In this document: piece after piece, positions 1 through 64,000 of the stretch | How the letters are laid out: the number at the start of each line of letters is the position of its first letter | How positions within the stretch are numbered: position 1 is the first letter of the stretch | NCBI RefSeq assembly: GCF_022968795.1 | Contig: NZ_JALJRB010000021.1 | Location: 1-64,000, forward strand | Source: Desulfatitalea alkaliphila | Lineage (GTDB): Bacteria; Desulfobacterota; Desulfobacteria; Desulfobacterales; Desulfosarcinaceae | Length of the DNA: 64,000 nt | Direction of reading: 5' to 3' | Notes under the pieces: generated by a model | Told to the model about the DNA's origin: nothing | The model's database searches: none | What the model saw: the letters and a program-made list of their open reading frames with translations, nothing else | Position numbers and translations under genes: made by a program

Positions 1-1
1 T

Positions 2-457
2 CCCAAAAGCCTGGTGGGCAACAAGGGTTCTCGAAAGTATCTGAAAATCGAAAAAGGCAGTACCAGCATCGACGAGCGCAAGATCGAGCACGAAGCCCGG
101 TTTGACGGCAAGTGGGTGCTCACCACCAATACGGACCTTGCGGCTGACCAGGTGGCCGACGGAGGCTTTGCATCGAAAAACAACCTCAAGCTTGCCAAGG
201 ACCGCAAGATCAAGGATGTGTGCTTTGCCAAAAAGCGCGGGTGGCAAGAAACCGATATGTGCCGCAGCGAGTATGTGTATCATCGGCTGCGTTGCTTTCG
301 TGCCGGTATTGAATCCGGCATATCCTGGTTGAAGCGCAGCATGGGACTCACCCGTTGCACCTGGAAAGGCTGGGAGGCCTTCAAATCCTATGTTTGGTCT
401 TCGGTCGTTGCGGCCAACTTGTTGACCATCGCAAGGAAGAGGTTGGCCGCAGCATAG
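2..457 (+). pseudogene. Chimeric transposase remnant, 5' end outside window
   Basis: The frame is open to the window edge and ends at a stop at 457. The first ~48 residues, including IDERKIEHEARFDGKWVL and TNTDLAADQVA, resemble the middle of IS4/IS1634-type DDE transposases. From about nt 158 the protein switches to DGGFASKNNL, RAGIESGISWLKR and AYVWSSVVAANL-like text (here SYVWSSVVAANLL), which is typical of the C-terminus of ISNCY-type DDE transposases. The two halves belong to different transposase families as I know them, so this looks like an in-frame recombination product of two insertion sequences and is probably inactive. No terminal inverted repeat was recognised. It marks the left border of the exopolysaccharide cluster. 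Confidence 0.6.
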
Positions 458-654
458 AAGAAATGCTCGGGAAACCAGGCTGCCATGGGCTCTTCCAGAA
501 CAGGTGCGCGCGAAGTATTCGCTGAAGTTAAAGAATAATGACGATCTGACAAATTCAGGCGAAACGGCATCAGGTTTTTCTATTTTTCGGATCATAAAAG
601 TAAATGTGTTGCCCAAAACTAGCTATTTCTGGATGGACACTAGTTAATAGACGC

Positions 655-1863
655 TTACTTATCATCAATAATTTGCCCCATAACCGCTGTGAACCCTATA
701 TAAAAAACCCAGTATAACGAGTATGCCTGACTAACAAACATACTGGCAACAAACATACCTGAAAATCCAACCAGCCCCATCTCTCCGACCTTAGTCAACT
801 GATCATTTATTGTATATTTCATAGCCCTAATAAATATACGGACGGCATTTAAACTCAATGCAATGTAAAGAATAAGTCCAACAAAGCCAGTTTCAGTTCC
901 GATTTGTACAATTGAATTATGTGCATTCTGCCATCTAGCGATCTCAAGTCCTCTTTGTTGACGATCCAAACCAACTGCAAATGAAAAATTGCCTACACCG
1001 ACACCGGTGATCGGATTTGACATCAACGCACGCAAGCCAATATTCCAGATTCCCAATCGCCCTGTTTCGTCCTGAACATTGTAGTCACTTTCGAATGATA
1101 AAATGGAAAGATATCGCTCGGTATCAATATTTGTGAATGAGAAAAGGAGCACACACGCCACAATAAGAACCGCTTTAAAAGAAATTTTTAGAGTTTTAAA
1201 AGTAAAAAATAACAAAACTAAAAATGATAGACAAAGGCCTAATAATCCACCCCTTGAACCTGTAAATAATATCAACAAAAGGCCAAATGAAAAGGTGCAA
1301 AGACATGCTATGCGAACCCAAAGAGGATTAGGTTTGAAAAGAAACAATAAATTAATTGGCAAAAATCCAAGGGCAAAATATGCTAAATCGTTTGGGTCAA
1401 ACATAGTCCCATAAGACAACCGGCCTGTTCCAGGAGCGAATTCGCGTAAAGCAAAGAAAAAATAGAGTCCACTTCCTATACAACAAGTTAACAAAACATT
1501 CCTCAATCGCTCAATAGAATTGATCAACTTAAAAAATATGCAAACAAACAATACTGCAACAATATATTCGGTAAGGACGATCTCAAAGGAGACCCTGGCG
1601 TAAAGTGAAAATGGAATACCCAAGATCATAACTACATACAGCAGAAGAAACTTTCTTAATTGGCTGCTTTGAAATAATAATTGGCCAGGCAAATATTTAT
1701 AATAGGCAATAACTGTGGTCAATGCCAGACCGCTAGTTATCATTGCAGGCCGAAAGGGAGCAAAAATAGGGAACAAGTCCTGAGGACGGCACAAGAGAAA
1801 AAAGGTCCATAAATAGAAAATAAAATTAACATTAGAAATGTTATTCGATTTTGTTTCCTGCAT
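655..1863 (-). CDS. O-antigen ligase/polymerase family membrane protein (Wzy_C-like)
   Basis: About 402 residues with roughly ten hydrophobic segments. The Wzy_C/WaaL-type region begins around residue 200 with FTGSRGG (a conserved Arg) and has a large loop with RWQNAHNSIVQIGTETG near residue 315, where the His/Asn-rich stretch matches the periplasmic loop of O-antigen ligases. The family polymerises or ligates undecaprenyl-linked glycans at the periplasmic face. An ATG at 1863 is preferred over an in-frame TTG at 1872 that abuts the upstream stop. It is the last gene of the minus-strand exopolysaccharide run and follows the asparagine-synthase-like gene without a gap. In XrtA clusters a protein of this type is often annotated as an O-glycosylation ligase. 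Whether it polymerises or ligates cannot be read from sequence. Confidence 0.85.
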   Translation of the reverse strand: MQETKSNNISNVNFIFYLWTFFLLCRPQDLFPIFAPFRPAMITSGLALTTVIAYYKYLPGQLLFQSSQLRKFLLLYVVMILGIPFSLYARVSFEIVLTEYIVAVLFVCIFFKLINSIERLRNVLLTCCIGSGLYFFFALREFAPGTGRLSYGTMFDPNDLAYFALGFLPINLLFLFKPNPLWVRIACLCTFSFGLLLILFTGSRGGLLGLCLSFLVLLFFTFKTLKISFKAVLIVACVLLFSFTNIDTERYLSILSFESDYNVQDETGRLGIWNIGLRALMSNPITGVGVGNFSFAVGLDRQQRGLEIARWQNAHNSIVQIGTETGFVGLILYIALSLNAVRIFIRAMKYTINDQLTKVGEMGLVGFSGMFVASMFVSQAYSLYWVFYIGFTAVMGQIIDDK

Positions 1864-1872
1864 GATCGTCAA

Positions 1873-3567
1873 TCAAGTTTTGTGAGCAAATATTTTGCCT
1901 GCTTTTATTATATAATCAAAGTTTTTTAAGCACAGTAAATGCGCCAACACAACAAAAAGATACTTGGCCCGATTTAGTGGATCAATAGTTCTAGCAAATA
2001 TACCGACCTTGAATCCTTCGATACCTTCAGACGTTTGTTTCTTTATTCTATCGAAAAATCTTTGATTAGTCCTATCCCATTGATATTCAAGGTCCCTTTC
2101 AATTGGAAGTGGGCATGGAACATGACCTGGATAAGTCTGCCAAGGAACTTCATAGACTATGGAAGGAAATAGCCTAAATAATTCATGATACATCTTATGG
2201 TTAAGTCTATAATCAAGTGGTAAGCTCAAAACATATTCGAGAAGTAGAGAATCGAAAAATGGAAGTTGATATTCGGTGCCATGAAAATCAAGATTTTCAT
2301 AAATGTTATGGAGATGTCTTCTCTGGTCATTAAACATTAAAAACAAAAAAATCTTTTGGCCCTTATCCTCACATTCAATTCGACCCAACTCTTTAGATAT
2401 TGCATTTTGAAGTAATTTAGAATATTCTTGCTTTTTCTCAGTTTTTATTACTCCTATCGGCAATGCATAGGAATTTTTATCATTGAAATATTGAATTGCA
2501 TCCAATTGATCAGAACACCGGAATTGCTCGACCACATATTCATCTAAATAAACGCATCCAAGCCCAACACTACCGCCATCACCTGACCAAATAGTTTGAG
2601 AACGAGAACAATTAATTTTTTTCTCCTCTGATAAATACATAACTGATTTTGCCATGTGGCTCATTGATTTTTCAGGGTACGGCATGACATGGAATGGACA
2701 CCCTGCCACATCAGCAAATTGCTTTGCGAAAATCTTATCCTGCGCTGAATCTGCCGAACAATTGAATGTGTGCACATCAACGCCCATATCTACCAGTGTG
2801 GCAACAATTGTTCTTGAATCCATACCGCCACTCAAAAAAGCAAGCACACTCGAATCATTTTTGAGTCGTAATTTGATGGCGTCACAAAAAATTTCATATG
2901 TATTGTTTAATGCGTCAACCATTTGTATATCACGTTGCTTGATCTGATCCCAGCGCCAATAATGCGTAGAAATGGTTTTATTATCTGCGAAATTTACTAT
3001 TTCTGCTTCCCGTATTGCCTTAATGTGTTTATATCTAGTTCTGTCCGCCAGGGGAATTCCAAAAGCAAATATTTCAGATAGAGCCGATTGATCTACTTCC
3101 TTAGGAATCATAGACACGGTTTCAAGAACTTTAAGGGCTGTAGAAAAAATGACAAAATTATTATCCGACCAGTAGTAAATAGGCCTGATACCCAGCTTGT
3201 CTGCACACAACTCAAATATTGGATTTTGCCCATTTATAAATCTTGCTGCACAAAAAACTCCCCTAACGGGTGCCAATTTAGCATAAGTCTTGTTTTTTAA
3301 GATTTCATTAATCGATATATGATCGGCCTCTATTCCGAATTCGGACAGGAATGGTTCTCCGGCCAACAAAGAGAATGAATTGTTGTCATCGGCTTTAATG
3401 CCAGGATATTTTGTTAAAGCTTTCGTGTATCCCCGAATTACAAAGTAACTTTTTTCATATTTTTCCTCCAACTCCAAACTACTTTTTGCAGAAAAAATAC
3501 TTTTAATTTCATCAACTACTTTTTTATCGATACAATTTTTGTTCATCGAAACTATACCAGCAAACAT
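1873..3567 (-). CDS. Asparagine synthase-like protein lacking the glutaminase cysteine
   Basis: About 564 residues. The C-terminal half has the ATP-pyrophosphatase signature FLSGGMDSRTIV near residue 245, typical of class B asparagine synthetases and related amide-forming enzymes. The N-terminal half keeps the general Ntn-glutaminase fold text (for example RGVFCAARF, ELCADKLGIRPIYYW), but the protein starts MFAGIVS rather than MCGI, so the catalytic Cys2 needed to hydrolyse glutamine is absent. An ATG at 3567 preceded by AGGGTGA is favoured over a GTG at 3576. It sits between the wzx-like flippase (stop 3584) and the polymerase gene. It may use free ammonia or activate a carboxylate for amide formation on sugar or peptide. 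The product is unknown. Confidence 0.8.
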   Translation of the reverse strand: MFAGIVSMNKNCIDKKVVDEIKSIFSAKSSLELEEKYEKSYFVIRGYTKALTKYPGIKADDNNSFSLLAGEPFLSEFGIEADHISINEILKNKTYAKLAPVRGVFCAARFINGQNPIFELCADKLGIRPIYYWSDNNFVIFSTALKVLETVSMIPKEVDQSALSEIFAFGIPLADRTRYKHIKAIREAEIVNFADNKTISTHYWRWDQIKQRDIQMVDALNNTYEIFCDAIKLRLKNDSSVLAFLSGGMDSRTIVATLVDMGVDVHTFNCSADSAQDKIFAKQFADVAGCPFHVMPYPEKSMSHMAKSVMYLSEEKKINCSRSQTIWSGDGGSVGLGCVYLDEYVVEQFRCSDQLDAIQYFNDKNSYALPIGVIKTEKKQEYSKLLQNAISKELGRIECEDKGQKIFLFLMFNDQRRHLHNIYENLDFHGTEYQLPFFDSLLLEYVLSLPLDYRLNHKMYHELFRLFPSIVYEVPWQTYPGHVPCPLPIERDLEYQWDRTNQRFFDRIKKQTSEGIEGFKVGIFARTIDPLNRAKYLFVVLAHLLCLKNFDYIIKAGKIFAHKT

Positions 3568-3583
3568 ATAATTCACCCTATCA

Positions 3584-5014
3584 TTAATTTTTTACAAGAT
3601 TCGCTACCTCACGAAGACCAAACCGATTTATAACTAGCGTTATTATCATGTAGCTAAGTGCTCCACTAAATATCAGCAGAAGCATTTGCAAAATATTAAT
3701 GTCTAAAGTACTTAAACTTCTAATGAAAAATACGGAACCATACATTACCGCACCGGAGATCAAGGGCATTGAAATAGCCTTGAAAATTGATAAGAATGCC
3801 ACCTTTAACACTCTGATTGTCAACAGAATCTGCAATGTAAAGACGAATGGGAACACCAGTAACCATGACAAACTCACACCCAACAACCCCCAATGCGACC
3901 CGACAAAAAAAGCTATTGGTAACAACGCAGAAGGAATGACAACCAACATAAATGAAACATCGGCCCGACCAACTCCAAAAACGGCTGTCGACATCAAATT
4001 ACTGATCATCCGCAGGGGTATGATTAGTGCTATGATTTGCATCGGCACAACAGCCTGCAACCATTTTTCACTCAAAAAAACCTGAATGATTTCCGGAGAA
4101 ATACTTGAAATCCCCCATAATACCGGAAAAGTTATAAAACTCATAACCCTTACCGCTTTTAAAAAGTGTCGACCTACCAGTTCGATATCAGTCTGAACGC
4201 TGGAAAATGCGGGAAAGGCTACTTGGTTAATAATTCCTGAAACTTTTTCCATTGGCATGGTTGCCAGCATCAAACCTACGGAATAAAAACCTAAGAGATC
4301 TTTTCCAAGCATTTTACCAATAATTAAAGTATCTGCATTTGAATACAGGTACCATAGAATTCTTCCGACGGTAACATAGCCACCAAATATGACAAATGAT
4401 TTCATCCCACGCATGCTGATTCTTGGCAAATACATGATCGGTTGAGATATATTAAAACCAAGAGTTGATATAATACGAATTGTTAATGTTCCCCAAACCA
4501 GCGCCCATACACCGTAGCCCATCAATGCAAGTATAAGTGTTAATACAGAACCGGATATTGCCGAAGAAAAATCAACGATAGCAATTTGCCGAAATTTCAT
4601 ATCACGCAGCAATTGTGCTCTTGGTATAACGGCAAAAGAATTAATCATAAACTCCAGTGCCAAGACCTTAACCAATGACACAAGACGATGATCATTATAG
4701 AACTCTGCAATTAATGGCGCTGAAAAGAACATTATTAAATAAAAAAGTGTGCCCACCAGCAGGACTAATCCGAACAAAGATGAAAGTGTCGAATTGTCAA
4801 TATGCTTGCGCTGCACAATAGCAGCACCAAGCCCCAACTCATTCAATAAAGCCAAAAAAGCGACAAAAACTCCAGCCAAAGCCATCAACCCATAATCTTC
4901 AGGGGATAGCAATCTAATGATCACAATGGTAATACACCAAGTGATCAACTGAGCCAACAACCTACCCGATGCCGACCAAGCAAGTCCGGACATGACTTTT
5001 TGTTTTAGATTCAT
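3584..5014 (-). CDS. Lipopolysaccharide/exopolysaccharide flippase (Wzx/MOP superfamily)
   Basis: 476 residues with about 12-14 hydrophobic segments. The N-terminus MNLKQKVMSGLAWSASGRLL and the following LLSPEDYGLMALAGVFVAF are characteristic of WzxC/RfbX-like polysaccharide transporters of the MOP superfamily. The family moves undecaprenyl-PP-linked repeat units across the inner membrane. The order flippase, asparagine-synthase-like, polymerase is compact, with 7-16 bp between genes, so they are likely cotranscribed. Membrane protein; substrate not predictable. The start ATG at 5014 is the first in frame. Confidence 0.9.
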   Translation of the reverse strand: MNLKQKVMSGLAWSASGRLLAQLITWCITIVIIRLLSPEDYGLMALAGVFVAFLALLNELGLGAAIVQRKHIDNSTLSSLFGLVLLVGTLFYLIMFFSAPLIAEFYNDHRLVSLVKVLALEFMINSFAVIPRAQLLRDMKFRQIAIVDFSSAISGSVLTLILALMGYGVWALVWGTLTIRIISTLGFNISQPIMYLPRISMRGMKSFVIFGGYVTVGRILWYLYSNADTLIIGKMLGKDLLGFYSVGLMLATMPMEKVSGIINQVAFPAFSSVQTDIELVGRHFLKAVRVMSFITFPVLWGISSISPEIIQVFLSEKWLQAVVPMQIIALIIPLRMISNLMSTAVFGVGRADVSFMLVVIPSALLPIAFFVGSHWGLLGVSLSWLLVFPFVFTLQILLTIRVLKVAFLSIFKAISMPLISGAVMYGSVFFIRSLSTLDINILQMLLLIFSGALSYMIITLVINRFGLREVANLVKN

Positions 5015-5095
5015 TAGACTTTCAACAGTTCCATGATCATTAAAAAAGCAGTTATCAGTGTTGACCCTGCGTCTATTTTACGAATTTAAAAAGGG

Positions 5096-6178
5096 TTACC
5101 CCATTCTTCCTTCCGTCAAGGCCATGGATATCGACCAATTTTTGATATCCATCACAAAAGAGGGATCTACCTGTTGATCATCGATATGTAGCACGAAATT
5201 TATCACATGAACCCTTTTCCGTAGTCCCCACCGAATATAATGATCCATTATGCCGGCATCCTTTGGGTGTTCTGAGCGCCAACAATTGACATAGGAAACA
5301 TTTTTCGCTTTGAAATGGGACATTGCCCGTTGATATAGCGCGTACAGAACGACATCGGAACTCCCCCCCTCGATACAGGTATCGAGGATATATCCGGTTC
5401 CGTGATCACCGCCGTCAACCGAAACAGCCATCCATCCAAGCAACTTTCCCTCGCACCGGGCTGCGATAAAAAATGCCTGGGCAAAAGGGTTGTGCTGATA
5501 ACGCCACTCCAGGTAATCACGACTGCGCTCGACATCGATTACACCTTGTGTAGGTATTTCCGCCGCAATTTTTGCGGCATCAGCGGGCATCATCGGCCCC
5601 GTAGTTGTTTCAATCTGTTGATTGGCAATTTCCTTTCGAAGCTTTATTGTGCTGCAAACTTTATCTAAGAAAGAAGCCTCAAGCAGGTCGTTTGATTTGC
5701 CGAGCTTGTTTTTCAGCCACACCTTTGTTTTGTATTTCAAACGCAAGTCTTGCTGCAGGGCATACAACTTACCCGCCTCCTGAAACCCGGCCATGACGAA
5801 ATCACGCGGTTTGCTGGTGAATCCGAAAATAACGGGGATACCACGGTTAAATGCGTCTGTTCTACCTCTATTCACCAGTTCCTTGAAAAAGCCTTTTCTC
5901 ACGGCAACGAAGCGCTCCTGTGGCTTGATCATGGCGCCTTCGGCCTTGCCGAGATATATTTTTTTTCCATTGCAGAATGCCGGCAGGGGAAGGATGGCAT
6001 AATGTCCGATGATTTCTTTGTCTTTGCATATAACGTAAATGACTGATGGTCCGGCTGCCGTATCGCGATACTCCCACGCCCACTGCGCCAATGTTCTGGG
6101 CTGGGGGTAGATTTGCCTGTATAGATCAAGTATTCCTGTTTCATCGCCCGTTTGATAGGGCCTAATTTCGTAGTTCAT
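5096..6178 (-). CDS. GNAT-type acetyltransferase of the polysaccharide cluster
   Basis: About 360 residues starting MNYEIRPYQTGDE, a GNAT N-terminus. ATG 6178 is chosen because it begins the conserved fold and overlaps the upstream glycosyltransferase stop by 17 bp; an in-frame upstream extension to 6229 has no family similarity. Residues ~65-75 read DKEIIGHYAILPLP, the usual GNAT beta-strands, and a second GNAT-like portion (IAARCEGKLLGWMAVS) lies near residue 240, so a duplicated GNAT / FemAB-like fold is possible. Likely acylates a sugar amine or lipid-linked intermediate in the cytoplasm. Substrate unknown. Confidence 0.75.
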   Translation of the reverse strand: MNYEIRPYQTGDETGILDLYRQIYPQPRTLAQWAWEYRDTAAGPSVIYVICKDKEIIGHYAILPLPAFCNGKKIYLGKAEGAMIKPQERFVAVRKGFFKELVNRGRTDAFNRGIPVIFGFTSKPRDFVMAGFQEAGKLYALQQDLRLKYKTKVWLKNKLGKSNDLLEASFLDKVCSTIKLRKEIANQQIETTTGPMMPADAAKIAAEIPTQGVIDVERSRDYLEWRYQHNPFAQAFFIAARCEGKLLGWMAVSVDGGDHGTGYILDTCIEGGSSDVVLYALYQRAMSHFKAKNVSYVNCWRSEHPKDAGIMDHYIRWGLRKRVHVINFVLHIDDQQVDPSFVMDIKNWSISMALTEGRMG

Positions 6179-7553
6179 CGTCTGTATTCTTTGTTTGAAA
6201 ACCAGATGTTGGAGCACATTGGGTGTCATGCATCATGTACAGCTGCTGTTCGATAATTTCCATCAGTTGCCTTGCGGTCGCCTCACGGGAAAAAACTTTG
6301 AAAAATTCGGTATTCGACCGGCGCTCTTTTCGTTGGCCCCCTTCACGCTTGTTCATGGCATCGAGAATGGCGTCTGCAACCTTCTCGGGTTCCCGTGTCC
6401 CGACCAGGTAGGAATCAGGGCTGTACTTGCGCACGATATCGCTGGGTTCGCCTTCGGGAATGGTTGCCAGCAAAGGCACATTGAGAGCCAACCCGTCAAA
6501 AATTTTTGTCCCCATGTTGGCCTCGACAATTCGCAATAACTGTAAATCAGCACCGGCCAGAATATTGAGCATTTTCTGGTAAGGAATCATCCCGTTGACG
6601 ATGACCAGGTCTTCTATGGCGTACTCTTTTGCCTTGTCTTTGATACGCTTTCCATCGCCACCATAATACAAAAACTGAAAGTTATCGGCGGTGATGTTGC
6701 CGGCAGCTTGCAGGTGAGCCAGGGCCTGAAAAAACACATCGGACTTTATATAGTCAAAATAAAAATTACCGCCGTAGACAACCGTGAATTTAGGGAAATC
6801 CTCACGCTCATCGACCCTGATATCGGCGGGTTCTATGCCGTTGTAAATGGTACAGATTTTATCGTGTATCCAGGGATACTGCTGGATGTAGCGTTGCCTT
6901 ATTTCATCCGGCGTGACCACAAATACATCGGTGTGGCGCAGCAGCCAGGTTTCCAGTGTGCGATTGATGTAACGCCGATAACTTGGCACGTCGTTTAGGG
7001 GAAACGGTGGTATTTCCAGCGCAAAGGGGTCGCGAAAATCGATAACCAGCGGCTTGCCGGTCAACTTTTTGAGCAGCACGCCGGCAACTGCGGAGCTGAA
7101 CGGCGTGCAGGAAACATAAATCAGATCGATGCTCTGTTTGCGCATCAACTGACACCCTTTGATGGTTGCTGCAGGAATCCAGCCCCAGAACAAATCGGGG
7201 ATATTCATCAGATCGTAAAAGGGATTGCGTTTTAATTGAATACCGAACGATCGCAGGGCACGGGTGAGCAGGCCGTTCAATTTTCCAAGAAACCAATAGG
7301 TGTTCACCCACGAACGGCAATAAACGACATCAACCCCTTCCGGTGGCCTATCGTTACCGACCCTGCAGAAGACAGGATCCGGGTTACTTACACTCAGCAC
7401 CGTCGGCTTCCATCCGTATTTTTTGAAATAGCGGGAAAAGGCGACGCTGCGGCGGCAGCCGACATCCGTTAAGGGTGGATAGTAGTAACAGAGCATCAGG
7501 AGGTTGCGCCCTGTGGCATTCGCTGCGATGTCCCGGTGATCACCCCGCCCCAT
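6162..7553 (-). CDS. Family 4-like glycosyltransferase
   Basis: About 463 residues with a GT-B organisation. The N-terminal acceptor domain begins NLLMLCYYYPPLTDVGCRR, and DLIYVSCTPFSSA and KPLVIDFRDPFALE are typical of GT4-like enzymes. The C-terminal nucleotide-sugar domain includes YGGNFYFDYIKSD, LLRIVEANMGTKIFDGLA and ATIPEGEPSDIV. The start is placed at ATG 7553, which overlaps the upstream stop as TAATG and suggests translational coupling; a GTG at 7574 and an ATG at 7562 are alternatives. It transfers a sugar onto the lipid-linked repeat in the cytoplasm; donor and linkage are unknown. Confidence 0.85.
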   Translation of the reverse strand: MGRGDHRDIAANATGRNLLMLCYYYPPLTDVGCRRSVAFSRYFKKYGWKPTVLSVSNPDPVFCRVGNDRPPEGVDVVYCRSWVNTYWFLGKLNGLLTRALRSFGIQLKRNPFYDLMNIPDLFWGWIPAATIKGCQLMRKQSIDLIYVSCTPFSSAVAGVLLKKLTGKPLVIDFRDPFALEIPPFPLNDVPSYRRYINRTLETWLLRHTDVFVVTPDEIRQRYIQQYPWIHDKICTIYNGIEPADIRVDEREDFPKFTVVYGGNFYFDYIKSDVFFQALAHLQAAGNITADNFQFLYYGGDGKRIKDKAKEYAIEDLVIVNGMIPYQKMLNILAGADLQLLRIVEANMGTKIFDGLALNVPLLATIPEGEPSDIVRKYSPDSYLVGTREPEKVADAILDAMNKREGGQRKERRSNTEFFKVFSREATARQLMEIIEQQLYMMHDTQCAPTSGFQTKNTDDELRN

Positions 7554-8968
7554 TATTGCCATCGTCCACCCCACGTGCGGGCCAGTTCGTCGGCGGTGGA
7601 AAAAGACGCATTCTTTTCGATCAGATAATCCAGGCTGTTTTCATAAACCTGTCTCCATGCAGGCTCTTCGGCCAGGAGAAAGGTGTTGTGCCAGTTAAAG
7701 ACAATACTACCGCGGATGTCGGCCACATGATCGATCATGGCCTTGATACGCACTTCGGCCTGCGGCGGCGGCAGGTGCTGATAGTCGCGGAAGGTGCCGT
7801 CCATGATCGACATGGGAATCTCAAGCATATCGATGGTTTGGCGTCGCTGCGGATCGAAGGGTTTGAAAGGCGAACAAAAGCCCGCGCGGAACCCTTCGCG
7901 CTCGGCAAAGCCCAATGTGGAATCGTATATCAACCCGGTTTCGTGAACGATATGGTATGACTCAGGAATCTTGAACCGGAGGAAATGATTTCTTGCCCCG
8001 ATGATGGTACAGTCGGCCATTTGTTCAATGGCTATTTTCTCGGTGGTGCGTTTTTCCGTATTGATATAAGAGTCGTATCCGGGGTGCAAACCGATTTCAT
8101 GACCGGCGGCGGCGATACTTTGTAACTGTTTAGCGTACTTGTCGAGGTCCAGACCCCAGAGATTGTCGGAACAGAGCAAAATGAACCAGGTGGATTTAAT
8201 GCCTCGCTGCGCCTGGGTTTGCATGATGTAATCGAAGGTCTCGTTTCTATCTTTTCCCATCCCGGCACGGACCTTCATATACCTTAACAGGTGCGCGGCA
8301 GAGCTCCCCATGCCTTGTGAGGTCAGCCTTGCTTTTGCCGCCGACAGCACCGATCTGATCTTGCCGAAATGATACGGAATGTCAATATCATGGCTGATGA
8401 CCGCTTCCAGATTGGCGGAACGAAACGGTATGGTTACCTTGTATTGTTCCTTTATCCAGAGAACGAGTTGCTGCAAATAGAGATGGATCAGCGATTTTCC
8501 CAGGTCTTCGGCTAAAACGCTGTTGCTGAATTTATATCTATCGTGTTGATCGCGATCCTCAATTTCGAAGCATTCTTCGTATCGCGACAAAAGCCAAAAG
8601 CTCGACAGGATGATATCCTGATCGATCATCAACCCTTTATAATTTCCGGCATCGGGCGTCGCTTTATCTGGAGACTGGATGATCGGGCAGTCCCCGAACC
8701 GACGCTTGATTGTTTTGGCGCGTTTTCCCTGGGTATACTTCTTCCAGAACAGGCTATCCGCGATGATCCATATTCGACATTCTTCAGGTACTGCAAGGTT
8801 TTTGATATTTTCTGGTGAAAAGTAGCCTAAGGCAACGGCGTCCGCTTCAAGGGGTGTTTGGAAATCCTGAACCTGGATGTCTGCTGCCAGGACACTTGAA
8901 AATACCCTGGCAACATATTCCACTTCCTTCTTGAATGAACTGTCATCGATGAGGAAAGTTATCTGCAT
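7553..8968 (-). CDS. Polysaccharide deacetylase-like protein with N-terminal extra domain
   Basis: 471 residues. The first ~170 residues form a separate alpha/beta domain like the one preceding deacetylase domains in exopolysaccharide loci (DUF7033-like; from memory). The NodB-like part follows, with HDIDIPYHFGK near residue 195 as the metal-site motif, GIKSTWFILL, and AAGHEIGLHPGYDS near 295. Likely removes acetyl or related groups from amino sugars or acts as a related hydrolase. ATG 8968 has GGGGGCAGG just upstream. It overlaps the glycosyltransferase start and follows the DUF362 gene after 44 bp. Confidence 0.8.
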   Translation of the reverse strand: MQITFLIDDSSFKKEVEYVARVFSSVLAADIQVQDFQTPLEADAVALGYFSPENIKNLAVPEECRIWIIADSLFWKKYTQGKRAKTIKRRFGDCPIIQSPDKATPDAGNYKGLMIDQDIILSSFWLLSRYEECFEIEDRDQHDRYKFSNSVLAEDLGKSLIHLYLQQLVLWIKEQYKVTIPFRSANLEAVISHDIDIPYHFGKIRSVLSAAKARLTSQGMGSSAAHLLRYMKVRAGMGKDRNETFDYIMQTQAQRGIKSTWFILLCSDNLWGLDLDKYAKQLQSIAAAGHEIGLHPGYDSYINTEKRTTEKIAIEQMADCTIIGARNHFLRFKIPESYHIVHETGLIYDSTLGFAEREGFRAGFCSPFKPFDPQRRQTIDMLEIPMSIMDGTFRDYQHLPPPQAEVRIKAMIDHVADIRGSIVFNWHNTFLLAEEPAWRQVYENSLDYLIEKNASFSTADELARTWGGRWQ

Positions 8969-9012
8969 ATCCTGCCCCCAAGGCCATCAGGAAGATTATC
9001 TGAACGACTATT

Positions 9013-10440
9013 TCAAACTGCAACCAGATCGATTTTTCGCGGCATGATGTTTCCGATACCCTCTTCGTGGCACTTTTCAATAAAGCGGTACAGGGGTTGG
9101 TCTTTTTGGGTCGGATCATTTAATTTCATCAAGCCGTCATGCCATATATAATCATTGTTGTTTCGGGTCATGGGCAATAGAATTTCGCGGCAGGCCGTAT
9201 AATCCAAAGCAACGGGATCCCGGGATGCCAAAATGGCTCTGGGATAACCACTTAGCTCTTTTTGCGTTCTTGACCCCCAACCCACCCAGTGGGCAGTTAT
9301 GATATTTAAATCCGCGATCCGGACTTCCCGCATGAAAGTGCCAAGTACGCCGCCGGTATGCTCAAAATATTGCCAGTTGTATTGATTGATCCAATTTCTT
9401 ACCCGCCAGGGGTATTTATCCTGAAGCGGAAGGCGCAAATCCCGCAACCCGATGAAATGGGTGTTGTAATACCCGTCCGGGGTGCTGCCATGGAAGCCAC
9501 AGGTCATGTCCACGATGCCCATGTAATTTTTGATGGAGGCGGTCGCGCCCACATAGGGCCCGTGGTGGTTGATGGCGGAGAAGTTGATGAACTTTACCGG
9601 CTGATCGATGTAGGCACCGTCTTTCCAGGCGCCGTTTTTGAAGTCGATGGTGACGCCGCTGTAAGCCGAGGTGAAAACCGGCCAGGTCAGGAGGCAGCGG
9701 CGCCCCAGGGAACTGGTATAGACGATGTCGCGGCTCCAGACGTAGCCATCGCCCTCGCCGGGCCCCTTGACGATCTTGGACCCGAGCTGATCGTCGCCTT
9801 CGATGGGGTTCGGGTTGGGGCCTGCGCCCCGCCAGTGGTATTTGGTCACATTCGGGTGGCCGCGATCCTGGAAATGGGCCACCAGCTCATTATAGTTGAA
9901 ATCGCCATTGCGCTCTTCGGTGGTCCACCCGCGCGAGTTTGGTTCGGCAAACTGGTGATTGTCGGCGATGATGATTTCCCCCGAAAAACCCGGGATGGCC
10001 AGAACCGTTTCCATGAATGCCTTCATGGTGTTGGTGTTGGTCATGCCCTGGGCCCACCACTGTGAATTTGGTTTGAGGATTATGATATCTTCAGGGCCAA
10101 TAAATTGTTCTATGCCACCCAAGGCATCTAGGATAGCAGCCATGTTGTTTTCGGGGGTATCTCCCTGGGCCAAATAGACGCGAGAGCGCCCATCCGGCCC
10201 AACACCCAAAGGATATTGTTGCGTTACGTTATTTCCGGCGTGAGCCAATCCGGCGTTTGATACCGTATGATTGCCATTGCCCTTTCGGCCGAGTTTTTGG
10301 AAGAAACCCAAGAATCCCAAAGTTATTGCAACAATAAGACCGGCTATACCCTTGAGGAAAGTCCTTTTATTTAAACGCCTTGCAGCGATTGAGCAAGGCG
10401 TGCTCTCTTGGTGATGTGTTTCATTGTTGTGTTTAGCCAT
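9013..10440 (-). CDS. DUF362 domain protein with a twin-arginine-like signal
   Basis: 475 residues. Residues ~18-45 read ARRLNKRTFLKGIAGLIVA: a twin-Arg-like RRLNKRTFLKG followed by a hydrophobic core, suggesting export as a folded protein, possibly by Tat. The body has DUF362 family text such as IILKPNSQWWAQGM, INHHGPYVGATASIKNYMGI and RAILASRDPVALDYTA. DUF362 proteins are poorly understood, though several are linked to iron-sulfur or cofactor handling; no Cys-rich ferredoxin module is visible here. AAGGAG ten bases before ATG 10440 supports the start. Its presence inside the XrtA locus, between the exosortase and the deacetylase, suggests a periplasmic role in the same pathway, but none can be named. 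Confidence 0.75.
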   Translation of the reverse strand: MAKHNNETHHQESTPCSIAARRLNKRTFLKGIAGLIVAITLGFLGFFQKLGRKGNGNHTVSNAGLAHAGNNVTQQYPLGVGPDGRSRVYLAQGDTPENNMAAILDALGGIEQFIGPEDIIILKPNSQWWAQGMTNTNTMKAFMETVLAIPGFSGEIIIADNHQFAEPNSRGWTTEERNGDFNYNELVAHFQDRGHPNVTKYHWRGAGPNPNPIEGDDQLGSKIVKGPGEGDGYVWSRDIVYTSSLGRRCLLTWPVFTSAYSGVTIDFKNGAWKDGAYIDQPVKFINFSAINHHGPYVGATASIKNYMGIVDMTCGFHGSTPDGYYNTHFIGLRDLRLPLQDKYPWRVRNWINQYNWQYFEHTGGVLGTFMREVRIADLNIITAHWVGWGSRTQKELSGYPRAILASRDPVALDYTACREILLPMTRNNNDYIWHDGLMKLNDPTQKDQPLYRFIEKCHEEGIGNIMPRKIDLVAV

Positions 10441-10666
10441 TTGAGATCAACTCCTTATTGATGATCGATGGCCCTGCCGTTTTCAACAGGATCGCATAGC
10501 CCCCGGCACTGAAGTTTTGTACAAGCGGCTTTTGACAAACACATGATGAACGGCGCTGATGAAGGCCGCTGCCATTCATTGATCACAGCCCTGTTGAATT
10601 CCGGTTTCCATCGATTTGTTCTTTAAATTTTTGGCTTCTTCACAAATGGTTGCGCAGCCCGGAAAG

Positions 10667-12199
10667 TCATATTTGCTTTCCGCTAATCAAAAGAGGCAGC
10701 CGCGCCTCGATCATTGAGACCATCTCTTCTATTACCGCTTTTATCTGACTTGAATCATTATGCGTTCGCAGCACAACGACGGCACCATTTGTTTTTCTTT
10801 TAGCAAATCCACTCCAGAAAGTGATGATTTTGCCAGCCAATTCATTGGTAACGATCCGGCCATCGATATAATACCAATGATAAACTGTGGATGGTGGTTG
10901 GTCATCTCTCAATTGTGATCTATTAATAAAAAATGAGGGCCGGTGTTTGGAAATTTCGACTTTTTCCGCCTCCAGGTGCATCCAGTAACGCCGGCCGTCG
11001 ATAATTTTCCTGTCCCTGCCCTGGCTTTCAAAATAGCCGATGTAGAGTTCAACACTGCTGCCGTCATTGTCCCGATAGCGCCGCATTAGCTCTTGGTCGG
11101 CGGCAAAGGGCCTAAGTCGCTCATCGAACTGATCCAACGCTGTCCCGGTAAAGCCGGAAATATAGACGGGCAATTCCGCGAGAGGCGTCTTGAGCGGCAC
11201 CTGTTGCGGCGTATAGAGGTGTGTGATCCCCAATGTGAGCACAAACAGGGTTGAGGCTACGAGGGCTGGTGTCTTGTATTTCGGGGTTGATCCATTCAAA
11301 GACTGCTTTGCAGGGGATGATATTCGGCGGTCATCCAGGGCGTCCCCGCCATTTAGCTGTTCGCGGGCCTCGTTTTTCTTTCCATCCAGCTTTCTGAGCA
11401 CTTGATTGAAAATAACAAGCACGATCATGCCAAAAAAGAAAATGAAAGAAACGTATAAGGTTTCGTAGGGGCCATGCAATTCGGCATCCGGGTTGTACAA
11501 AGCGTAAATTCCGATAAGGGCAATGCGCAACCCATTGGCTAAAATACCAATGACCAGGGAAGCTATGACAACCAGCGCTTTTCGGGCGGTTGTGCGTTGC
11601 GTCAGATAGGCCAAGGGGACCGACAAGGCCGCAAGAGAAATGATATGACTGATGCCGCTGCAAGCTCTGGCTACTTCCAATGAGATATGGGGCAGCTCAA
11701 TCATGATGCCCCTATGGAAAACGGGCATTCCCGTCAATGCAAGGAGTTTGACGGCGATCCATGCAGAAATCTGCTGGAGCTGGTCGGCCACGCTGCCCAA
11801 ACCATATTCAATCAGCCCTGACAAAAATATCAGGTATCCGACCGGCACCAATAACGTTTTTAAAAACCCATAACCTAAAAGCAACCAGATATAGCCCAAG
11901 ATCATCGGCACCATGGATACAACTTGAATGAGCATCGTGCTGCTGATCTTTCCGGCATACAGAACAAGACCGCTGAAAACGATCAGCAGCGTGCCGGGCA
12001 GAAGCGCCGGTTGCGCAGGTAGCGTTCGCAATTCTTGGCGCTTGAGCCAAATCAGGTATAGGCTGACGGCAAGGATCAGGGGTGCGTGGGAGCCGTCGGT
12101 GGTGAGTGTTTTGGCAATGAGATGCTGCAAAGCGTCATAATAGAGCGAAATGAATGCGCCGGCAAGAACGGCTGTCAATAGCATTTTCTTGAAATTCAT
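10667..12199 (-). CDS. xrtA: Exosortase A fused to EpsI domain
   Basis: 510 residues. Residues ~1-270 form a multi-span membrane transpeptidase. The catalytic motif ARACSGISH (nucleophile Cys) lies near residue 180, followed by ANGLRIALIGIYALY (conserved Arg) and AELHGPYETLYVSFIFF (conserved His), giving the Cys/Arg/His set of exosortases. After a linker (~residues 275-305) comes a second membrane anchor and an EpsI-type periplasmic domain (YIGYFESQGRDRKIID, FWSGFAKRKTNGAVVVL). The XrtA-EpsI fusion cleaves PEP-CTERM sorting signals and is thought to attach the protein to a polysaccharide or lipid carrier. The clear candidate substrate in the window is the 65-residue protein at 38.7 kb. Confidence 0.93.
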   Translation of the reverse strand: MNFKKMLLTAVLAGAFISLYYDALQHLIAKTLTTDGSHAPLILAVSLYLIWLKRQELRTLPAQPALLPGTLLIVFSGLVLYAGKISSTMLIQVVSMVPMILGYIWLLLGYGFLKTLLVPVGYLIFLSGLIEYGLGSVADQLQQISAWIAVKLLALTGMPVFHRGIMIELPHISLEVARACSGISHIISLAALSVPLAYLTQRTTARKALVVIASLVIGILANGLRIALIGIYALYNPDAELHGPYETLYVSFIFFFGMIVLVIFNQVLRKLDGKKNEAREQLNGGDALDDRRISSPAKQSLNGSTPKYKTPALVASTLFVLTLGITHLYTPQQVPLKTPLAELPVYISGFTGTALDQFDERLRPFAADQELMRRYRDNDGSSVELYIGYFESQGRDRKIIDGRRYWMHLEAEKVEISKHRPSFFINRSQLRDDQPPSTVYHWYYIDGRIVTNELAGKIITFWSGFAKRKTNGAVVVLRTHNDSSQIKAVIEEMVSMIEARLPLLISGKQI

Positions 12200-12311
12200 T
12201 TCAGCTTAATCCTTATTGCTTCTCAGCAGCTCAGGGTACACAAACGAACCGTCCAGCAGTTTCCGGTTGTGTTCTGCAATCTTCGACACCGGGTTCAAAT
12301 TGTCCTGTCAC

Positions 12312-13475
12312 CTATAGAGCAACGGCATTATTGATTTCCGTCGCAATTTCGTCTGATAGCGTATCATCGATCGCCATGTGGGTGGGGAGCGTGTAGAGCT
12401 TGTCGGCAATTTCATCGGCACCCGGCGTTGCATGTGCGCCTATCTTCAGATAAGGCCGAATTGATTTTTCCGTCGGGATCGAATTCGGGTACATTCTACG
12501 GACACCCAGCCGTTTAAGGCTTTTTGTTAAGGTCTTGATAGGCAGCATCACGGGGTAACGTATGGCAGATGTCAGTACTTCGGTTGCGCTCATCCGGTAT
12601 TGTTTATCAATCCGGTTGCTGTAAAGATTGGCCAGCCTAAGTCTATGGGCATTTAAAGTATCCAAAACGGGCAACCCCTTGGAGGCCATCCGTTCTGTTG
12701 TCTCAGAAATGTTCTTGATGGGAAAGCCGGGTTCGAAGATCGTTTCCCCAAGCCCGAGGGGCAGCATTTCCGGCAGCCAATAGCAGAACGGCTTGGACAT
12801 CATCTTCACCACCGCGGAGGATACCAATGGTTGAATGTATCCAGTCGCGGAATTGGGCAAAGGAAGCGTTGATATAATGGAAGGGTGGTCATTAGAAAGC
12901 AATGCGCCCCCCTCTCCTATGGGCAATGGTTTGCCCCGGCCGAAACTCAGTATCCCGAAATCACCCATGGCGCCGGTGTTCTGGCCTTGCGGAAGCCTCC
13001 CGAGCAACTGCGCAGAATCTTCGATGAGGTAGGCACCGTTGGCTTTTGCAACCCGCTGAAGGCCATCCATCGGCGTTCGTCTACCGAAGAGATGCTGGGC
13101 GATGATTGCAAGTGTTTTGTCGGTTGCGGCACTCTCAAGGGAATCGAGATCCGGGTACAGGGTCTTGGGGTCAAGGTCGTAGACGGTGATTGTGAGGCCG
13201 GCTTTTGCGATTGCAGCGGCAACGGAATAGCAGGTGTAGCCGGGGATGAGGACTTCGTTGCGTTGCTCGGTCTTATTGCTTTTGAGGGTTTCGAGCAGTC
13301 TGAAAAGCAAGGCTCGGCCGCTTTGGCCCAGAACGCAGTGTTTGACGTTGAGGTAGCGGCAAAGGGCTGTGCTGAAGCTTTCCGATTGTTCGGAAAAGCC
13401 ACTGAAGATGACCGCCCAGGGTATTTGGGTTTCGGCTGGGGGGTACCAATAGTATTTTTTGAATAGTTCGGACAT
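12312..13475 (-). CDS. DegT/DnrJ/EryC1-like PLP aminotransferase
   Basis: 387 residues with the fold-type I aminotransferase layout: QSGRALLFRLLETL near residue 55, VLIPGYTCYSVAAAI, AYLIEDSAQLLG (Asp that binds the pyridine N) near 150, and SFGRGKPLPIGEGGALL where the Lys should be the PLP Schiff base. It probably makes an amino sugar or a related amine used in the XrtA polysaccharide. It is the last gene of the methyltransferase/ACP/ligase/FemAB run; a REP hairpin lies 38 bp upstream of its start. Confidence 0.82.
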   Translation of the reverse strand: MSELFKKYYWYPPAETQIPWAVIFSGFSEQSESFSTALCRYLNVKHCVLGQSGRALLFRLLETLKSNKTEQRNEVLIPGYTCYSVAAAIAKAGLTITVYDLDPKTLYPDLDSLESAATDKTLAIIAQHLFGRRTPMDGLQRVAKANGAYLIEDSAQLLGRLPQGQNTGAMGDFGILSFGRGKPLPIGEGGALLSNDHPSIISTLPLPNSATGYIQPLVSSAVVKMMSKPFCYWLPEMLPLGLGETIFEPGFPIKNISETTERMASKGLPVLDTLNAHRLRLANLYSNRIDKQYRMSATEVLTSAIRYPVMLPIKTLTKSLKRLGVRRMYPNSIPTEKSIRPYLKIGAHATPGADEIADKLYTLPTHMAIDDTLSDEIATEINNAVAL

Positions 13476-13513
13476 TATAGAGGGTGATCGCTACCCCGGG
13501 AGATAAGAAGGAA

Positions 13514-13543
13514 GGTGGATCCGCTTCGCTTGATCCACCCTAC
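13514..13543 (-). repeat. REP hairpin copy 1
   Basis: GTAG tetranucleotide plus GGTGGATC hairpin, between the FemAB stop and the aminotransferase start. Confidence 0.88.
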
Positions 13544-13603
13544 GGGATTGAGTTTTTTGCTTGGTGGTGCCGATGAGGAAAGTCTCATTCGGCATTTGGG
13601 TTG

Positions 13604-14671
13604 TTAGAGGTTTATGTATTTTCTTACTTGGGGCCCTATACGGGTTGCCAGGGTTAGCGGCAGCTTTCGCCATGCCGCCGAAAGGTGCTCTCGATTTGCG
13701 TGGGTGCCATTTTGTGGGTGCGGCGCTTTATTGGAGGGCGTATTAACGGCATCATACCAGATCAGTGGTATCGGTTTCGCACCCCACTGTTGTTTGAATT
13801 TGTATGTCCCTTCACCCATGGTGGATCGTCCGAAGTCGAAGAGTTGAAATCCATTATCGGAACTGAACTTCAGAAAGTTCCAGTAAAGGAGCATGTTGGG
13901 TGCCAAACGGTTGTAAACCCGCAGGGTGGATGCCCAGGGTATGGAAATTTTATTGTCCGTCGCTAAGATGATGCCCATGCCGATTGTTTTGCCGTTATAT
14001 TCCGCCAGTCCTATTTTTGCGCGATTTGAGAACCGGGAAAGGACCTCTCGCAAGAAAGTCTTGGAATGCACGGGTGATCCGAGCTCGTGCATGTTTTTCG
14101 CAAAAACGTGGTAAGCGGCATCGATGTCTGCAAGGTGGCCCCAGCGAAATTGGACGCCGTTTTTTTCTGCTTTCCGTACTTGGCTGCGCAGTTTGGATTT
14201 GAAACTGTTGAACAAGGCTTGCGAAGTGGATGGCAAGTTGAGGATTAGACGGACTTTTCCGGTGTTTATCCGGTTGAAATGGTGATCGGCGGCTGCTGCC
14301 GGCGTGAGGTCGCCACGAAGGTGGAGTGTGGTGGATTTGGTGTTGTGTTTGAGTCGTATGGCCTGATTGAGAAGCATATCTTGTGTGGCTGAATCATCGG
14401 CCAAGCAGTTGCCGACGTCGCAATAAGGCAAACTGACCAATTGGTTGATGAATGGTGCCAGGCGCAATTGGAATAGCGGGAGCACACCTGAAATGTTGTT
14501 GTTTTTTTGGGCAAGTAAATAGGTGGCGCGGTGGCCGTATGCGGTTTCGATGGCTTGTTTCCACGCCCATAGGTGATATGGGGTGGCGTTGGGGTGGTTT
14601 AGGATGTAGGTGTCCCATTGTGGCTTGTCGGGTTCTTGGGCTGTTTTTATGGTGATTTCGTTGTCAGCCAT
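13604..14671 (-). CDS. FemAB-family XrtA/PEP-CTERM-associated acyltransferase
   Basis: About 355 residues from MADNEITIKTAQE (ATG 14671). The in-frame extension upstream encodes only REP-derived sequence and is rejected. Typical FemAB/GNAT text includes ATPYHLWAWKQAIETAYGH, FKSKLRSQVRKAEKNG near residue 165 and FDFGRSTMGEGTYKFKQQWG near 300. FemAB proteins transfer aminoacyl or acyl groups. The XrtA-linked subfamily occurs almost always beside the acyl-CoA ligase and ACP, as here. Its C-terminus is followed by a REP copy. Confidence 0.88.
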   Translation of the reverse strand: MADNEITIKTAQEPDKPQWDTYILNHPNATPYHLWAWKQAIETAYGHRATYLLAQKNNNISGVLPLFQLRLAPFINQLVSLPYCDVGNCLADDSATQDMLLNQAIRLKHNTKSTTLHLRGDLTPAAAADHHFNRINTGKVRLILNLPSTSQALFNSFKSKLRSQVRKAEKNGVQFRWGHLADIDAAYHVFAKNMHELGSPVHSKTFLREVLSRFSNRAKIGLAEYNGKTIGMGIILATDNKISIPWASTLRVYNRLAPNMLLYWNFLKFSSDNGFQLFDFGRSTMGEGTYKFKQQWGAKPIPLIWYDAVNTPSNKAPHPQNGTHANREHLSAAWRKLPLTLATRIGPQVRKYINL

Positions 14672-14706
14672 TTGAAACAATTTATTGCATTTGTGGGTGG
14701 TCGGTT

Positions 14707-14736
14707 GGTGGATCCGCTGCGCTTGATCCACCCTAC
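14707..14736 (-). repeat. REP hairpin copy 2 (variant)
   Basis: As copy 1 with GCTGCG in the loop; ends 3 bp before the ligase stop. Confidence 0.88.
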
Positions 14737-14738
14737 GG

Positions 14739-16313
14739 TTAGGTATTGTTTGTTGGTCGTTGTAGGGCTTTTTTGTCTATTTTGCCGGAGTTTGATTTGG
14801 GCATGTTGTCGAGGAATTCGATGTATTTTGGGACCAGGAACGGTTCGAGGTTTTTGGTGCAGTGGCGTTGGATCTCCTCGTTGGTGAGTTTGGCGTTGTT
14901 GCTTGGAACGATGAAGGCTTTGATGGCTTGGCCGAGGATGTCGTCGGGGACGCCGATGACGGCGGCTTCGCTGACGCCTTCGAGGCTGCAGAGCATGTTT
15001 TCGATTTCTTTGGGGCTGACGCGTTCGCCTTTGGTTTTGATCATGTCGTCCTTGCGGCCGACGAAGTAGAGAAAGCCGTCCGCGTCCCGCTTGAACAGGT
15101 CGCCGGTGTACAGCAGGGTTTCGCCTCGGTAGCGGCCGGGGCGGAAGGTGCGGGCGGTCTCTTCCGGGCTGTTCCAGTAGCCTTGCATGACGTTGGCGCC
15201 GCGTACAACCAGCTCTCCTGTTTGGTCCGGTCCGAGTTCGTTGCCGTTTTCATCGACAATGAAAACCTCCTCGTTGGGCATGGGGATGCCGACGGAGGTG
15301 GGTTTGACGGATAGATATTCGGGTGGCAAGTAGGCGACCCGTTTGCATTCGGTCAATCCGTACATGGAGTAGATTTGCACATGGGGCAGCAGGTTTTGCA
15401 GCTTTTGGATGTAGGCGACGGGCAACGCTGCGGCGGTGTTGGACATATAACGCAGGTGGCTGAATTGGAATTTTGACAGATCGAGTTGAAGCAGCAGCGC
15501 GACCATGGTGGGCACGATGGGGAACCCGGTTGCTTTTTCCTGATCGATCTTTTCCAGCACCTTGTAAGGAAACATGAACGATTTTTCCAATACCACGGTG
15601 CCGCCGAAGAGCGTGGCCATGAGGATCTGGTAAAGACCGTAATCGAATGACAGCGGCAGGGCGCTGAGGATGATGTCGTTTTCCACATTCTTGAGGTAGG
15701 TGGAGATGCTGCGGGCCGCGGCCACCACGTTGTAATGGGCGGAGACGACGCCTTTGGGTTCACCGGTTGAGCCGGAGGTGTAGATGATGGTGGCGAGGTC
15801 GACATCAATTGAACGTGGTAGGTTGGGGGTTGATGGTTGGAGGTTGGTGGTGGCATCCGCATAGTTGTGGGAAGTTATGGTGGATGGCCAGCCGGTGGTG
15901 GTTTGGGGTTGGGAGCCGTGCCAGATGATGTGTTTTAGTGCTGGGGTGTCGGTTGTGGATTCTTGGACTACTTTTTGTTTGGTTGTATGGGTAATCAAGG
16001 CTGCGGCGCCGGAATCCCGGAAAATGTAGTTGAGTTTGACGGGTTTGATGGTCGGGTTCAGGCAAACGAAGACCGCGCCGGCTTTGAGGATGCCGAATAT
16101 AGCAGTGACGGCTTCCGCGCTGTTGTCCAAGAGGATGACGACACGGTCGCCTCTTTTAATGCCGATTGTGACCAGGTAATGGGCCAGGTTGTCGGCGGTG
16201 GTGTTGAGGGCCTGATAGCTGATGCGCTGGTTGTCGGCTATCAAGGCGGTTTTGTCGCCAAGGCGTTGGGCCGAATTTTCGAGGAAACCGTGGACCAGCA
16301 TGGTGGGCCTCAA
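14739..16313 (-). CDS. Acyl-CoA ligase (AMP-forming), exosortase A-associated
   Basis: 524 residues. ANL-family motifs: A3 IIYTSGSTGEPKGVVSAHY near residue 178, A5 YSMYGLTECKR near 315, A7 LLYTGDLFKRDADGFLYFVGRKDDMIKTKGERV in two parts near 405-425, and A10 NSGKIDKKAL at the end. It should activate a carboxylic acid as acyl-AMP and load the ACP encoded immediately upstream (4-bp ATGA overlap). Residues ~150-170 (ATTNLQPSTPNLPRS) look like an insertion of the C/A-rich low-complexity tract found between genes here. The substrate acid is unknown. Confidence 0.9.
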   Translation of the reverse strand: MRPTMLVHGFLENSAQRLGDKTALIADNQRISYQALNTTADNLAHYLVTIGIKRGDRVVILLDNSAEAVTAIFGILKAGAVFVCLNPTIKPVKLNYIFRDSGAAALITHTTKQKVVQESTTDTPALKHIIWHGSQPQTTTGWPSTITSHNYADATTNLQPSTPNLPRSIDVDLATIIYTSGSTGEPKGVVSAHYNVVAAARSISTYLKNVENDIILSALPLSFDYGLYQILMATLFGGTVVLEKSFMFPYKVLEKIDQEKATGFPIVPTMVALLLQLDLSKFQFSHLRYMSNTAAALPVAYIQKLQNLLPHVQIYSMYGLTECKRVAYLPPEYLSVKPTSVGIPMPNEEVFIVDENGNELGPDQTGELVVRGANVMQGYWNSPEETARTFRPGRYRGETLLYTGDLFKRDADGFLYFVGRKDDMIKTKGERVSPKEIENMLCSLEGVSEAAVIGVPDDILGQAIKAFIVPSNNAKLTNEEIQRHCTKNLEPFLVPKYIEFLDNMPKSNSGKIDKKALQRPTNNT

Positions 16314-16579
16314 TTGACTTGGGAAACGGGCGCGGCTGCACGTTTGCGTTGGAGGAATTGCTCTATTTTATCGATGGATTCGAGATTTTCAGGGATGAGT
16401 TCGTCGTCTTCGATGGTAATGAAGAATTCTTTTTCAATGAATTCGACCAGTTCCAGGATGCCGGTGGAGTCGATGATGCCGGTTTCGAGGAAGGAGTCGG
16501 TGTCGGTTACCATGGTTTCGTCACCAAAGGTGAAGTTGTTGACGATGAAGGTTTTGATGGTTTGTTTGAGGTCGGACAT
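16310..16579 (-). CDS. Acyl carrier protein of the XrtA locus
   Basis: 89 residues from ATG 16579 (MSDLKQTIKTFIVNNF). The phosphopantetheine attachment serine is in ETGIIDSTGILELVEFIE, matching the GxDS context of ACPs. The short acidic helical protein overlaps the ligase start by 4 bp and so is translationally coupled. It carries the acyl or aminoacyl group activated by the ligase, presumably for FemAB. Longer upstream frames read through a REP and are not protein-like. Confidence 0.92.
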   Translation of the reverse strand: MSDLKQTIKTFIVNNFTFGDETMVTDTDSFLETGIIDSTGILELVEFIEKEFFITIEDDELIPENLESIDKIEQFLQRKRAAAPVSQVN

Positions 16580-16621
16580 GGTTGATGTTCCTTTTCTTGA
16601 TATCGCGGGTGCTTGCGTATT

Positions 16622-16651
16622 GGTGGATCCGCCTCGCTTGATCCACCCTAC
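16622..16651 (-). repeat. REP hairpin copy 3 (variant)
   Basis: GTAG plus an inverted repeat of GGTGGATC/GATCCACC around a short loop (GCCTCG variant). Lies between the methyltransferase stop and the ACP start. Confidence 0.85.
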
Positions 16652-16668
16652 GATGGTTTGGGTGATTT

Positions 16669-17607
16669 TCAAATGGGTTTCTTTTTTTGGGCGGCGACGA
16701 CGCGGATCTCGCCAGTGGCGTCGCACGTGGTGGTGACCTGCTGGTATTGGTTGGTGCGTTCGAAGCGTTGGGCGAGCCATTTGCCTTGGCCGAGGCCGAC
16801 TTCGCAGCAGATCCAGCCTTGGTCGGACAGGTAATTGGCGCCTTCCTTGACCAGGCGCGTCAGGATGGACAGGCCGAGTGGGCCGCCGTTGAATGCTTCG
16901 CGGGGTTCGTGTTGGATGATTTCGTCGGCCAATTGGGTGACCTTGGCTTCGGATATGTATGGTGGATTACAGATTATCATGGAGATGTTTTGCCGGCAGT
17001 AGATTGGGTTGAAGGCTTGGAGCAAATCACTTGCTACAAAGCCGACGCGTTGAGGATCGAGATTTAGGTAATTTCTATTGTCCTTGGCGCAGGTGAGCGC
17101 TTCGATGGATATGTCGGAACCTGTTATTTGTAAATGCGGTATGTGGGTGGCCAGGGCACAGGCCAGGTTGCCGGCGCCGGTGCAAAGGTCGATGGCGATC
17201 AACGGTTTATCGGTATTCGCACCAATATCGTGCAGGATGTTCAGGGCGGTGTTGCCGAGCAGTTCGGTTTCCTTGCGGGGGATCAGGGCGCGTGCATCTG
17301 CCAGGAGTTCGATGTTCATAAATTGCTGCCGGCCGGTCAGGTGCGCCAGAGGAATGCCGCTCAGCCTTTGTTTAATGAGCGTTTGGAGCACGGCTCGGCG
17401 CTGATCGTCGAGGATGGGCAGCGCGGTTTTGCTGGCGGTTTCCACGCTCATGGGGTTGCCTGCGGCTTTGTGCCAGAGGGCACAAACTGTGGCTTCGGCG
17501 TTTTCCTCGGGCTTGTCGGGCAGCATATGCAGCTGGGTGGTGACCGTTGCGGTTAGATCTGCGAATAATGCCGAGAGCGGGTTTGGTAGGTTGGCGTGTA
17601 TACGCAC
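16669..17607 (-). CDS. PrmC/HemK-like class I methyltransferase
   Basis: 312 residues. An N-terminal helical substrate domain (residues ~1-110, with RLSGIPLAHLTGRQQFMN) is followed by a SAM-binding domain with IDLCTGAGNLACALA near residue 145 and the catalytic NPPY in MIICNPPYISEA near 215, then HEPREAFNGGPLGLSILT. This is the signature of N5-glutamine methyltransferases. It heads the ACP/ligase/FemAB/aminotransferase run instead of sitting by prfA, and a sigma-54-like promoter lies 100-110 bp upstream, so a role in this pathway is possible. It could also be the genome's ordinary PrmC. Confidence 0.82.
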   Translation of the reverse strand: MRIHANLPNPLSALFADLTATVTTQLHMLPDKPEENAEATVCALWHKAAGNPMSVETASKTALPILDDQRRAVLQTLIKQRLSGIPLAHLTGRQQFMNIELLADARALIPRKETELLGNTALNILHDIGANTDKPLIAIDLCTGAGNLACALATHIPHLQITGSDISIEALTCAKDNRNYLNLDPQRVGFVASDLLQAFNPIYCRQNISMIICNPPYISEAKVTQLADEIIQHEPREAFNGGPLGLSILTRLVKEGANYLSDQGWICCEVGLGQGKWLAQRFERTNQYQQVTTTCDATGEIRVVAAQKKKPI

Positions 17608-17611
17608 GTTG

Positions 17612-17637
17612 ATATAGCTCCGCCTGGTCGGTTACAT
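17612..17637 (-). promoter_or_regulatory. Leader motif shared with ugd
   Basis: On the minus strand ATGTAACCGACCAGGCGG runs into AGCTAT, 5 bp upstream of the methyltransferase start. Nearly the same string occurs at 30297-30321 upstream of ugd. Function unknown. Confidence 0.4.
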
Positions 17638-17703
17638 GTGTTGAGAGCTGCCGATAGTGTTATTGGTGTCAAAGGTTTTTATTACACTTTCAAGTGTGTC
17701 TTC

Positions 17704-17721
17704 ATGCATATCGTGTGCCTA
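17704..17721 (-). promoter_or_regulatory. Candidate sigma-54 promoter for methyltransferase/ACP/ligase operon
   Basis: Minus strand AGGCACACGATATGCA matches TGGCACG-N4-TTGCW with GG-N10-GC spacing (GGCAC and TGCA intact). It would start transcription about 85-90 bp before ATG 17607. Confidence 0.5.
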
Positions 17722-17878
17722 TTTTTGGGAATGTATGGGAATTCAAGAATTTGGATTGTTCTGGGGCTATTGGGAGCGCTTTGTCAATAAAATTGGCGCG
17801 ATGGGTAGCAATTTATTGGCGGTTTTCAGGGTAACATTGTGCCAATTATGGGTATGATGTGACATAGTTGTTTGTATG

Positions 17879-17918
17879 TGGGTGGGTTGTTGGTTGTGGG
17901 TTGGGGGTTGGGGGTTGA
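17879..17918 (-). repeat. C/A-rich low-complexity tract
   Basis: GGGTTGTTGGTTGTGGGTTG-type plus-strand units between REP copy 4 and the methyltransferase promoter. Confidence 0.65.
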
Positions 17919-17972
17919 TATAAGGGGCGTTGGATCGGCTTTGTTTGGTTCGGCCTGCCCTTTCCGTTGGGT

Positions 17973-18002
17973 GGTGGATCCGCTTCGCTTGATCCACCCT
18001 AC
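17973..18002 (-). repeat. REP hairpin copy 4
   Basis: Consensus copy 13 bp downstream of the amidotransferase stop. Confidence 0.88.
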
Positions 18003-18014
18003 GGGGTGTGGGGG

Positions 18015-19994
18015 TTAGGGTTGTTTTTGGATGATTTTGTTGGGGGTGATGTGTTGGGTGTTTGGGGTTGGGGTGTTGGCGATGAAGTGGTGGTGGGCGA
18101 GTTGGGTGGAGAGGATGCCTACCACGGCCATGTTTTGGACTTCGCTGCCGTGGCCGCCGTTGCGGTATTTGTGCAGCAGGCGGGTCACTTTGAGCGGGTC
18201 GAAGAGGTTTGTTTTTTTGAGGTTTTCTTCGGAGAGCAGGGCATCTACGTAGTCGCTGGGGCCCGGGTTGAAAAAGACCTCCTGAATGGGGGCTCTGTAA
18301 GGTTGTTTGGGCCGGGTGCGGACGGTGTCGGGGATCAGGCCCTGGAAGCTTTTTTTGAGGATGTATTTTTCGTTCAGGCCGTTGATTTTCCAATGGGGCG
18401 GCATGCGCGCGGCGAAATCGATCACCCGGTAATCCAGGAATGGGAGGCGGATTTCCAGGGAGTGGGCCATGGCCGGGCGGTCTCCTTGGGAGGAGAGCAG
18501 GTAGTTGGACAAGAAGATGTCCATTTCCAGGTATTGGGCTCTGGACAGGGTGTCGCGGGTTGAAAAATTTGGGGGTAGGTTTGCCAGGGCCTGTTCGTCG
18601 GGGGCGTAGCCGGACAGGGCGGCTGCCAGGTCGTTGGAGAAAAAGCCGGTGTTCTTGCCGGTGTTGTTCCAGCGGATGCGGTGTGAAAAGCAGGGGTCTT
18701 CCAGGTCGCCGGGTTTGACAGCGTAAAAGGCGTAGAGGAAGGCGCTGCCGCGAGAGGCGTTTTTGAAGATGTAGGGGTAGAGTTTCTGGAGCAGCCGGGG
18801 GCGCTGGGTCGATCGGGGCTGCTTGGCCCAGAAGCTCCGGATTTTGGCCTCTTTGAAGATGTTGTAGCCGCCGAACACTTCGTCAGCGCCTTCGCCGGTG
18901 AGCACCACCTTGAAATTGTTGTCGCGCACCAGGCGCGAGAGCAGGTAGAGGGGGACGGGGGCGGTGCGCAGGATGGGCTTTTCACAGTGGTAGATGACAT
19001 CGGGGAAGTTTTCCCGGATGAGCTGGTTTGTGGCCAGGGTCTGTTGGTGGTCGGTGCCCAGGTGGGCGATCATTTGGCGCTGGTAGCTGCTTTCGTCGAA
19101 GTCGCCTTCCTGAAACCCGATGGAAAATGTTTTGAGCTGGTTGTTGAAGTTGCGGGATATCAGGGCGGTGATCAGGGAAGAGTCCAGGCCGCCGGAGAGA
19201 TATGCGCCCACGGGCACGTCGGCCCGGAGGCGAAGGCGCACGGCGTCAAGCAGGAGTTCGCGCAGGGCCTCGCCGGCTTCCGGGAGTGTGCCTTGCCAGC
19301 GTTGGTCCGGGGCGTAATAGGGGATCGTCCAGAAGGCGCGACAATCGATGCGGCCCCCTTTGACGGTCATGTAGTGGCCGGGGGGCAGTTCGTGAATGTT
19401 TTCGAAGAGGGTGCCTTCGCGGAGGGTGGTCCAGAAGGTGAAGATCTGGTGCAGGGCTTTGGGGTCGATGGCGCGGGGTACTTGGGGGTGAGTTAAGAGC
19501 GCCTTGATTTCGGAGGCGAAGAGCAGCTGGTTGTTGCACTGGGTATAGAAGAAGGGGCGGATGCCCACGCGGTCACGGGCCAGGAAGAGCTCTTTTTTGC
19601 GGTTGTCCCAGATGGCCAGGGAGAATTGGCCGTTGATTTTTTCCAGGCAGGCTGGGCCGTATTCTTCGTAGAGGTGCAGCAGCACCTCGGTGTCGGTGTC
19701 GGTGGTGAAGCGGTGGCCTTTGGCGAGCAGGTCGGGTTTGAGTTCGATGTAGTTGAATACCTCGCCGTTGTAGATGATCCAGAGGGTGCCGTCTTCGTTG
19801 CCGATGGGTTGGCCGCCGCCCTGGAGGCCGATGATGCTGAGTCGGGCGTGGCCGAGGCCGATGCGGTCATCGAGGTAGATGCCGCTTTCGTCCGGTCCGC
19901 GGTGGCGGATGGCGGAAACCATGGAGGTTAGTTGGTTGGGGGTTGGGGGTTGTTGGTTGGGGGTTAGGTTCAGGATGCCTGATATGCCGCACAT
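18015..19994 (-). CDS. Glutamine-dependent asparagine synthase-like amidotransferase, XrtA-associated
   Basis: About 659 residues from ATG 19994, which gives the mature MCGISGI with catalytic Cys2; upstream in-frame sequence is low-complexity. Glutaminase domain: RHRGPDESGIY, YNGEVFNY, GQFSLAIWD. Synthase domain: AYLSGGLDSSLITALIS near residue 265 and VLTGEGADEVFGGYNIF near 370. The family transfers glutamine-derived nitrogen to a carboxyl group, and in XrtA loci it is a conserved partner. Two stretches, LTPNQQPPTPNQL at residues ~9-22 and the Thr/Pro/Asn-rich C-terminal tail, look like translated intergenic C/A-rich repeat. It lies 71 bp downstream of hepT. Confidence 0.92.
   Translation of the reverse strand: MCGISGILNLTPNQQPPTPNQLTSMVSAIRHRGPDESGIYLDDRIGLGHARLSIIGLQGGGQPIGNEDGTLWIIYNGEVFNYIELKPDLLAKGHRFTTDTDTEVLLHLYEEYGPACLEKINGQFSLAIWDNRKKELFLARDRVGIRPFFYTQCNNQLLFASEIKALLTHPQVPRAIDPKALHQIFTFWTTLREGTLFENIHELPPGHYMTVKGGRIDCRAFWTIPYYAPDQRWQGTLPEAGEALRELLLDAVRLRLRADVPVGAYLSGGLDSSLITALISRNFNNQLKTFSIGFQEGDFDESSYQRQMIAHLGTDHQQTLATNQLIRENFPDVIYHCEKPILRTAPVPLYLLSRLVRDNNFKVVLTGEGADEVFGGYNIFKEAKIRSFWAKQPRSTQRPRLLQKLYPYIFKNASRGSAFLYAFYAVKPGDLEDPCFSHRIRWNNTGKNTGFFSNDLAAALSGYAPDEQALANLPPNFSTRDTLSRAQYLEMDIFLSNYLLSSQGDRPAMAHSLEIRLPFLDYRVIDFAARMPPHWKINGLNEKYILKKSFQGLIPDTVRTRPKQPYRAPIQEVFFNPGPSDYVDALLSEENLKKTNLFDPLKVTRLLHKYRNGGHGSEVQNMAVVGILSTQLAHHHFIANTPTPNTQHITPNKIIQKQP
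19930..19967 (-). repeat. C/A-rich tract inside the amidotransferase coding sequence
   Basis: Encodes LTPNQQPPTPNQL near the N-terminus, where glutaminase domains normally have a short loop. Confidence 0.65.
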
Positions 19995-20010
19995 GGGTGG
20001 TTCCTTGGGT

Positions 20011-20053
20011 ATGGGGGTTGTTTGTTGAGGGTTGTTGGTGGTTGGTTGGGGGT
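20011..20053 (-). repeat. C/A-rich tract in the amidotransferase leader
   Basis: CAACCACCAACAACCCTC-type sequence in the transcript, ending ~17 bp before the start codon, between hepT and the gene. Confidence 0.65.
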
Positions 20054-20065
20054 GGAGAGTTTGGA

Positions 20066-20434
20066 TCATCCGTTGTGAAGCAGATGGTTGAGTGTTGCCT
20101 TTAATTTCGGGATATGGTTCTTGCAGATGTCAAAAATGATTTCATAGTCTATCATCTCGTAATGGTGGGAAATGATGTCTCGCAGTCTCATTATCATCAC
20201 CCACTCGATCTCAGGGAACCTATTAAGGATGGTGCTATCTATCTTATCGATTTTCTTTACTAACTCACCTATAACTTGCAAACGCATCGCAATCGCATCA
20301 AGGACAAGCGTTCCTTCGAATGAGGACACAAAATCATCCGGTGATTCAATTTGGGCAGCTCTTCCTTCCACCATTAGAATAGCTTCACTTATCCTGGCCA
20401 AGTAATCCCTGATTAGATTTTTCGAATTAGACAT
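20066..20434 (-). CDS. hepT: HepT-like ribonuclease toxin (HEPN, DUF86), copy 1
   Basis: 122 residues, all helical by composition. RLRDIISHHYEMID contains the RX4HXY motif (R-DIIS-H-H-Y) of HepT HEPN ribonucleases. It overlaps the mntA-like gene by 8 bp (ATGTCTAA). MntA-HepT pairs are toxin-antitoxin systems in which MntA modifies HepT at the Tyr of this motif. The gene lies in the exopolysaccharide operon, just upstream of the amidotransferase. Confidence 0.88.
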   Translation of the reverse strand: MSNSKNLIRDYLARISEAILMVEGRAAQIESPDDFVSSFEGTLVLDAIAMRLQVIGELVKKIDKIDSTILNRFPEIEWVMIMRLRDIISHHYEMIDYEIIFDICKNHIPKLKATLNHLLHNG

Positions 20435-20729
20435 AAATTGTCTGGTGTTCTATTTTCTTTATGAATTGGTTATTAATTTTGTCACTTTTTCTAGTAATTT
20501 CAATATTTTTGCTGAATTTACGCTCTAAAAAAATTTGGAGACCGGCAAGATATTCAAACCGAGGTTCTTTTAGTTTTATCAGGATGTCGATATCGCTTTG
20601 TTCATTGGGGTTGCCCGTTGCATAAGAACCGAACAAACCTATTTCCACAACACCGAATCGTTCTTGCATTACCTTTTTGTCAGCCCTTAAACTATTGAGT
20701 ATGTCGTCTTTCGTAAGTTTTGATTTCAT
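20427..20729 (-). CDS. mntA: MntA-like nucleotidyltransferase antitoxin, copy 1
   Basis: 100 residues, a minimal nucleotidyltransferase with GSYATGNPNEQSDIDI, an exact GSX10DXD catalytic motif. The family adenylylates HepT to neutralise it. It overlaps hepT by 8 bp and the vapB-like gene upstream by 4 bp, so three antitoxin/toxin genes are translationally linked. Confidence 0.88.
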   Translation of the reverse strand: MKSKLTKDDILNSLRADKKVMQERFGVVEIGLFGSYATGNPNEQSDIDILIKLKEPRFEYLAGLQIFLERKFSKNIEITRKSDKINNQFIKKIEHQTIYV

Positions 20730-20944
20730 GGGTCCTCTGAAACTGCGCGCAACTTCCGCGAGTCTTTATGGTCAAAATCGTTATGGAAATCGATTTTTCC
20801 TGCCAGGTCTGTTAAATCTTTTTGCTTTTTTACGATGATCAAAGTGCGCAAGGCTTCGTGAACCAAGTCTTTTGTGGTGCGGACGCCGCTTACCTGTATG
20901 GCTTCTTTTAGCAGTTGGTCATCAATTTCGATGTTTGTGCGCAT
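20726..20944 (-). CDS. vapB: VapB-like antitoxin without VapC
   Basis: 72 residues. MRTNIEIDDQLLKEAI, VHEALRTLI and LTDLAGKIDF follow the usual VapB plan: a ribbon-helix-helix N-terminus and a disordered toxin-binding C-terminus. No PIN-domain toxin follows. Instead the stop overlaps the mntA start by 4 bp, so VapB appears joined to a MntA-HepT module, perhaps supplying DNA-binding autoregulation. A REP copy lies 21 bp upstream. Confidence 0.82.
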   Translation of the reverse strand: MRTNIEIDDQLLKEAIQVSGVRTTKDLVHEALRTLIIVKKQKDLTDLAGKIDFHNDFDHKDSRKLRAVSEDP

Positions 20945-20965
20945 GGCGATACTCGATGGAAAGAT

Positions 20966-20995
20966 GGTGGATCCGCTTCGCTTGATCCACCCTAC
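20966..20995 (-). repeat. REP hairpin copy 5
   Basis: Consensus GTAG + GGTGGATC hairpin, upstream of vapB. With copy 6 it brackets the orphan antitoxin segment 20996-21665. Confidence 0.88.
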
Positions 20996-21069
20996 GGTTG
21001 ATTCAGCATAGGGTTGATCCGCCCTGCCCTTTTATGATTTCTCGGATTAGATCGGGATGGTGTGTAAAA

Positions 21070-21285
21070 TCATTTAATTTCTCTTTTCCATGCTCTCGTG
21101 CGCAGATCGTTCAGGTTAATCTCCCTTTCTTTCCATATTCCAAAAAGTTTTCTGATATCTGAAGTATTTTTCAATTTGTCTACTTTATCCAATTCATGAA
21201 ACTCAAGAAAGGAGAATTCCTTTAACAGGCTTATAACAATGTCTTTTTTTGATTGGTCTTTTATGTCTATCAATATTTTGCTCAT
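21070..21285 (-). CDS. Small antitoxin-like protein, orphan
   Basis: 71 residues: MSKILIDIKDQSKKDIV, then LFGIWKEREINLNDLRTRAWK. The FGIWKdR..l..lR..AW ending is common in small antitoxin-like proteins that precede PIN toxins. AGAGGTG lies about 9 bases before ATG 21285. No toxin follows it; the next gene downstream is vapB, beyond a REP. Function inferred only from pattern. Confidence 0.55.
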   Translation of the reverse strand: MSKILIDIKDQSKKDIVISLLKEFSFLEFHELDKVDKLKNTSDIRKLFGIWKEREINLNDLRTRAWKREIK

Positions 21286-21375
21286 TAGATATTCACCTCT
21301 ATTTTAAGCTGTCGGATTTATAGACAACATATAGTTTGAGATCTTTGTCGTCAAGCCGGTGATAGATTCTTGGAA

Positions 21376-21459
21376 TTAGACATAAACTGTCTTGTGTTCG
21401 TATTTCTTTATAAAGTGGCTGCTAATTTTGTCCCTTTTTCTCGTGATTTCGACATACAT
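21376..21459 (-). pseudogene. MntA C-terminal fragment with hepT start junction
   Basis: Minus-strand translation gives YVEITRKRDKISSHFIKK and ends YVstop, closely matching the last ~25 residues of the MntA at 20427. It ends in the same 8-bp ATGTCTAA overlap, after which MSNSKNL (the HepT N-terminus) appears and is lost within ten codons. The nucleotidyltransferase core and the HepT body are missing. An eroded third MntA-HepT module. Confidence 0.75.
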
Positions 21460-21647
21460 CAGCGGGGGTCACGCTTTACATCGGTTTCAAGTGTCTTGCG
21501 TAGTTGGTCTGTGTTCGGCAGGTCCTTCCATGCACCGGCCAATTTCCGGATGTCATCCGGCCAATTCATAGCAGTTTGATTGGTTTTGATATCAGGCCCC
21601 CAACGCCTTTTGGAGGTGTTGTCACTGGATTTGATGATGATTTTCAT
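21459..21647 (-). CDS. Small antitoxin-like protein, orphan
   Basis: 62 residues. The C-terminal WPDDIRKLAGAWKDLPNTD and LRKTLETDVKRDPR match the tail of antitoxin-like proteins that pair with PIN toxins (AGAWKDfP...lR...DvpR; from memory). The stop overlaps an ATG that opens the MntA fragment, so it once preceded an MntA-HepT pair as VapB does at 20.7 kb. A REP copy lies 18 bp upstream. Confidence 0.55.
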   Translation of the reverse strand: MKIIIKSSDNTSKRRWGPDIKTNQTAMNWPDDIRKLAGAWKDLPNTDQLRKTLETDVKRDPR

Positions 21648-21665
21648 TTTCGTTTCAGGAAAGAT

Positions 21666-21695
21666 GGTGGATCCGCTTCGCTTGATCCACCCTAC
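21666..21695 (-). repeat. REP hairpin copy 6
   Basis: Consensus copy, followed on the plus strand by a partial hairpin arm (ATCCACCCTG at 21700-21710). Confidence 0.88.
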
Positions 21696-21720
21696 GGTTT
21701 ATCCACCCTGGTCTGTTTGA

Positions 21721-21806
21721 TTGTTGTTGGTGGTTGGTTGGGGGCGGTTTGTCCACTCTGCCCTGTTTGGATATTGTTGGTTGTTTGTTGGGGGTTGGGG
21801 GTGGAT
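21721..21806 (-). repeat. C/A-rich low-complexity tract downstream of nadE
   Basis: Runs of TTGGTTGGGGG-type units on the plus strand (CCCCCAACC in the transcript), just after the nadE stop. Confidence 0.7.
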
Positions 21807-21819
21807 TGGGCCGGTTGTT

Positions 21820-22806
21820 TTAGGGTTCGATTTCTGGGACTTTTTCGATCAGCAGGGGCGGCAGGTGCAGGTAACGGGTGGTTGAGCGTTTGGTGTCGAT
21901 GTCGTCGTATACGCGTTGGACCTGGTCGGGGGTCAGGTTGACGGTTTGGGCGACTTGGTCGGGGGTGTAGCCGTTGTTTTTGCCGTAGAGGCAGAGGTCC
22001 ATTTTGTCGTAGGGCAGTGAGAAGTAGAATTCGTCCTGGCCTTGGGCAAGGGAATAGGTGTCGGTTGTGGGTGGACGGTGGCGGATCTTTTCGGGTACGC
22101 CCAGGTGGGCGGCCAGTTGGTAGACTTGGGTTTTGTAGAGGTGGGCGATGGGTTTGATGTCGGCGGCGCCATCGCCGTTTTTTACGAAGAAGCCCTGGTC
22201 GTATTCGAGCCGGTTGGGGGTGCCGGCCACGGCGTAGTGCAGGCGGTCGGCGTGGTAGTATTCGAGCATTTTGCGGGTGCGCTGCTTGAAGTTGGTGGCG
22301 GCGACGATTTCCAGGTAGGCTTGCAGGGGCAGCCGTTGTTTGATGGTTTCGCCTTCCGGGGATTGGGCCACGATGGAAAAGAGGTTGAAGGCGTTGGATT
22401 GGGTGACGTTGGTGCTGACGATCTTGGATTTCCATCCGGTGGTGTACTGGGGGATGACTTGGCGCACGGCGTCGTCGTAGCGGGTGTAGAAGCCTACGGC
22501 GGTTAGGATGTTTGAGATGTTTTCGGTTACGTGGGCGACTTTGAAGGTGTCGGCCACGAGGGTGCTCAGCTCGAGGGTGTCGTCGGCGGAGTGGCGTTCG
22601 GGCATGAGCAGGGCCAGGATGCGTTCAGGGCCTAAGGCTTTGACGGCCAGGCCGAGGGTGACGCTGCTGTCGATGCCGCCGGACAGGGCGACGATGAGGC
22701 CGCGGCGTTTGAGTTGCTTGGTGAGCGTTTCGCGGATTTGGTTGGTTATTTTTTGGGTTTCTTGTTCGGGGTTGATGTCCAGCAGGGATTGGGTGAAGGG
22801 TTTCAT
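21820..22806 (-). CDS. nadE: NAD(+) synthase, ammonia-dependent form
   Basis: About 328 residues from ATG 22806 (GAAGGAAACC upstream; the earlier in-frame text is translated C/A tract). IVALSGGIDSSVTLGLA near residue 40 is the PP-loop, and GTPNRLEYDQGFFVKNGDGAADI near 190 carries the NaAD/metal-site residues of NadE. No N-terminal nitrilase glutaminase domain is present, so it would use ammonia. It makes NAD from nicotinate adenine dinucleotide, or a paralogue amidates another adenylated acid for the polysaccharide. It lies between two MntA-HepT modules. Confidence 0.88.
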   Translation of the reverse strand: MKPFTQSLLDINPEQETQKITNQIRETLTKQLKRRGLIVALSGGIDSSVTLGLAVKALGPERILALLMPERHSADDTLELSTLVADTFKVAHVTENISNILTAVGFYTRYDDAVRQVIPQYTTGWKSKIVSTNVTQSNAFNLFSIVAQSPEGETIKQRLPLQAYLEIVAATNFKQRTRKMLEYYHADRLHYAVAGTPNRLEYDQGFFVKNGDGAADIKPIAHLYKTQVYQLAAHLGVPEKIRHRPPTTDTYSLAQGQDEFYFSLPYDKMDLCLYGKNNGYTPDQVAQTVNLTPDQVQRVYDDIDTKRSTTRYLHLPPLLIEKVPEIEP

Positions 22807-22818
22807 GGTTTCCTTCGT

Positions 22819-22870
22819 GGGTTTGGGGTTGGGGGTTGATGGTTGTGGGTTGGTTGTTGTTGGTTGTGGT
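22819..22870 (-). repeat. C/A-rich low-complexity tract in nadE leader
   Basis: About 50 bp of CAACCAACAACAACC-like sequence in the transcript, ending 12 bp before the nadE start. Confidence 0.7.
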
Positions 22871-22891
22871 TTATGAATTGCTATCCGGTTT

Positions 22892-23314
22892 TCATTTTGT
22901 TTTGAGCCAATTGATGATGGCCTTTTGAAAGTGATGGAAATCATCGAGGTGCTTTCGTAATATCCCCACAACGATTTCCACATCAACCCTGTCATAATGA
23001 TGAACGATGATGTTTCTGAATTTTGCTATTTTTTCCAGCGTTCGACAAAGGTCCCCATCGATAATTGTGTTTTCATGCAATACCCGGAAGGTGTCGGCGT
23101 AACTGTCAGGCAACCTGAAGCCTTGATCGGAAATGATGTGCCCAGCGATATCCACGCAGGTTTCAATCATCATCTGCAGGGTTCGTTCGATGATGCGCTG
23201 CAATTTCCAATCCGCACGATATGCATCGGTAGATGTACCCCTAAATTCCGAGATTTGCTGATAATATTGCTCAAATTCAGATATTTTCCGCAGAATCAAT
23301 GTCTTATCAACCAC
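22892..23314 (-). CDS. hepT: HepT-like ribonuclease toxin (HEPN, DUF86), copy 2
   Basis: 140 residues. KFRNIIVHHYDRVD has the RX4HXY motif. Overlaps mntA copy 2 by 8 bp. Longer than copy 1 and only distantly similar, so it is not a recent duplicate. Confidence 0.88.
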   Translation of the reverse strand: MVDKTLILRKISEFEQYYQQISEFRGTSTDAYRADWKLQRIIERTLQMMIETCVDIAGHIISDQGFRLPDSYADTFRVLHENTIIDGDLCRTLEKIAKFRNIIVHHYDRVDVEIVVGILRKHLDDFHHFQKAIINWLKTK

Positions 23315-23732
23315 CCAAATACCTCCTGGTCAGAATCTTCGATTCTATATTACGGTGATAATCGAAATATTTTCTCATCGTGATGGAGAGGTGCCGGTGG
23401 CGAATGTGTGGCTGCCGGTCGGTGAGCCTTTTGCTGTTTTTGAGGATGTTCATGCTGATGGGTAAGGTGGCTTTGTTGAGGATCACCAGATCGATTTCGT
23501 CGGTTCCCAGTATATCATTCAGGCATCCCAGGATTTCCATTTTTGCTTGCGCCAGTTCGTCGTCATGGGTCAGATAGACGGCGATATCCACATCGCTGAG
23601 GGGTGTTTGTTTACCTTTGGCCAGACTCCCGAAGAGTAATGAAAAGGCCACGTCCGGTCTTGAATCGAGATAGGCGGCGGCGGCTGGGATGCGCTCAAGG
23701 ATGTTGTTTGGTAATTGGTTGGTTTTGATCAT
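23307..23732 (-). CDS. mntA: MntA-like nucleotidyltransferase antitoxin, copy 2
   Basis: 141 residues from ATG 23732; the in-frame extension crosses a REP and is rejected. LLFGSLAKGKQTPLSDVDIA is GSX10DXD with the AMP-transferring Asp pair. Lies 14 bp after the deacetylase stop and overlaps hepT by 8 bp, so it is probably carried on the exopolysaccharide transcript. Confidence 0.88.
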   Translation of the reverse strand: MIKTNQLPNNILERIPAAAAYLDSRPDVAFSLLFGSLAKGKQTPLSDVDIAVYLTHDDELAQAKMEILGCLNDILGTDEIDLVILNKATLPISMNILKNSKRLTDRQPHIRHRHLSITMRKYFDYHRNIESKILTRRYLGG

Positions 23733-23746
23733 TGGTATGGGTTTGA

Positions 23747-24745
23747 TTAGGGGGTGTTGGTGGATCCGCTTCGCTTGATCCACCCTACGGTGTTGTGGGT
23801 TGTCGGTTGTTGGTTGTGGGTTGGTTGTTGTTGGTTGTTGTTGGTTGTGGTTGTGGTTGTTGTTATGGTTTCGATGTATTGGGTGCAGGTTTGGAAGCGG
23901 CAGTGTTTGAAGCGGGTGATCAGGTGGTGGAGCCGGGTTTGGGTTTGGTGGAGGTTCAGGTAGTGGCGCCAGGTGTTGAGGGTCGGTTTTGTTTGGACTT
24001 TGGGTTGATCCGGGTCGAGTTCCCAGGGGTGTATGTAGAAGTGGTAGACGCCTGTTTTTTGGAGGATATGGCGCACGCCGGCGTTGAACAGTGGTGGTGG
24101 TAGAAGGCGGAAATAGCCGCCGCCGCCCCAGGGGATGGTTTTGCCGGCCAGTTGCAGGTTGCTGATGGGCAGTTCGTGGAACTGCTCGCCGAGTTGGAGC
24201 GCCATTCCTGTTTGTTTGTGGTTGTTGCTGATGCGGCCGTAGCGGTGGTTCATTGCGAAGGAGTTGTAGCTGGCGTCGTAGCGGTAGCCGCATTGGTGGA
24301 TCATTTGCAGGACGTTGTCGTCGATGGAGAAATTGGGGGCACGGTAGCCGTATACGGGTTGGCCTGTGAGCGCTTCGAGGCGTTGTTTGCTGGTGCAGAG
24401 GTCTTCCAGGAGGTCAGCGGGCGCCATTTGGTTGCACAGCAGGTGGCTGTTGCCGTGGGAGGCGACTTCGTGGCCGCGGTTGTGGATTGCTTGGACCAGT
24501 TGTGGGCATCTTTGGGCGATCCAGCCGAGGATGAAAAAGGTGGCTCGGATGGGTTTTTTGAAGCTGTCGAACAGGTCCAGCAGGCAATGGGTGTTGGTTT
24601 CGACGCGCAATGGGTGTTCATGCCAGTGATCGGGCGGAAACCAGGGGCGCAGGTTTTCGACCTGGAACCAGTCTTCGACGTCGATGGTCAGAAGGATGGT
24701 TGGCGGTGATTGTGTTGTTGGTTTGGCGGCTGATTTTTGGTGCAT
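23747..24745 (-). CDS. Polysaccharide deacetylase, XrtA/PEP-CTERM locus subfamily
   Basis: 332 residues. NodB motifs: TIDVEDWF at ~20-27, RATFFILGW near 70, RGHEVASHGNSH near 92, YRAPNFS near 135, and HPWELD near 240. The family deacetylates N-acetyl sugars of the exopolysaccharide, possibly at the periplasmic face. The conserved domain ends near residue 290; the last ~40 residues are a translated C/A tract (Thr/Asn/Gln) and then [12 protein letters not shown], the translated REP at 23759-23788. The native stop seems lost and the stop used lies past the repeat. Confidence 0.9.
   Translation of the reverse strand: MHQKSAAKPTTQSPPTILLTIDVEDWFQVENLRPWFPPDHWHEHPLRVETNTHCLLDLFDSFKKPIRATFFILGWIAQRCPQLVQAIHNRGHEVASHGNSHLLCNQMAPADLLEDLCTSKQRLEALTGQPVYGYRAPNFSIDDNVLQMIHQCGYRYDASYNSFAMNHRYGRISNNHKQTGMALQLGEQFHELPISNLQLAGKTIPWGGGGYFRLLPPPLFNAGVRHILQKTGVYHFYIHPWELDPDQPKVQTKPTLNTWRHYLNLHQTQTRLHHLITRFKHCRFQTCTQYIETITTTTTTTNNNQQQPTHNQQPTTHNTVGWIKRSGSTNTP
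23759..23788 (-). repeat. REP hairpin copy 7, inside a coding sequence
   Basis: Consensus copy read in frame as [10 protein letters not shown] at the C-terminus of the deacetylase. Confidence 0.9.
23791..23866 (-). repeat. C/A-rich tract coding the deacetylase tail
   Basis: About 75 bp read as the Thr/Asn/Gln-rich tail of the deacetylase, next to REP copy 7. Confidence 0.7.
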
Positions 24746-24821
24746 GGGTTTGGTGGTGCGCTATGGGTGGTAGTGTTGGAGGATTATGGTTTTGAATTGA
24801 TGGATGTCGGCAAAATTCGAT

Positions 24822-24923
24822 GGTGGATCCGCTTCGCTTGATCCACCCTACATTGTATGGCGTTATACGGCCACGGTATTCGGGTTGTAGGTTGTAGGGT
24901 GGATCAAGCGGAGCGGATCCACC
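24822..24923. repeat. Inverted REP pair (REPIN)
   Basis: Copy 8 at 24822-24851 and copy 9 in the opposite orientation at 24894-24923, with 42 bp between. Each has GTAG at its 5' end and the GGTGGATC hairpin; copy 9 has GGAGCG in the loop. Lies between the outer-membrane barrel stop and the deacetylase start. Confidence 0.88.
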
Positions 24924-24949
24924 TTTTTCTGCCGGGCGATGGATTGAAT

Positions 24950-26290
24950 TCAATTCCAGCGGTAGGGCCTTGTGGGGCTCATGGTGATGACGAGCATGAC
25001 GCTGTTTTCGGTGTACTCTTCGGTGGGTATGTCCGATAAACGCTGGCGGTAACTGTAGGTCAGGCCGATGTTCATCCATTGCAGGGCCTGGTAGCCTATG
25101 CCTGCTCCGGCGCCGATGGTCTGCTCGCTGAGCTCCGGTGTGTCGTTGGGGTAATCGTCGTAGCGGTAGGCGCCGTAGGCGGTGGCTGAGATGCGGCGGG
25201 TCAGGTTGTAAAGCAGGCCCAGCCCGCCTTCGTAGTAGATGTTCAGCCCCCGGACCTCGGCCCCGGTGTCGTCTATTCGGTAGCCGCTGCCGCCGGTCAA
25301 TTCGATGTGGCCGGAACGGAAGGGCCAGCGTTTGAACAGGGCCGCTTCTACCACGAAGCCTTCTTCATTGGGGGTATCGGAGTCCCGGAATTCCTGGATT
25401 AAATAACCGCCGGCGATGGAGATGGAAGCGTTTTCCTGAAACTGGTAGCGCATCCCAGCATTGGGGTAATAGATTTGGTAATCTTCGTCAGTAGGTTCAT
25501 CAAAGTACAAGACGGTGTGCCGGTAACCGACAAAACCGGTCAGGGTGGGTGTGAATGAACGCATCAGGCTAAGAGCGCCGTTGTATTCCTGGCGGTCGTT
25601 TTCATCCACATAGTCGCGGTGCGAATAGTAGCCGTCCAGTGTTACCCCCCATCTTTGTGTGAACCAATGTTCGATGCCCAGGGCGGGTTCCCAGATGCGG
25701 TGATCGGCGACGGTCGTGCCCGGCGTTGTGTCGATGTCCTGGAGAAAGCTGTAGGACAGCGCGGTGTAGAAGGTGTTGCGGGCGCCGTACTGGTGGTCCA
25801 ACCGGCCCTCGGTTGTGTTGACACGATAACGGGTGCGGCCGCGCCGGGTGAGGTCCTCGCCGATGACGGGGCCTTCGGTGGGGTCGTCGGGTGCGAAATC
25901 GAGGGAGGTGTCCCGTGGGTTTTCGGTTTCGAGGTAGTCATTGGCCAGGGACAGGCGGGTGTTGCGGCGCAGGTCTTTCCAGGTGTAGACACGGGCCACA
26001 TGGCGCAAGAAATCGAGGTCCTGGTTGTCCGCGAAGAAGCTGTAGGACGGGTTGTAGATCAGCTCGAGGCCGGCGGTGCGTCCCAGGAGTTGGCCGGTCA
26101 GGGTCAGGCCGACGGTGGTGATGAAGTCGTCCACTTCGTTGGTGGGCGTGAGGAAGAGGTTGTCGGTGTACTCAACCCCGGCGGCCAGTTCCGGGGTGAA
26201 GAGGAACTGGGCGGCGTTGGTGGGGGCCGCCATTAGTAAGAAGATGGTGATGATGATCAGGAACAGGGGTTTCGGGGTTGTATTTGGCAT
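24950..26290 (-). CDS. Outer-membrane beta-barrel protein, PEP-CTERM system-associated
   Basis: About 446 residues from ATG 26290, with GGGAGG just upstream. Signal peptide LFLIIITIFLLMAAPTNAA, then alternating beta-strand text with aromatic residues (ELIYNPSYSFFADN, GYYSHRDYVDEND, YGAYRYDDYPND), ending in TYSYRQRLSDIPTEEYTENS and a terminal VMLVITMSPTRPYRWN strand. This is the XrtA-linked barrel family, likely the outer-membrane exit or assembly partner for the polysaccharide. A much longer in-frame reading upstream is low-complexity and is not part of the gene. Confidence 0.87.
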   Translation of the reverse strand: MPNTTPKPLFLIIITIFLLMAAPTNAAQFLFTPELAAGVEYTDNLFLTPTNEVDDFITTVGLTLTGQLLGRTAGLELIYNPSYSFFADNQDLDFLRHVARVYTWKDLRRNTRLSLANDYLETENPRDTSLDFAPDDPTEGPVIGEDLTRRGRTRYRVNTTEGRLDHQYGARNTFYTALSYSFLQDIDTTPGTTVADHRIWEPALGIEHWFTQRWGVTLDGYYSHRDYVDENDRQEYNGALSLMRSFTPTLTGFVGYRHTVLYFDEPTDEDYQIYYPNAGMRYQFQENASISIAGGYLIQEFRDSDTPNEEGFVVEAALFKRWPFRSGHIELTGGSGYRIDDTGAEVRGLNIYYEGGLGLLYNLTRRISATAYGAYRYDDYPNDTPELSEQTIGAGAGIGYQALQWMNIGLTYSYRQRLSDIPTEEYTENSVMLVITMSPTRPYRWN

Positions 26291-26300
26291 GGGGCCTCCC

Positions 26301-26368
26301 TGTTGGTGTTGGGGGTTGTGGGTTGGGGGTTGGGGGTTGTGGGTTGTTTGTTGGGGGTTGGGGGTTGG
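26301..26368 (-). repeat. C/A-rich low-complexity tract between export and barrel genes
   Basis: TTGGGGG/TTGTGGG units on the plus strand, ending 11 bp upstream of the barrel start. Confidence 0.7.
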
Positions 26369-26376
26369 TATATTTT

Positions 26377-26964
26377 TTAAGGGACGATGATGGTGTCGTC
26401 GGCTTGGATTTTTACGTTTTGTTGGAAGTCTTTGTCGCGGATGATGTCGCGGTAGTTGATTTGGATGACTTTTTCTTGGCCGCCTTCTTGGCGGAAGAGG
26501 ATGATTTCCTTTTTGGAGGCCCATTCGGTGAAGCCGCCGGCGAGGGCGAAGGCCTGGAGAACGGTGAGGTCTTTGAGCAGGGGATACTCGCCGGTGTTGA
26601 CCACTTCGCCGAGGATGTAGAAGCGTTGGCTGCCGGCGTCTCTTATGGTGACGGTGACGTGGGGGTCGGAGATGAATTCCTTGAGGCCGGTTTCGATGGT
26701 GTTTTTTAATTCGGTTGGGGTTTTGCCGGCGGCCTGGACGTCGTTGAGCAGGGGGAAGGAGATTTGGCCGTCCAGGCGGACCAGGATTTCTTCGCGTGAG
26801 AAGTCGGGTTCGCGCCAGGTGACGATTTCGAGGATGTCGCCGTTGCCGATGCGGTATTCTTGGGCGTGGGTTGTGTTTGCGGCGAGGGTGATCAGGGGGA
26901 TGGTGAGGATGGTGGCAATGAGGGTTTTTAGTTTCATGGGTTGCATGGGTTTTGTGAGTTTCAT
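26377..26964 (-). CDS. Polysaccharide export protein (Wza-like, SLBB), XrtA-associated
   Basis: 195 residues from ATG 26964 (AGGAGA 7 bases upstream). Signal peptide LIATILTIPLITLAANTTHA, then EYRIGNGDILEIVTWREPDFS (poly-export domain) and an SLBB segment FYILGEVVNTGEYPLLKDLT followed by LAGGFTEWAS. No lipobox Cys is seen. It should form the periplasmic/outer-membrane export channel with the barrel protein downstream. Confidence 0.9.
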   Translation of the reverse strand: MKLTKPMQPMKLKTLIATILTIPLITLAANTTHAQEYRIGNGDILEIVTWREPDFSREEILVRLDGQISFPLLNDVQAAGKTPTELKNTIETGLKEFISDPHVTVTIRDAGSQRFYILGEVVNTGEYPLLKDLTVLQAFALAGGFTEWASKKEIILFRQEGGQEKVIQINYRDIIRDKDFQQNVKIQADDTIIVP

Positions 26965-27003
26965 GGTGGGTCTCCTGATGGGTGCGGGGTTGGTTTTTGG
27001 TTT

Positions 27004-27050
27004 TTGGTTGTTGGTTGTTGGGGGTGGGGGGTTGGTGGGTGGAGGGTTGG
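27004..27050 (-). repeat. C/A-rich low-complexity tract upstream of the export gene
   Basis: TTGGTTG/GGGGGTGGGG units on the plus strand, 40-86 bp before the start at 26964, adjoining a REP. Confidence 0.65.
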
Positions 27051-27060
27051 TGTTCGGTTT

Positions 27061-27090
27061 GGTGGATCCGCTTCGCTTGATCCACCCTAC
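27061..27090 (-). repeat. REP hairpin copy 10
   Basis: Consensus copy, followed by a partial second arm (TTGATCCACCATACG at 27093-27108). Confidence 0.88.
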
Positions 27091-27146
27091 GATTTGATCC
27101 ACCATACGATTATGTAAGAGTTGTTGGGTTCGGATACCACCCTTGA

Positions 27147-27235
27147 TTATTTTTCCATCGCTTTTTCTTGATCCATGGCAGGGTGGAGGATACGGGCAAC
27201 TTCTATGGTGCCACTCCGTTTTTGTAATGCGCCAT
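27147..27235 (-). pseudogene. ParE/RelE-like toxin with internal deletion
   Basis: An ATG overlaps the antitoxin stop (ATGA), opens MAHYKNGVAP and stops. In the +1 frame the same stretch reads KRSGTIEVARILHPAMD and QEKAMEK before a stop, which is the usual C-terminus of ParE/RelE toxins (IEI.RVLH..MD). The start and the tail survive but the ~60-residue core is gone, so the toxin is dead. Confidence 0.65.
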
Positions 27236-27495
27236 CAACCATCCAACTCTTTTTCAAGTTCATCGAAGAATGCTTCCCCGTCAATGACTTCACCGCGCTC
27301 GATCTGGTCAATGCCTGTTTTAATCTCCCGACGCAAGCGTTCCAGTTTCAGTGCCTGGTATTCCTCATACTCATGCACCGGCAACACGATGGCTGTTGTC
27401 CGGCCTTTCTTCGATATCGCTACGGCCTCGCGTTGCACTGTATCCATCAGCACCCCGAATTTATTTTTCGCTTCCCCGGCCGGCATCGTTCTCAT
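27235..27495 (-). CDS. Phd/YefM-like antitoxin
   Basis: 86 residues from ATG 27495. MPAGEAKNKFGVLMDTVQREAVAISKKGR and TAIVLPVHEYEEYQAL are typical Phd/YefM sequence, with a charged C-terminal tail that would bind toxin. The partner toxin downstream is deleted internally. A promoter with an overlapping perfect inverted repeat (27527-27561) lies just upstream, so the antitoxin likely still regulates itself. Confidence 0.85.
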   Translation of the reverse strand: MRTMPAGEAKNKFGVLMDTVQREAVAISKKGRTTAIVLPVHEYEEYQALKLERLRREIKTGIDQIERGEVIDGEAFFDELEKELDG

Positions 27496-27526
27496 TTTGA
27501 ACCTCGCTTTTTCTATTAAAAAAGAT

Positions 27527-27552
27527 ATGTCCATAATAGACATTATGGACAT
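27527..27552 (-). promoter_or_regulatory. Operator palindrome of the Phd-like antitoxin
   Basis: Perfect 11-bp inverted repeat ATGTCCATAAT/ATTATGGACAT around AGAC. It overlaps the -10 element and so suits autorepression. Confidence 0.7.
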
Positions 27553-27561
27553 TAGGGTCAA
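27533..27561 (-). promoter_or_regulatory. Sigma-70 type promoter of the Phd-like antitoxin
   Basis: TTGACC, 17 bp, TATTAT on the minus strand; the predicted start is about 30 bp before ATG 27495. Confidence 0.65.
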
Positions 27562-27598
27562 GAAGGTTCGTTTTCCACACCTTTTATACCGGCTTGTT

Positions 27599-28609
27599 TT
27601 AGGTGTTGTAGTAGGCTTTGTACCAGGTGATGAAGTTTGCGATGCCTTGTGACAAGGGGGTGCTGGGTTTGAAGTCTATTGCGGCGGTTAGGTCGTCGAT
27701 GTCGGCGTAGGTGGATGGGACGTCGCCGGGTTGTAGGGGGAGGTATTGTTTTTCGGCGGTTTTGCCCAGTGCGTTTTCGATTTCGGTGATGAAGTCGGTT
27801 AGCTGGACGGGGTTGTTGTTGCCGATGTTGTAGATGCGGTACGGGGCGTAGGAGGTGCCGGGGTCGGGGGCGTTGCCGCTCCAGTGGGGGTTGGGTTGGG
27901 GCATGTGGTCCATCAGGCGCACGACGCCCTCGACGATGTCGTCGATGTAGGTGAAGTCCCGTTGCATTTTGCCGTTGTTGAACACCTGGATGGGACGGCC
28001 TTCCAGGATGGCCTTGGTGAAGAGGAACAGGGCCATGTCCGGGCGCCCCCAGGGGCCGTATACGGTGAAGAAACGCAGCCCGGTGCAGGGCAATGCGAAG
28101 AGATGGCTGTAGGTGTGGGCCATCAGTTCGTTGGCTTTTTTGGAGGCGGCGTAGAGGGATACGGGGTGATCCACGTTGTGGTGCACGGAAAAGGGCATTT
28201 TGGTGTTGGCACCGTAGACGGAACTGGATGAGGCGAACACCAGGTGTTTGATGTTGTGGTGGCGGCAGCATTCCAGGATGTTGACGAAGCCGACCAGGTT
28301 GGCGTTGACGTAGGCCTGGGGATTCTCCAGGGAGTAGCGCACGCCGGCCTGGGCGGCGAGATTGACGACGATTTGCACGGCGTTGTCGGCGAAGATGGTG
28401 TTCAGGCTGTCGCGATCGGCCAGATCGACCCGGTGAAAGATGAATTCCGGATGGGCCTTGAGTTGTTCGAGCCGCGCTTGCTTGAGGCGGACGTCGTAGT
28501 AGTCGTTGACGTTGTCCACACCGATGACGGTCCGCCCTTGTTGAAGGAGGCGCAGGGACAGATGGAAACCAATGAAGCCGGCCGCGCCGGTGACGAGTGT
28601 GGTGTGCAT
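27599..28609 (-). CDS. UDP-glucuronate 4-epimerase-like SDR
   Basis: 336 residues from ATG 28609; the longer frame reads through C/A tract and [22 protein letters not shown] is the NAD-binding glycine motif, [14 protein letters not shown] and [13 protein letters not shown] contain the Ser and YxxxK catalytic residues. Overall pattern ([33 protein letters not shown]) matches UDP-glucuronate 4-epimerases, making UDP-galacturonate. It pairs with the UDP-glucose dehydrogenase upstream, which supplies its substrate. Confidence 0.9.
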
Positions 28610-28619
28610 GGTGACCTTT

Positions 28620-28690
28620 GTTGGTTGGTTGGGGGTTGGGGGTGGTGGGTTGGGGGTGGTTGGTTGTTTGTTGGGGGTGGAAGGTTGGTG
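28620..28690 (-). repeat. C/A-rich low-complexity tract, left arm
   Basis: TTGGTTGGGGGTTGGGGG-type sequence on the plus strand, 11 bp upstream of the epimerase start; mirror of the tract at 28782-28880. Confidence 0.7.
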
Positions 28691-28698
28691 TTCGGTTT

Positions 28699-28785
28699 GG
28701 TGGATCCGCTTCGCTTGATCCACCCTACATTGTCGGCATTGTAAGGGTGTAGGATGTAGGGTGGATCAAGCGGAGCGGATCCACC
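28699..28785. repeat. Inverted REP pair (REPIN)
   Basis: Copy 11 at 28699-28728 and copy 12 reversed at 28756-28785 with 27 bp between. With the low-complexity tracts on both sides (28620-28690 and 28782-28880) the whole 260-bp segment is a large imperfect palindrome between ugd and the epimerase gene. Confidence 0.88.
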
Positions 28786-28880
28786 TTCCACCAACAACCC
28801 ACCACCTTCCACCCACTACCCACAACCCACCACCCACTACCCACAACCCACAACCCACCACCCACAACCCACCACCCACT
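28782..28880 (+). repeat. C/A-rich low-complexity tract, right arm
   Basis: ACCCACAACCCACCACCCAC-type units on the plus strand, opposite in orientation to the other tracts, abutting the ugd stop. Confidence 0.7.
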
Positions 28881-30240
28881 ATATTTCTTTGGTTTGTTGG
28901 GTTGGGTTTATGATTGGGGGACGGCCTATGGCGTGGTAGGTGAAGCCGAAACCGGATAGCATGGTGGCGGAGTAGAGGTTGCGGCCGTCGAAGATCAGGG
29001 GGTTGTTGAGTTGTTTTTTGATTCTGGCGAAATCGGGGTTGCGGAACTGGTTCCAGTCGGTGAGGACGGCCAGGGCGTCGGCGTTTTGGAGGATGCTGTA
29101 TTGGTCCTGCCCGATTTCCACCAGCGGGTTTTCTGCCAGGGCGGTGCGGGCGTTGTCGCCGGCTACGGGGTCGAAGGCGCGGATGCGCATGCCCAGGGCG
29201 GTGAGGGTTTCGATGGTATCCAGGGCGGCGGATTCGCGGATGTCGTCGGTGTTGGCTTTGAAGGCCAGGCCCCATATGGCGAGCACTTTGTCCGTAAGGG
29301 GGGTCGGGCTGAAATGGGTTTTGATTTTCTCGGCGAGCACCTGCTTCTGATGCTGGTTGACGCGGTCCACGGAGAGGGCCAGCTCGGGGGTCATGCCGTG
29401 CTCGCGGGCGGTGTGGATGAGGGCCTTGACATCCTTGGGAAAGCAGGAGCCGCCGTAGCCGACGCCGGGATAGATGAAGTGATAGCCGATGCGCCGGTCG
29501 GAGCCGATGCCGACGCGCACATCCTTGATGTCCGCCCCTACTTTTTCGCACAGATTGGCGATTTCGTTGATAAAGGAAATTTTGGTGGCCAGCATGCTGT
29601 TGGCGGCGTACTTGGTCATTTCGGCGCTGCGGATGCCCATGACGATCATCTTGTCGCGGCTGCGGGCAAAGGGGCCGTATAGGGTTTCCAGAAGTTTGGC
29701 GGTGCGGACGTTGTCCGTGCCGACGATGACCCGGTCCGGTTTGAGGAAATCGTTGACGGCGTCGCCTTCTTTGAGGAACTCGGGGTTGGAGACCACATCG
29801 AATTCGATGCGGCACTGCCTTTTGTCCAGTTGTTCCTGGATGATGCCGCGCACGCGGTCCGCAGTGCCCACGGGGACGGTGGATTTGTTGACGATGATTT
29901 TGTAATCTTCCATGGTTTGGCCGATGGCTTCGGCCACCTGGTCCACATAGCGCAGGTCGCAGGAACCGTCGCCGTTGGGGGGCGTGCCGACGCAATTGAA
30001 GACAAACAACGCATCGGCCATGCCTTGTGCCAGGTCGGTGGTGAAGGTGAGCCGGCCCTCCTGGCGGTTGCGCTCGACAAGGGGTTCCAATCCGGGTTCG
30101 AAGATGTGGATGCGGCCTTGGTTGAGTTGTTCGACGATGGTGGGATTGACGTCGATACAGGTGACCTGGTTGCCCATTTCCGCGAAGCAGGCGGCGGCCA
30201 CCAGGCCCACGTAGCCGGTTCCGACGATGGAGACGTTCAT
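28879..30240 (-). CDS. ugd: UDP-glucose 6-dehydrogenase
   Basis: 453 residues. GTGYVGLVAAACFAEMG is the NAD-binding N-terminus, STVPVGTADRVR and NPEFLKEGDAVNDF are conserved substrate loops, and GYGGSCFPKDVKAL holds the catalytic Cys near residue 263. Oxidises UDP-glucose to UDP-glucuronate. AAGGATCC lies upstream of ATG 30240. It feeds the epimerase encoded downstream. Confidence 0.95.
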   Translation of the reverse strand: MNVSIVGTGYVGLVAAACFAEMGNQVTCIDVNPTIVEQLNQGRIHIFEPGLEPLVERNRQEGRLTFTTDLAQGMADALFVFNCVGTPPNGDGSCDLRYVDQVAEAIGQTMEDYKIIVNKSTVPVGTADRVRGIIQEQLDKRQCRIEFDVVSNPEFLKEGDAVNDFLKPDRVIVGTDNVRTAKLLETLYGPFARSRDKMIVMGIRSAEMTKYAANSMLATKISFINEIANLCEKVGADIKDVRVGIGSDRRIGYHFIYPGVGYGGSCFPKDVKALIHTAREHGMTPELALSVDRVNQHQKQVLAEKIKTHFSPTPLTDKVLAIWGLAFKANTDDIRESAALDTIETLTALGMRIRAFDPVAGDNARTALAENPLVEIGQDQYSILQNADALAVLTDWNQFRNPDFARIKKQLNNPLIFDGRNLYSATMLSGFGFTYHAIGRPPIINPTQQTKEI

Positions 30241-30296
30241 GTGGTGGATCCTTTGATGCTGTATGGGTATTGGAATCGAAGAAGATTGACGAACGG

Positions 30297-30321
30297 CATA
30301 GCTCCGCTCGGTCGATTACAT
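30297..30321 (-). promoter_or_regulatory. Leader motif shared with the methyltransferase gene
   Basis: Minus strand ATGTAATCGACCGAGCGG continuing AGCTATG, 57 bp upstream of ugd. About 21 of 24 bases match the copy at 17612-17637 with one indel. Confidence 0.4.
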
Positions 30322-30410
30322 AGAGGGTGCAAACGATGGTTCTGTTTTAGTTTGTGTTGTCGCCGTTGTAAAAGTGTTTTTCGGAAAAATGATCGAACGT
30401 GAACAAGCCT

Positions 30411-31802
30411 TCATCTTCCCCTTCCGAAAAGAACGGTTTTGACCGTTCTGGCAACGATCATGATGTCCATCAGAATCGACATGTTCTTTATGTAGAACAG
30501 GTCGTAATTGAGCTTTTCGATGGCATCCTCCACGGAGGCACCGTAGCCGTAACTCACTTGGGCCCAACCGGTCAACCCCGGTTTGACCGAAAAACGCTCG
30601 CCGTAATAGGGAATGATCTCTTCCAGCTGCTTGACGAAATGCTCGCGCTCCGGCCGGGGCCCGACGAAACTCATTTGCCCTTTGATCACGTTCCACAATT
30701 GGGGCAGCTCGTCGATGCGCCACTTGCGGATGAAGTGGCCGACGCGGGTGATGCGGTTGTCGTTGTCCTGGGCCCAAACCGGTCCGGTCTCTTTTTCGGC
30801 GTCGCTGCGCATGGATCGGAACTTGTGCACCATGTAGGGCTTGTGGTGCCGCCCTACCCGCTCCTGGGAGAAGATCGCGGGCCCTTTGGAGTCCAGCTTG
30901 ATGACGATGGCCACCAACAGGATCAGGGGCATCAGCACAATCAGCATGGCGGCGGAGAGCACCAGGTCGACGGTACGCTTGATCAGCTTCTGGGCTTTTG
31001 TTTTCTGAAACCCCTCGGAAAAGATCAGCCAGGCGGGATTGATCTGTTCCACGATCAATTTACCCGTGAGCATCTCGTAAAACGTGTTGCCTTCCAGAAT
31101 GTCGATGCCGTCCACCCGGCATTTGAGCAGTTCCTTGACGGGCAGGGTGCCGCGCTTCTCTTTGAGGGCGACGACGATCTTGTCGACGCGCATCTGCTTG
31201 GCCAGATCGCACACATTGTCGAAGTGGTTCTGGCAGATCATGCCGGCGTTGCTGCTGCAGGGCCACACTTCCCACGGTTTGTCCGAAAGCACGGATGCGA
31301 TTTCGTACCCGCAATCCTTTTTTTGTTGAATCTCGTTGGCGATTTCGTGGGCCGTGTCGCTGGAGCCCATGATCATGATCTTCTGGTTGAACAAGCCCTT
31401 GTTGAGAATCTGGGTGTAGCCGATGCGCCAGGCAATAATCAACAGGAATACGAAGGCGATGCTGACGATGAAAATGCCCTCTCCGATGATGAAATCGGGA
31501 AAGAGGAAATAGAACAGCGCCAGCAGGATGGCGGCGGCACCGAGGGCTTGCAGCAGGCGGATGCCCAGCTCGCTGAGCGTGTCGGTGATTTGCAGGTCGT
31601 AGAGGTCATTGTAGTACAGGCAGGCCTGGCAGGTGATGGTGATCAGCAGGACCTTGAGCAGCAACGGCGGGTCGAAGTGCACTTGATCGGACCCGATGAT
31701 CAACAGGCAGGCAATGACGACGGACAAGAAAATGAAAATCCCCTCGCCGAAAACGAAGATGGCGTTGCGAACGGGATAGTACTGTTTGAAGAGTCTCAGC
31801 AT
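30411..31802 (-). CDS. Undecaprenyl-phosphate sugar phosphotransferase, XrtA-associated
   Basis: About 463 residues from ATG 31802 (MLRLFKQYYPVRNAIFVFGE is the family N-terminus). Four N-terminal membrane spans, a CoA-binding-like/Rossmann middle domain (IMIMGSSDTAHEIANEI), a fifth membrane segment (LVLSAAMLIVLMPLILL) and the polyprenyl-P transferase domain: SQERVGRHHKPYMVHKFRSM, RKWRIDELPQLWNV and MSFVGPRPEREHFV. It starts the lipid-linked repeat by adding a sugar-1-P to undecaprenyl phosphate at the inner membrane. Confidence 0.93.
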   Translation of the reverse strand: MLRLFKQYYPVRNAIFVFGEGIFIFLSVVIACLLIIGSDQVHFDPPLLLKVLLITITCQACLYYNDLYDLQITDTLSELGIRLLQALGAAAILLALFYFLFPDFIIGEGIFIVSIAFVFLLIIAWRIGYTQILNKGLFNQKIMIMGSSDTAHEIANEIQQKKDCGYEIASVLSDKPWEVWPCSSNAGMICQNHFDNVCDLAKQMRVDKIVVALKEKRGTLPVKELLKCRVDGIDILEGNTFYEMLTGKLIVEQINPAWLIFSEGFQKTKAQKLIKRTVDLVLSAAMLIVLMPLILLVAIVIKLDSKGPAIFSQERVGRHHKPYMVHKFRSMRSDAEKETGPVWAQDNDNRITRVGHFIRKWRIDELPQLWNVIKGQMSFVGPRPEREHFVKQLEEIIPYYGERFSVKPGLTGWAQVSYGYGASVEDAIEKLNYDLFYIKNMSILMDIMIVARTVKTVLFGRGR

Positions 31803-31918
31803 GGTTCCGGTCCAGTTTCGTAAAGCCCTACCGGGCGATTCGCTGACCAACCGCATTCGGCCTGTGGGCGTAGGAACGGCAAGGAGGTGCCGGATCCGCT
31901 TCACGGTTTCCAGACTGC

Positions 31919-32752
31919 CTATTCACGGTAATAGCCCTTGCTGTAGCCGTAATATTTTTTGACCGACTGTTGTGCCTGGTTCAGTACGATGCCCAAAATC
32001 TTCTCCTTGCCGATCTGCTCGATGGTGTCGGTGACGGCCGAACGGGGGGTTTTCCCCGAACGGACCACCATCAGTACACCGTCCACCTGTTTGGCGATGG
32101 CTGCCACTTCAGCGGCCATGGAGGGCGGTGGTGAGTCGATGATGATGAACCGATCATCATAACGGTGCACCACCTCGTCGAGCATGGTTCGCATGCGCTT
32201 GGACGAAAGCAGTTCGGTGGGATTGCGCGGCGGCCGGCCGCCCGGCAGCAGGGTAAGCCTTGGAAACGGTGTCTTGTGCAGCAATGTCTCCAAGGGCGCC
32301 TGGCCGTTGAGGTAGTCGCTGAGACCACGTGTGGTCCCGTACCCGAAACAGGTGTGCAGGGATGGACGTCGAATGTCACAGTCCATCAACAGGACGTAAT
32401 CTTCCAGCCCGGCGGCAATGCTGATGGCCAGGTTGGCGCTGACGAAGGATTTGCCGTCCCCCGGTACGGCGCTGGTGACCAGGATCGATTTGGGCGGATT
32501 GCCCTCGGCCGGAAAGAGCAAATTGGTGCGCAGCACCTTGAACAGCTCGGCTTCAACCGACTGGGGCCGGTGATAGGTGATCAGGTTGATATCCAGCCGG
32601 GTGTCACTGTGCTTCAAGGCGTTGCCGACAAATTGCACCACGTTCTCCTCGGGTGCCTTTTCCGTTCGCTGCCTTTCGGGCATCGCACGCCCACCTTCGG
32701 CAGGCTTTTCTTGTTTGTCGGCCTTTTCCAGCGCATCGTAGATCTTTCCCAT
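31919..32752 (-). CDS. Exosortase A-associated BY-type tyrosine kinase / CpsD-like
   Basis: About 277 residues from ATG 32752, with AAAAGGA six bases upstream of it. MGKIYDALEKADKQ start; Walker A SAVPGDGKSFVSANLAIS near residue 100, A' VLLMDCDIRRPS, Walker B FIIIDSPPP, and a C-terminal Tyr cluster KKYYGYSKGYYRE for autophosphorylation. It partners the chain-length protein encoded upstream, as in split Wzc systems, and controls polymer length and export. Confidence 0.93.
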   Translation of the reverse strand: MGKIYDALEKADKQEKPAEGGRAMPERQRTEKAPEENVVQFVGNALKHSDTRLDINLITYHRPQSVEAELFKVLRTNLLFPAEGNPPKSILVTSAVPGDGKSFVSANLAISIAAGLEDYVLLMDCDIRRPSLHTCFGYGTTRGLSDYLNGQAPLETLLHKTPFPRLTLLPGGRPPRNPTELLSSKRMRTMLDEVVHRYDDRFIIIDSPPPSMAAEVAAIAKQVDGVLMVVRSGKTPRSAVTDTIEQIGKEKILGIVLNQAQQSVKKYYGYSKGYYRE

Positions 32753-32784
32753 AAGCATTCCTTTTGGCTGTGGGTTGCAGCGCC

Positions 32785-34356
32785 CTACAGCACCGCGATC
32801 TTTTGTAACAGGGCCGCAACCGGCTCCACGCCTTTGACGGTGAGCAATCCGAAGAGACCGACCAAACCCAGCACAACAACCCCGAAAACGGCCGAAGCGC
32901 AGACATTGGCCCATTTGAGGACTTTGTCGCGACGCCGCATGATCCGTGGGATGGCGGTGATCACGGGCAATCCGTATTCGGCTTCCAAATCCTCGGGTTT
33001 TCGGTAGGACGGCTTAATGACAAACTCCGTCAGAAACACCAAACCACCGCCGATGGCCAATCCCAGGGCCATGGTCATCATGAACATTTTGCGCACATCG
33101 GGGGCAATGGGGCGTTGCGGCACCTGGGCAGGGTCGACGACCCGGAACTGCTCGCCCTTTTGTTTGCGTTCCATGTTGACGGCGATGTCGGCCTCGATCT
33201 TGCGGGCCAGCAAAGAGTTGTAGCTGGCCTGGATGTTTTCATAATCCCGGCGCAGCCCCAGCAGCTCCTGTTCCCGCCGCGGGGTGTTCTCGATGCGCCT
33301 TTTGTAATAGGCGACCTGGCCTTGCAGCTCGTCGATTTCACGCTCCAGGGCTTGGATCTCCCGGCGCACTTCGCTGACCTGGGCGCGCACTTCTATCGGC
33401 ACATTGGCGGCCGGCGGCGTGCTGCCGTCATCGGCGGCCAACCGCTGCGCTTCCCGGGCTTCAAGATCCTCTATTTGACGGATCAGTCGTTGAATGTCCG
33501 GGTGGCGTTCGGTGTAGCGCGCGCGCATGGCGTCCAATTGGGCTTTGAGCTCCTGCAATGAGGCGCCGCCTTCATCACCGCGGCGGTCGCCGCCGATCAC
33601 CACCACGGACGGTCCGCGGGCCGATGCCTGGTTGGTCAAATCGGAAAGGCGGGCGCGGGCATCCCGCAGGTTCTGCTGGCGGCTGGAAAGATTTTCCTGC
33701 AGGCGGTCAAGAATACGCAGATTGGTATCGAGCTGTTCGGGCAGTTCACCCATATTGGTACGGCGGTAGGTTTCGATATTGCCTTCCAGAATCTCGAGAC
33801 GGTCGCGCATGGCGGTCAATTCGGCATCCAAAAATTCACTGGTGCCCGCGGCCTGGCTCTCACGGACCACGATATTGGCGTTGATGAAGGAGCCGGCCAA
33901 ACCGTTGGTCACCCGGGTCACCAGCTCCGGGTCGCGGCCCTTGAAGGCGATGGAGAAAGCATCCGTACCGCGCCGGTCACGGATCACCTCCACCGATATT
34001 TGGCGTCGCATGGCTGCGATTTTGTCCTCCATAAACATATTGGCCTGGGCAGGTTCGCTGAAGAGGTTGAAATCGCTTATGACTTTTTCCAGGTTGGTCC
34101 GGCTCATGATCTGCTGGGAAATGGTGCTGATGCGCTCTCCCGGGTCGGCGGTGACGATGGACCGCACGAAGGCCTCCGGCACCCGTTGGGGTTCGACCAG
34201 AATAAGCGTCTTGGCTTCGTAGGTGCGGGGCATCGTAAAAGCCAAGTAAATGCCTACGATCAAGGCGGCGGCAAGGGGCAGCAAGATCATCCACCGCCGT
34301 CGCACAACCATATCGATGATCAGATCGGGGGTGATTTTAGCGGGCATGCTCATCAT
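32785..34356 (-). CDS. Polysaccharide chain-length determinant (Wzz-like), XrtA-associated
   Basis: About 523 residues. ATG 34356 has AAAGGTG seven bases upstream; an ATG at 34380 (8 codons longer) has no clear ribosome site. TM1 WMILLPLAAALIVGIYLAF, a long periplasmic coiled-coil region (residues ~170-410, many Glu/Arg/Leu), then VDPAQVPQRPIAP and TM2 MFMMTMALGLAIGGGLVFL, with a third hydrophobic segment near the end (VFGVVVLGLVGLFGLL), as in the PEP-CTERM chain-length family. Forms an inner-membrane oligomer with the tyrosine kinase. Confidence 0.92.
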   Translation of the reverse strand: MMSMPAKITPDLIIDMVVRRRWMILLPLAAALIVGIYLAFTMPRTYEAKTLILVEPQRVPEAFVRSIVTADPGERISTISQQIMSRTNLEKVISDFNLFSEPAQANMFMEDKIAAMRRQISVEVIRDRRGTDAFSIAFKGRDPELVTRVTNGLAGSFINANIVVRESQAAGTSEFLDAELTAMRDRLEILEGNIETYRRTNMGELPEQLDTNLRILDRLQENLSSRQQNLRDARARLSDLTNQASARGPSVVVIGGDRRGDEGGASLQELKAQLDAMRARYTERHPDIQRLIRQIEDLEAREAQRLAADDGSTPPAANVPIEVRAQVSEVRREIQALEREIDELQGQVAYYKRRIENTPRREQELLGLRRDYENIQASYNSLLARKIEADIAVNMERKQKGEQFRVVDPAQVPQRPIAPDVRKMFMMTMALGLAIGGGLVFLTEFVIKPSYRKPEDLEAEYGLPVITAIPRIMRRRDKVLKWANVCASAVFGVVVLGLVGLFGLLTVKGVEPVAALLQKIAVL

Positions 34357-34394
34357 GGCGGCACCTTTTTTCTTTGTCATTTAAAATCGATATG

Positions 34395-35771
34395 TTAAAC
34401 AATCTCATAATTCCTCATTTTGTTCAACATCGATTTGTAGCTGATATTGAGCAGGGCCGCGGCCCGCTTGCGATTCCAACTGGTGACGGCCAGGGCCTGT
34501 TGCATCAGCTTCTTTTCCGTTCGCTGCACATAATGGTCGCAAATCGATTTGAGGGGCACCCTGCCCAGGGCCGCCATGCACTTTTGGATTTCGGAGGGAT
34601 CCAAATCGGCCTCCATTTCAAAGGCGGCGGCCATGGTATCGCGGATGGTGGGTTGTGCCCAGGGTTGATCCGATTCGGCAAACAGGGATGTTTCGCTGCC
34701 CAAGTCAACCAACCGTTGCATAGTGTCGCACAGTTCATCCAAATTGCCCGGCCAGGGGTATCCGTAAAGCCGTTGGACCAAGTCGGCGGAGGGCAGCATG
34801 AAGCTCCTGTTGCGCCGGGCGCACGCCGCTATGACGAAGTGATCCATCAACAGCGGCAGATCCGGTTTGCGGTTACGCAACGGCGGCAGGTAGAAAGGAA
34901 TCACGTTCAAGCGATAGAAAAGATCGCGACGAAAGCGGCGCCGCTCAACCAAATCAGCCAATCCAACTCCCGCGGTGGCGATGAACAGCACCCGCGAGGC
35001 CCACCAATTGTCCTCCAGCAGCAGCAATATTTTGGATTGGGCTGCAGCGTCGAGGCAGTGCACGTTGTGCAATAAGACGGTCGCTCCCTCGGGGCGCGTG
35101 CCTGCCTGCACCACGGATGCCGGCCACCAGCCGTCTCCGGCCGCGTGGGCGGCGGCCATCCGGTCGTGGTCTGCGCTCGCGCCATTGAGTTGGGCACAGT
35201 CCAAACGGATAAAGGCGCCTTCGCCGTCGATGCGTTGGGCGATCATGCGCGCCAGATGTTCCTTGCCTGTGCCGCTTTCGCCGGTAATCAATATGGGATC
35301 ACAATTTTTGGTCACCCCTGCAAGGGCGGTGCGAATGCCACGGATCTCGGGCGTATCGCCGACCAGCAGTTCCTCTTGCAACGGTGCGGCGGGCAGCGGC
35401 GCACGCAGGGTGGTCTTCAACGCTTCGCAATCCAGTTGCTCCGCCAAGCCCGAGGCCAGGTACTGCACCGGAAACGGCGGATTCGACGTTTGTACGGGGT
35501 TCTCCATCATTGTTTTTGATAGCACCAGTAACCGTGCGCCCGATCTGCAGGCATGCAAGGCGCAGCCGAATCGCCACACGAGGGGGGTCGAATCGGTGCG
35601 CAGCACGACGGCCGCCGGGTCGATGGAGGCGAGGTTATCGAAACAATTGGTTTCCCGTTCGAAACAGAACACCCGCAGGCGTTCCCGAAGGAGCACGCTG
35701 CGCCAATGACCGCGCTCGGCGGCGCTTTTGGCAAATACAATAACAGGTTTCTGCAAGGAAGCGGTGGCCAT
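34395..35771 (-). CDS. Degenerate NtrC-like AAA+/Fis-HTH protein without GAFTGA
   Basis: 458 residues. Residues ~8-95 look like a receiver domain without the acidic pocket. The AAA+ domain has an intact Walker A (ITGESGTGKEHLARM) and arginine region (FRRDLFYRLNVIPFYLPPLR), but the L1 loop with GAFTGA is missing: that position reads CAQLNGASADHDRMAAAHAA. Walker B is ATVLLHNVHCLD instead of GTLFLDE. The Fis-type HTH (NRKRAAALLNISYKSMLNKM) is intact. It should bind DNA and perhaps ATP but is unlikely to open sigma-54 complexes. A strong sigma-54-like site lies upstream, and it is the first gene of the wzz/kinase/sugar-transferase run (14 bp to wzz). Confidence 0.8.
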   Translation of the reverse strand: MATASLQKPVIVFAKSAAERGHWRSVLLRERLRVFCFERETNCFDNLASIDPAAVVLRTDSTPLVWRFGCALHACRSGARLLVLSKTMMENPVQTSNPPFPVQYLASGLAEQLDCEALKTTLRAPLPAAPLQEELLVGDTPEIRGIRTALAGVTKNCDPILITGESGTGKEHLARMIAQRIDGEGAFIRLDCAQLNGASADHDRMAAAHAAGDGWWPASVVQAGTRPEGATVLLHNVHCLDAAAQSKILLLLEDNWWASRVLFIATAGVGLADLVERRRFRRDLFYRLNVIPFYLPPLRNRKPDLPLLMDHFVIAACARRNRSFMLPSADLVQRLYGYPWPGNLDELCDTMQRLVDLGSETSLFAESDQPWAQPTIRDTMAAAFEMEADLDPSEIQKCMAALGRVPLKSICDHYVQRTEKKLMQQALAVTSWNRKRAAALLNISYKSMLNKMRNYEIV

Positions 35772-36241
35772 TGTCTACTACATCCAGGTTGGTCGTTTTC
35801 GACATAAGGGCACTGTCGTTTCGATCCGAAGCGCTCAGGGCGCTCGTGTTGCACCTGAAAAAGCAAGGAACGTGCCGCCGGCCCGGTTTCGTCCTGCTTC
35901 CGATCCAGGCGCGTTTCACAATGGCAATTAAATTAGTATTTACAGTTTGATACGGAATTTGAAAACAGAAAGTAACGCTGATGCAGCTCCGGTGATCGAC
36001 CTGCTCCCCCCTATTCCATCTATGTAACGGAATGCCACTTTTGATAACTGCATTGCCATGACGGTCATCGGTCGATGTCTGGGACATCAGTGCAATCGGC
36101 ATGGGGATGGCGCACTGGTGCTTGGATACGGGGGGATACGGTTCGGATGAAAGAAAACAAACGCGACCGCACCTTCCTTCATGAGAAGTGCCGGGGTGGG
36201 CGCACTGATTGTGTTGCGTGCACGGAGGAACGAATTGGCCG
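35772..36241. other. Gap with sigma-54-like promoter, otherwise no recognised feature
   Basis: Contains the promoter-like site at 35861-35877. The remaining ~360 bp show no gene, repeat or terminator that I could recognise; some frames are open but lack family features. Confidence 0.6.
35861..35877 (-). promoter_or_regulatory. Candidate sigma-54 promoter of the degenerate regulator / wzz operon
   Basis: Minus strand CGGCACGTTCCTTGCT: 11 of 12 consensus bases of TGGCACG-N4-TTGCW with correct spacing, about 80 bp of leader before ATG 35771. Confidence 0.65.
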
Positions 36242-36451
36242 CTATGCATCCAAAAGGGTAAGAACGTTACCGTTTCGAGGAACGCGTCGCCGGTCTTCAA
36301 CATTCCGGCGATCCGCTCCCCTTCGTCTTTCCGGGATATGGAATGTATAGGAGAACTGCCTACGCTCGATATTTTTACGGCGACCGCCGTTATCTTCAAT
36401 GGTTTTATCCACCCAGCTATCCCCTTGGTCGCTTTGGTGACGGGTTTTCAT
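36242..36451 (-). CDS. Small Arg-rich protein of unknown function
   Basis: 69 residues. GGRRKNIERRQFSYTFHIPE followed by RRRGADRRNVEDRRRVPR: repeated RRxxxDRR patterns, as in small proteins and linkers common in sulfate reducers. No enzyme motif. The ORF sits alone between two sigma-54-type regulators, with a weaker sigma-54-like site ~90 bp upstream. Codon pattern and the strong family-like motif make it credible despite lack of a clear ribosome site. Confidence 0.55.
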   Translation of the reverse strand: MKTRHQSDQGDSWVDKTIEDNGGRRKNIERRQFSYTFHIPERRRGADRRNVEDRRRVPRNGNVLTLLDA

Positions 36452-36800
36452 GACGATACGGTTTGTTCCTGTTGCAGGGTTGGTTGCCCGGCTTGCGTTG
36501 TGATGACCGTGGTGTCGTTGTCGTTATGCAATGTTAGAAACCAAGCAAATTTCATACCTTGGCCCAAGAATAATTGATTCGAAAGCGGCATTCATAACCT
36601 ACCGATTGAATTAACAGGCAATTCCACGAAAACAAGGTTTCACCATCGGCAAACCAAACCCGATACCGGCAGCCCGTAGTTCCGTTCCATATGAAATTAT
36701 CTACCAAATGAATGGTAATATTTTAACCAATCGGGGTTGCGGCGGCACCACAGGTTGCTGCCGGCGGCCGGCAGGCGACACCTCGGATCAATCCATCGGA
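36452..36800. other. Gap holding a weak sigma-54-like site
   Basis: Only the site at 36544-36559 was recognised. The rest, including sequence downstream of the AAA+ activator stop, shows no gene or clear terminator. Confidence 0.5.
36544..36559 (-). promoter_or_regulatory. Weak candidate sigma-54 promoter for the small Arg-rich protein
   Basis: Minus strand AGGTATGAAATTTGCT: GG-N10-GC with a perfect -12 TTGCT but a poor -24 box. Confidence 0.35.
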
Positions 36801-37895
36801 TCAATCCAAGGGATACCCACCGTTGCCGCTCGGGGGATTGATGCTGAGCTCGGTGATTTTGTTCAACAGGGTTTTGTAACTGACTTTGAGAATCTTGGCG
36901 GCTTTGCTGCGATTCCAATCGGTTTTGGCCAAGACGTAGGTGATGATCTCGCGCTCCACCTTGTCCACGGCTTTTTTCTTGGCTTCCTTGAGGGAAAAGG
37001 CGCCGTTGGCGATCAGATCCTTGTTGTCCATTTCCAGCAACTCGGAAATGGGGTTCCGGCCACGAACGGGTGGCGCCGGGTCGGCGCCGTTGGATTCCGG
37101 ACTTGGCACGGGCGGAGCTGTTTGCTGAAGATTTTCCGGGGCTTCGAAAAGCTCGTCCACAATCTTGTCGGCGTCACCCAGTACCAGCATGCGCTTGAGG
37201 ACGTTCTGCAGTTCGCGTACATTGCCGGGCCAGTGGTAGCGCATCAGGCGATCGACGACATGGGGATCCAGCTTTTGCACGTTAATGCTGCCCAGTTGCA
37301 ACGCGAATTCCTGAAGATAATAGTCGATCAGGGGAGGAATATCTTCCGGTCTTTCGCGCAGGGGAGCGATGACGATTTTGATGATGTTCAACCGGTAGTA
37401 AAGGTCTTCCCGGAATTTGCCCTCCATGATTTCTTGCTTCAAGTCATGATTGGTGGCCGCGATAACCCACGTGTCGGTCTTGATATCCTTTTCGGATCCC
37501 AGGGGGGCGAATTCGCCGGTTTGCAACACATGCAGCAGTTTGGCTTGCAGCACGAGGGACATGTCGCCGATTTCATCCAGCAAAAGCACGCCGCCATGGG
37601 CCAATTGGAATTTGCCTTTGCGTTTTTGCTCGGCACCGGTGAAAGCACCCCGTTCATAACCGAACAGTTCGCTCTCCAACAACCCTTCGGGCAGTGCGGC
37701 ACAATTGATCTTTACGAAGGGTTTTCCCATTCGCGGCGACTTCATGTAGAGGTTCTGGGCGATGACCTCTTTGCCTACGCCGCTTTCACCGAATATCACC
37801 GTGTTGAATCCGGTGTGGGCGACGTGCTCCACCAGTTCGCGAATTTTGCGGATATTTTCGCTAACACCTATGATCGGGGGTCCCATATCAGCCAT
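36801..37895 (-). CDS. Sigma-54-dependent activator, AAA+ plus Fis HTH, no receiver
   Basis: 364 residues. Begins directly with the AAA+ domain: VIFGESGVGKEVIAQNLY (Walker A), ESELFGYERGAFTGAEQ (sigma-54 contact loop), GGVLLLDEIGDMS (Walker B), FREDLYYRLNIIKIVIAPLRERPEDI (Arg finger region). C-terminal helix-turn-helix WNRSKAAKILKVSYKTLLNKI. All functional motifs are intact. A free receiver protein is encoded 3 bp upstream. Together they correspond to the domains of PrsR-type regulators of PEP-CTERM systems, encoded as two genes. Confidence 0.93.
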   Translation of the reverse strand: MADMGPPIIGVSENIRKIRELVEHVAHTGFNTVIFGESGVGKEVIAQNLYMKSPRMGKPFVKINCAALPEGLLESELFGYERGAFTGAEQKRKGKFQLAHGGVLLLDEIGDMSLVLQAKLLHVLQTGEFAPLGSEKDIKTDTWVIAATNHDLKQEIMEGKFREDLYYRLNIIKIVIAPLRERPEDIPPLIDYYLQEFALQLGSINVQKLDPHVVDRLMRYHWPGNVRELQNVLKRMLVLGDADKIVDELFEAPENLQQTAPPVPSPESNGADPAPPVRGRNPISELLEMDNKDLIANGAFSLKEAKKKAVDKVEREIITYVLAKTDWNRSKAAKILKVSYKTLLNKITELSINPPSGNGGYPLD

Positions 37896-37898
37896 ATG

Positions 37899-38270
37899 CT
37901 ATTTGTTCAGCAACTTCTGAGCAGCTTGTTCCAGCTCCGGTAGTTTGAAAGGTTTTTCCATCACCAAGTCGGCTTTGGCCTCCTTGGCGAGCGCCTCGGG
38001 ATGCTCACCCCAGCCTGTGATGGCGATGACGGGCAAGTGCGGGTGCTTTTTCTTGACAATGGCGATAACGGCGACGCCGCTGATGTTGGGCAACACCAAG
38101 TCGGTGATAATCAGGTCCAGACCTTCCTTTTCATTTTCGATCACCTTCAGACCGTCCAGGCCGTTGGCCGCCGATAGCACTTCGTACCCCTTTTGCCTGA
38201 AATACTTGCACAAGGCCGACAACACCTCTTCCGTATCTTCGATGATCAACACTTTGAAAGGGGGACCCAT
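37899..38270 (-). CDS. Stand-alone response-regulator receiver protein
   Basis: 123 residues, one receiver domain: VLIIEDTEEV (acidic pair), LDLIITDLVLPN (phospho-acceptor Asp near residue 55), VIAITGWGE (Thr) and MEKPFKLPEL (Lys). GAGGAG upstream of ATG 38270. It precedes the AAA+ activator by 3 bp and likely controls it in trans; no histidine kinase is in the window. Confidence 0.93.
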   Translation of the reverse strand: MGPPFKVLIIEDTEEVLSALCKYFRQKGYEVLSAANGLDGLKVIENEKEGLDLIITDLVLPNISGVAVIAIVKKKHPHLPVIAITGWGEHPEALAKEAKADLVMEKPFKLPELEQAAQKLLNK

Positions 38271-38684
38271 CTATCGCTCCTCGATCATTGCAGCCGCGGC
38301 CCTCGGAATCCCGGTCGCTACCAGCCGGCCGCTTTCCACACGGAACCGGAATGTGATTCAACCGTATAATTTTGTATTATTAATTCAATCCGGGCGCCAT
38401 GGCAAGACCAAGTTCAGCCAACAAGTCGGCGAACGGGTCGCGTACGGCGGATTTACCCTCCCGATCCGCAGGGCGAAAAAAGCCGCCGGGACTTGTTGGG
38501 GTGGGTTGTGGGTTGTGGGTTGTGGGTGGTGAGTTGTGGGTGGTGAGTTGTGAGTGGTGGGTGCCACCCCCCGACGGGGGGAGGGTGGAAGGCACGACGC
38601 AAGGATGCCGGACCCTGATGGGCCTTTTGGCAATATACGGATTTCGTGAGTTATAATAGGGGACTACGGAAGCCTGAAGGAAGA
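38271..38684. other. Gap between receiver gene and PEP-CTERM gene
   Basis: Contains an A/T-rich segment (38361-38390) that may hold the promoter of the receiver gene, though no clear -35/-10 was found, and a C/A-rich tract (38493-38562). No gene recognised. Confidence 0.6.
38493..38562 (-). repeat. C/A-rich low-complexity tract
   Basis: GGGTTGT/GGGTGGT heptamer-like units on the plus strand, repeated about ten times with variation. Confidence 0.7.
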
Positions 38685-38882
38685 TCAGCGCAGCAATTTT
38701 CGCTTTACGACACTACCGAAACCGATGAGGCCCACACCGAACAGCAACAGGCTCATGGGTTCCGAGAAAGCCCTTGCCGCCATGGGTTGTGTATCGCCGA
38801 TGCCTGCCGCGGCGCTGACACACAACAGTACTACCGCGGCCACGCTTGAAGTAAGCAAAACAAATTTGAACGTCTTTTTCAT
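38685..38882 (-). CDS. Minimal PEP-CTERM sorting-signal protein
   Basis: 65 residues from ATG 38882 (AAGGGGGTG upstream). Three parts only: signal peptide MKKTFKFVLLTSSVAAVVLL with CVSAAAG as cleavage region, about 15-18 residues (GIGDTQPMAARAF), then the tripartite sorting signal SEPMSLLLFGVGLIGFGSVV + KRKLLR: SEP in place of PEP, hydrophobic span, basic tail. It is the only exosortase substrate visible in the window. After both cleavages fewer than 20 residues would remain. A sigma-54-like promoter sits ~50 bp upstream. Confidence 0.85.
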   Translation of the reverse strand: MKKTFKFVLLTSSVAAVVLLCVSAAAGIGDTQPMAARAFSEPMSLLLFGVGLIGFGSVVKRKLLR

Positions 38883-38932
38883 CTGAGCACCCCCTTTTTC
38901 ACTGCGATCTTTCATGAAGCTTGACAACCGTA

Positions 38933-38950
38933 AAGCAACAGCAATGCCAA
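38933..38950 (-). promoter_or_regulatory. Candidate sigma-54 promoter of the PEP-CTERM gene
   Basis: Minus strand TGGCATTGCTGTTGCT: 10 of 12 consensus bases with GG-N10-GC spacing and a T-run after the -12 box. Leader about 40 bp. Confidence 0.6.
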
Positions 38951-39117
38951 AATCGAAGGGGTAGTGTTTTTAAAACCTATTGATCTTTATTTTCAGTGAG
39001 TTGAATACAATTCGAGAATTTGTCGAAAGGATAAAGAGGAGGTCAGGAAAGGCAAGGAATAGGTATTCCACACCACAGCTTAGCAAGAATTGTGTAAAGG
39101 ACTACATACTCGGTGCG

Positions 39118-41007
<1,890 letters not shown>

Positions 41008-41943
41008 TTATTCTTCTTCGGTCATCTGCCCTTGCAATGCTTCCTGGATGAGCTGCCGAACCAGATCCTCTTCCGCCGACAGATCGTCCGGCGTAGTCGC
41101 CGCTTCAGGCGCGGAAGGCGCTGTCGGAACCGGCGGCGAGGCGATCAAACTTTCCGGGTCGAACCAATGTTCGGGCAAGGCAACATCGGTTTCCACCTTG
41201 CGCACGTCGATGCGCCGGACCAGGCGCAGGCCCTGGTAAACGGCAATCTGTGCGGGATACCACTGGCCGTCTTGTTGTCGCCACTGCCGATAGTGGAAGG
41301 TGACCCGCCGGGTCGGATCATCGCCGTGGATGCGAACCCAACGAAGCGGCAGCAGCCGCTCGCGATCGATCCACACCTGGGGTACCGATGGGTCCGGGTA
41401 GCGGGCGCCCAAAACATACACGATTCGCTCATCCGCAAGGCCCAGGCTGGTATTCTCCACATCCACACCGTCGGCCAGCAGCATGCGATGCAGATCTTGA
41501 CGCGAACGAAACAGGAACAGCTCGCCGTAACGCTCATCAAGGGCGATTTTTCGGGCGACCGGGCGGCCGTCGACCAGGGTTGTGTGCCGATCATCGCGGG
41601 TGATGCGAATACGCAAGGATTGCCGGTATGGGGTTTCCGATCGCAATCGACCGGGGAAGGCGTAGAAAAGGGTTTCATTCAGCGACCGGGATGCCGCTTC
41701 GCCGGCGTCCGGTTCATCGAACACCACCAACTGCTCCACGCGCAGGGTGTCGGCGCCCGACAGGGCCCGCACCATCAGTTCCAGCACATGGGCGCCCTGG
41801 AGCATGGCGGCCGGGGCGGGGATGGCGGAAAAAAACCACAGCAACACGGTCGCCATCAAAACGCGCAACAGCCCGCATCCGGTGAAGGGACGAAGGGATT
41901 TGCATTTTCGGATGGCGCGGGGCATACGATCCATTTGCTTCAT
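41008..41943 (-). CDS. Exported LolA-like outer-membrane lipoprotein-sorting family protein
   Basis: About 311 residues. N-terminal signal (LLRVLMATVLLWFFSAIPAPAA), then a beta-rich body with LFYAFPGRLRSETPYRQ, YVLGARYPDPSVPQVWIDRE and FHYRQWRQQDGQWYPAQIAV, resembling LolA/LolB-fold sorting proteins that bind lipid in the periplasm. C-terminal ~40 residues are acidic and Pro/Ala-rich. The start is uncertain (ATG 41943 or 41934). It follows enolase by 87 bp. Confidence 0.65.
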   Translation of the reverse strand: MKQMDRMPRAIRKCKSLRPFTGCGLLRVLMATVLLWFFSAIPAPAAMLQGAHVLELMVRALSGADTLRVEQLVVFDEPDAGEAASRSLNETLFYAFPGRLRSETPYRQSLRIRITRDDRHTTLVDGRPVARKIALDERYGELFLFRSRQDLHRMLLADGVDVENTSLGLADERIVYVLGARYPDPSVPQVWIDRERLLPLRWVRIHGDDPTRRVTFHYRQWRQQDGQWYPAQIAVYQGLRLVRRIDVRKVETDVALPEHWFDPESLIASPPVPTAPSAPEAATTPDDLSAEEDLVRQLIQEALQGQMTEEE

Positions 41944-42030
41944 TGCTTCAATTCGATGGCCAAGGGCAGTCCCCGGGAGCATGCCATCGACGCCGGCAAG
42001 CGCGGCCGATGGCATTCCCGACGGCGGCGA

Positions 42031-43329
<1,299 letters not shown>

Positions 43330-43429
43330 CTATAAATGGATATCCTGATCGTTCCCATCCACCGTACTTGAACATAGCGAAACCCCCTAATATCATTGGA
43401 GGCCTTCCTTCTTGACAATTTACGGGCGC

Positions 43430-43459
43430 ATGTTACTCTGCCGCCCGGTGTCATGTCAA
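43430..43459 (-). promoter_or_regulatory. Sigma-70 type promoter of eno
   Basis: TTGACA, 18 bp, TAACAT on the minus strand, about 115 bp before the enolase start. Confidence 0.5.
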
Positions 43460-43505
43460 GGTGATGAACCGGGGCGAACAGGGCTATCGCATGAAGAAAT
43501 CAAAA

Positions 43506-43551
43506 TTTTAAGTTTTAAGTGTTAAGTGTTAAGTTTTAAGTTAATGAATTC
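43506..43551 (+). repeat. TTAAG heptamer repeat, copy 1
   Basis: Tandem TTTTAAG/TGTTAAG units ending in TTAATGAATTC. Four copies lie between 43.5 and 47.1 kb. Confidence 0.8.
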
Positions 43552-43601
43552 TGCATTCAACATTCTCCGGCTACCTGCCGATAATATAAAGGAGGAACGT
43601 A

Positions 43602-44033
43602 TTGGGCGCCACGGAAAGCAAGAGTTCATACAACGAAGGCCATCTTTTTGTCGCGGCGATGCGTGTCCTGGAACACCAGCACGGGGCGCCGCCGTCCTTG
43701 GAGCAGATCGCCGCCCTGCTGCGGCTGTCCAACGAACAGGTGGGGCTGATGGCCCGGCGCCTGCACGCGGCGGGTATCATCGCGCCGGTGGAAAAAGCGT
43801 TCGCCGACCGTTGGACAGTGGCCGATCACCTGAAGCTGGAAGATCTGCCCCGCGAGGTGGAAGCGTCCCAACTGGACAGCGCTTTGCAAAAATTTCAGGC
43901 TGAACGGGACACGATGACCCGAAAGATCGCGTCGATCAAGGAGCAGCAGGAGCGCAAACGCAAGGACCTGTTTGCCGATATCGAAAAGAAGCTCAAGAAA
44001 GATCTGGGCAAAGATACCGAGAGTAAGTTTTAA
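43602..44033 (+). CDS. Conserved-looking hypothetical with winged-helix-like N-terminus and coiled coil
   Basis: 143 residues from TTG 43602, with GGAGG ten bases upstream. Residues ~10-65 (VAAMRVLEHQHGAPPSLEQI, LLRLSNEQVGLMARRLHAAG) look like a DNA-binding winged helix; residues ~95-140 are a charged Lys/Glu coiled coil. The last residues SKF and the stop come from the TTAAG repeat at 44025-44066, so the original C-terminus may have been changed. One of two plus-strand genes in this stretch. Function unknown. Confidence 0.65.
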   Translation: MGATESKSSYNEGHLFVAAMRVLEHQHGAPPSLEQIAALLRLSNEQVGLMARRLHAAGIIAPVEKAFADRWTVADHLKLEDLPREVEASQLDSALQKFQAERDTMTRKIASIKEQQERKRKDLFADIEKKLKKDLGKDTESKF

Positions 44034-44066
44034 GTGTTACGTGTTAAGTTTTAAGTTAATGAATTC
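44025..44066 (+). repeat. TTAAG heptamer repeat, copy 2
   Basis: Same arrangement as copy 1, ends in GAATTC; supplies the stop codon of the gene at 43602. Confidence 0.8.
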
Positions 44067-44081
44067 TATCTATTTTATTTT

Positions 44082-44100
44082 GACAAAGGACAGATTTGTC
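44082..44100 (+). promoter_or_regulatory. Inverted repeat upstream of the giant prepilin gene
   Basis: GACAAA-N7-TTTGTC overlapping a TTGACA hexamer; possible operator or promoter element, no good -10 seen. Confidence 0.3.
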
Positions 44101-44204
44101 CGAAAAAGCGAATGATGCAATACGTGGAGATGTTCCGGATTCCACGCAACCATCTGCAAGCGACAGGAAACCTTTGGTCGGACCGATCCATGGAGGTAGT
44201 ACCA

Positions 44205-46646
44205 ATGGTTGCTTATAAACCACACCTGGCCGACCGATCCGGCTTCACATTGATCGAAATGGCCGTGGTGCTGGTCGTCGTGGGCATCATCATCTCCATT
44301 GTGGCCAGTGTGCTGCCGTCTCTGATCAGCACTTCCCGGATACGCCAGGCCCGGGCCGAACTGGAGAAGGTGGACCTGGCCCTGATCGGCTATCTGACCG
44401 CCAACGGCCGCCTGCCCTGCCCGGACAGCAACGGCGACGGCCAGGAAGACCGCATCGCGGGCAGCGCGCCGCCCACCGACGACAGTTGCGCGGCCTATGC
44501 CGGACGCCTGCCCTACGCCACCCTGGGCCTTTCATCGGCCCTCGATCCCTGGCAGGAGCCGATCCGCTACGCCGTCTATGAAGACATGGTGCGCACCCGC
44601 CACGACACGTTGTGCGCCGCCCCACCCTGCACCCTCTGCCTGAACGATTTCATCAACAATCCCGTCGCCGAACATCTCAGCACCAGCGACGGTACGCACC
44701 AAAACAATCAGGCCTACTTGATCGTCAGCGGCGGCGCCAAGAATCTATCCGGCAGCGGCGGCTTTTTCGACGGCCGCAACGCGGACGGCGACCTGGTGTT
44801 CGAAACCCCCAACCGCACCATCGACGCCACCTATGACGACATTGTGCGGGCCGTCTCTTTCACTTACCTGGTGGGCCGCCTGTGCAGCGGCAACATGGGC
44901 GGCAACAACCCATGGGCCGGCTGCGTGGACGAATTCGGGGTGGTGGATTGCGATCGCCCGGAGTGCGCCGGCCATCCGGCTTGTCTGGGCGGCGAAGATC
45001 TGCGGATAATCACAACCGTTCTCCCGGGCGGGAGGGTTGGTGGCAGCTACGCAACCGATTTAACTGCAACCGGCGGCAACACGCCGTATGAATGGCAACT
45101 GACCAATGGGGGTGGTTTTTTCGATATGGCTATCGACCCCTATACCGGCATGGTGAGCGGCACGTTGGATCAGTGCCCCGGCACCTATTCCATTGCCGCA
45201 CTGGTGCAGGACACCACCGCGGCGGAAGACGACGGCCCCCAAACCGACAGCCGCACCTTTTCCCTGGAGGTGTCGGCCGACCTGAGCGTCCGCTGCACCA
45301 GCACGCCGGGCAGCGCTATCACCTGGGCCTCGCCCGCGCAGCAGGAACATTTCCGGGCCGACGGCGGACGGCTGGGACCGGTCGCCTGGAACCTGGACAC
45401 CGGCGGCGCCGCCGGCTTCGCCGTGTACCCCACCGGGGACGATACCTGCCTACTGCGCAAAACCGGCACCACCGCCCCCGGCGTTTACACCTTCACTTTG
45501 GCCGCCCGCGACAGCGCCTGCAACAATAACAACGCCGCCCTGATCTTTCAGGTGACCGTGACGGCCGAAGGCGGCGCCACACCGGGCGCCATCGCCGGCG
45601 TTGTGGACCGCCTACGCTTCAGCACGTTTCAATCCTTCACGCCGGATATCGTCCACATGTCGGGTGCCGATTACGCCATCATCACCCGTGGCTGGTTCAA
45701 CCAGGGGTACGTGCACGCGGTGGACATTGCCGCTAACGGCGACATCGGTACGCGGGACCACTTTGCGGTCTTTGAATCGGCGGCCACGGAAACGCCCCGC
45801 ATCATAAGGGTCGACGGCGATGTGTACGCCATTGCCTACGTGTCAGGCGGCCGGGCAAGGGTGAGAACGGTCCGTATCACCAACGGCGGCCAATCCGTAA
45901 CCCAGCTGAGTTCTTTGAACCTGGACAACAACTGGTCCCAACCGGTGATCCGACAAGTGGGCGGCAATCTGTTCGCCGTGGCCTGCAACGGACCGGGGGA
46001 CAACGGCCGGTTGGCCGTTCTGGAAATCAGCCCGGATGGTCAATCCATCACCCGGCGCACCGCCTTCAGTTTCTCCAACACAAGGGGCGTGGTGGACCTA
46101 ACACATGTGACCGACAACATTTTCGCCCTGGCCCATCACGGCAACCAGGACGGCTACTTGACCACCATCGCCATCGATGAAAACGCCGACGTGACATTGC
46201 TGGACCAACAGCGCTTTGTGCAAGGTGGTTGCAACCAGCCGCGCATTGCGGCAGCCGGTTCAGGTGTGTTCGTTCTCACCTATCAGGGACAAAACGCACA
46301 GGGTGTGGCCGCGACGGTCACCATCGCAGCGGACGGCGCCATCACCGTCCCTCCTCTGGACACCCTGGTGTTCGAAACCCAACAGGCCGCCGACCCGGTG
46401 GTGGTCAATGCCGGCGGCGGCGTGTTCGCCGTCGCCTACACCGGCCCGGGCAATCAGGGATGGTTCAAAACCTTCCTCGTCGATCCTTCCGGCGCCATCG
46501 GCGATGAGGTGCTCGACAGCCTGGTTTTCGAAACCGCCGTTTGCCGCGAGCCGGCCATGATCGCCATGGGCAATAATTTGTTCGTTGTGGTTTATCGTGG
46601 CCCGAACAATGATCGGGGCGAGATCGTCACCATCGCGCTGCAATAA
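44205..46646 (+). CDS. Giant prepilin-like protein with Ig-like domains and predicted seven-bladed propeller
   Basis: 813 residues from ATG 44205 (TGGAGG upstream). Residues ~13-40: GFTLIEMAVVLVVVGIIISI, a class III prepilin signal with cleavage after the Gly before FTLIE and Glu5. Then a pseudopilin-like region (RLPCPDSNGDGQ, LPYATLGL). Residues ~295-400 contain He_PIG/Ig-like text (GGNTPYEWQLTNGGGF), then a second such domain. From about residue 465 seven repeats of ~45-50 residues follow, each with the pattern P.iv...g..faV.y.G...G.v.t..i...G.i....l.F, ending VVVYRGPNNDRGEIVTIALQ. Probably a surface or tip protein of the pilus encoded on the opposite strand. Confidence 0.8.
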   Translation: MVAYKPHLADRSGFTLIEMAVVLVVVGIIISIVASVLPSLISTSRIRQARAELEKVDLALIGYLTANGRLPCPDSNGDGQEDRIAGSAPPTDDSCAAYAGRLPYATLGLSSALDPWQEPIRYAVYEDMVRTRHDTLCAAPPCTLCLNDFINNPVAEHLSTSDGTHQNNQAYLIVSGGAKNLSGSGGFFDGRNADGDLVFETPNRTIDATYDDIVRAVSFTYLVGRLCSGNMGGNNPWAGCVDEFGVVDCDRPECAGHPACLGGEDLRIITTVLPGGRVGGSYATDLTATGGNTPYEWQLTNGGGFFDMAIDPYTGMVSGTLDQCPGTYSIAALVQDTTAAEDDGPQTDSRTFSLEVSADLSVRCTSTPGSAITWASPAQQEHFRADGGRLGPVAWNLDTGGAAGFAVYPTGDDTCLLRKTGTTAPGVYTFTLAARDSACNNNNAALIFQVTVTAEGGATPGAIAGVVDRLRFSTFQSFTPDIVHMSGADYAIITRGWFNQGYVHAVDIAANGDIGTRDHFAVFESAATETPRIIRVDGDVYAIAYVSGGRARVRTVRITNGGQSVTQLSSLNLDNNWSQPVIRQVGGNLFAVACNGPGDNGRLAVLEISPDGQSITRRTAFSFSNTRGVVDLTHVTDNIFALAHHGNQDGYLTTIAIDENADVTLLDQQRFVQGGCNQPRIAAAGSGVFVLTYQGQNAQGVAATVTIAADGAITVPPLDTLVFETQQAADPVVVNAGGGVFAVAYTGPGNQGWFKTFLVDPSGAIGDEVLDSLVFETAVCREPAMIAMGNNLFVVVYRGPNNDRGEIVTIALQ

Positions 46647-46689
46647 AAGTTTTAAGTTTTAAGTGTTAAGTTTTAAGTTGAAGGAATTC
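46646..46689 (+). repeat. TTAAG heptamer repeat, copy 3
   Basis: Immediately after the prepilin stop; variant TTGAAGGAATTC end. Confidence 0.8.
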
Positions 46690-46834
46690 TATCGGTTAGA
46701 GATGGTTGGGGTTGGTGGAGAACGGTGTAAGGGCGAGACGGTGTAATTGCCTGGTGAGCCAATCCGGGGCTACCGGATCAAAATCCTTTCCACTTGATTT
46801 CCACATGCACAAACAATCCGGTTGCCACGGGTGG

Positions 46835-46856
46835 CACTGGCAACTGGTTGCCAGTG
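46835..46856. repeat. Palindromic repeat, copy 2
   Basis: CACTGGCAAC/GTTGCCAGTG arms around a 2-bp centre. May act as a bidirectional hairpin between convergent genes. Confidence 0.65.
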
Positions 46857-46978
46857 TTGCGCAGCAACAAGAGGCCTTGCGCATCACTGCCGCCACCGGC
46901 AAGGCGGATAGCGTTCACGCCACATCCACAAACAATCCGGTTGACGACCCTTTTGTGAAACACCTCTTGGCCTTCGGC

Positions 46979-47000
46979 CACCGGCAACCAGTTGCCGGTG
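46979..47000. repeat. Palindromic repeat, copy 3
   Basis: CACCGGCAAC/GTTGCCGGTG arms. Same family as 40945 and 46835. Confidence 0.65.
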
Positions 47001-47059
47001 CCACCCACGACACACCCGACACACCCGACACACACACATTTATTTATATCTAAACGACA

Positions 47060-47100
47060 GAATTCATTAACTTAAAACTTAACACTTAACACTTAAAACT
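47060..47100 (-). repeat. TTAAG heptamer repeat, copy 4 (inverted)
   Basis: Reverse orientation of copies 1-3, with GAATTC at the low-coordinate end. Confidence 0.8.
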
Positions 47101-47139
47101 GCCATGGCGCCGGAGCAAAAACGACCCCACGGATTTACC

Positions 47140-48375
47140 CTACATTGCCCCAACAGTGGAAACCAAATCGTAGATGGGCAGGAAGAGACCGATGATGATC
47201 ACGGCGAAGATGGTGCCGGCCACCACCAGAACCAGGGGCTCGATGGATTTGCCGATGGTGGCCACGATGACGGCCAGCTTGCGGCGGTACTGCTCGGCGA
47301 TATAGACCAGTTGTTCGGAGAGGGTGCCGCTGTTCTCGCCCACGCTGATCATGCGCACCATGAAAGGCGGAAAAAGACCGGCCTGCTGAAAGGCCGCCGC
47401 AATGCCGTCGCCGCGTTGCACCGTCTCCCGTACGCTGCCCATCTTCTCCCGATACACTTCATTGCGCACCGACGCCTCGAGAATGCCCAGGGATTGCAGC
47501 ACATCGATACCCGCGTTGAACAGCATGGCGAAGTATTCGGAGATGTAGGCCAGGTTGGAAGATGAAATGATGGCGTGGGCGATGGGCAGCTTGAGCAGCA
47601 ACCCGTCGATGAGCCGCCGACAGCGCCGGTTGTGCTTGTGTGCCAGCAGAACCGCCGACACAAAGCCGATCAGGCCCACCAGCATGTGCCACCAGTGCGC
47701 CTGGGCGAATTCGGCGGCGGCGATCAACCACAGTGTGATGGTGGGCAAATCCACCTCCAGCTCCATGAAAAGCCCCACGATCTTGGGCACCACATAGGCG
47801 AACCAGAACAGCATGCCGCCGCTGATGGCCGCCAGCACGAAGGCGGGGTACAGCAGTGCCTGCTTGGTGTCACTGCGGATCTGGTGCGTGCGCTGCAAAT
47901 GCTCGGAAGCGTCCTTGAGCATCTGGTCCAGACGCCCGGTTTCTTCACCCATGCGGATCAGGAACACGACGCTGCGCGGAAAGATGCGGGGATGCCGTTC
48001 GGCCACCCGGGAAAAGGTGGCGCCCCCCTGAACACCCTCGATCATGGAGGCAAAGGCCTTTTCCAGGTCGGGGTGGTCGTCGCCTTTGGAGACCTCTTGC
48101 AGGGCGGTGATCAGGGGTAGGCCGGCGCGCAACATCAAGGCCAGGTTGTTGAGGATTTCCGCCACCACCAGGGTGGGCAGGCCCCGCTTGGGACGCAACT
48201 GCGCCAGGCGCAGCAGTCCGGAAGCCACCCTTCCCAACCGGGTGACGAACAAGGTGGTGCTGCCGTCCCGTTCCAGGTGATTGACCGCCGAGAGGGTCTC
48301 CTGGTAGGGCAGCTGCACGATCCCGGATGCGATTTTGCCTTCGGCGGTGATGGTCTTGTAGCGGAAGTAATTCAT
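47140..48375 (-). CDS. Type II secretion / type IV pilus inner-membrane platform protein (GspF/MshG-like)
   Basis: 411 residues. Starts MNYFRYKTITAEGKIASGIV; two repeated T2SSF domains (ILNNLALMLRAGLPLITALQ near residue 90 and YISEYFAMLFNAGIDVLQSL near 285) each followed by membrane segments; PPFMVRMISVGENSGTLSEQL is the family signature. Platform for the GspE-type ATPase encoded upstream (35 bp apart). Last gene of the operon. Confidence 0.93.
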   Translation of the reverse strand: MNYFRYKTITAEGKIASGIVQLPYQETLSAVNHLERDGSTTLFVTRLGRVASGLLRLAQLRPKRGLPTLVVAEILNNLALMLRAGLPLITALQEVSKGDDHPDLEKAFASMIEGVQGGATFSRVAERHPRIFPRSVVFLIRMGEETGRLDQMLKDASEHLQRTHQIRSDTKQALLYPAFVLAAISGGMLFWFAYVVPKIVGLFMELEVDLPTITLWLIAAAEFAQAHWWHMLVGLIGFVSAVLLAHKHNRRCRRLIDGLLLKLPIAHAIISSSNLAYISEYFAMLFNAGIDVLQSLGILEASVRNEVYREKMGSVRETVQRGDGIAAAFQQAGLFPPFMVRMISVGENSGTLSEQLVYIAEQYRRKLAVIVATIGKSIEPLVLVVAGTIFAVIIIGLFLPIYDLVSTVGAM

Positions 48376-48410
48376 GCGAGCGCCAAGTCCATGGGTCGGA
48401 GTGCCTTTCG

Positions 48411-50099
48411 TTAAGCGGCTTCGTCCGAGGCCGCGACGCCGATCTGGCGGATGTTGCCCAGCACACGGATGGCCTCTTCGACGGTGGTTACGCCTTGCGT
48501 CACCTTACGGGCGGTCACGTCGAAGATGTCCACATATCCATTGCTGGAAGCCCGCTGTTTGATCATCGACGTTTCGGCATCGTTGTCGATCATTTCAGCC
48601 AGCCCCGGATCCACCGTCAACAGTTCGTAAACCAGGGTGCGGCCGAAATAGCCGGAGCCGCCGCACACTTCACACCCCTTGCCTTTGTAGAGTTTGTCGA
48701 GCCGCGGCTGTTGCAAATAGCGCTTCTCCCGTGCGCTCGGTGCGTAGGCGGTTTTGCAGGCTTCGCACACCTTGCGCACCAGTCGCTGGCTGACCACCCC
48801 GATGAGCGAATCGGCGATCAAAAAGGGGCGGATGCCCAGATCGCGCAACCGCGGAATAGCGCCGATGGCGCTGTTGCTGTGCAGGGTCGAGAGCACCAAA
48901 TGGCCTGTGGTGGAGGCGGTGACGGCGGTGGCGGCGGTATCCTTGTCGCGGATTTCGCCCACCAGCATGACATCGGGGTCGTGGCGCAGAAAGTAGCGGA
49001 TGGCATTGGCGAAGTTGTAGCCGGCCTTTTCGTTGACCTGGGTCTGGCGAATCATGGGAATGTCGTACTCGATGGGATCTTCCACGGTGACCACATTCTT
49101 GGCCAGCAGGTTCAAGCGGCGGATGCCGGCATACAAGGTGGTGGACTTGCCCGATCCCGTGGGGCCGGTGAGCAGGATGATGCCGAACGGTTCGTTGAAC
49201 ATCCGCTCGACCATGGCGATGTGCTCCGGAAAGAAACCGAGTTGCCCCATGCCCATGATGGTGCTCTCCATGGGCAGTACCCGCAACACCATGTTCTCCC
49301 CCTGGGGCGAAACGGTGGTGGAGACCCTGAAATCGTAGGGGTTGTTCAAAATGGTGGCGGAAAAGCGGCCGTCCTGGGGCAGCCGCTGCTCGGCGATGTC
49401 CATCTGGGCCTTCATTTTGAAACTGGCCGTCAGGCGGCCCAACTGCAGCGGCAGGGACATCACCGGCACCATCACCCCGTCCACCCGGAACCCGATTTTG
49501 ATGGTCTTGCGGGTGGGCTGAATATGAATGTCGGTGGCCCGCAACTTGATGGCCAGGTGCAGCAGCAAGCGGATGAATTGGTCCATACCGCGGGCGTTTT
49601 CGGCATCCTGTGCCAGCACGTTGATTTCGGTTTCGATCAATTTTTCGACCGGGTTCTCTAAAAAATAGTAGAAACGGTGGATGGCGTTGACCACCTTGGA
49701 CCGCTCGGCGATGTGCATCCGCGGCACCAGCCCGGTCTGGCGGCCGATCAGCTGGCGCAGTTTGTCGTCGCTGACGAAGTAGGCCGCCACGTCGATTTGA
49801 TTGCCTTCCCGTCGCACGGGTAGAAAGGTGTTGTTGAGGCAGATGTTCTTGTTGAAGATCTTCAACACTTCCGGATCGGGCATCAGGGTGTCCACATCGA
49901 TGAACGGCACCCCGCTCTGCTCGGCCAAGGTGCCCACCAGGTCGGCCTGGGTGACGAAGCCCAGGCGCTCGAACAGTTCGCCGAGGATCTCTTTGGTGAC
50001 CTTCTGTTCCTGCAGGGCGAACTGAATCTGGCCTTCGCTGATCAGGCCCTTTTCCTTGAGCAGTACACCGATGGGTTTGCGTTTGGGGGTCTCGTTCAT
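48411..50099 (-). CDS. Type II secretion / pilus assembly ATPase (GspE/MshE-like)
   Basis: 562 residues. N-terminal MshEN-type domain (EKGLISEGQIQFALQEQ, FVTQADLVGTLAEQSGVPF), Walker A GPTGSGKSTTLYAGIRRLN near residue 325, Asp box, Walker B VMLVGEIRDKDTAATA and His box GHLVLSTLHSN. A zinc site CEAC...CEVC near residues 470-500 marks an assembly-type ATPase rather than retraction PilT. Overlaps the upstream ATPase stop by 4 bp. Confidence 0.94.
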   Translation of the reverse strand: MNETPKRKPIGVLLKEKGLISEGQIQFALQEQKVTKEILGELFERLGFVTQADLVGTLAEQSGVPFIDVDTLMPDPEVLKIFNKNICLNNTFLPVRREGNQIDVAAYFVSDDKLRQLIGRQTGLVPRMHIAERSKVVNAIHRFYYFLENPVEKLIETEINVLAQDAENARGMDQFIRLLLHLAIKLRATDIHIQPTRKTIKIGFRVDGVMVPVMSLPLQLGRLTASFKMKAQMDIAEQRLPQDGRFSATILNNPYDFRVSTTVSPQGENMVLRVLPMESTIMGMGQLGFFPEHIAMVERMFNEPFGIILLTGPTGSGKSTTLYAGIRRLNLLAKNVVTVEDPIEYDIPMIRQTQVNEKAGYNFANAIRYFLRHDPDVMLVGEIRDKDTAATAVTASTTGHLVLSTLHSNSAIGAIPRLRDLGIRPFLIADSLIGVVSQRLVRKVCEACKTAYAPSAREKRYLQQPRLDKLYKGKGCEVCGGSGYFGRTLVYELLTVDPGLAEMIDNDAETSMIKQRASSNGYVDIFDVTARKVTQGVTTVEEAIRVLGNIRQIGVAASDEAA

Positions 50100-51631
50100 G
50101 ACAAGTCCGACTCCTGAAGATGGCTGAGCAAAAAGAGAGTGGCGGCATCGGGAAAACCCGACGGCGGCAGGCCCGCCCGGCGCTGAAAATCGGTCAGGCC
50201 GTTTATAAGGCGCTGATCCACCGTTCCGTCGGGTGTCTCGGCATAGTGCCCGGCGGCGCTCAACAATTGTTGCAGGTCATGAATCTCCGCGCCCTGGTAG
50301 CCCTCGAAAAATCGTTGGACGCGCAGGTCGGGCCGCCACCACACCAGCCAGACGGCGCCGCCATCGGCGCCGGCGGGCAGAGACAAGGCGCCGCAGCGCC
50401 GCCGCAGCGCATCGTTCATCCGGGACAGCTGAATGAGCCGATACCCGGTTTGGTGGTAGGTGCGTTCGGCCCACAAAGAGAGGTTGCCGCGGGACCGGGC
50501 GGTTTCGAATTCGGCCGCGCGATCCGCCAGACCCGCCAGGCCGAGAAAACGGGCCACGGGGGTCTGCGCCGCGGCAATATCTTCAACCACGGGGACCGTG
50601 AGCGTGGTGCCGGACGGCGTCGCAACCTTTTCCTGGGTGCCGGGAATATGCACCGCATGAAAGCTGCCGTTGAAAGGGGCGTTGGCCGCAACGTCGGGCC
50701 GCGTGTGCAGGTGCAGCCCCAAGAGACCGGCAACGAGGCACAGCGCCAGCGCCCCGTTGCGCACCATCACCGGCAGTCCCATCCACGGCCGGCGGCCTTT
50801 TGGCTGCATATCGGACCGAGCGGTTCGAACCACGGCTTTGTCGATGTGCTCGATGCGATCCCGGCACAAGGCGTAGAGGCAACGGTCCAGCAGCATGTTC
50901 ACCTGGCGGAAATTGCCGGCTGTGCAATGATGGATCGCTTTGAGGGCGCCGTCATCAACACGGATGCGGCCCTGGTTACCGGCCCGATCGAGCTTGAAGG
51001 CGATATAGGCCCCCAACTCCCGGCGGTTCAGCGGCTGCATGACGTGCTGGATGGCCACCCGGCTACGCAACTGCCGCAGTGCGGGACGCTGCAGGGCCGC
51101 CCGCAATTCACTCTGCCCCACCAGCACGATTTGCAGCAATTTCTGCCGGCCGGCCTCCAGGTTGGACAGCATGCGCACCAACTCCAGGCTGTCATGGTCC
51201 AGGTTCTGGGCGTCGTCGATGATGAGGGTGCAGTTGATCCTTTTGCTATATTGCATCATCAAGAAATTGTACAACCGCCGCAGCTCTTCCCCCAGGGAAG
51301 CGCCGGAGCGCGCGCGCGGAGGTACCGGCAGGCCGAAGTCGCGATTGATTTCCCGCAACAGTTCCACATCCCGCAGGGCGGTGTGAAACACCAGGGCGGT
51401 GCACACGCCTTTGGCTTCCAGCAGGCGCAGCATGCGGCGGGTCAGTGTGGTTTTCCCAAGCCCCACCTCTCCGGTGAGCACCAGAAACCCTTTGCGGGCG
51501 GCAATGCCGTGCACCATCTCGACCACCACCTGTCGGATGTAGTCGGAAACGAAAAAACAGGCGTCGTCGGGGGCCACCGGAAAGGGGTGGCGCCGCAGTC
51601 CCAGTGCCTGGCAGGGATGGAGCGGGGTCAT
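50096..51631 (-). CDS. ExeA/GspA-like AAA+ ATPase with peptidoglycan-binding C-terminus (MshM-like)
   Basis: 511 residues from ATG 51631. PFPVAPDDACFFVSD start, Walker A LTGEVGLGKTTLTRRML near residue 50, Walker B CTLIIDDAQNLD near 130, one transmembrane segment (ALALCLVAGLLGLHL) near 270, and a C-terminal peptidoglycan-binding-1-like stretch (YAETPDGTVDQRLINGLTDF, QRRAGLPPSG). Such proteins help the secretin or pilus cross the cell wall. Confidence 0.85.
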   Translation of the reverse strand: MTPLHPCQALGLRRHPFPVAPDDACFFVSDYIRQVVVEMVHGIAARKGFLVLTGEVGLGKTTLTRRMLRLLEAKGVCTALVFHTALRDVELLREINRDFGLPVPPRARSGASLGEELRRLYNFLMMQYSKRINCTLIIDDAQNLDHDSLELVRMLSNLEAGRQKLLQIVLVGQSELRAALQRPALRQLRSRVAIQHVMQPLNRRELGAYIAFKLDRAGNQGRIRVDDGALKAIHHCTAGNFRQVNMLLDRCLYALCRDRIEHIDKAVVRTARSDMQPKGRRPWMGLPVMVRNGALALCLVAGLLGLHLHTRPDVAANAPFNGSFHAVHIPGTQEKVATPSGTTLTVPVVEDIAAAQTPVARFLGLAGLADRAAEFETARSRGNLSLWAERTYHQTGYRLIQLSRMNDALRRRCGALSLPAGADGGAVWLVWWRPDLRVQRFFEGYQGAEIHDLQQLLSAAGHYAETPDGTVDQRLINGLTDFQRRAGLPPSGFPDAATLFLLSHLQESDLS

Positions 51632-51716
51632 GGTATCACCTCCACGGGGGTTGCCGGCAGCCGCTCGCGCTCCGTGACTTGCACGGCACAACGTCCGGCG
51701 CGGCCATTCATTGCGT

Positions 51717-52211
51717 TTAATAGCGCCATTGGATGTTCCAGGTCATGCCATCGGCGCTGGGCGCGGCGGTCCATCGTCCCTTGTCCGGATCGGCCTGCCC
51801 GTCGATGATACGGTCCAAACGGCGCATGGTCTGCTCGGGCACGTTGAACAAGCGCATCTGTCGGGTGGTTCCCAACAGCAACAAATTGCGCGGGGCCTTG
51901 CCGAAACGGCTGAGCCGATAGATATAAGGGCTGTCCGTATTGCCCCTTGGGACGACAATGCCTTGGCCTCGCATCAAGTCGACCAGGGCGGCCATATAGG
52001 CCGCCGGATCGTCCAAGGTCACCGCGGGCCAATCGGGTTGTCGCTGCCGCAATTCGGTCAAACCGCTCTCCCAGAGGGCCAAATAGTCCCGGTAAAAAGC
52101 GGCATCCCGTGCATGGTGGATCATGCCCCGCGCACTGAGCACCACCAGCACGGCAACGGCGGTATAGATGGCCGCAAAGAACAGTTTGTCCGCTGCCAAC
52201 CCGGCCCGCAT
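51717..52211 (-). CDS. Membrane-anchored protein of the pilus operon, unknown
   Basis: 164 residues. One N-terminal membrane anchor (LFFAAIYTAVAVLVVLSARG) and a periplasmic alpha/beta domain with SPYIYRLSRFGKAPRNLLLL. No known family recognised. It lies between the MshN-like and ATPase genes (start overlaps the previous stop as TGATG), so it is part of the pilus machine by context only. Confidence 0.65.
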   Translation of the reverse strand: MRAGLAADKLFFAAIYTAVAVLVVLSARGMIHHARDAAFYRDYLALWESGLTELRQRQPDWPAVTLDDPAAYMAALVDLMRGQGIVVPRGNTDSPYIYRLSRFGKAPRNLLLLGTTRQMRLFNVPEQTMRRLDRIIDGQADPDKGRWTAAPSADGMTWNIQWRY

Positions 52212-53347
52212 CAGTTCAACCGCCGCAGCAGTTCCGCCACTTGCAGGTTGTCCGGGTGCGCGCGGCGCAACTGATTCAGGCGCGCCAGGGCCTGCCCGCG
52301 TTCACCGCTGCGCGCTTCGATCAAGGCCAGATTGATGCCGGCTTCCAGATCGCTCTCATCGGCATCGGCCACCTGCTGAAACAAAGTCCGTGCGGCATCC
52401 AGGTCGCCTCGCCGAAAACGCCAATAAGCGTGCATTTTCACCACATAGGGATCATCGGCACCCTGCGCCTGTGCCAGTTGATCCAGCAAGGCACGGATGG
52501 TGCCGTTATCATCAGGGTTCAAGGCGACGGCGGTCTCCAGATCGGCCACCAGCCGGTGGATGCGGCTGCTGCGCTCGCGGGCTGTCCGGCGGGCGTGTTC
52601 CAGCCGGGCCTGCTCCGCCGACCATTGCGGCGGCGACCGGTCCGGCCGGGCAGCGCGCTCATCGCCCGCCGGCGGCGACCCTGCCGTTGCCGTGGCCGAC
52701 ACCGCGGAATCGTGTTCAGGGCGGCCCTCAGTGGCGACGGCGGGCGCCGACGCCGCCGCAGGGCGTTCATCGAACCCGTCTTCGGCAGTGGCGGTTACCG
52801 TGGCGGTGGTCGGCATCCCAGGAACCGCTTCTGCTTGGTCGGGCAGCGCGCCGGATTGATCCACCCCTTGGGACGACGGGCTATCGTTGTTCTCTGTTCC
52901 AATGGCGGCCGTGAACGACATGGGTGCCGCATGGGGCGCGTCGGCAGACGCGCTGCCGGGCACCTTGATCGGCGACGGCGCCCCGGCCGGTGAAGCGTCA
53001 GGGGGGAAATAGGTTGCATCGGCGACGGGCGCAACCGTGGGCGACGGTGCTTGCGGCACCGACTGAACGGCCGGGGACGAAGGGACCGGGACGGCGTCGC
53101 GGGCCGCTGCGGCGAATGGCGCACCGTTGGTTTGCAAACGGTCCGTCAGGTGCCGGGTGCCCCACACGGCGCCCAATCCGGCCAACACCAGGACCAGGGT
53201 AAGGGCGATCACCCACCATTTGCGGCCTGACGGGGCCGAAGGGGTTTCCGGCGCCGAAGACGACACCGATGCTGCCGGCGGCGCCTCCCCGTCGTGGGTT
53301 TCGGCATCGTTGTGCAATTGCCGCAAGGCTTGGTAAATGAGGCTCAT
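52211..53347 (-). CDS. MshN-like TPR protein of the pilus operon
   Basis: 378 residues. MSLIYQALRQLHND start, a membrane anchor (WWVIALTLVLVLAGLGAVW) near residue 45, a long Pro/Ala/Asp-rich periplasmic linker (residues ~75-240) and C-terminal TPR-like helices (YVVKMHAYWRFRRGDLDAAR, LIEARSGERGQALARL). This order fits MSHA protein N. Overlaps the secretin stop by 4 bp. Confidence 0.75.
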   Translation of the reverse strand: MSLIYQALRQLHNDAETHDGEAPPAASVSSSAPETPSAPSGRKWWVIALTLVLVLAGLGAVWGTRHLTDRLQTNGAPFAAAARDAVPVPSSPAVQSVPQAPSPTVAPVADATYFPPDASPAGAPSPIKVPGSASADAPHAAPMSFTAAIGTENNDSPSSQGVDQSGALPDQAEAVPGMPTTATVTATAEDGFDERPAAASAPAVATEGRPEHDSAVSATATAGSPPAGDERAARPDRSPPQWSAEQARLEHARRTARERSSRIHRLVADLETAVALNPDDNGTIRALLDQLAQAQGADDPYVVKMHAYWRFRRGDLDAARTLFQQVADADESDLEAGINLALIEARSGERGQALARLNQLRRAHPDNLQVAELLRRLN

Positions 53348-54858
53348 ACCAGCGTCACGCTCAGGATGATCACCAGCTCGCGGGCCTGTTCGCTGCGCAT
53401 CCGGTTTTGGAACAGATATTTGAGCACGGGCACCCGGCCGAGGCCCGGCACTTCCTTGTCTTCGCCGGTGCGCCGCTGATCGATGAGGCCGCCCAGAATG
53501 GCCACTTCATTGTTGCGCATGGAGATGTTGGTGCTGATCTCCTTGATGCGCACGCGGGGCAGCGAAATGCTGTTGTCGGTGCCATTTTGTCCGCCGACCG
53601 AGCGCGGCTGAAGGCTTTCTTGGTCCACCTCGCTCTGGATGGGATTGATCAGCAGCGAGATGCGGCCGTCGGCTTCGATGAAGGGCACCACCCCGAGAAT
53701 CAGGCCGTCGAACACCGAAGAGACCTCCACTTCGGTGGTGATATCGTCGGTGGCGGTGGTGGAGGTGCGGGTGCGCCGCACGCTTTTCTGGTAGCTGTAG
53801 GAGGTGCCCACGCTGATCACCGCCGGTTGGGCGTGCTTGGAGCGGATGCTGGGGTTGGAGACCACGTGGGTGTCGCCATAGGTGTCCAGGGCTTCCACCA
53901 CGGCCTCCACGGCCAGTTCGTTGCTCTCCTGGGAAAAGAGCAGCCCTTGGCCCGATCCCCAACTGAGCAGCGTTGTGTCGATGAAGTCGGCTGCGCGGCT
54001 GCGCAGGGCGGACCAGTTGATGCCGTAGCGGTGCTCGTCGGAGAGGGCCACCTCGATGATGCGGGCTTCGATTAGGATCTGGCGGTCCAGCATTTCGGTC
54101 AGGTGGTTGACCAGCCGCGCCACCGAACGAATGGCCGCGGGCGTGTCCTTGACATAGAGACCGCCGGAAATCCGGTTGAGGGTGTAGCTGCCGCTGGGGG
54201 ACTTCATGGCCCGCAGGTTCTCTTCCAGCAGGTCGTACACATTGCCTTTGCCGGAGGTGCGACCCACCAGCTTGACGTTGCCCGACAAGCCGCCGATGGA
54301 GATGTTGTCGCCCGCCCCCAGCACATCGCCACCCACGGCGAACTCCGAAACGGTCTCGATGTTGAGGAAGTTGAGGTTGAAAAACTGCTCCTTGAACGGT
54401 TGCACCCGGATCACGCCGTCGTCCACTTGGTGGTAGAGATCGAAACTACCCAGTACCTCGCGCAGCACCCGGGCCGCCGACACCTCTTGAAAGTGCAGCG
54501 TCAACAGTTGATCGTCGGTTTTGACCGCCGGGTCGAAAATGATGTTCATGCCCACCACCCGTGCCAGGGCATAGAGCACCGACTGCACCGATGCGTCCAC
54601 CATGGAAAAGGAGACTTTGTGGGCCTCCAGCGGATCGAAGGCGGGCCGCACCGGCGCCATATCGTGCAGCGGATCGGGCGCCCGCTGGAGCTCCCGGCGC
54701 ATCTCGGCTTGGCGCCGCTCCAATTCCTGCGACTTTTCCCGCATCTGTTGGCGCATGGTCTGCTGCGGATCGGGCTGGTAGTCGTCGGCGACCCGTCCCG
54801 TGGCGCATCCGGTCAGCAACAGCAAAGCCGTCAGCATTCCCCAAAAGGCATGCTTCAT
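53344..54858 (-). CDS. Secretin of MSHA-type pilus (MshL-like lipoprotein)
   Basis: 504 residues. Lipoprotein signal LLLTGCATG; secretin N domain (AVKTDDQLLTLHFQEVSAAR); STN-like start; C-terminal secretin core with NEVAILGGLIDQRRTGEDKE and VPGLGRVPVLKYLFQNR, ending ELVIILSVTLV. Forms the outer-membrane channel. Overlaps genes on both sides by 4 bp. Confidence 0.92.
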   Translation of the reverse strand: MKHAFWGMLTALLLLTGCATGRVADDYQPDPQQTMRQQMREKSQELERRQAEMRRELQRAPDPLHDMAPVRPAFDPLEAHKVSFSMVDASVQSVLYALARVVGMNIIFDPAVKTDDQLLTLHFQEVSAARVLREVLGSFDLYHQVDDGVIRVQPFKEQFFNLNFLNIETVSEFAVGGDVLGAGDNISIGGLSGNVKLVGRTSGKGNVYDLLEENLRAMKSPSGSYTLNRISGGLYVKDTPAAIRSVARLVNHLTEMLDRQILIEARIIEVALSDEHRYGINWSALRSRAADFIDTTLLSWGSGQGLLFSQESNELAVEAVVEALDTYGDTHVVSNPSIRSKHAQPAVISVGTSYSYQKSVRRTRTSTTATDDITTEVEVSSVFDGLILGVVPFIEADGRISLLINPIQSEVDQESLQPRSVGGQNGTDNSISLPRVRIKEISTNISMRNNEVAILGGLIDQRRTGEDKEVPGLGRVPVLKYLFQNRMRSEQARELVIILSVTLV

Positions 54859-55421
54859 GAGTGTCCCTTCCCATTTCCTGCGTGGCGTTCATGGTCCGAA
54901 CCCGGTTCCGGCGACGCGTCCTCGGGCAACAGCACCCAGCGGGTCTCCTCGCCCTTGGCGAGCAGCACCCCGTGGTGCGCGATTTTCACAATCTCGCTGC
55001 CGTCGGGCAGCGGATCCCCCTCGGCGTACAACCGGTCATTGAGCAGGCAGTAGCGCAGGGGGCCGGCCATCATGGTGAGGTTCAGGTGGTAGATACCGTC
55101 AAGGGCTTTGATCCGTCCGTCGCCCTGCCCATCATCCCCGGCCGGAACGCCTTGGCCGAACAGTACCAGGGGCGGCCCCTCGGGGGCCGTTGGCGACGGC
55201 TGCGCCAATTCCGGCAAACGCACGGCGAGGGACTGCATTGTGTCCAACTGCGCCGCGCCGGGCACCCACAGTTCGGTGGACGGCAACGGACCGCGTGCCG
55301 CCCGGTCCTTTGTATTGATCGGGGTTTGCCACCCGCCGCCCCAGTAGTAACCGGCGCCGACCAGCAGCAGCGCCAGGGCCAGGATCAGTGTGAGCATGCC
55401 GCGGTGTTTGGGTCTGATCAT
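54855..55421 (-). CDS. Small bitopic pilus protein (MshK/GspC-like position)
   Basis: 188 residues from ATG 55421. One membrane anchor (LTLILALALLLVGAGYYW), then a Pro-rich linker and a short domain with LDGIYHLNLTMMAGPLRYCL and LPDGSEIVKIAHHGVLL, which resembles the HR domain of GspC/PilP-type proteins that contact secretins. Assignment by position and pattern; ATGA overlaps with both neighbours. Tail is charged and His-rich. Confidence 0.65.
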   Translation of the reverse strand: MIRPKHRGMLTLILALALLLVGAGYYWGGGWQTPINTKDRAARGPLPSTELWVPGAAQLDTMQSLAVRLPELAQPSPTAPEGPPLVLFGQGVPAGDDGQGDGRIKALDGIYHLNLTMMAGPLRYCLLNDRLYAEGDPLPDGSEIVKIAHHGVLLAKGEETRWVLLPEDASPEPGSDHERHAGNGKGHS

Positions 55422-56710
55422 AGCGGCCGCCGCAATTTCAACATCAGCTGGGAAACAGTGATCCGGGTATCGAAACGGCTCTCTTCGATCCGGTACCCCC
55501 GCTGCTGCAAGTGCCGCAGGTAGCGCCGGTACTGCTCGTGGGCCGACTCGAAGGGCGACGCCACATCGCCGGACAGCGCCACCCGCAGCACCCCCGAACC
55601 GTATTCGAGCTTCAATTGGTTCAGACGCAAGCCCTCGAAGGGCGACGCGGTCAAGTCGTCGAGCACCTCCCGGTAGGCCGGCCGGCGGCGACCGCGATCC
55701 AGGGACTGGAGAAAATCGAGCTGCGCGGTGAACGCCTCGCGGGAGGGGGTGGGCAATGTCTCCAATTGCACCTCGGCCATGCGGCGTGCCAACTGGTCGC
55801 TGTGCCGTGCCAATTGCCGCGCATCGTCGCGCAGAATGAACCATCCGCCGGCCAGCGCCAGCAACAGCAAGAGCAGCATGCCATTGACGGCCGGCGCCCA
55901 GCGCCGTGCGGCATAAAACGTCTTCTCCGCCGGCGGCGAAACGCTATTGCGCAATGCCTGGTGCGCCGCGGCGCAGGGCCACGAAAGCCGCTGGGCGGTG
56001 TCGCCCACCATCCATTCTTGATCCGCATGGACCTCGATCCGCTGCCGCCACTCCGCCGGCCAATCCGGCATGTCGGCGGCGTCCAACCAATGCAGCAAAA
56101 TCACCCTGGCCACCGACATGCCCGAATCTTCTTCCACCGAAGCGATGTCGTTGCGCACATTGTCCCAGAGGGCTTGCAGCTGTTCCGGCGCGGTATCGAA
56201 GGCCACGCAGCGGTTGGCGTAATAGACCTGGTTGCGATGGCCGACAATCATTTCGGCAAATCGGTCGTGGCGCAGCACCACGGCCACCGGTTCCCTGGCG
56301 CGGCGGCGTTGCAACACGTCCCACAACACGCCGTACATGGCAAACACAAGGGTGCTGTGATCGCCCTCCCGCAGCGCCTCCAGGTAGAAGCGGCTCTGGC
56401 GGGTGGGTACGGCGGTGAAGAAGATGTCGGTGCTGTTGCGGCCCCGCTTCTTTTTCCAGTGGGTGAAAATCTCCACCGGCTCGTCGAATTCGCCGGACTC
56501 CTGCAACTTCTTGCGCACCAGCAGCTCGGCATAGCGCACGGGGGCTTCCACGGTCAGCAAACGGCTGGCGGCCTCGCGCAAATCGGTGACCAGCCACTTG
56601 TCGCCGGCAACGGCGGTCACGCTCTCCACCGGCGTCAAAAGGGTGCCGTCCAGACGGTACACTTCCCCGTCCATCTCGAACAGCCGTATGCTATCGCTTC
56701 CGGGTTTCAT
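55418..56710 (-). CDS. Pilus assembly protein, GspL/MshI-like
   Basis: 430 residues. The cytoplasmic N-terminal part (~260 residues) has an actin-like PilM/GspL feel (LVFAMYGVLWDVLQRR, VVLRHDRFAEMIVG). A membrane segment NGMLLLLLLALAGGWFIL lies near 280 and a PilN-like periplasmic part (DDLTASPFEGLRLNQLKLEY) follows. Inner-membrane assembly platform component linking ATPase to the periplasm. Overlaps the next genes by 4 bp. Confidence 0.72.
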   Translation of the reverse strand: MKPGSDSIRLFEMDGEVYRLDGTLLTPVESVTAVAGDKWLVTDLREAASRLLTVEAPVRYAELLVRKKLQESGEFDEPVEIFTHWKKKRGRNSTDIFFTAVPTRQSRFYLEALREGDHSTLVFAMYGVLWDVLQRRRAREPVAVVLRHDRFAEMIVGHRNQVYYANRCVAFDTAPEQLQALWDNVRNDIASVEEDSGMSVARVILLHWLDAADMPDWPAEWRQRIEVHADQEWMVGDTAQRLSWPCAAAHQALRNSVSPPAEKTFYAARRWAPAVNGMLLLLLLALAGGWFILRDDARQLARHSDQLARRMAEVQLETLPTPSREAFTAQLDFLQSLDRGRRRPAYREVLDDLTASPFEGLRLNQLKLEYGSGVLRVALSGDVASPFESAHEQYRRYLRHLQQRGYRIEESRFDTRITVSQLMLKLRRPL

Positions 56711-57180
56711 TCTTTTTTGGCCACAAACTGCCCTTTAATCGACAACCGCACATCGCCCCGGTCGGCGGACGATCCCCGCCGGCCGTCGGCCGTCGGCCCC
56801 TCGGCCAAGATTTCCAAAGACGCGGGCCAGTAGTAGGCGACCTGCGAATCGGCGCACTGCTCGATGAGTCGGCGGGCCGCCTCGAAGGGAAACGCCCCTT
56901 GCACATTGACATTGTAGAAGAGCCAATCTTCGCGTTGCAGGCCCAGTTGCGCCACCCGCTCCTCGAAGGCGCGCACTTGCTGCAACTGCTGCCGCTGGCG
57001 CACCAGCGCCTGCCGGCGCCGGTTCAGCTCCTGCAACTGTACCTCACGGGTCGTCACCTGGGTGGCCTGATGGTCGCGCAGCGCCTTGGCCGACAACATT
57101 TGTTGTCCGGCCAAGGCGCTGCCGAGAACCAGCAGCAGGGTGATCGCATAGTGCCCGAAGCGTCGGATAAAGCACCTCAC
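56707..57180 (-). CDS. PilO/MshJ-like pilus assembly protein
   Basis: About 157 residues from GTG 57180 (5 bp after the pilin stop). Single N-terminal membrane anchor (YAITLLLVLGSALAGQQML), a coiled coil (LQELNRRRQALVRQRQQLQQ), and a small periplasmic domain, the PilO/GspM arrangement. A longer reading frame upstream overlaps the pilin and is not used. Confidence 0.7.
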   Translation of the reverse strand: MRCFIRRFGHYAITLLLVLGSALAGQQMLSAKALRDHQATQVTTREVQLQELNRRRQALVRQRQQLQQVRAFEERVAQLGLQREDWLFYNVNVQGAFPFEAARRLIEQCADSQVAYYWPASLEILAEGPTADGRRGSSADRGDVRLSIKGQFVAKKE

Positions 57181-57184
57181 GGGA

Positions 57185-57835
57185 TTAGAATTGCATTTTC
57201 CAACGGGCGGTGTTGGTATTGGTTGCCGGCGTGTCACCGGATGTATCCCAGTCGTTGGTACCATCGGCATTGATGAAATCACCATCCGTGCCATCGGCCT
57301 CGCCATCGATCATGGTGTCCAAGGCGATCGCAAGCTCCGTGGGAAGCTCCTCAATTTCCATATAATTGTAACTAGGATCACCATCTTCGTATAAAAACTG
57401 GATTGTCAATCTGTTGGTATTGCCCTCGCTATTGACATAACGGTATTCATAGGGCGTGTCCGGCACATTGCTTACTGGTGGCGTAAGCCCCACTTGGCGC
57501 AAGCCCCTGTATGCAGTGGCAGCACCGCTATCTACCAAGGCATCTCTGCCGGCATTGGTGTCCGCTTGACCGTCCTGTCCGTCGGTAGCCGGATCCACAC
57601 TCGCATCCTGCGTATCACCTAAAATGCGACCTGTTCGGTCATAAAAATTCAGGTAGACAAGCCGCCACTCGTTAAGGAATTTCGAGTAAATCTTCTTCTG
57701 TTCGGCGCCGCGCACCAGATCCTTGCCTTTGACCACGGCGCCGATGATGATGCCGATGATGATCAGCACCAGGGCCATTTCCACCAGTGTGAAGCCTTTG
57801 TTCTGTCCCAACATTCGTCGCATGTCCTGCATCAT
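57185..57835 (-). CDS. Type IV pilin / major pseudopilin
   Basis: 216 residues. GFTLVEMALVLIIIGIIIGA is a class III signal with leader MMQDMRRMLGQNKG and Glu5. The variable C-terminal part is Asp/Asn/Thr-rich (ADGTDGDFINADGTNDWDTS), suggesting metal-binding loops. First gene of the nine-gene pilus operon; AGAGGTG before ATG 57835. A prepilin peptidase is not in the window. Confidence 0.88.
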   Translation of the reverse strand: MMQDMRRMLGQNKGFTLVEMALVLIIIGIIIGAVVKGKDLVRGAEQKKIYSKFLNEWRLVYLNFYDRTGRILGDTQDASVDPATDGQDGQADTNAGRDALVDSGAATAYRGLRQVGLTPPVSNVPDTPYEYRYVNSEGNTNRLTIQFLYEDGDPSYNYMEIEELPTELAIALDTMIDGEADGTDGDFINADGTNDWDTSGDTPATNTNTARWKMQF

Positions 57836-57874
57836 GATGTGTCACCTCTTCTTCTTTTCGATGATTGAAAGCCT

Positions 57875-57892
57875 GAAGGGCGCTTGCCCTTC
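57875..57892 (-). other. Leader hairpin of the pilin operon
   Basis: GAAGGGC-AAGC-GCCCTTC stem-loop, 40 bp upstream of the pilin start; no T-run, so not an obvious terminator. Confidence 0.45.
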
Positions 57893-58048
57893 TCTCCTGA
57901 GGGCTGTTTTCAAGGATTGACGAACCGACGTTTATCATCTGTACAGCCTGCCAGGGAAAATCCTCTCTATGGGTATCGGTTAACCAGTGCTTCAACTAAA
58001 GCGAGGGGTAACAGAGATCATGGATGCCCCTTGCCACATATGGCAGCA

Positions 58049-58065
58049 TGCACTATTCGTGCCCA
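58049..58065 (-). promoter_or_regulatory. Candidate sigma-54 promoter of the pilin operon
   Basis: Minus strand GGGCACGAATAGTGCA: 10 of 12 consensus bases, GG-N10-GC spacing. Leader would be ~200 bp, longer than usual. Confidence 0.45.
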
Positions 58066-58317
58066 AAGCCATATACACATCAACTACTTGTATTATTATC
58101 TTTTTTTGCGCCACAAAGAAAATGGCGTCAACAGACCGGCGTCATCCCGAGTTGCGGTTGCGGTCCGTTGCGTCGCGATGTTGACGGCGCTGAAGGTGTT
58201 TGCAGGAGGGTTGGATCGGAAGTGGCGGCCATCGGCCATGGCACATTGGGTTGGGCCGGGAACAGGAGGTTCCGACCTCCCCGCGGGGCACGGCAAACCG
58301 TTCCCCGGCAGGTTCGA

Positions 58318-59571
58318 TCACCCCTTCACCCGCCGGATGGCGGCGCCCAGCTGCTGGAACTTGCGCTCCAGCGACTCGTAGCCCCGGTCCAGGTGGTAAA
58401 CGCGATTGACCTCGGTGGTGTTCTCGGCGATCAGGCCGGCCAGGATCAGGCAGGCGCTGGCGCGCAAATCGGTGGCCATCACCGGGGCGCCGGAGAGCCG
58501 TGAAACCCCTTTGACCAGGGCGACGTTGCCGGTGACGGTGATGTCGGCGCCCATGCGGTGCAGTTCGCTGACGTGGATGAAACGGTTTTCGAAGATGGTT
58601 TCGGTGATCAGGCAAGAACCGCGGGCCACGCTCATCAGCACCATGAACTGGGCCTGCATGTCGGTGGGAAAGCCGGGGTAAGGCAGGGTTTTCAGGTCCA
58701 CGCTGTGCAGGGGCGCGCATCCCTGCACCCGGATGCCGTCGTTGCGCACTTCGATGCAGGCGCCGGCCCGCCGCAGTTTGTGGATCACCGCTTCCATGTG
58801 ATCGGGTTCGGCGCCGTGGATGGTGACATCGCCGTTGGTCAGGGCGGCGGCGGCCATGAAGGTGCCCGTCTCGATGCGGTCCGGGATGATGCGCGCCTCG
58901 ACGGGGTGCAGCCGCGCCACCCCCTCGATAACGATGTCGGGGGTGCCGGCGCCCTGGATGCGTGCGCCCATTGCATTGAGCACGTCGGCCAGGGCGGTCA
59001 CCTCCGGTTCGCAGGCGGCGTTGCGCAGCACCGTCGTTCCGTCGGCCAGGGCGGCGGCCATCATCAGGTTTTCCGTGCCCGTGACGGTGACCATGTCGAA
59101 GTAGATCTCCGCGCCCCGCAGTTGCTCGCACACCGCTTCCACGTAACCGTGGGAAAGTTCGATGGTGGCCCCCAACAGCTCCAGGCCGCGCAGATGCAGA
59201 TTTATGGGCCGCGCCCCGATGGCGCAGCCGCCGGGCAGGGAAACCCGTGCTCTTTTTAAGCGGGCCACCAGGGGTCCCAACACCAGAATGGAGGCGCGCA
59301 TCTTGCGCACCAGGTCGTAGGGCGCCTCGTGGTTGTTCAGGCCGGCGGCATCCACCCGGACCGTGTGATCGGCCATCTCGCAACGGGCGCCCAGGTGGCT
59401 GAGCAGCTCCATGGTGCTGTGGATGTCCCGCAGATCGGGCACATTGCTGAAGGTGTTGGGCCCGTCACAGAGCAAAGCGGCGGACAATATGGGCAGGGCG
59501 GCGTTCTTGGCCCCGCTGATGGTGACACTGCCTTTGAGGGGATGGCCCCCTTGAACGAGAATTTTATCCAT
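58318..59571 (-). CDS. murA: UDP-N-acetylglucosamine 1-carboxyvinyltransferase
   Basis: 417 residues. [18 protein letters not shown] start; active-site loop [20 protein letters not shown] with the catalytic Cys; [19 protein letters not shown] near the end. First committed step of peptidoglycan synthesis (enolpyruvyl transfer to UDP-GlcNAc). Housekeeping gene. Confidence 0.97.
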
Positions 59572-59588
59572 GGCTCTGCTTTGCGTTG

Positions 59589-59614
59589 ATTCCGCTTCGG
59601 CGCGGAAGCGGAAT
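59589..59614. other. Inverted repeat upstream of murA
   Basis: Perfect 10-bp arms ATTCCGCTTC/GAAGCGGAAT around 6 bp. Could be an operator for murA or a second hairpin of the Qrc terminator. Confidence 0.45.
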
Positions 59615-59616
59615 GG

Positions 59617-59650
59617 AAAAGCGCCCCGACCCGCTGGTCAAGGCGCTTTG
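59617..59650 (-). terminator. Rho-independent-like terminator of the qrc operon
   Basis: Minus strand AAAGCGCC ... GGCGCTTTT with a nested GACC/GGTC stem, 41 bp after the small protein stop; short T-run. Confidence 0.6.
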
Positions 59651-59690
59651 ATGTTCATCGGGAGTCACTGTCTTTTACTTCACGCCGGCT

Positions 59691-59855
59691 TCAGTGGTGC
59701 TCGTCGTGACCGTGTTTGCCCTGCATGGTGTCCACCACCGATTTGATGATGCAGAAGGTCATGCCCATGCCGATGATCGACAGAACGACCCACAGGGCGC
59801 CGTGAAACACATAGTGGCCCATATCCCAGACCCATTCGAACAGAAATGGCAGCAT
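59691..59855 (-). CDS. Small one-span membrane protein downstream of qrcD
   Basis: 54 residues by direct translation: MLPFLFEWVWDMGHYVFHGA, then LWVVLSIIGMGMTFCIIKSV and the His-rich tail GKHGHDEHH. One transmembrane helix. The start has a near-perfect GGAGGAGC ribosome site that begins right at the qrcD stop (12 bp between), so it is translated with qrcD. It is below usual ORF size cut-offs and easily missed. Possibly an accessory subunit of the Qrc complex; no family recognised. Confidence 0.78.
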   Translation of the reverse strand: MLPFLFEWVWDMGHYVFHGALWVVLSIIGMGMTFCIIKSVVDTMQGKHGHDEHH

Positions 59856-59867
59856 GCGCGCTCCTCC

Positions 59868-61178
59868 TTATGCGGATTGCCCTTCCGCGACCACCGCTGG
59901 TGCCGGTTCGGGCAGTTCGGCGGCTTCGGGGGCGTCGGGGGTGTCAATGGGGTTCAGCTCACGCTCCTGCGGAAAAATGGGCAGGTAGCGATGGGAGATC
60001 ATGATCAGGATGATGCCGTAGGTGATGGGCAGAATGGTGGTGGCCACCTCCTGCCAACTGGGGATGTACATCACCCAGCTGTCGAAGGGCATCACCGGTG
60101 CGGCCAGGGTTTGGAGCACCATGACCCAGCGGTTGAGACAGACGCCGACGATGCCGAGCACCAGGGCGGCCACCCGCGTGGTGGGGTTCTCGCGCGTCGC
60201 CTTGAAGATCAGCAGCAGGCCGGGCAGGAAGCCGCAGATGATGATCTCCGTGAACAGGATCCATTTTCCGTAAAGCGGATTGTTCTGGTAGAAAAAGGAC
60301 CATTGCAACCCCTGGCTCGGGGCGGTGGCGAACATCCAGTAGAGGGTGTCGATGCTCTTGGCGATGATGTAGGTGAAAATCATCCAGCCGGAGATTTTGG
60401 CCACCATGTGGATCACTTCGTCCTTGACCAGCTTCTTGCGGGTGATCTTCTCGGTCAGCCAGGTGACGAACAGGGTGAAGGAGGGGCCGAAGGCCGCGGC
60501 GGACCAGGTGAACAGAAAGAAGGTGTAGGGCCAGATCAGGATGTGCTCGCGGAAGGAAAAGGGCCGTCCGAACAGCACGCCGGAGACGCCGCCCAGGGAC
60601 CCTTGATGGAAAAAGGAAAGGAAGGCGCCGGTGGCGGCGAACACGGCCATGGCCGAGTGCATGTTGTGGGTCAGATTGGCGAAGAAGGGCACCTTCTGGA
60701 TCTGGCGGTTGTCCAGGGCCAGGGGGATGTACTCGATGGTCAGCACGATGAAGTAGCAGGTGAGGCAGAAAGCCACTTCGGTGAGCATGGAGTGCACGTT
60801 GGCGTGCCAGAAGATGAACCATCCGCGCAGGGGCTGCCCCACGTCGATACCCAGGATCAGCTGGGCGGAGCTGTAACAGATGAAGCCGATCAGCACCGCG
60901 TAGTTGATGATGTACTTGAGTTGATCCTTGCCGAACACATATTTCAGCAGCCCGGTGAAAAACGCGCCACCGCCCAGGGCGATGACCGCCAGGTCGGCCC
61001 AGATCCAGAGGGCGAACCCGTAGTAGTCGTTCATGTTGGTCTGGTTCAATCCCTTGATCCAGCACAGCAACATGGCATAGACGCCCCACAGCATGACGGC
61101 GCCCACCAGGGCCAGTGCCAGGAGGAATTTCCATAGGGAACACCGTTTGACGCCCTCGGGTATCAATGCAGAATCCAT
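59868..61178 (-). CDS. qrcD: Qrc complex membrane quinone subunit (NrfD/PsrC family)
   Basis: 436 residues with about ten membrane spans: ADLAVIALGGGAFFTGLLKY, RGWFIFWHANVHSMLTEVAF, HNMHSAMAVFAATGAFLSFF (His/Gly-rich helices typical of NrfD). C-terminal 35 residues are Pro/Ala/Glu-rich. Oxidises menaquinol and passes electrons via QrcC to the cytochrome subunit in sulfate reducers. Confidence 0.9.
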   Translation of the reverse strand: MDSALIPEGVKRCSLWKFLLALALVGAVMLWGVYAMLLCWIKGLNQTNMNDYYGFALWIWADLAVIALGGGAFFTGLLKYVFGKDQLKYIINYAVLIGFICYSSAQLILGIDVGQPLRGWFIFWHANVHSMLTEVAFCLTCYFIVLTIEYIPLALDNRQIQKVPFFANLTHNMHSAMAVFAATGAFLSFFHQGSLGGVSGVLFGRPFSFREHILIWPYTFFLFTWSAAAFGPSFTLFVTWLTEKITRKKLVKDEVIHMVAKISGWMIFTYIIAKSIDTLYWMFATAPSQGLQWSFFYQNNPLYGKWILFTEIIICGFLPGLLLIFKATRENPTTRVAALVLGIVGVCLNRWVMVLQTLAAPVMPFDSWVMYIPSWQEVATTILPITYGIILIMISHRYLPIFPQERELNPIDTPDAPEAAELPEPAPAVVAEGQSA

Positions 61179-61340
61179 ACGGTTGTGCTCCTTGTTCTCC
61201 TTGCGAAAATTAGTGTATCGGCAACCCTTGGCAGCCTGTGGGTGTTTGCCGCGCGTGCTTACCGGGCGGCTTCACTTGCCGGGCATCCCCGCCGCGAACC
61301 GTTGCATCCCGATCCGCGGACAGCGCCCCCGGCTCGAACA

Positions 61341-62177
61341 TCAATGGGCGCCCCGCGGCGCGCCGATGGTGCCGGGCGCCTCGTTTTCCAGGTAATTGTC
61401 GCCGGCCCGCCGGACCCACTCGCGACTGGAAAGGTAGTAAACCTTGGGGTTGGTCCCAAGCCGTTCGAGCAGGCGAAAGGCGCGCGGATTGCGGGCCTTG
61501 TAATGGTTGTCGGGATCGGGCTGCACGATGCGATATACCTCATGGGCCGGGTCGTTCAGGTCACCGAAGACGATGGCGCCGGACGGGCAGGCCTGGGTGC
61601 AGGCCGTCTGATACTCCTCTTCCCGGATCGGCCGTTTGCCTTCCAGATAGGCCTTGTCCCGCGCCAGTTGGTAGCGGTGGAAACAGAAGCTGCACTTTTC
61701 CACCACGCCGCGCATGCGCGGGGACACGTTGGGGCTGAGGGAACGCTCCATCCCCTCGGGCCAGATCGGATCCCACCAGTTGAAGTAGCGGGCATGGTAA
61801 GGGCAGGCCGCCATGCAGTAGCGACAGCCGAAACAACGGGTGTAGATCTGGCTGACGATGCCGGTGTACAAGCTGTAGTCGGTGGCCGTGGCCGGGCAGA
61901 CCGACACGCACGGCGAATGGCCCTCGTGTTGACCGGCGCAGTGCTGGCAGGGACGGGGCACGTAGCACACCTCGGTGTCGGGGAACGGCTTGCCGTTGGT
62001 GATTTTGTAGACCCGCAGCCAGGTGATGCTCAGCAGCTTGTTGGTTTCGTCCTGTTTGAAGGACACGTTGTTCTCGGCAAAGCAGGCCACCATGCACGAC
62101 CCGCACCCGGTGCATTTGTCCAGGTCGATGGCCATGCCGTATCGTTTGGGCCGTTGTTGCGACTGCGTCTGTTTCAT
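61341..62177 (-). CDS. qrcC: Qrc complex iron-sulfur subunit
   Basis: 278 residues with four cysteine clusters: DKCTGCGSCMVACFAENN, CQHCAGQHEGHSPCVSVCP, CFGCRYCMAACPYHARYFNW, and CSFCFHR with ACTQACPSGAI. The arrangement is the four-cluster ferredoxin of PsrB/NrfC-like subunits. No signal peptide of its own. 19 bp after qrcB, 162 bp before qrcD. Confidence 0.92.
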   Translation of the reverse strand: MKQTQSQQRPKRYGMAIDLDKCTGCGSCMVACFAENNVSFKQDETNKLLSITWLRVYKITNGKPFPDTEVCYVPRPCQHCAGQHEGHSPCVSVCPATATDYSLYTGIVSQIYTRCFGCRYCMAACPYHARYFNWWDPIWPEGMERSLSPNVSPRMRGVVEKCSFCFHRYQLARDKAYLEGKRPIREEEYQTACTQACPSGAIVFGDLNDPAHEVYRIVQPDPDNHYKARNPRAFRLLERLGTNPKVYYLSSREWVRRAGDNYLENEAPGTIGAPRGAH

Positions 62178-62196
62178 CAGAACCTCATTTCAGCAA

Positions 62197-64000
62197 TTAG
62201 GCTTTGGTCAGCTTGGCCCGGATACCCCAAACCGCGTCCAGACCGGATGCCGGATCCTGCACCGAACCGATGAGTTGGTTGATATTCACCCCCTTGCCGG
62301 ACAGATAGGCGTCGTAGGCGGTGTGCCCCATACCACGCGGCAACGCCAGCAGCCCCGGCATGATCCCCTCGCTGAGGTGGATCCGCACCCGGGCTTGCCC
62401 CACGGGCGTGCTCAAAAGGGCGCCCTGCCCTTCCCGCAGTCCCGCCTGTGCGGCGGTGGTGGGGTTGATCTCCACGCAACCGTCCTGCTCTTTGAGGACC
62501 GTATCCTCGACGATCTTGACCATGAAGGGGGGATCACCGGCGTAGCCGCTGGCCGTGCGGATGGAGTCGAAGGGCACCAGGGTCAACGGGTGGCCCGCTT
62601 CGTCCGACAGGGTAGCGTTATCGGCCATGAGAACGGCGCTCAGATCGTCGTTGAGCAGGGCCAGCCGTCGCGCCTGCGCTGTGGCGGCGGCGGGTGCGGC
62701 AGGCGCATCGGCGGCGGCCGGTACCCCTTCCTCCGGACCGTTGTGGTTGGTGGTTTCAACCGCCGCGGCAGCGGCAACCGGGGCCGCGGCGACCGGTTTT
62801 TCGATCCAGAAGCCCTTGCTGTCCATGGCGCTCCAGCGATGGGCCAGGGTGTCGCGCAGGCAGGTTTCGTAATCGCGCCAGGGGAATGCGGCGGCAACCG
62901 GCGCCGGCAACGCCTTGGCGATCCGTAAAATGGTGTCGCCGGGGTGTTGGGTTTTATAAAGCGGCGCGACCACCGGACGGCAGAGGCGGATCGTCGGCTT
63001 GGCGCCGCCCCGGGTGACCGGCACGTCTTCGTAGCGCTCGAGGTAAAGATGGCTGGGCAGAATCAAGTCGGACTGCATGGCCGTTTCGTCCATGAAAGAG
63101 GAGAAACTGACCACGAAGGGGATTTTGCCCAAGGCGGCCTTGACTTTGTCGCTGTCGGGCAGGTTGTGGCAGGGGTTGGCTTCGGCCACCAGCAGGGCCT
63201 GCACCGCGTCGGGATCTTGATCGATACGCTCGATGAAACGGTGCATCAGGTGACGCACATGGGGAAAGCGGCTGCCACCGGCTTCATCGAGCCGTCCGGC
63301 GCCCATGCCGGCGCTCGCCACGGCGTCGCTCGCCACGGCGGGCCACTGAATGTAACCGTTGGCGGCGGGGTGGATCTGCATGCCGCCCGGTTGATCGATA
63401 TTGCCCACCAACGCGTTGAGGATCTGGACCGCCAGCGCCTCTTTGAGGCTGCCCGGCATCTCGCCCTTGCCCCGGCCGTGCAGGGCAACGGGCCGTCGGG
63501 CGTCGGCAAAGGCCAGGGCGGTGCGGGTGATGGTCTCGGCATCGATACCGGTGGTCTGGGCCACGTTGCGGGGCGCGTATTTGTCGCGCACCATGCGCGC
63601 GAAACCGTCGAACCCGTCGATGCGGTCCATGGCGAAACGGGCATCGAAACGTCCCTGACCGATGATCACATGGGCCATGGCCAAGGCCAGGTCGGCTTCG
63701 CTGCCGGGCTGGGCGGCCAGCCAAGTGTCGGCCTTGGCTGCGGTGTTGGACAGCCGCGGCTCGATCTGCACCAGTGTGCCCTTGCGCTCGCGCATGCGGG
63801 TGACGGCCCGGATGGTTTGCACGGGCGCGCCATAGCCGTCCATCAAGGCGCAGCCGAAGCTGAGGATGAAATCGGTTTTGTCCAGATCGGCGACGGTGTA
63901 GGCATCGGTGCCGGTGGTCAGCCGCAATGCGGCTTCAGCGGAATCGTCGGCCGAGGGCATGCGCAGGAAGTTGGGGGAGCCGTAGGCGGTCAGCAACCGT
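62197..64000 (-). CDS. qrcB: Qrc complex molybdopterin-oxidoreductase-like subunit, N-terminus outside window
   Basis: About 600 residues visible; the frame is open to the right edge. Text such as ADLDKTDFILSFGCALMDGY, VQIEPRLSNTAAKADTWLA, VALHGRGKGEMPGSLKEALA and the C-terminal Mo-dinucleotide-binding-like domain (DGCVEINPTTAAQAGLREGQ) mark a DMSO-reductase superfamily protein. In the Qrc complex this subunit is known to lack molybdenum, and it is periplasmic. The cytochrome gene qrcA should lie beyond the edge. Confidence 0.88.
   Translation of the reverse strand, partial: RLLTAYGSPNFLRMPSADDSAEAALRLTTGTDAYTVADLDKTDFILSFGCALMDGYGAPVQTIRAVTRMRERKGTLVQIEPRLSNTAAKADTWLAAQPGSEADLALAMAHVIIGQGRFDARFAMDRIDGFDGFARMVRDKYAPRNVAQTTGIDAETITRTALAFADARRPVALHGRGKGEMPGSLKEALAVQILNALVGNIDQPGGMQIHPAANGYIQWPAVASDAVASAGMGAGRLDEAGGSRFPHVRHLMHRFIERIDQDPDAVQALLVAEANPCHNLPDSDKVKAALGKIPFVVSFSSFMDETAMQSDLILPSHLYLERYEDVPVTRGGAKPTIRLCRPVVAPLYKTQHPGDTILRIAKALPAPVAAAFPWRDYETCLRDTLAHRWSAMDSKGFWIEKPVAAAPVAAAAAVETTNHNGPEEGVPAAADAPAAPAAATAQARRLALLNDDLSAVLMADNATLSDEAGHPLTLVPFDSIRTASGYAGDPPFMVKIVEDTVLKEQDGCVEINPTTAAQAGLREGQGALLSTPVGQARVRIHLSEGIMPGLLALPRGMGHTAYDAYLSGKGVNINQLIGSVQDPASGLDAVWGIRAKLTKA

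Follow-up and report, generated by a model that had tools for sequence, protein, structure and literature searches.

A conserved SEP-motif mini-protein behind a predicted sigma-54 site at an exopolysaccharide cluster of Desulfatitalea alkaliphila: a candidate weak exosortase substrate

At the head of a polysaccharide gene cluster, contig NZ_JALJRB010000021.1 of Desulfatitalea alkaliphila carries an open reading frame of 65 codons. Its product would consist of little beyond an export signal and a sorting signal resembling that of PEP-CTERM proteins. Is this a genuine gene, and if so, is its product a substrate of exosortase, a regulator of it, or something unrelated? These questions were addressed on the first 64,000 nucleotides of the contig (the window) and on related genomes.

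The mini-protein and its genomic setting

The features discussed are collected in Table 1. The first-pass annotation had described a reading frame of 65 codons with a signal peptide, about 15-18 residues, SEP, a hydrophobic span and KRK, an observation that the sequence bears out, with the signal peptide as read by eye; the upper end of its interval, 38950, includes the -24/-12 site (38949-38934). The remainder of under 20 residues expected there after both cleavages agrees with the roughly 16 residues predicted here.

Table 1. Features of the window around the mini-protein gene and in the polysaccharide cluster (cut-offs are those of the respective models).
Feature	Position	Strand	Basis or remark
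Exosortase W (XrtW), EpsI-type C-terminal domain	10667..12199	-	NF038142, 525.3 bits, cut-off 425; TIGR02914
FemAB-type protein	13604..14731	-	TIGR03019, 276.8 bits, cut-off 260.35
EpsB-type glycosyltransferase	30411..31904	-	TIGR03013, 464.6 bits, cut-off 393.35
Tyrosine autokinase-like protein	31919..32914	-	TIGR03018, 201 bits, below cut-off 230.65
Polysaccharide chain-length protein	32785..34380	-	TIGR03007, 302.8 bits, cut-off 278.85
Second, divergent sigma-54-activator-like protein	34395..35771	-	Domain scan; just before chain-length gene
Sigma-54 activator without receiver	36801..37895	-	PF00158, PF02954; 74-78% identical in G001, G005, G007, G009
Receiver-only response regulator	37899..38270	-	PF00072; 82-85% identical in G001, G005, G007, G009
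Mini-protein gene, 65 aa + stop	38685..38882	-	ORF, ATG start; sequence MKKTFKFVLLTSSVAAVVLLCVSAAAGIGDTQPMAARAFSEPMSLLLFGVGLIGFGSVVKRKLLR
Basic tail KRKLLR	38688..38705	-	Sequence
Hydrophobic span, residues 43-59	38706..38756	-	Sequence, profile and alignment
16-residue segment, residues 27-42, ending S40-E41-P42	38757..38804	-	Sequence
Predicted signal peptide, residues 1-26, ending A-A-A	38805..38882	-	Cleavage site read by eye
Ribosome-site-like AAGGGGG before ATG	38890..38896	-	By eye
Sigma-54 -24/-12 site TGGCATTGCTGTTGCT	38934..38949	-	51 nt before ATG; one of two strict matches in window
Possible activator site ATGTAGTCCTTTACA	39093..39107	-	143 nt upstream of sigma-54 site, just beyond pyrG stop; lacks chance control

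Read by eye, the N-terminus has a K-rich start led by KK, a hydrophobic stretch and A-x-A, and the extreme C-terminus has the hydrophobic span and basic residues that PEP-CTERM proteins require. The C-terminal motif, the hydrophobic span, the basic tail, an upstream sigma-54 site and a presumed export signal are what it has in common with PEP-CTERM proteins (TIGR02595 / PF07589; Haft et al. 2006). The mini-protein differs from them in its length and in having Ser for the near-invariant first Pro of Pro-Glu-Pro. Its assignment to the PEP-CTERM models, as suggested by the first-pass annotation, held for TIGR02595 (NCBIfam; 18.3 bits, cut-off 16) but not for PF07589 (Pfam; 17.9 bits, gathering score 20.7). 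Both the substitution and the Pfam score count against a reading as exosortase substrate. An AlphaFold model contains two helices only (mean pLDDT 66.1, pTM 0.35).

In the genus branch of the window, the mini-protein gene heads a cluster of receiver, sigma-54 activator and polysaccharide genes. The earlier expectation that it would be conserved in relatives beside this polysaccharide cluster was borne out in G001, G002, G005, G007 and G009. The window, G001, G005, G007 and G009 share the same-strand order of mini-protein gene, receiver-only regulator and receiverless activator. The chain-length, kinase and EpsB genes are next in G005 (EpsB as a 38-residue match only), G007 and G009, and the contig of G001 stops soon after the activator gene. 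In G002 these three genes follow the mini-protein gene with no regulator-pair match between, and the contig of G011 stops 1.3 kb beyond the mini-protein gene. A terminator scan from the mini-protein gene to the receiver gene found none, so that separate transcription is unsupported. In eight loci of genus g4 (seven intact and the damaged one of G028) the mini-protein gene adjoins an rlmN-like gene and not the polysaccharide cluster, which counts against the substrate reading; the rlmN-like call rests on scans of two loci (289.6 and 288.5 bits, cut-off 290) and, for the other six, on BLAST clustering. Because this neighbour is RlmN-like, the idea that the g4 mini-proteins have a radical SAM partner that modifies peptides was rejected.

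Several further observations were made along the cluster. The regulator pair (36801-38270) is 74-85% identical within the genus and 62-63% identical in G109; the mini-protein, with 34-49% identity in the same genus-branch genomes, is far less conserved than this adjoining pair. The second activator-like protein also occurs in G007 and G009 (about 40% identity). Short repeats of the GGTTGTG/GGTGGTGA type at about 38498-38560 and in other intergenic stretches give rise to artefactual 'QPTTHNPQPTT' starts in several ORFs. An MntA-type antitoxin domain (23307-24293; NF047752, 79.5 bits, cut-off 60) lies inside a longer, probably over-extended ORF.

A constrained family behind predicted sigma-54 sites

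Relatives were sought with the single protein in 60 related genomes and, across 389 genomes of the order, with an alignment of 11 rows. Among the matches listed for the latter, 15 copies form the family (G000, G001, G002, G005, G007, G009, G011, G017, G019, G021, G022, G023, G026, G028 and G029), and all are confined to one taxonomic family. A phylum sample of 395 genomes gave no copy besides that of the window among the matches listed, and a search of a viral collection gave no relative. Fourteen copies are intact with 59-66 residues; that of G028 lacks a normal N-terminus. The motif is SEP in 13 copies and LEP in G019 and G021, which also lack most of the basic tail. In the 11-row alignment S40, E41, P42, G49 and L52 are invariant, the invariant Ser applying to those 11 rows only, since the two LEP copies are left out; a wider alignment of 16 rows retains only E, G and L. 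Majority identity is 0.91 in the F-S-E-P block, 0.67 in the anchor and 0.35 in the linker, which within g4 is conserved as a DFIGxGALP-like sequence. TIGR02595 at E <= 0.1 reported, of the family copies in these 15 genomes, only that of the window. This sets the orthologues apart from ordinary PEP-CTERM proteins and counts against the substrate reading.

For six pairs from g4, dN is 0.12-0.17; dS is saturated in one of them and 0.82-2.57 in the other five. Genus-level pairs from the branch of the window have dN of 0.32-0.42 with saturated dS, and constraint is still seen in pairs including G017 and G021. Because the orthologues align nearly without gaps and are of similar length, with dN far below dS in close pairs, the reading frame is more than a chance ORF: the mini-protein gene represents a real, conserved and constrained family.

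By score, a sigma-54 site precedes all 14 intact family copies. The strict pattern is found in 13 of them (chance expectation 0.0063 per 300 bp); the site of G011 ends in TTGCG. Further upstream, 130-143 nt from the sigma-54 site, a TGTA-TTACA dyad, a motif without chance control, occurs in five of seven genus-branch genomes. G009 has TTTACA at 129 nt, and G002 has neither. For comparison, Haft et al. 2006 (PMC1569441) describe TTTACA-ending and sigma-54 motifs, on average 62.8 nt apart, before 99 of 167 proteobacterial PEP-CTERM genes. According to PMC9850573, pepA of Aquincola tertiaricarbonis, a PEP-CTERM gene tied to exopolysaccharide, depends on RpoN. The mini-protein gene resembles pepA, as described there, in its predicted sigma-54 -24/-12 promoter, gene type and tie to exopolysaccharide; motif and genomic setting differ. 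PEP-CTERM genes under sigma-54 activation are likewise a feature of the PrsR/PrsK system (TIGR02915 / TIGR02916). In the window, however, the receiver is not fused to the activator but forms a protein of its own, and the activator scores 280.3 bits against the TIGR02915 cut-off of 502.6.

Exosortase, larger PEP-CTERM proteins and related minis

XrtW is the sole exosortase match of the genome. The first-pass annotation had placed the mini-protein in a full XrtA locus as its single substrate, and neither statement stands. The enzyme clears the XrtW cut-off (Table 1) and misses that of the XrtA model TIGR03109 (152.2 bits, cut-off 208). The cluster is similar to XrtA-type exopolysaccharide loci in its TIGR03007, TIGR03013 and TIGR03019 members, which exceed their cut-offs; it differs in its EpsI-type XrtW and in its TIGR03016, TIGR03018, TIGR03098 and TIGR03108 members, which fall below theirs. 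Nine TIGR02595 matches of the genome exceed the cut-off, the mini-protein included. Of the other eight, seven are larger and carry VPEP, and one is a second mini-protein, of 56 residues and with SPEP (L063:5571-5740, G000:C36). A sigma-54-like site precedes this second mini-protein by 117 nt, and it lies near a 770-residue tetratricopeptide-like ORF and a 390-residue proline-rich PEP-CTERM ORF.

By its predicted architecture, the mini-protein belongs to a wider class of signal-plus-anchor mini-proteins (minis) in the order. Outside the family, 22 were noted among the matches of the same profile: 7 with SEP, 3 with SEA or SES, 4 with other non-PEP motifs and 8 with PEP. For comparison, 52 larger proteins (open frame of 130 aa or more) were sampled from the same matches listed, mostly in rank order; 51 have PEP and one (G156) has SEP. 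Against this 1/52, SEP is enriched in the family (13/15, p = 6e-11) and in the other minis (7/22, p = 6e-4). Since the profile favours SEP, the value for the larger proteins is conservative; small proteins gain profile score from the N-terminus, so that divergent motifs may be over-found among the minis. Fragments and cases with an unclear signal peptide (G119, G249, G368, G180:C175, G026:C17, G006:C51 and the G017:C100 piece) were excluded from the mini counts, and an SEP protein of G201, of about 120 residues in a 196-residue open frame, is intermediate and was counted in neither group. In G109 and in G193, minis are neighbours of polysaccharide genes; in G333, one lies near an exosortase fragment. 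Outside the order, the matches listed include 12 short open frames, none with SEP. Two of these are signal-plus-anchor minis, both with PEP (G632 and G631), and that of G632 has a sigma-54 site.

Of 36 minis, 29 have a sigma-54-like site within 300 nt that reaches a score of 13.0 out of 14.5 or more; the remaining 7 score below this threshold, which was picked after the scores had been seen and is controlled by single-base shuffles. Another sigma-54 count over the minis, 9/36, is rough because L099, L105 and L118 are fragments or mis-read frames. Start codons of the minis were set by rule or by eye, those of G167 and G051 being uncertain.

PF09721 exosortase matches occur in 24 of the 32 genomes with noted minis and in 148 of all 357 remaining genomes (p = 3e-4), two of the 24 (G172 and G333) resting on weak or partial matches. 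In eight of the 32 (G005, G007, G017, G021, G051, G109, G276 and G378) no exosortase was found, which counts against the substrate reading. Within the family, profile searches found none in 4 of the 15 genomes, with TIGR02602 additionally used on G005, G007 and G017, and PF09721 and TIGR04178 on G021. Ordinary PEP-CTERM matches are present in G005, G007 and G017 and absent from G021. The assemblies of G005 and G007 break within the polysaccharide region, whose genes lead towards contig ends, so that an unassembled exosortase is a fair explanation in these two. PEP-CTERM matches without a PF09721 exosortase were seen in G005, G007, G008, G017 and G378, pointing to missed assembly or an unrecognised enzyme.

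Possible roles of the mini-protein

The first-pass annotation had put forward three kinds of role, a carrier peptide, an anchor for the polysaccharide and a competitor or regulator of exosortase, among which the present observations do not discriminate. We favour the reading that the mini-protein is a weak substrate of exosortase, produced together with the polysaccharide. More precisely, it may be a mini-substrate within the sigma-54 regulon that is processed poorly, owing to its SEP, and that tags the polysaccharide or paces exosortase; we assign this a probability of roughly 0.4. The TIGR02595 score, the promoter class, the linkage to the cluster, the conserved motif and anchor and the co-occurrence with exosortase all argue for it. 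By analogy with known pathways, Sec would export the protein, signal peptidase I would cleave off some 26 residues, and the C-terminal span would keep the remainder anchored in the inner membrane, about 16 residues reaching into the periplasm. The single XrtW would then act on SEP less efficiently than on the VPEP of the larger proteins, and the short peptide might be released or transferred during polysaccharide synthesis. The mini-protein would thereby tag the polysaccharide or pace the enzyme rather than function as a surface protein itself. A folded surface domain would be less in keeping with a conserved motif and anchor and a variable linker than a role centred on motif and anchor, such as engagement of exosortase.

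The same conservation pattern is also compatible with the main rival, a membrane mini-protein that is never cleaved and that occupies or regulates exosortase or other polysaccharide machinery. Its SEP would bind uncut, as a brake made by the sigma-54 system of the substrates themselves. The abundance of SEP in the family against its rarity among larger proteins speaks for such a competitor, but 8 of the 22 comparable minis outside the family keep PEP, and we consider it unlikely, if a serious candidate. The mini-protein might instead act without any exosortase, as a peptide, either secreted or anchored in the membrane, that merely resembles PEP-CTERM and could be a signal or the small companion of another envelope protein. 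The eight mini-bearing genomes without a detected enzyme, and the constraint that holds in pairs including G017 and G021, would be expected in this case. Minis are nevertheless enriched in exosortase-bearing genomes, and the ordinary PEP-CTERM matches in G005, G007 and G017, along with the contig ends near the polysaccharide regions of the first two, make a missed or unassembled enzyme plausible, so that exosortase independence appears quite improbable.

That the protein passes the TIGR02595 cut-off, and that VPEP and IPEP minis occur too, two of them outside the order, would suit an ordinary if short PEP-CTERM surface protein, with nothing special in size or motif. The nearly fixed length and the rarity of the motif in larger proteins make this, in our estimate, slightly more improbable still. 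Finally, the gene could derive from a larger PEP-CTERM gene by truncation or decay. Larger genes of this type do exist elsewhere in the genome, as the first-pass annotation had allowed for, and the G028 copy lacks a normal N-terminus. Against decay stand the 14 intact copies of nearly constant length, the conserved promoter and, in g4, dN far below dS. Truncation was rejected for the family on the orthologue alignment and dN/dS, and its probability is negligible.

Beyond the weak substrate favoured for the window, we tentatively propose, as a possibility short of likely, that SEP-type minis form a distinct, recurrent class in Desulfobacterales; no description of them was found in the open-access literature. 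They would be exported and would present some 16 residues on a membrane anchor, their production falling under the sigma-54 programme that also governs the exopolysaccharide. The altered motif may keep them from becoming ordinary exosortase cargo, so that they might gate exosortase, report on its activity or act as a signal once released.

Most copies in the mini-protein family, a conserved set of small and presumably secreted proteins, escape the standard PEP-CTERM profile, and the minis are natural proteins reduced to little beyond export and sorting signals. To our knowledge, the cleavage sites and acceptors of exosortases are still unsettled. If the SEP minis are cut, they would be minimal substrates for finding both; if they are not, SEP would mark a natural competitor or regulator of exosortase.
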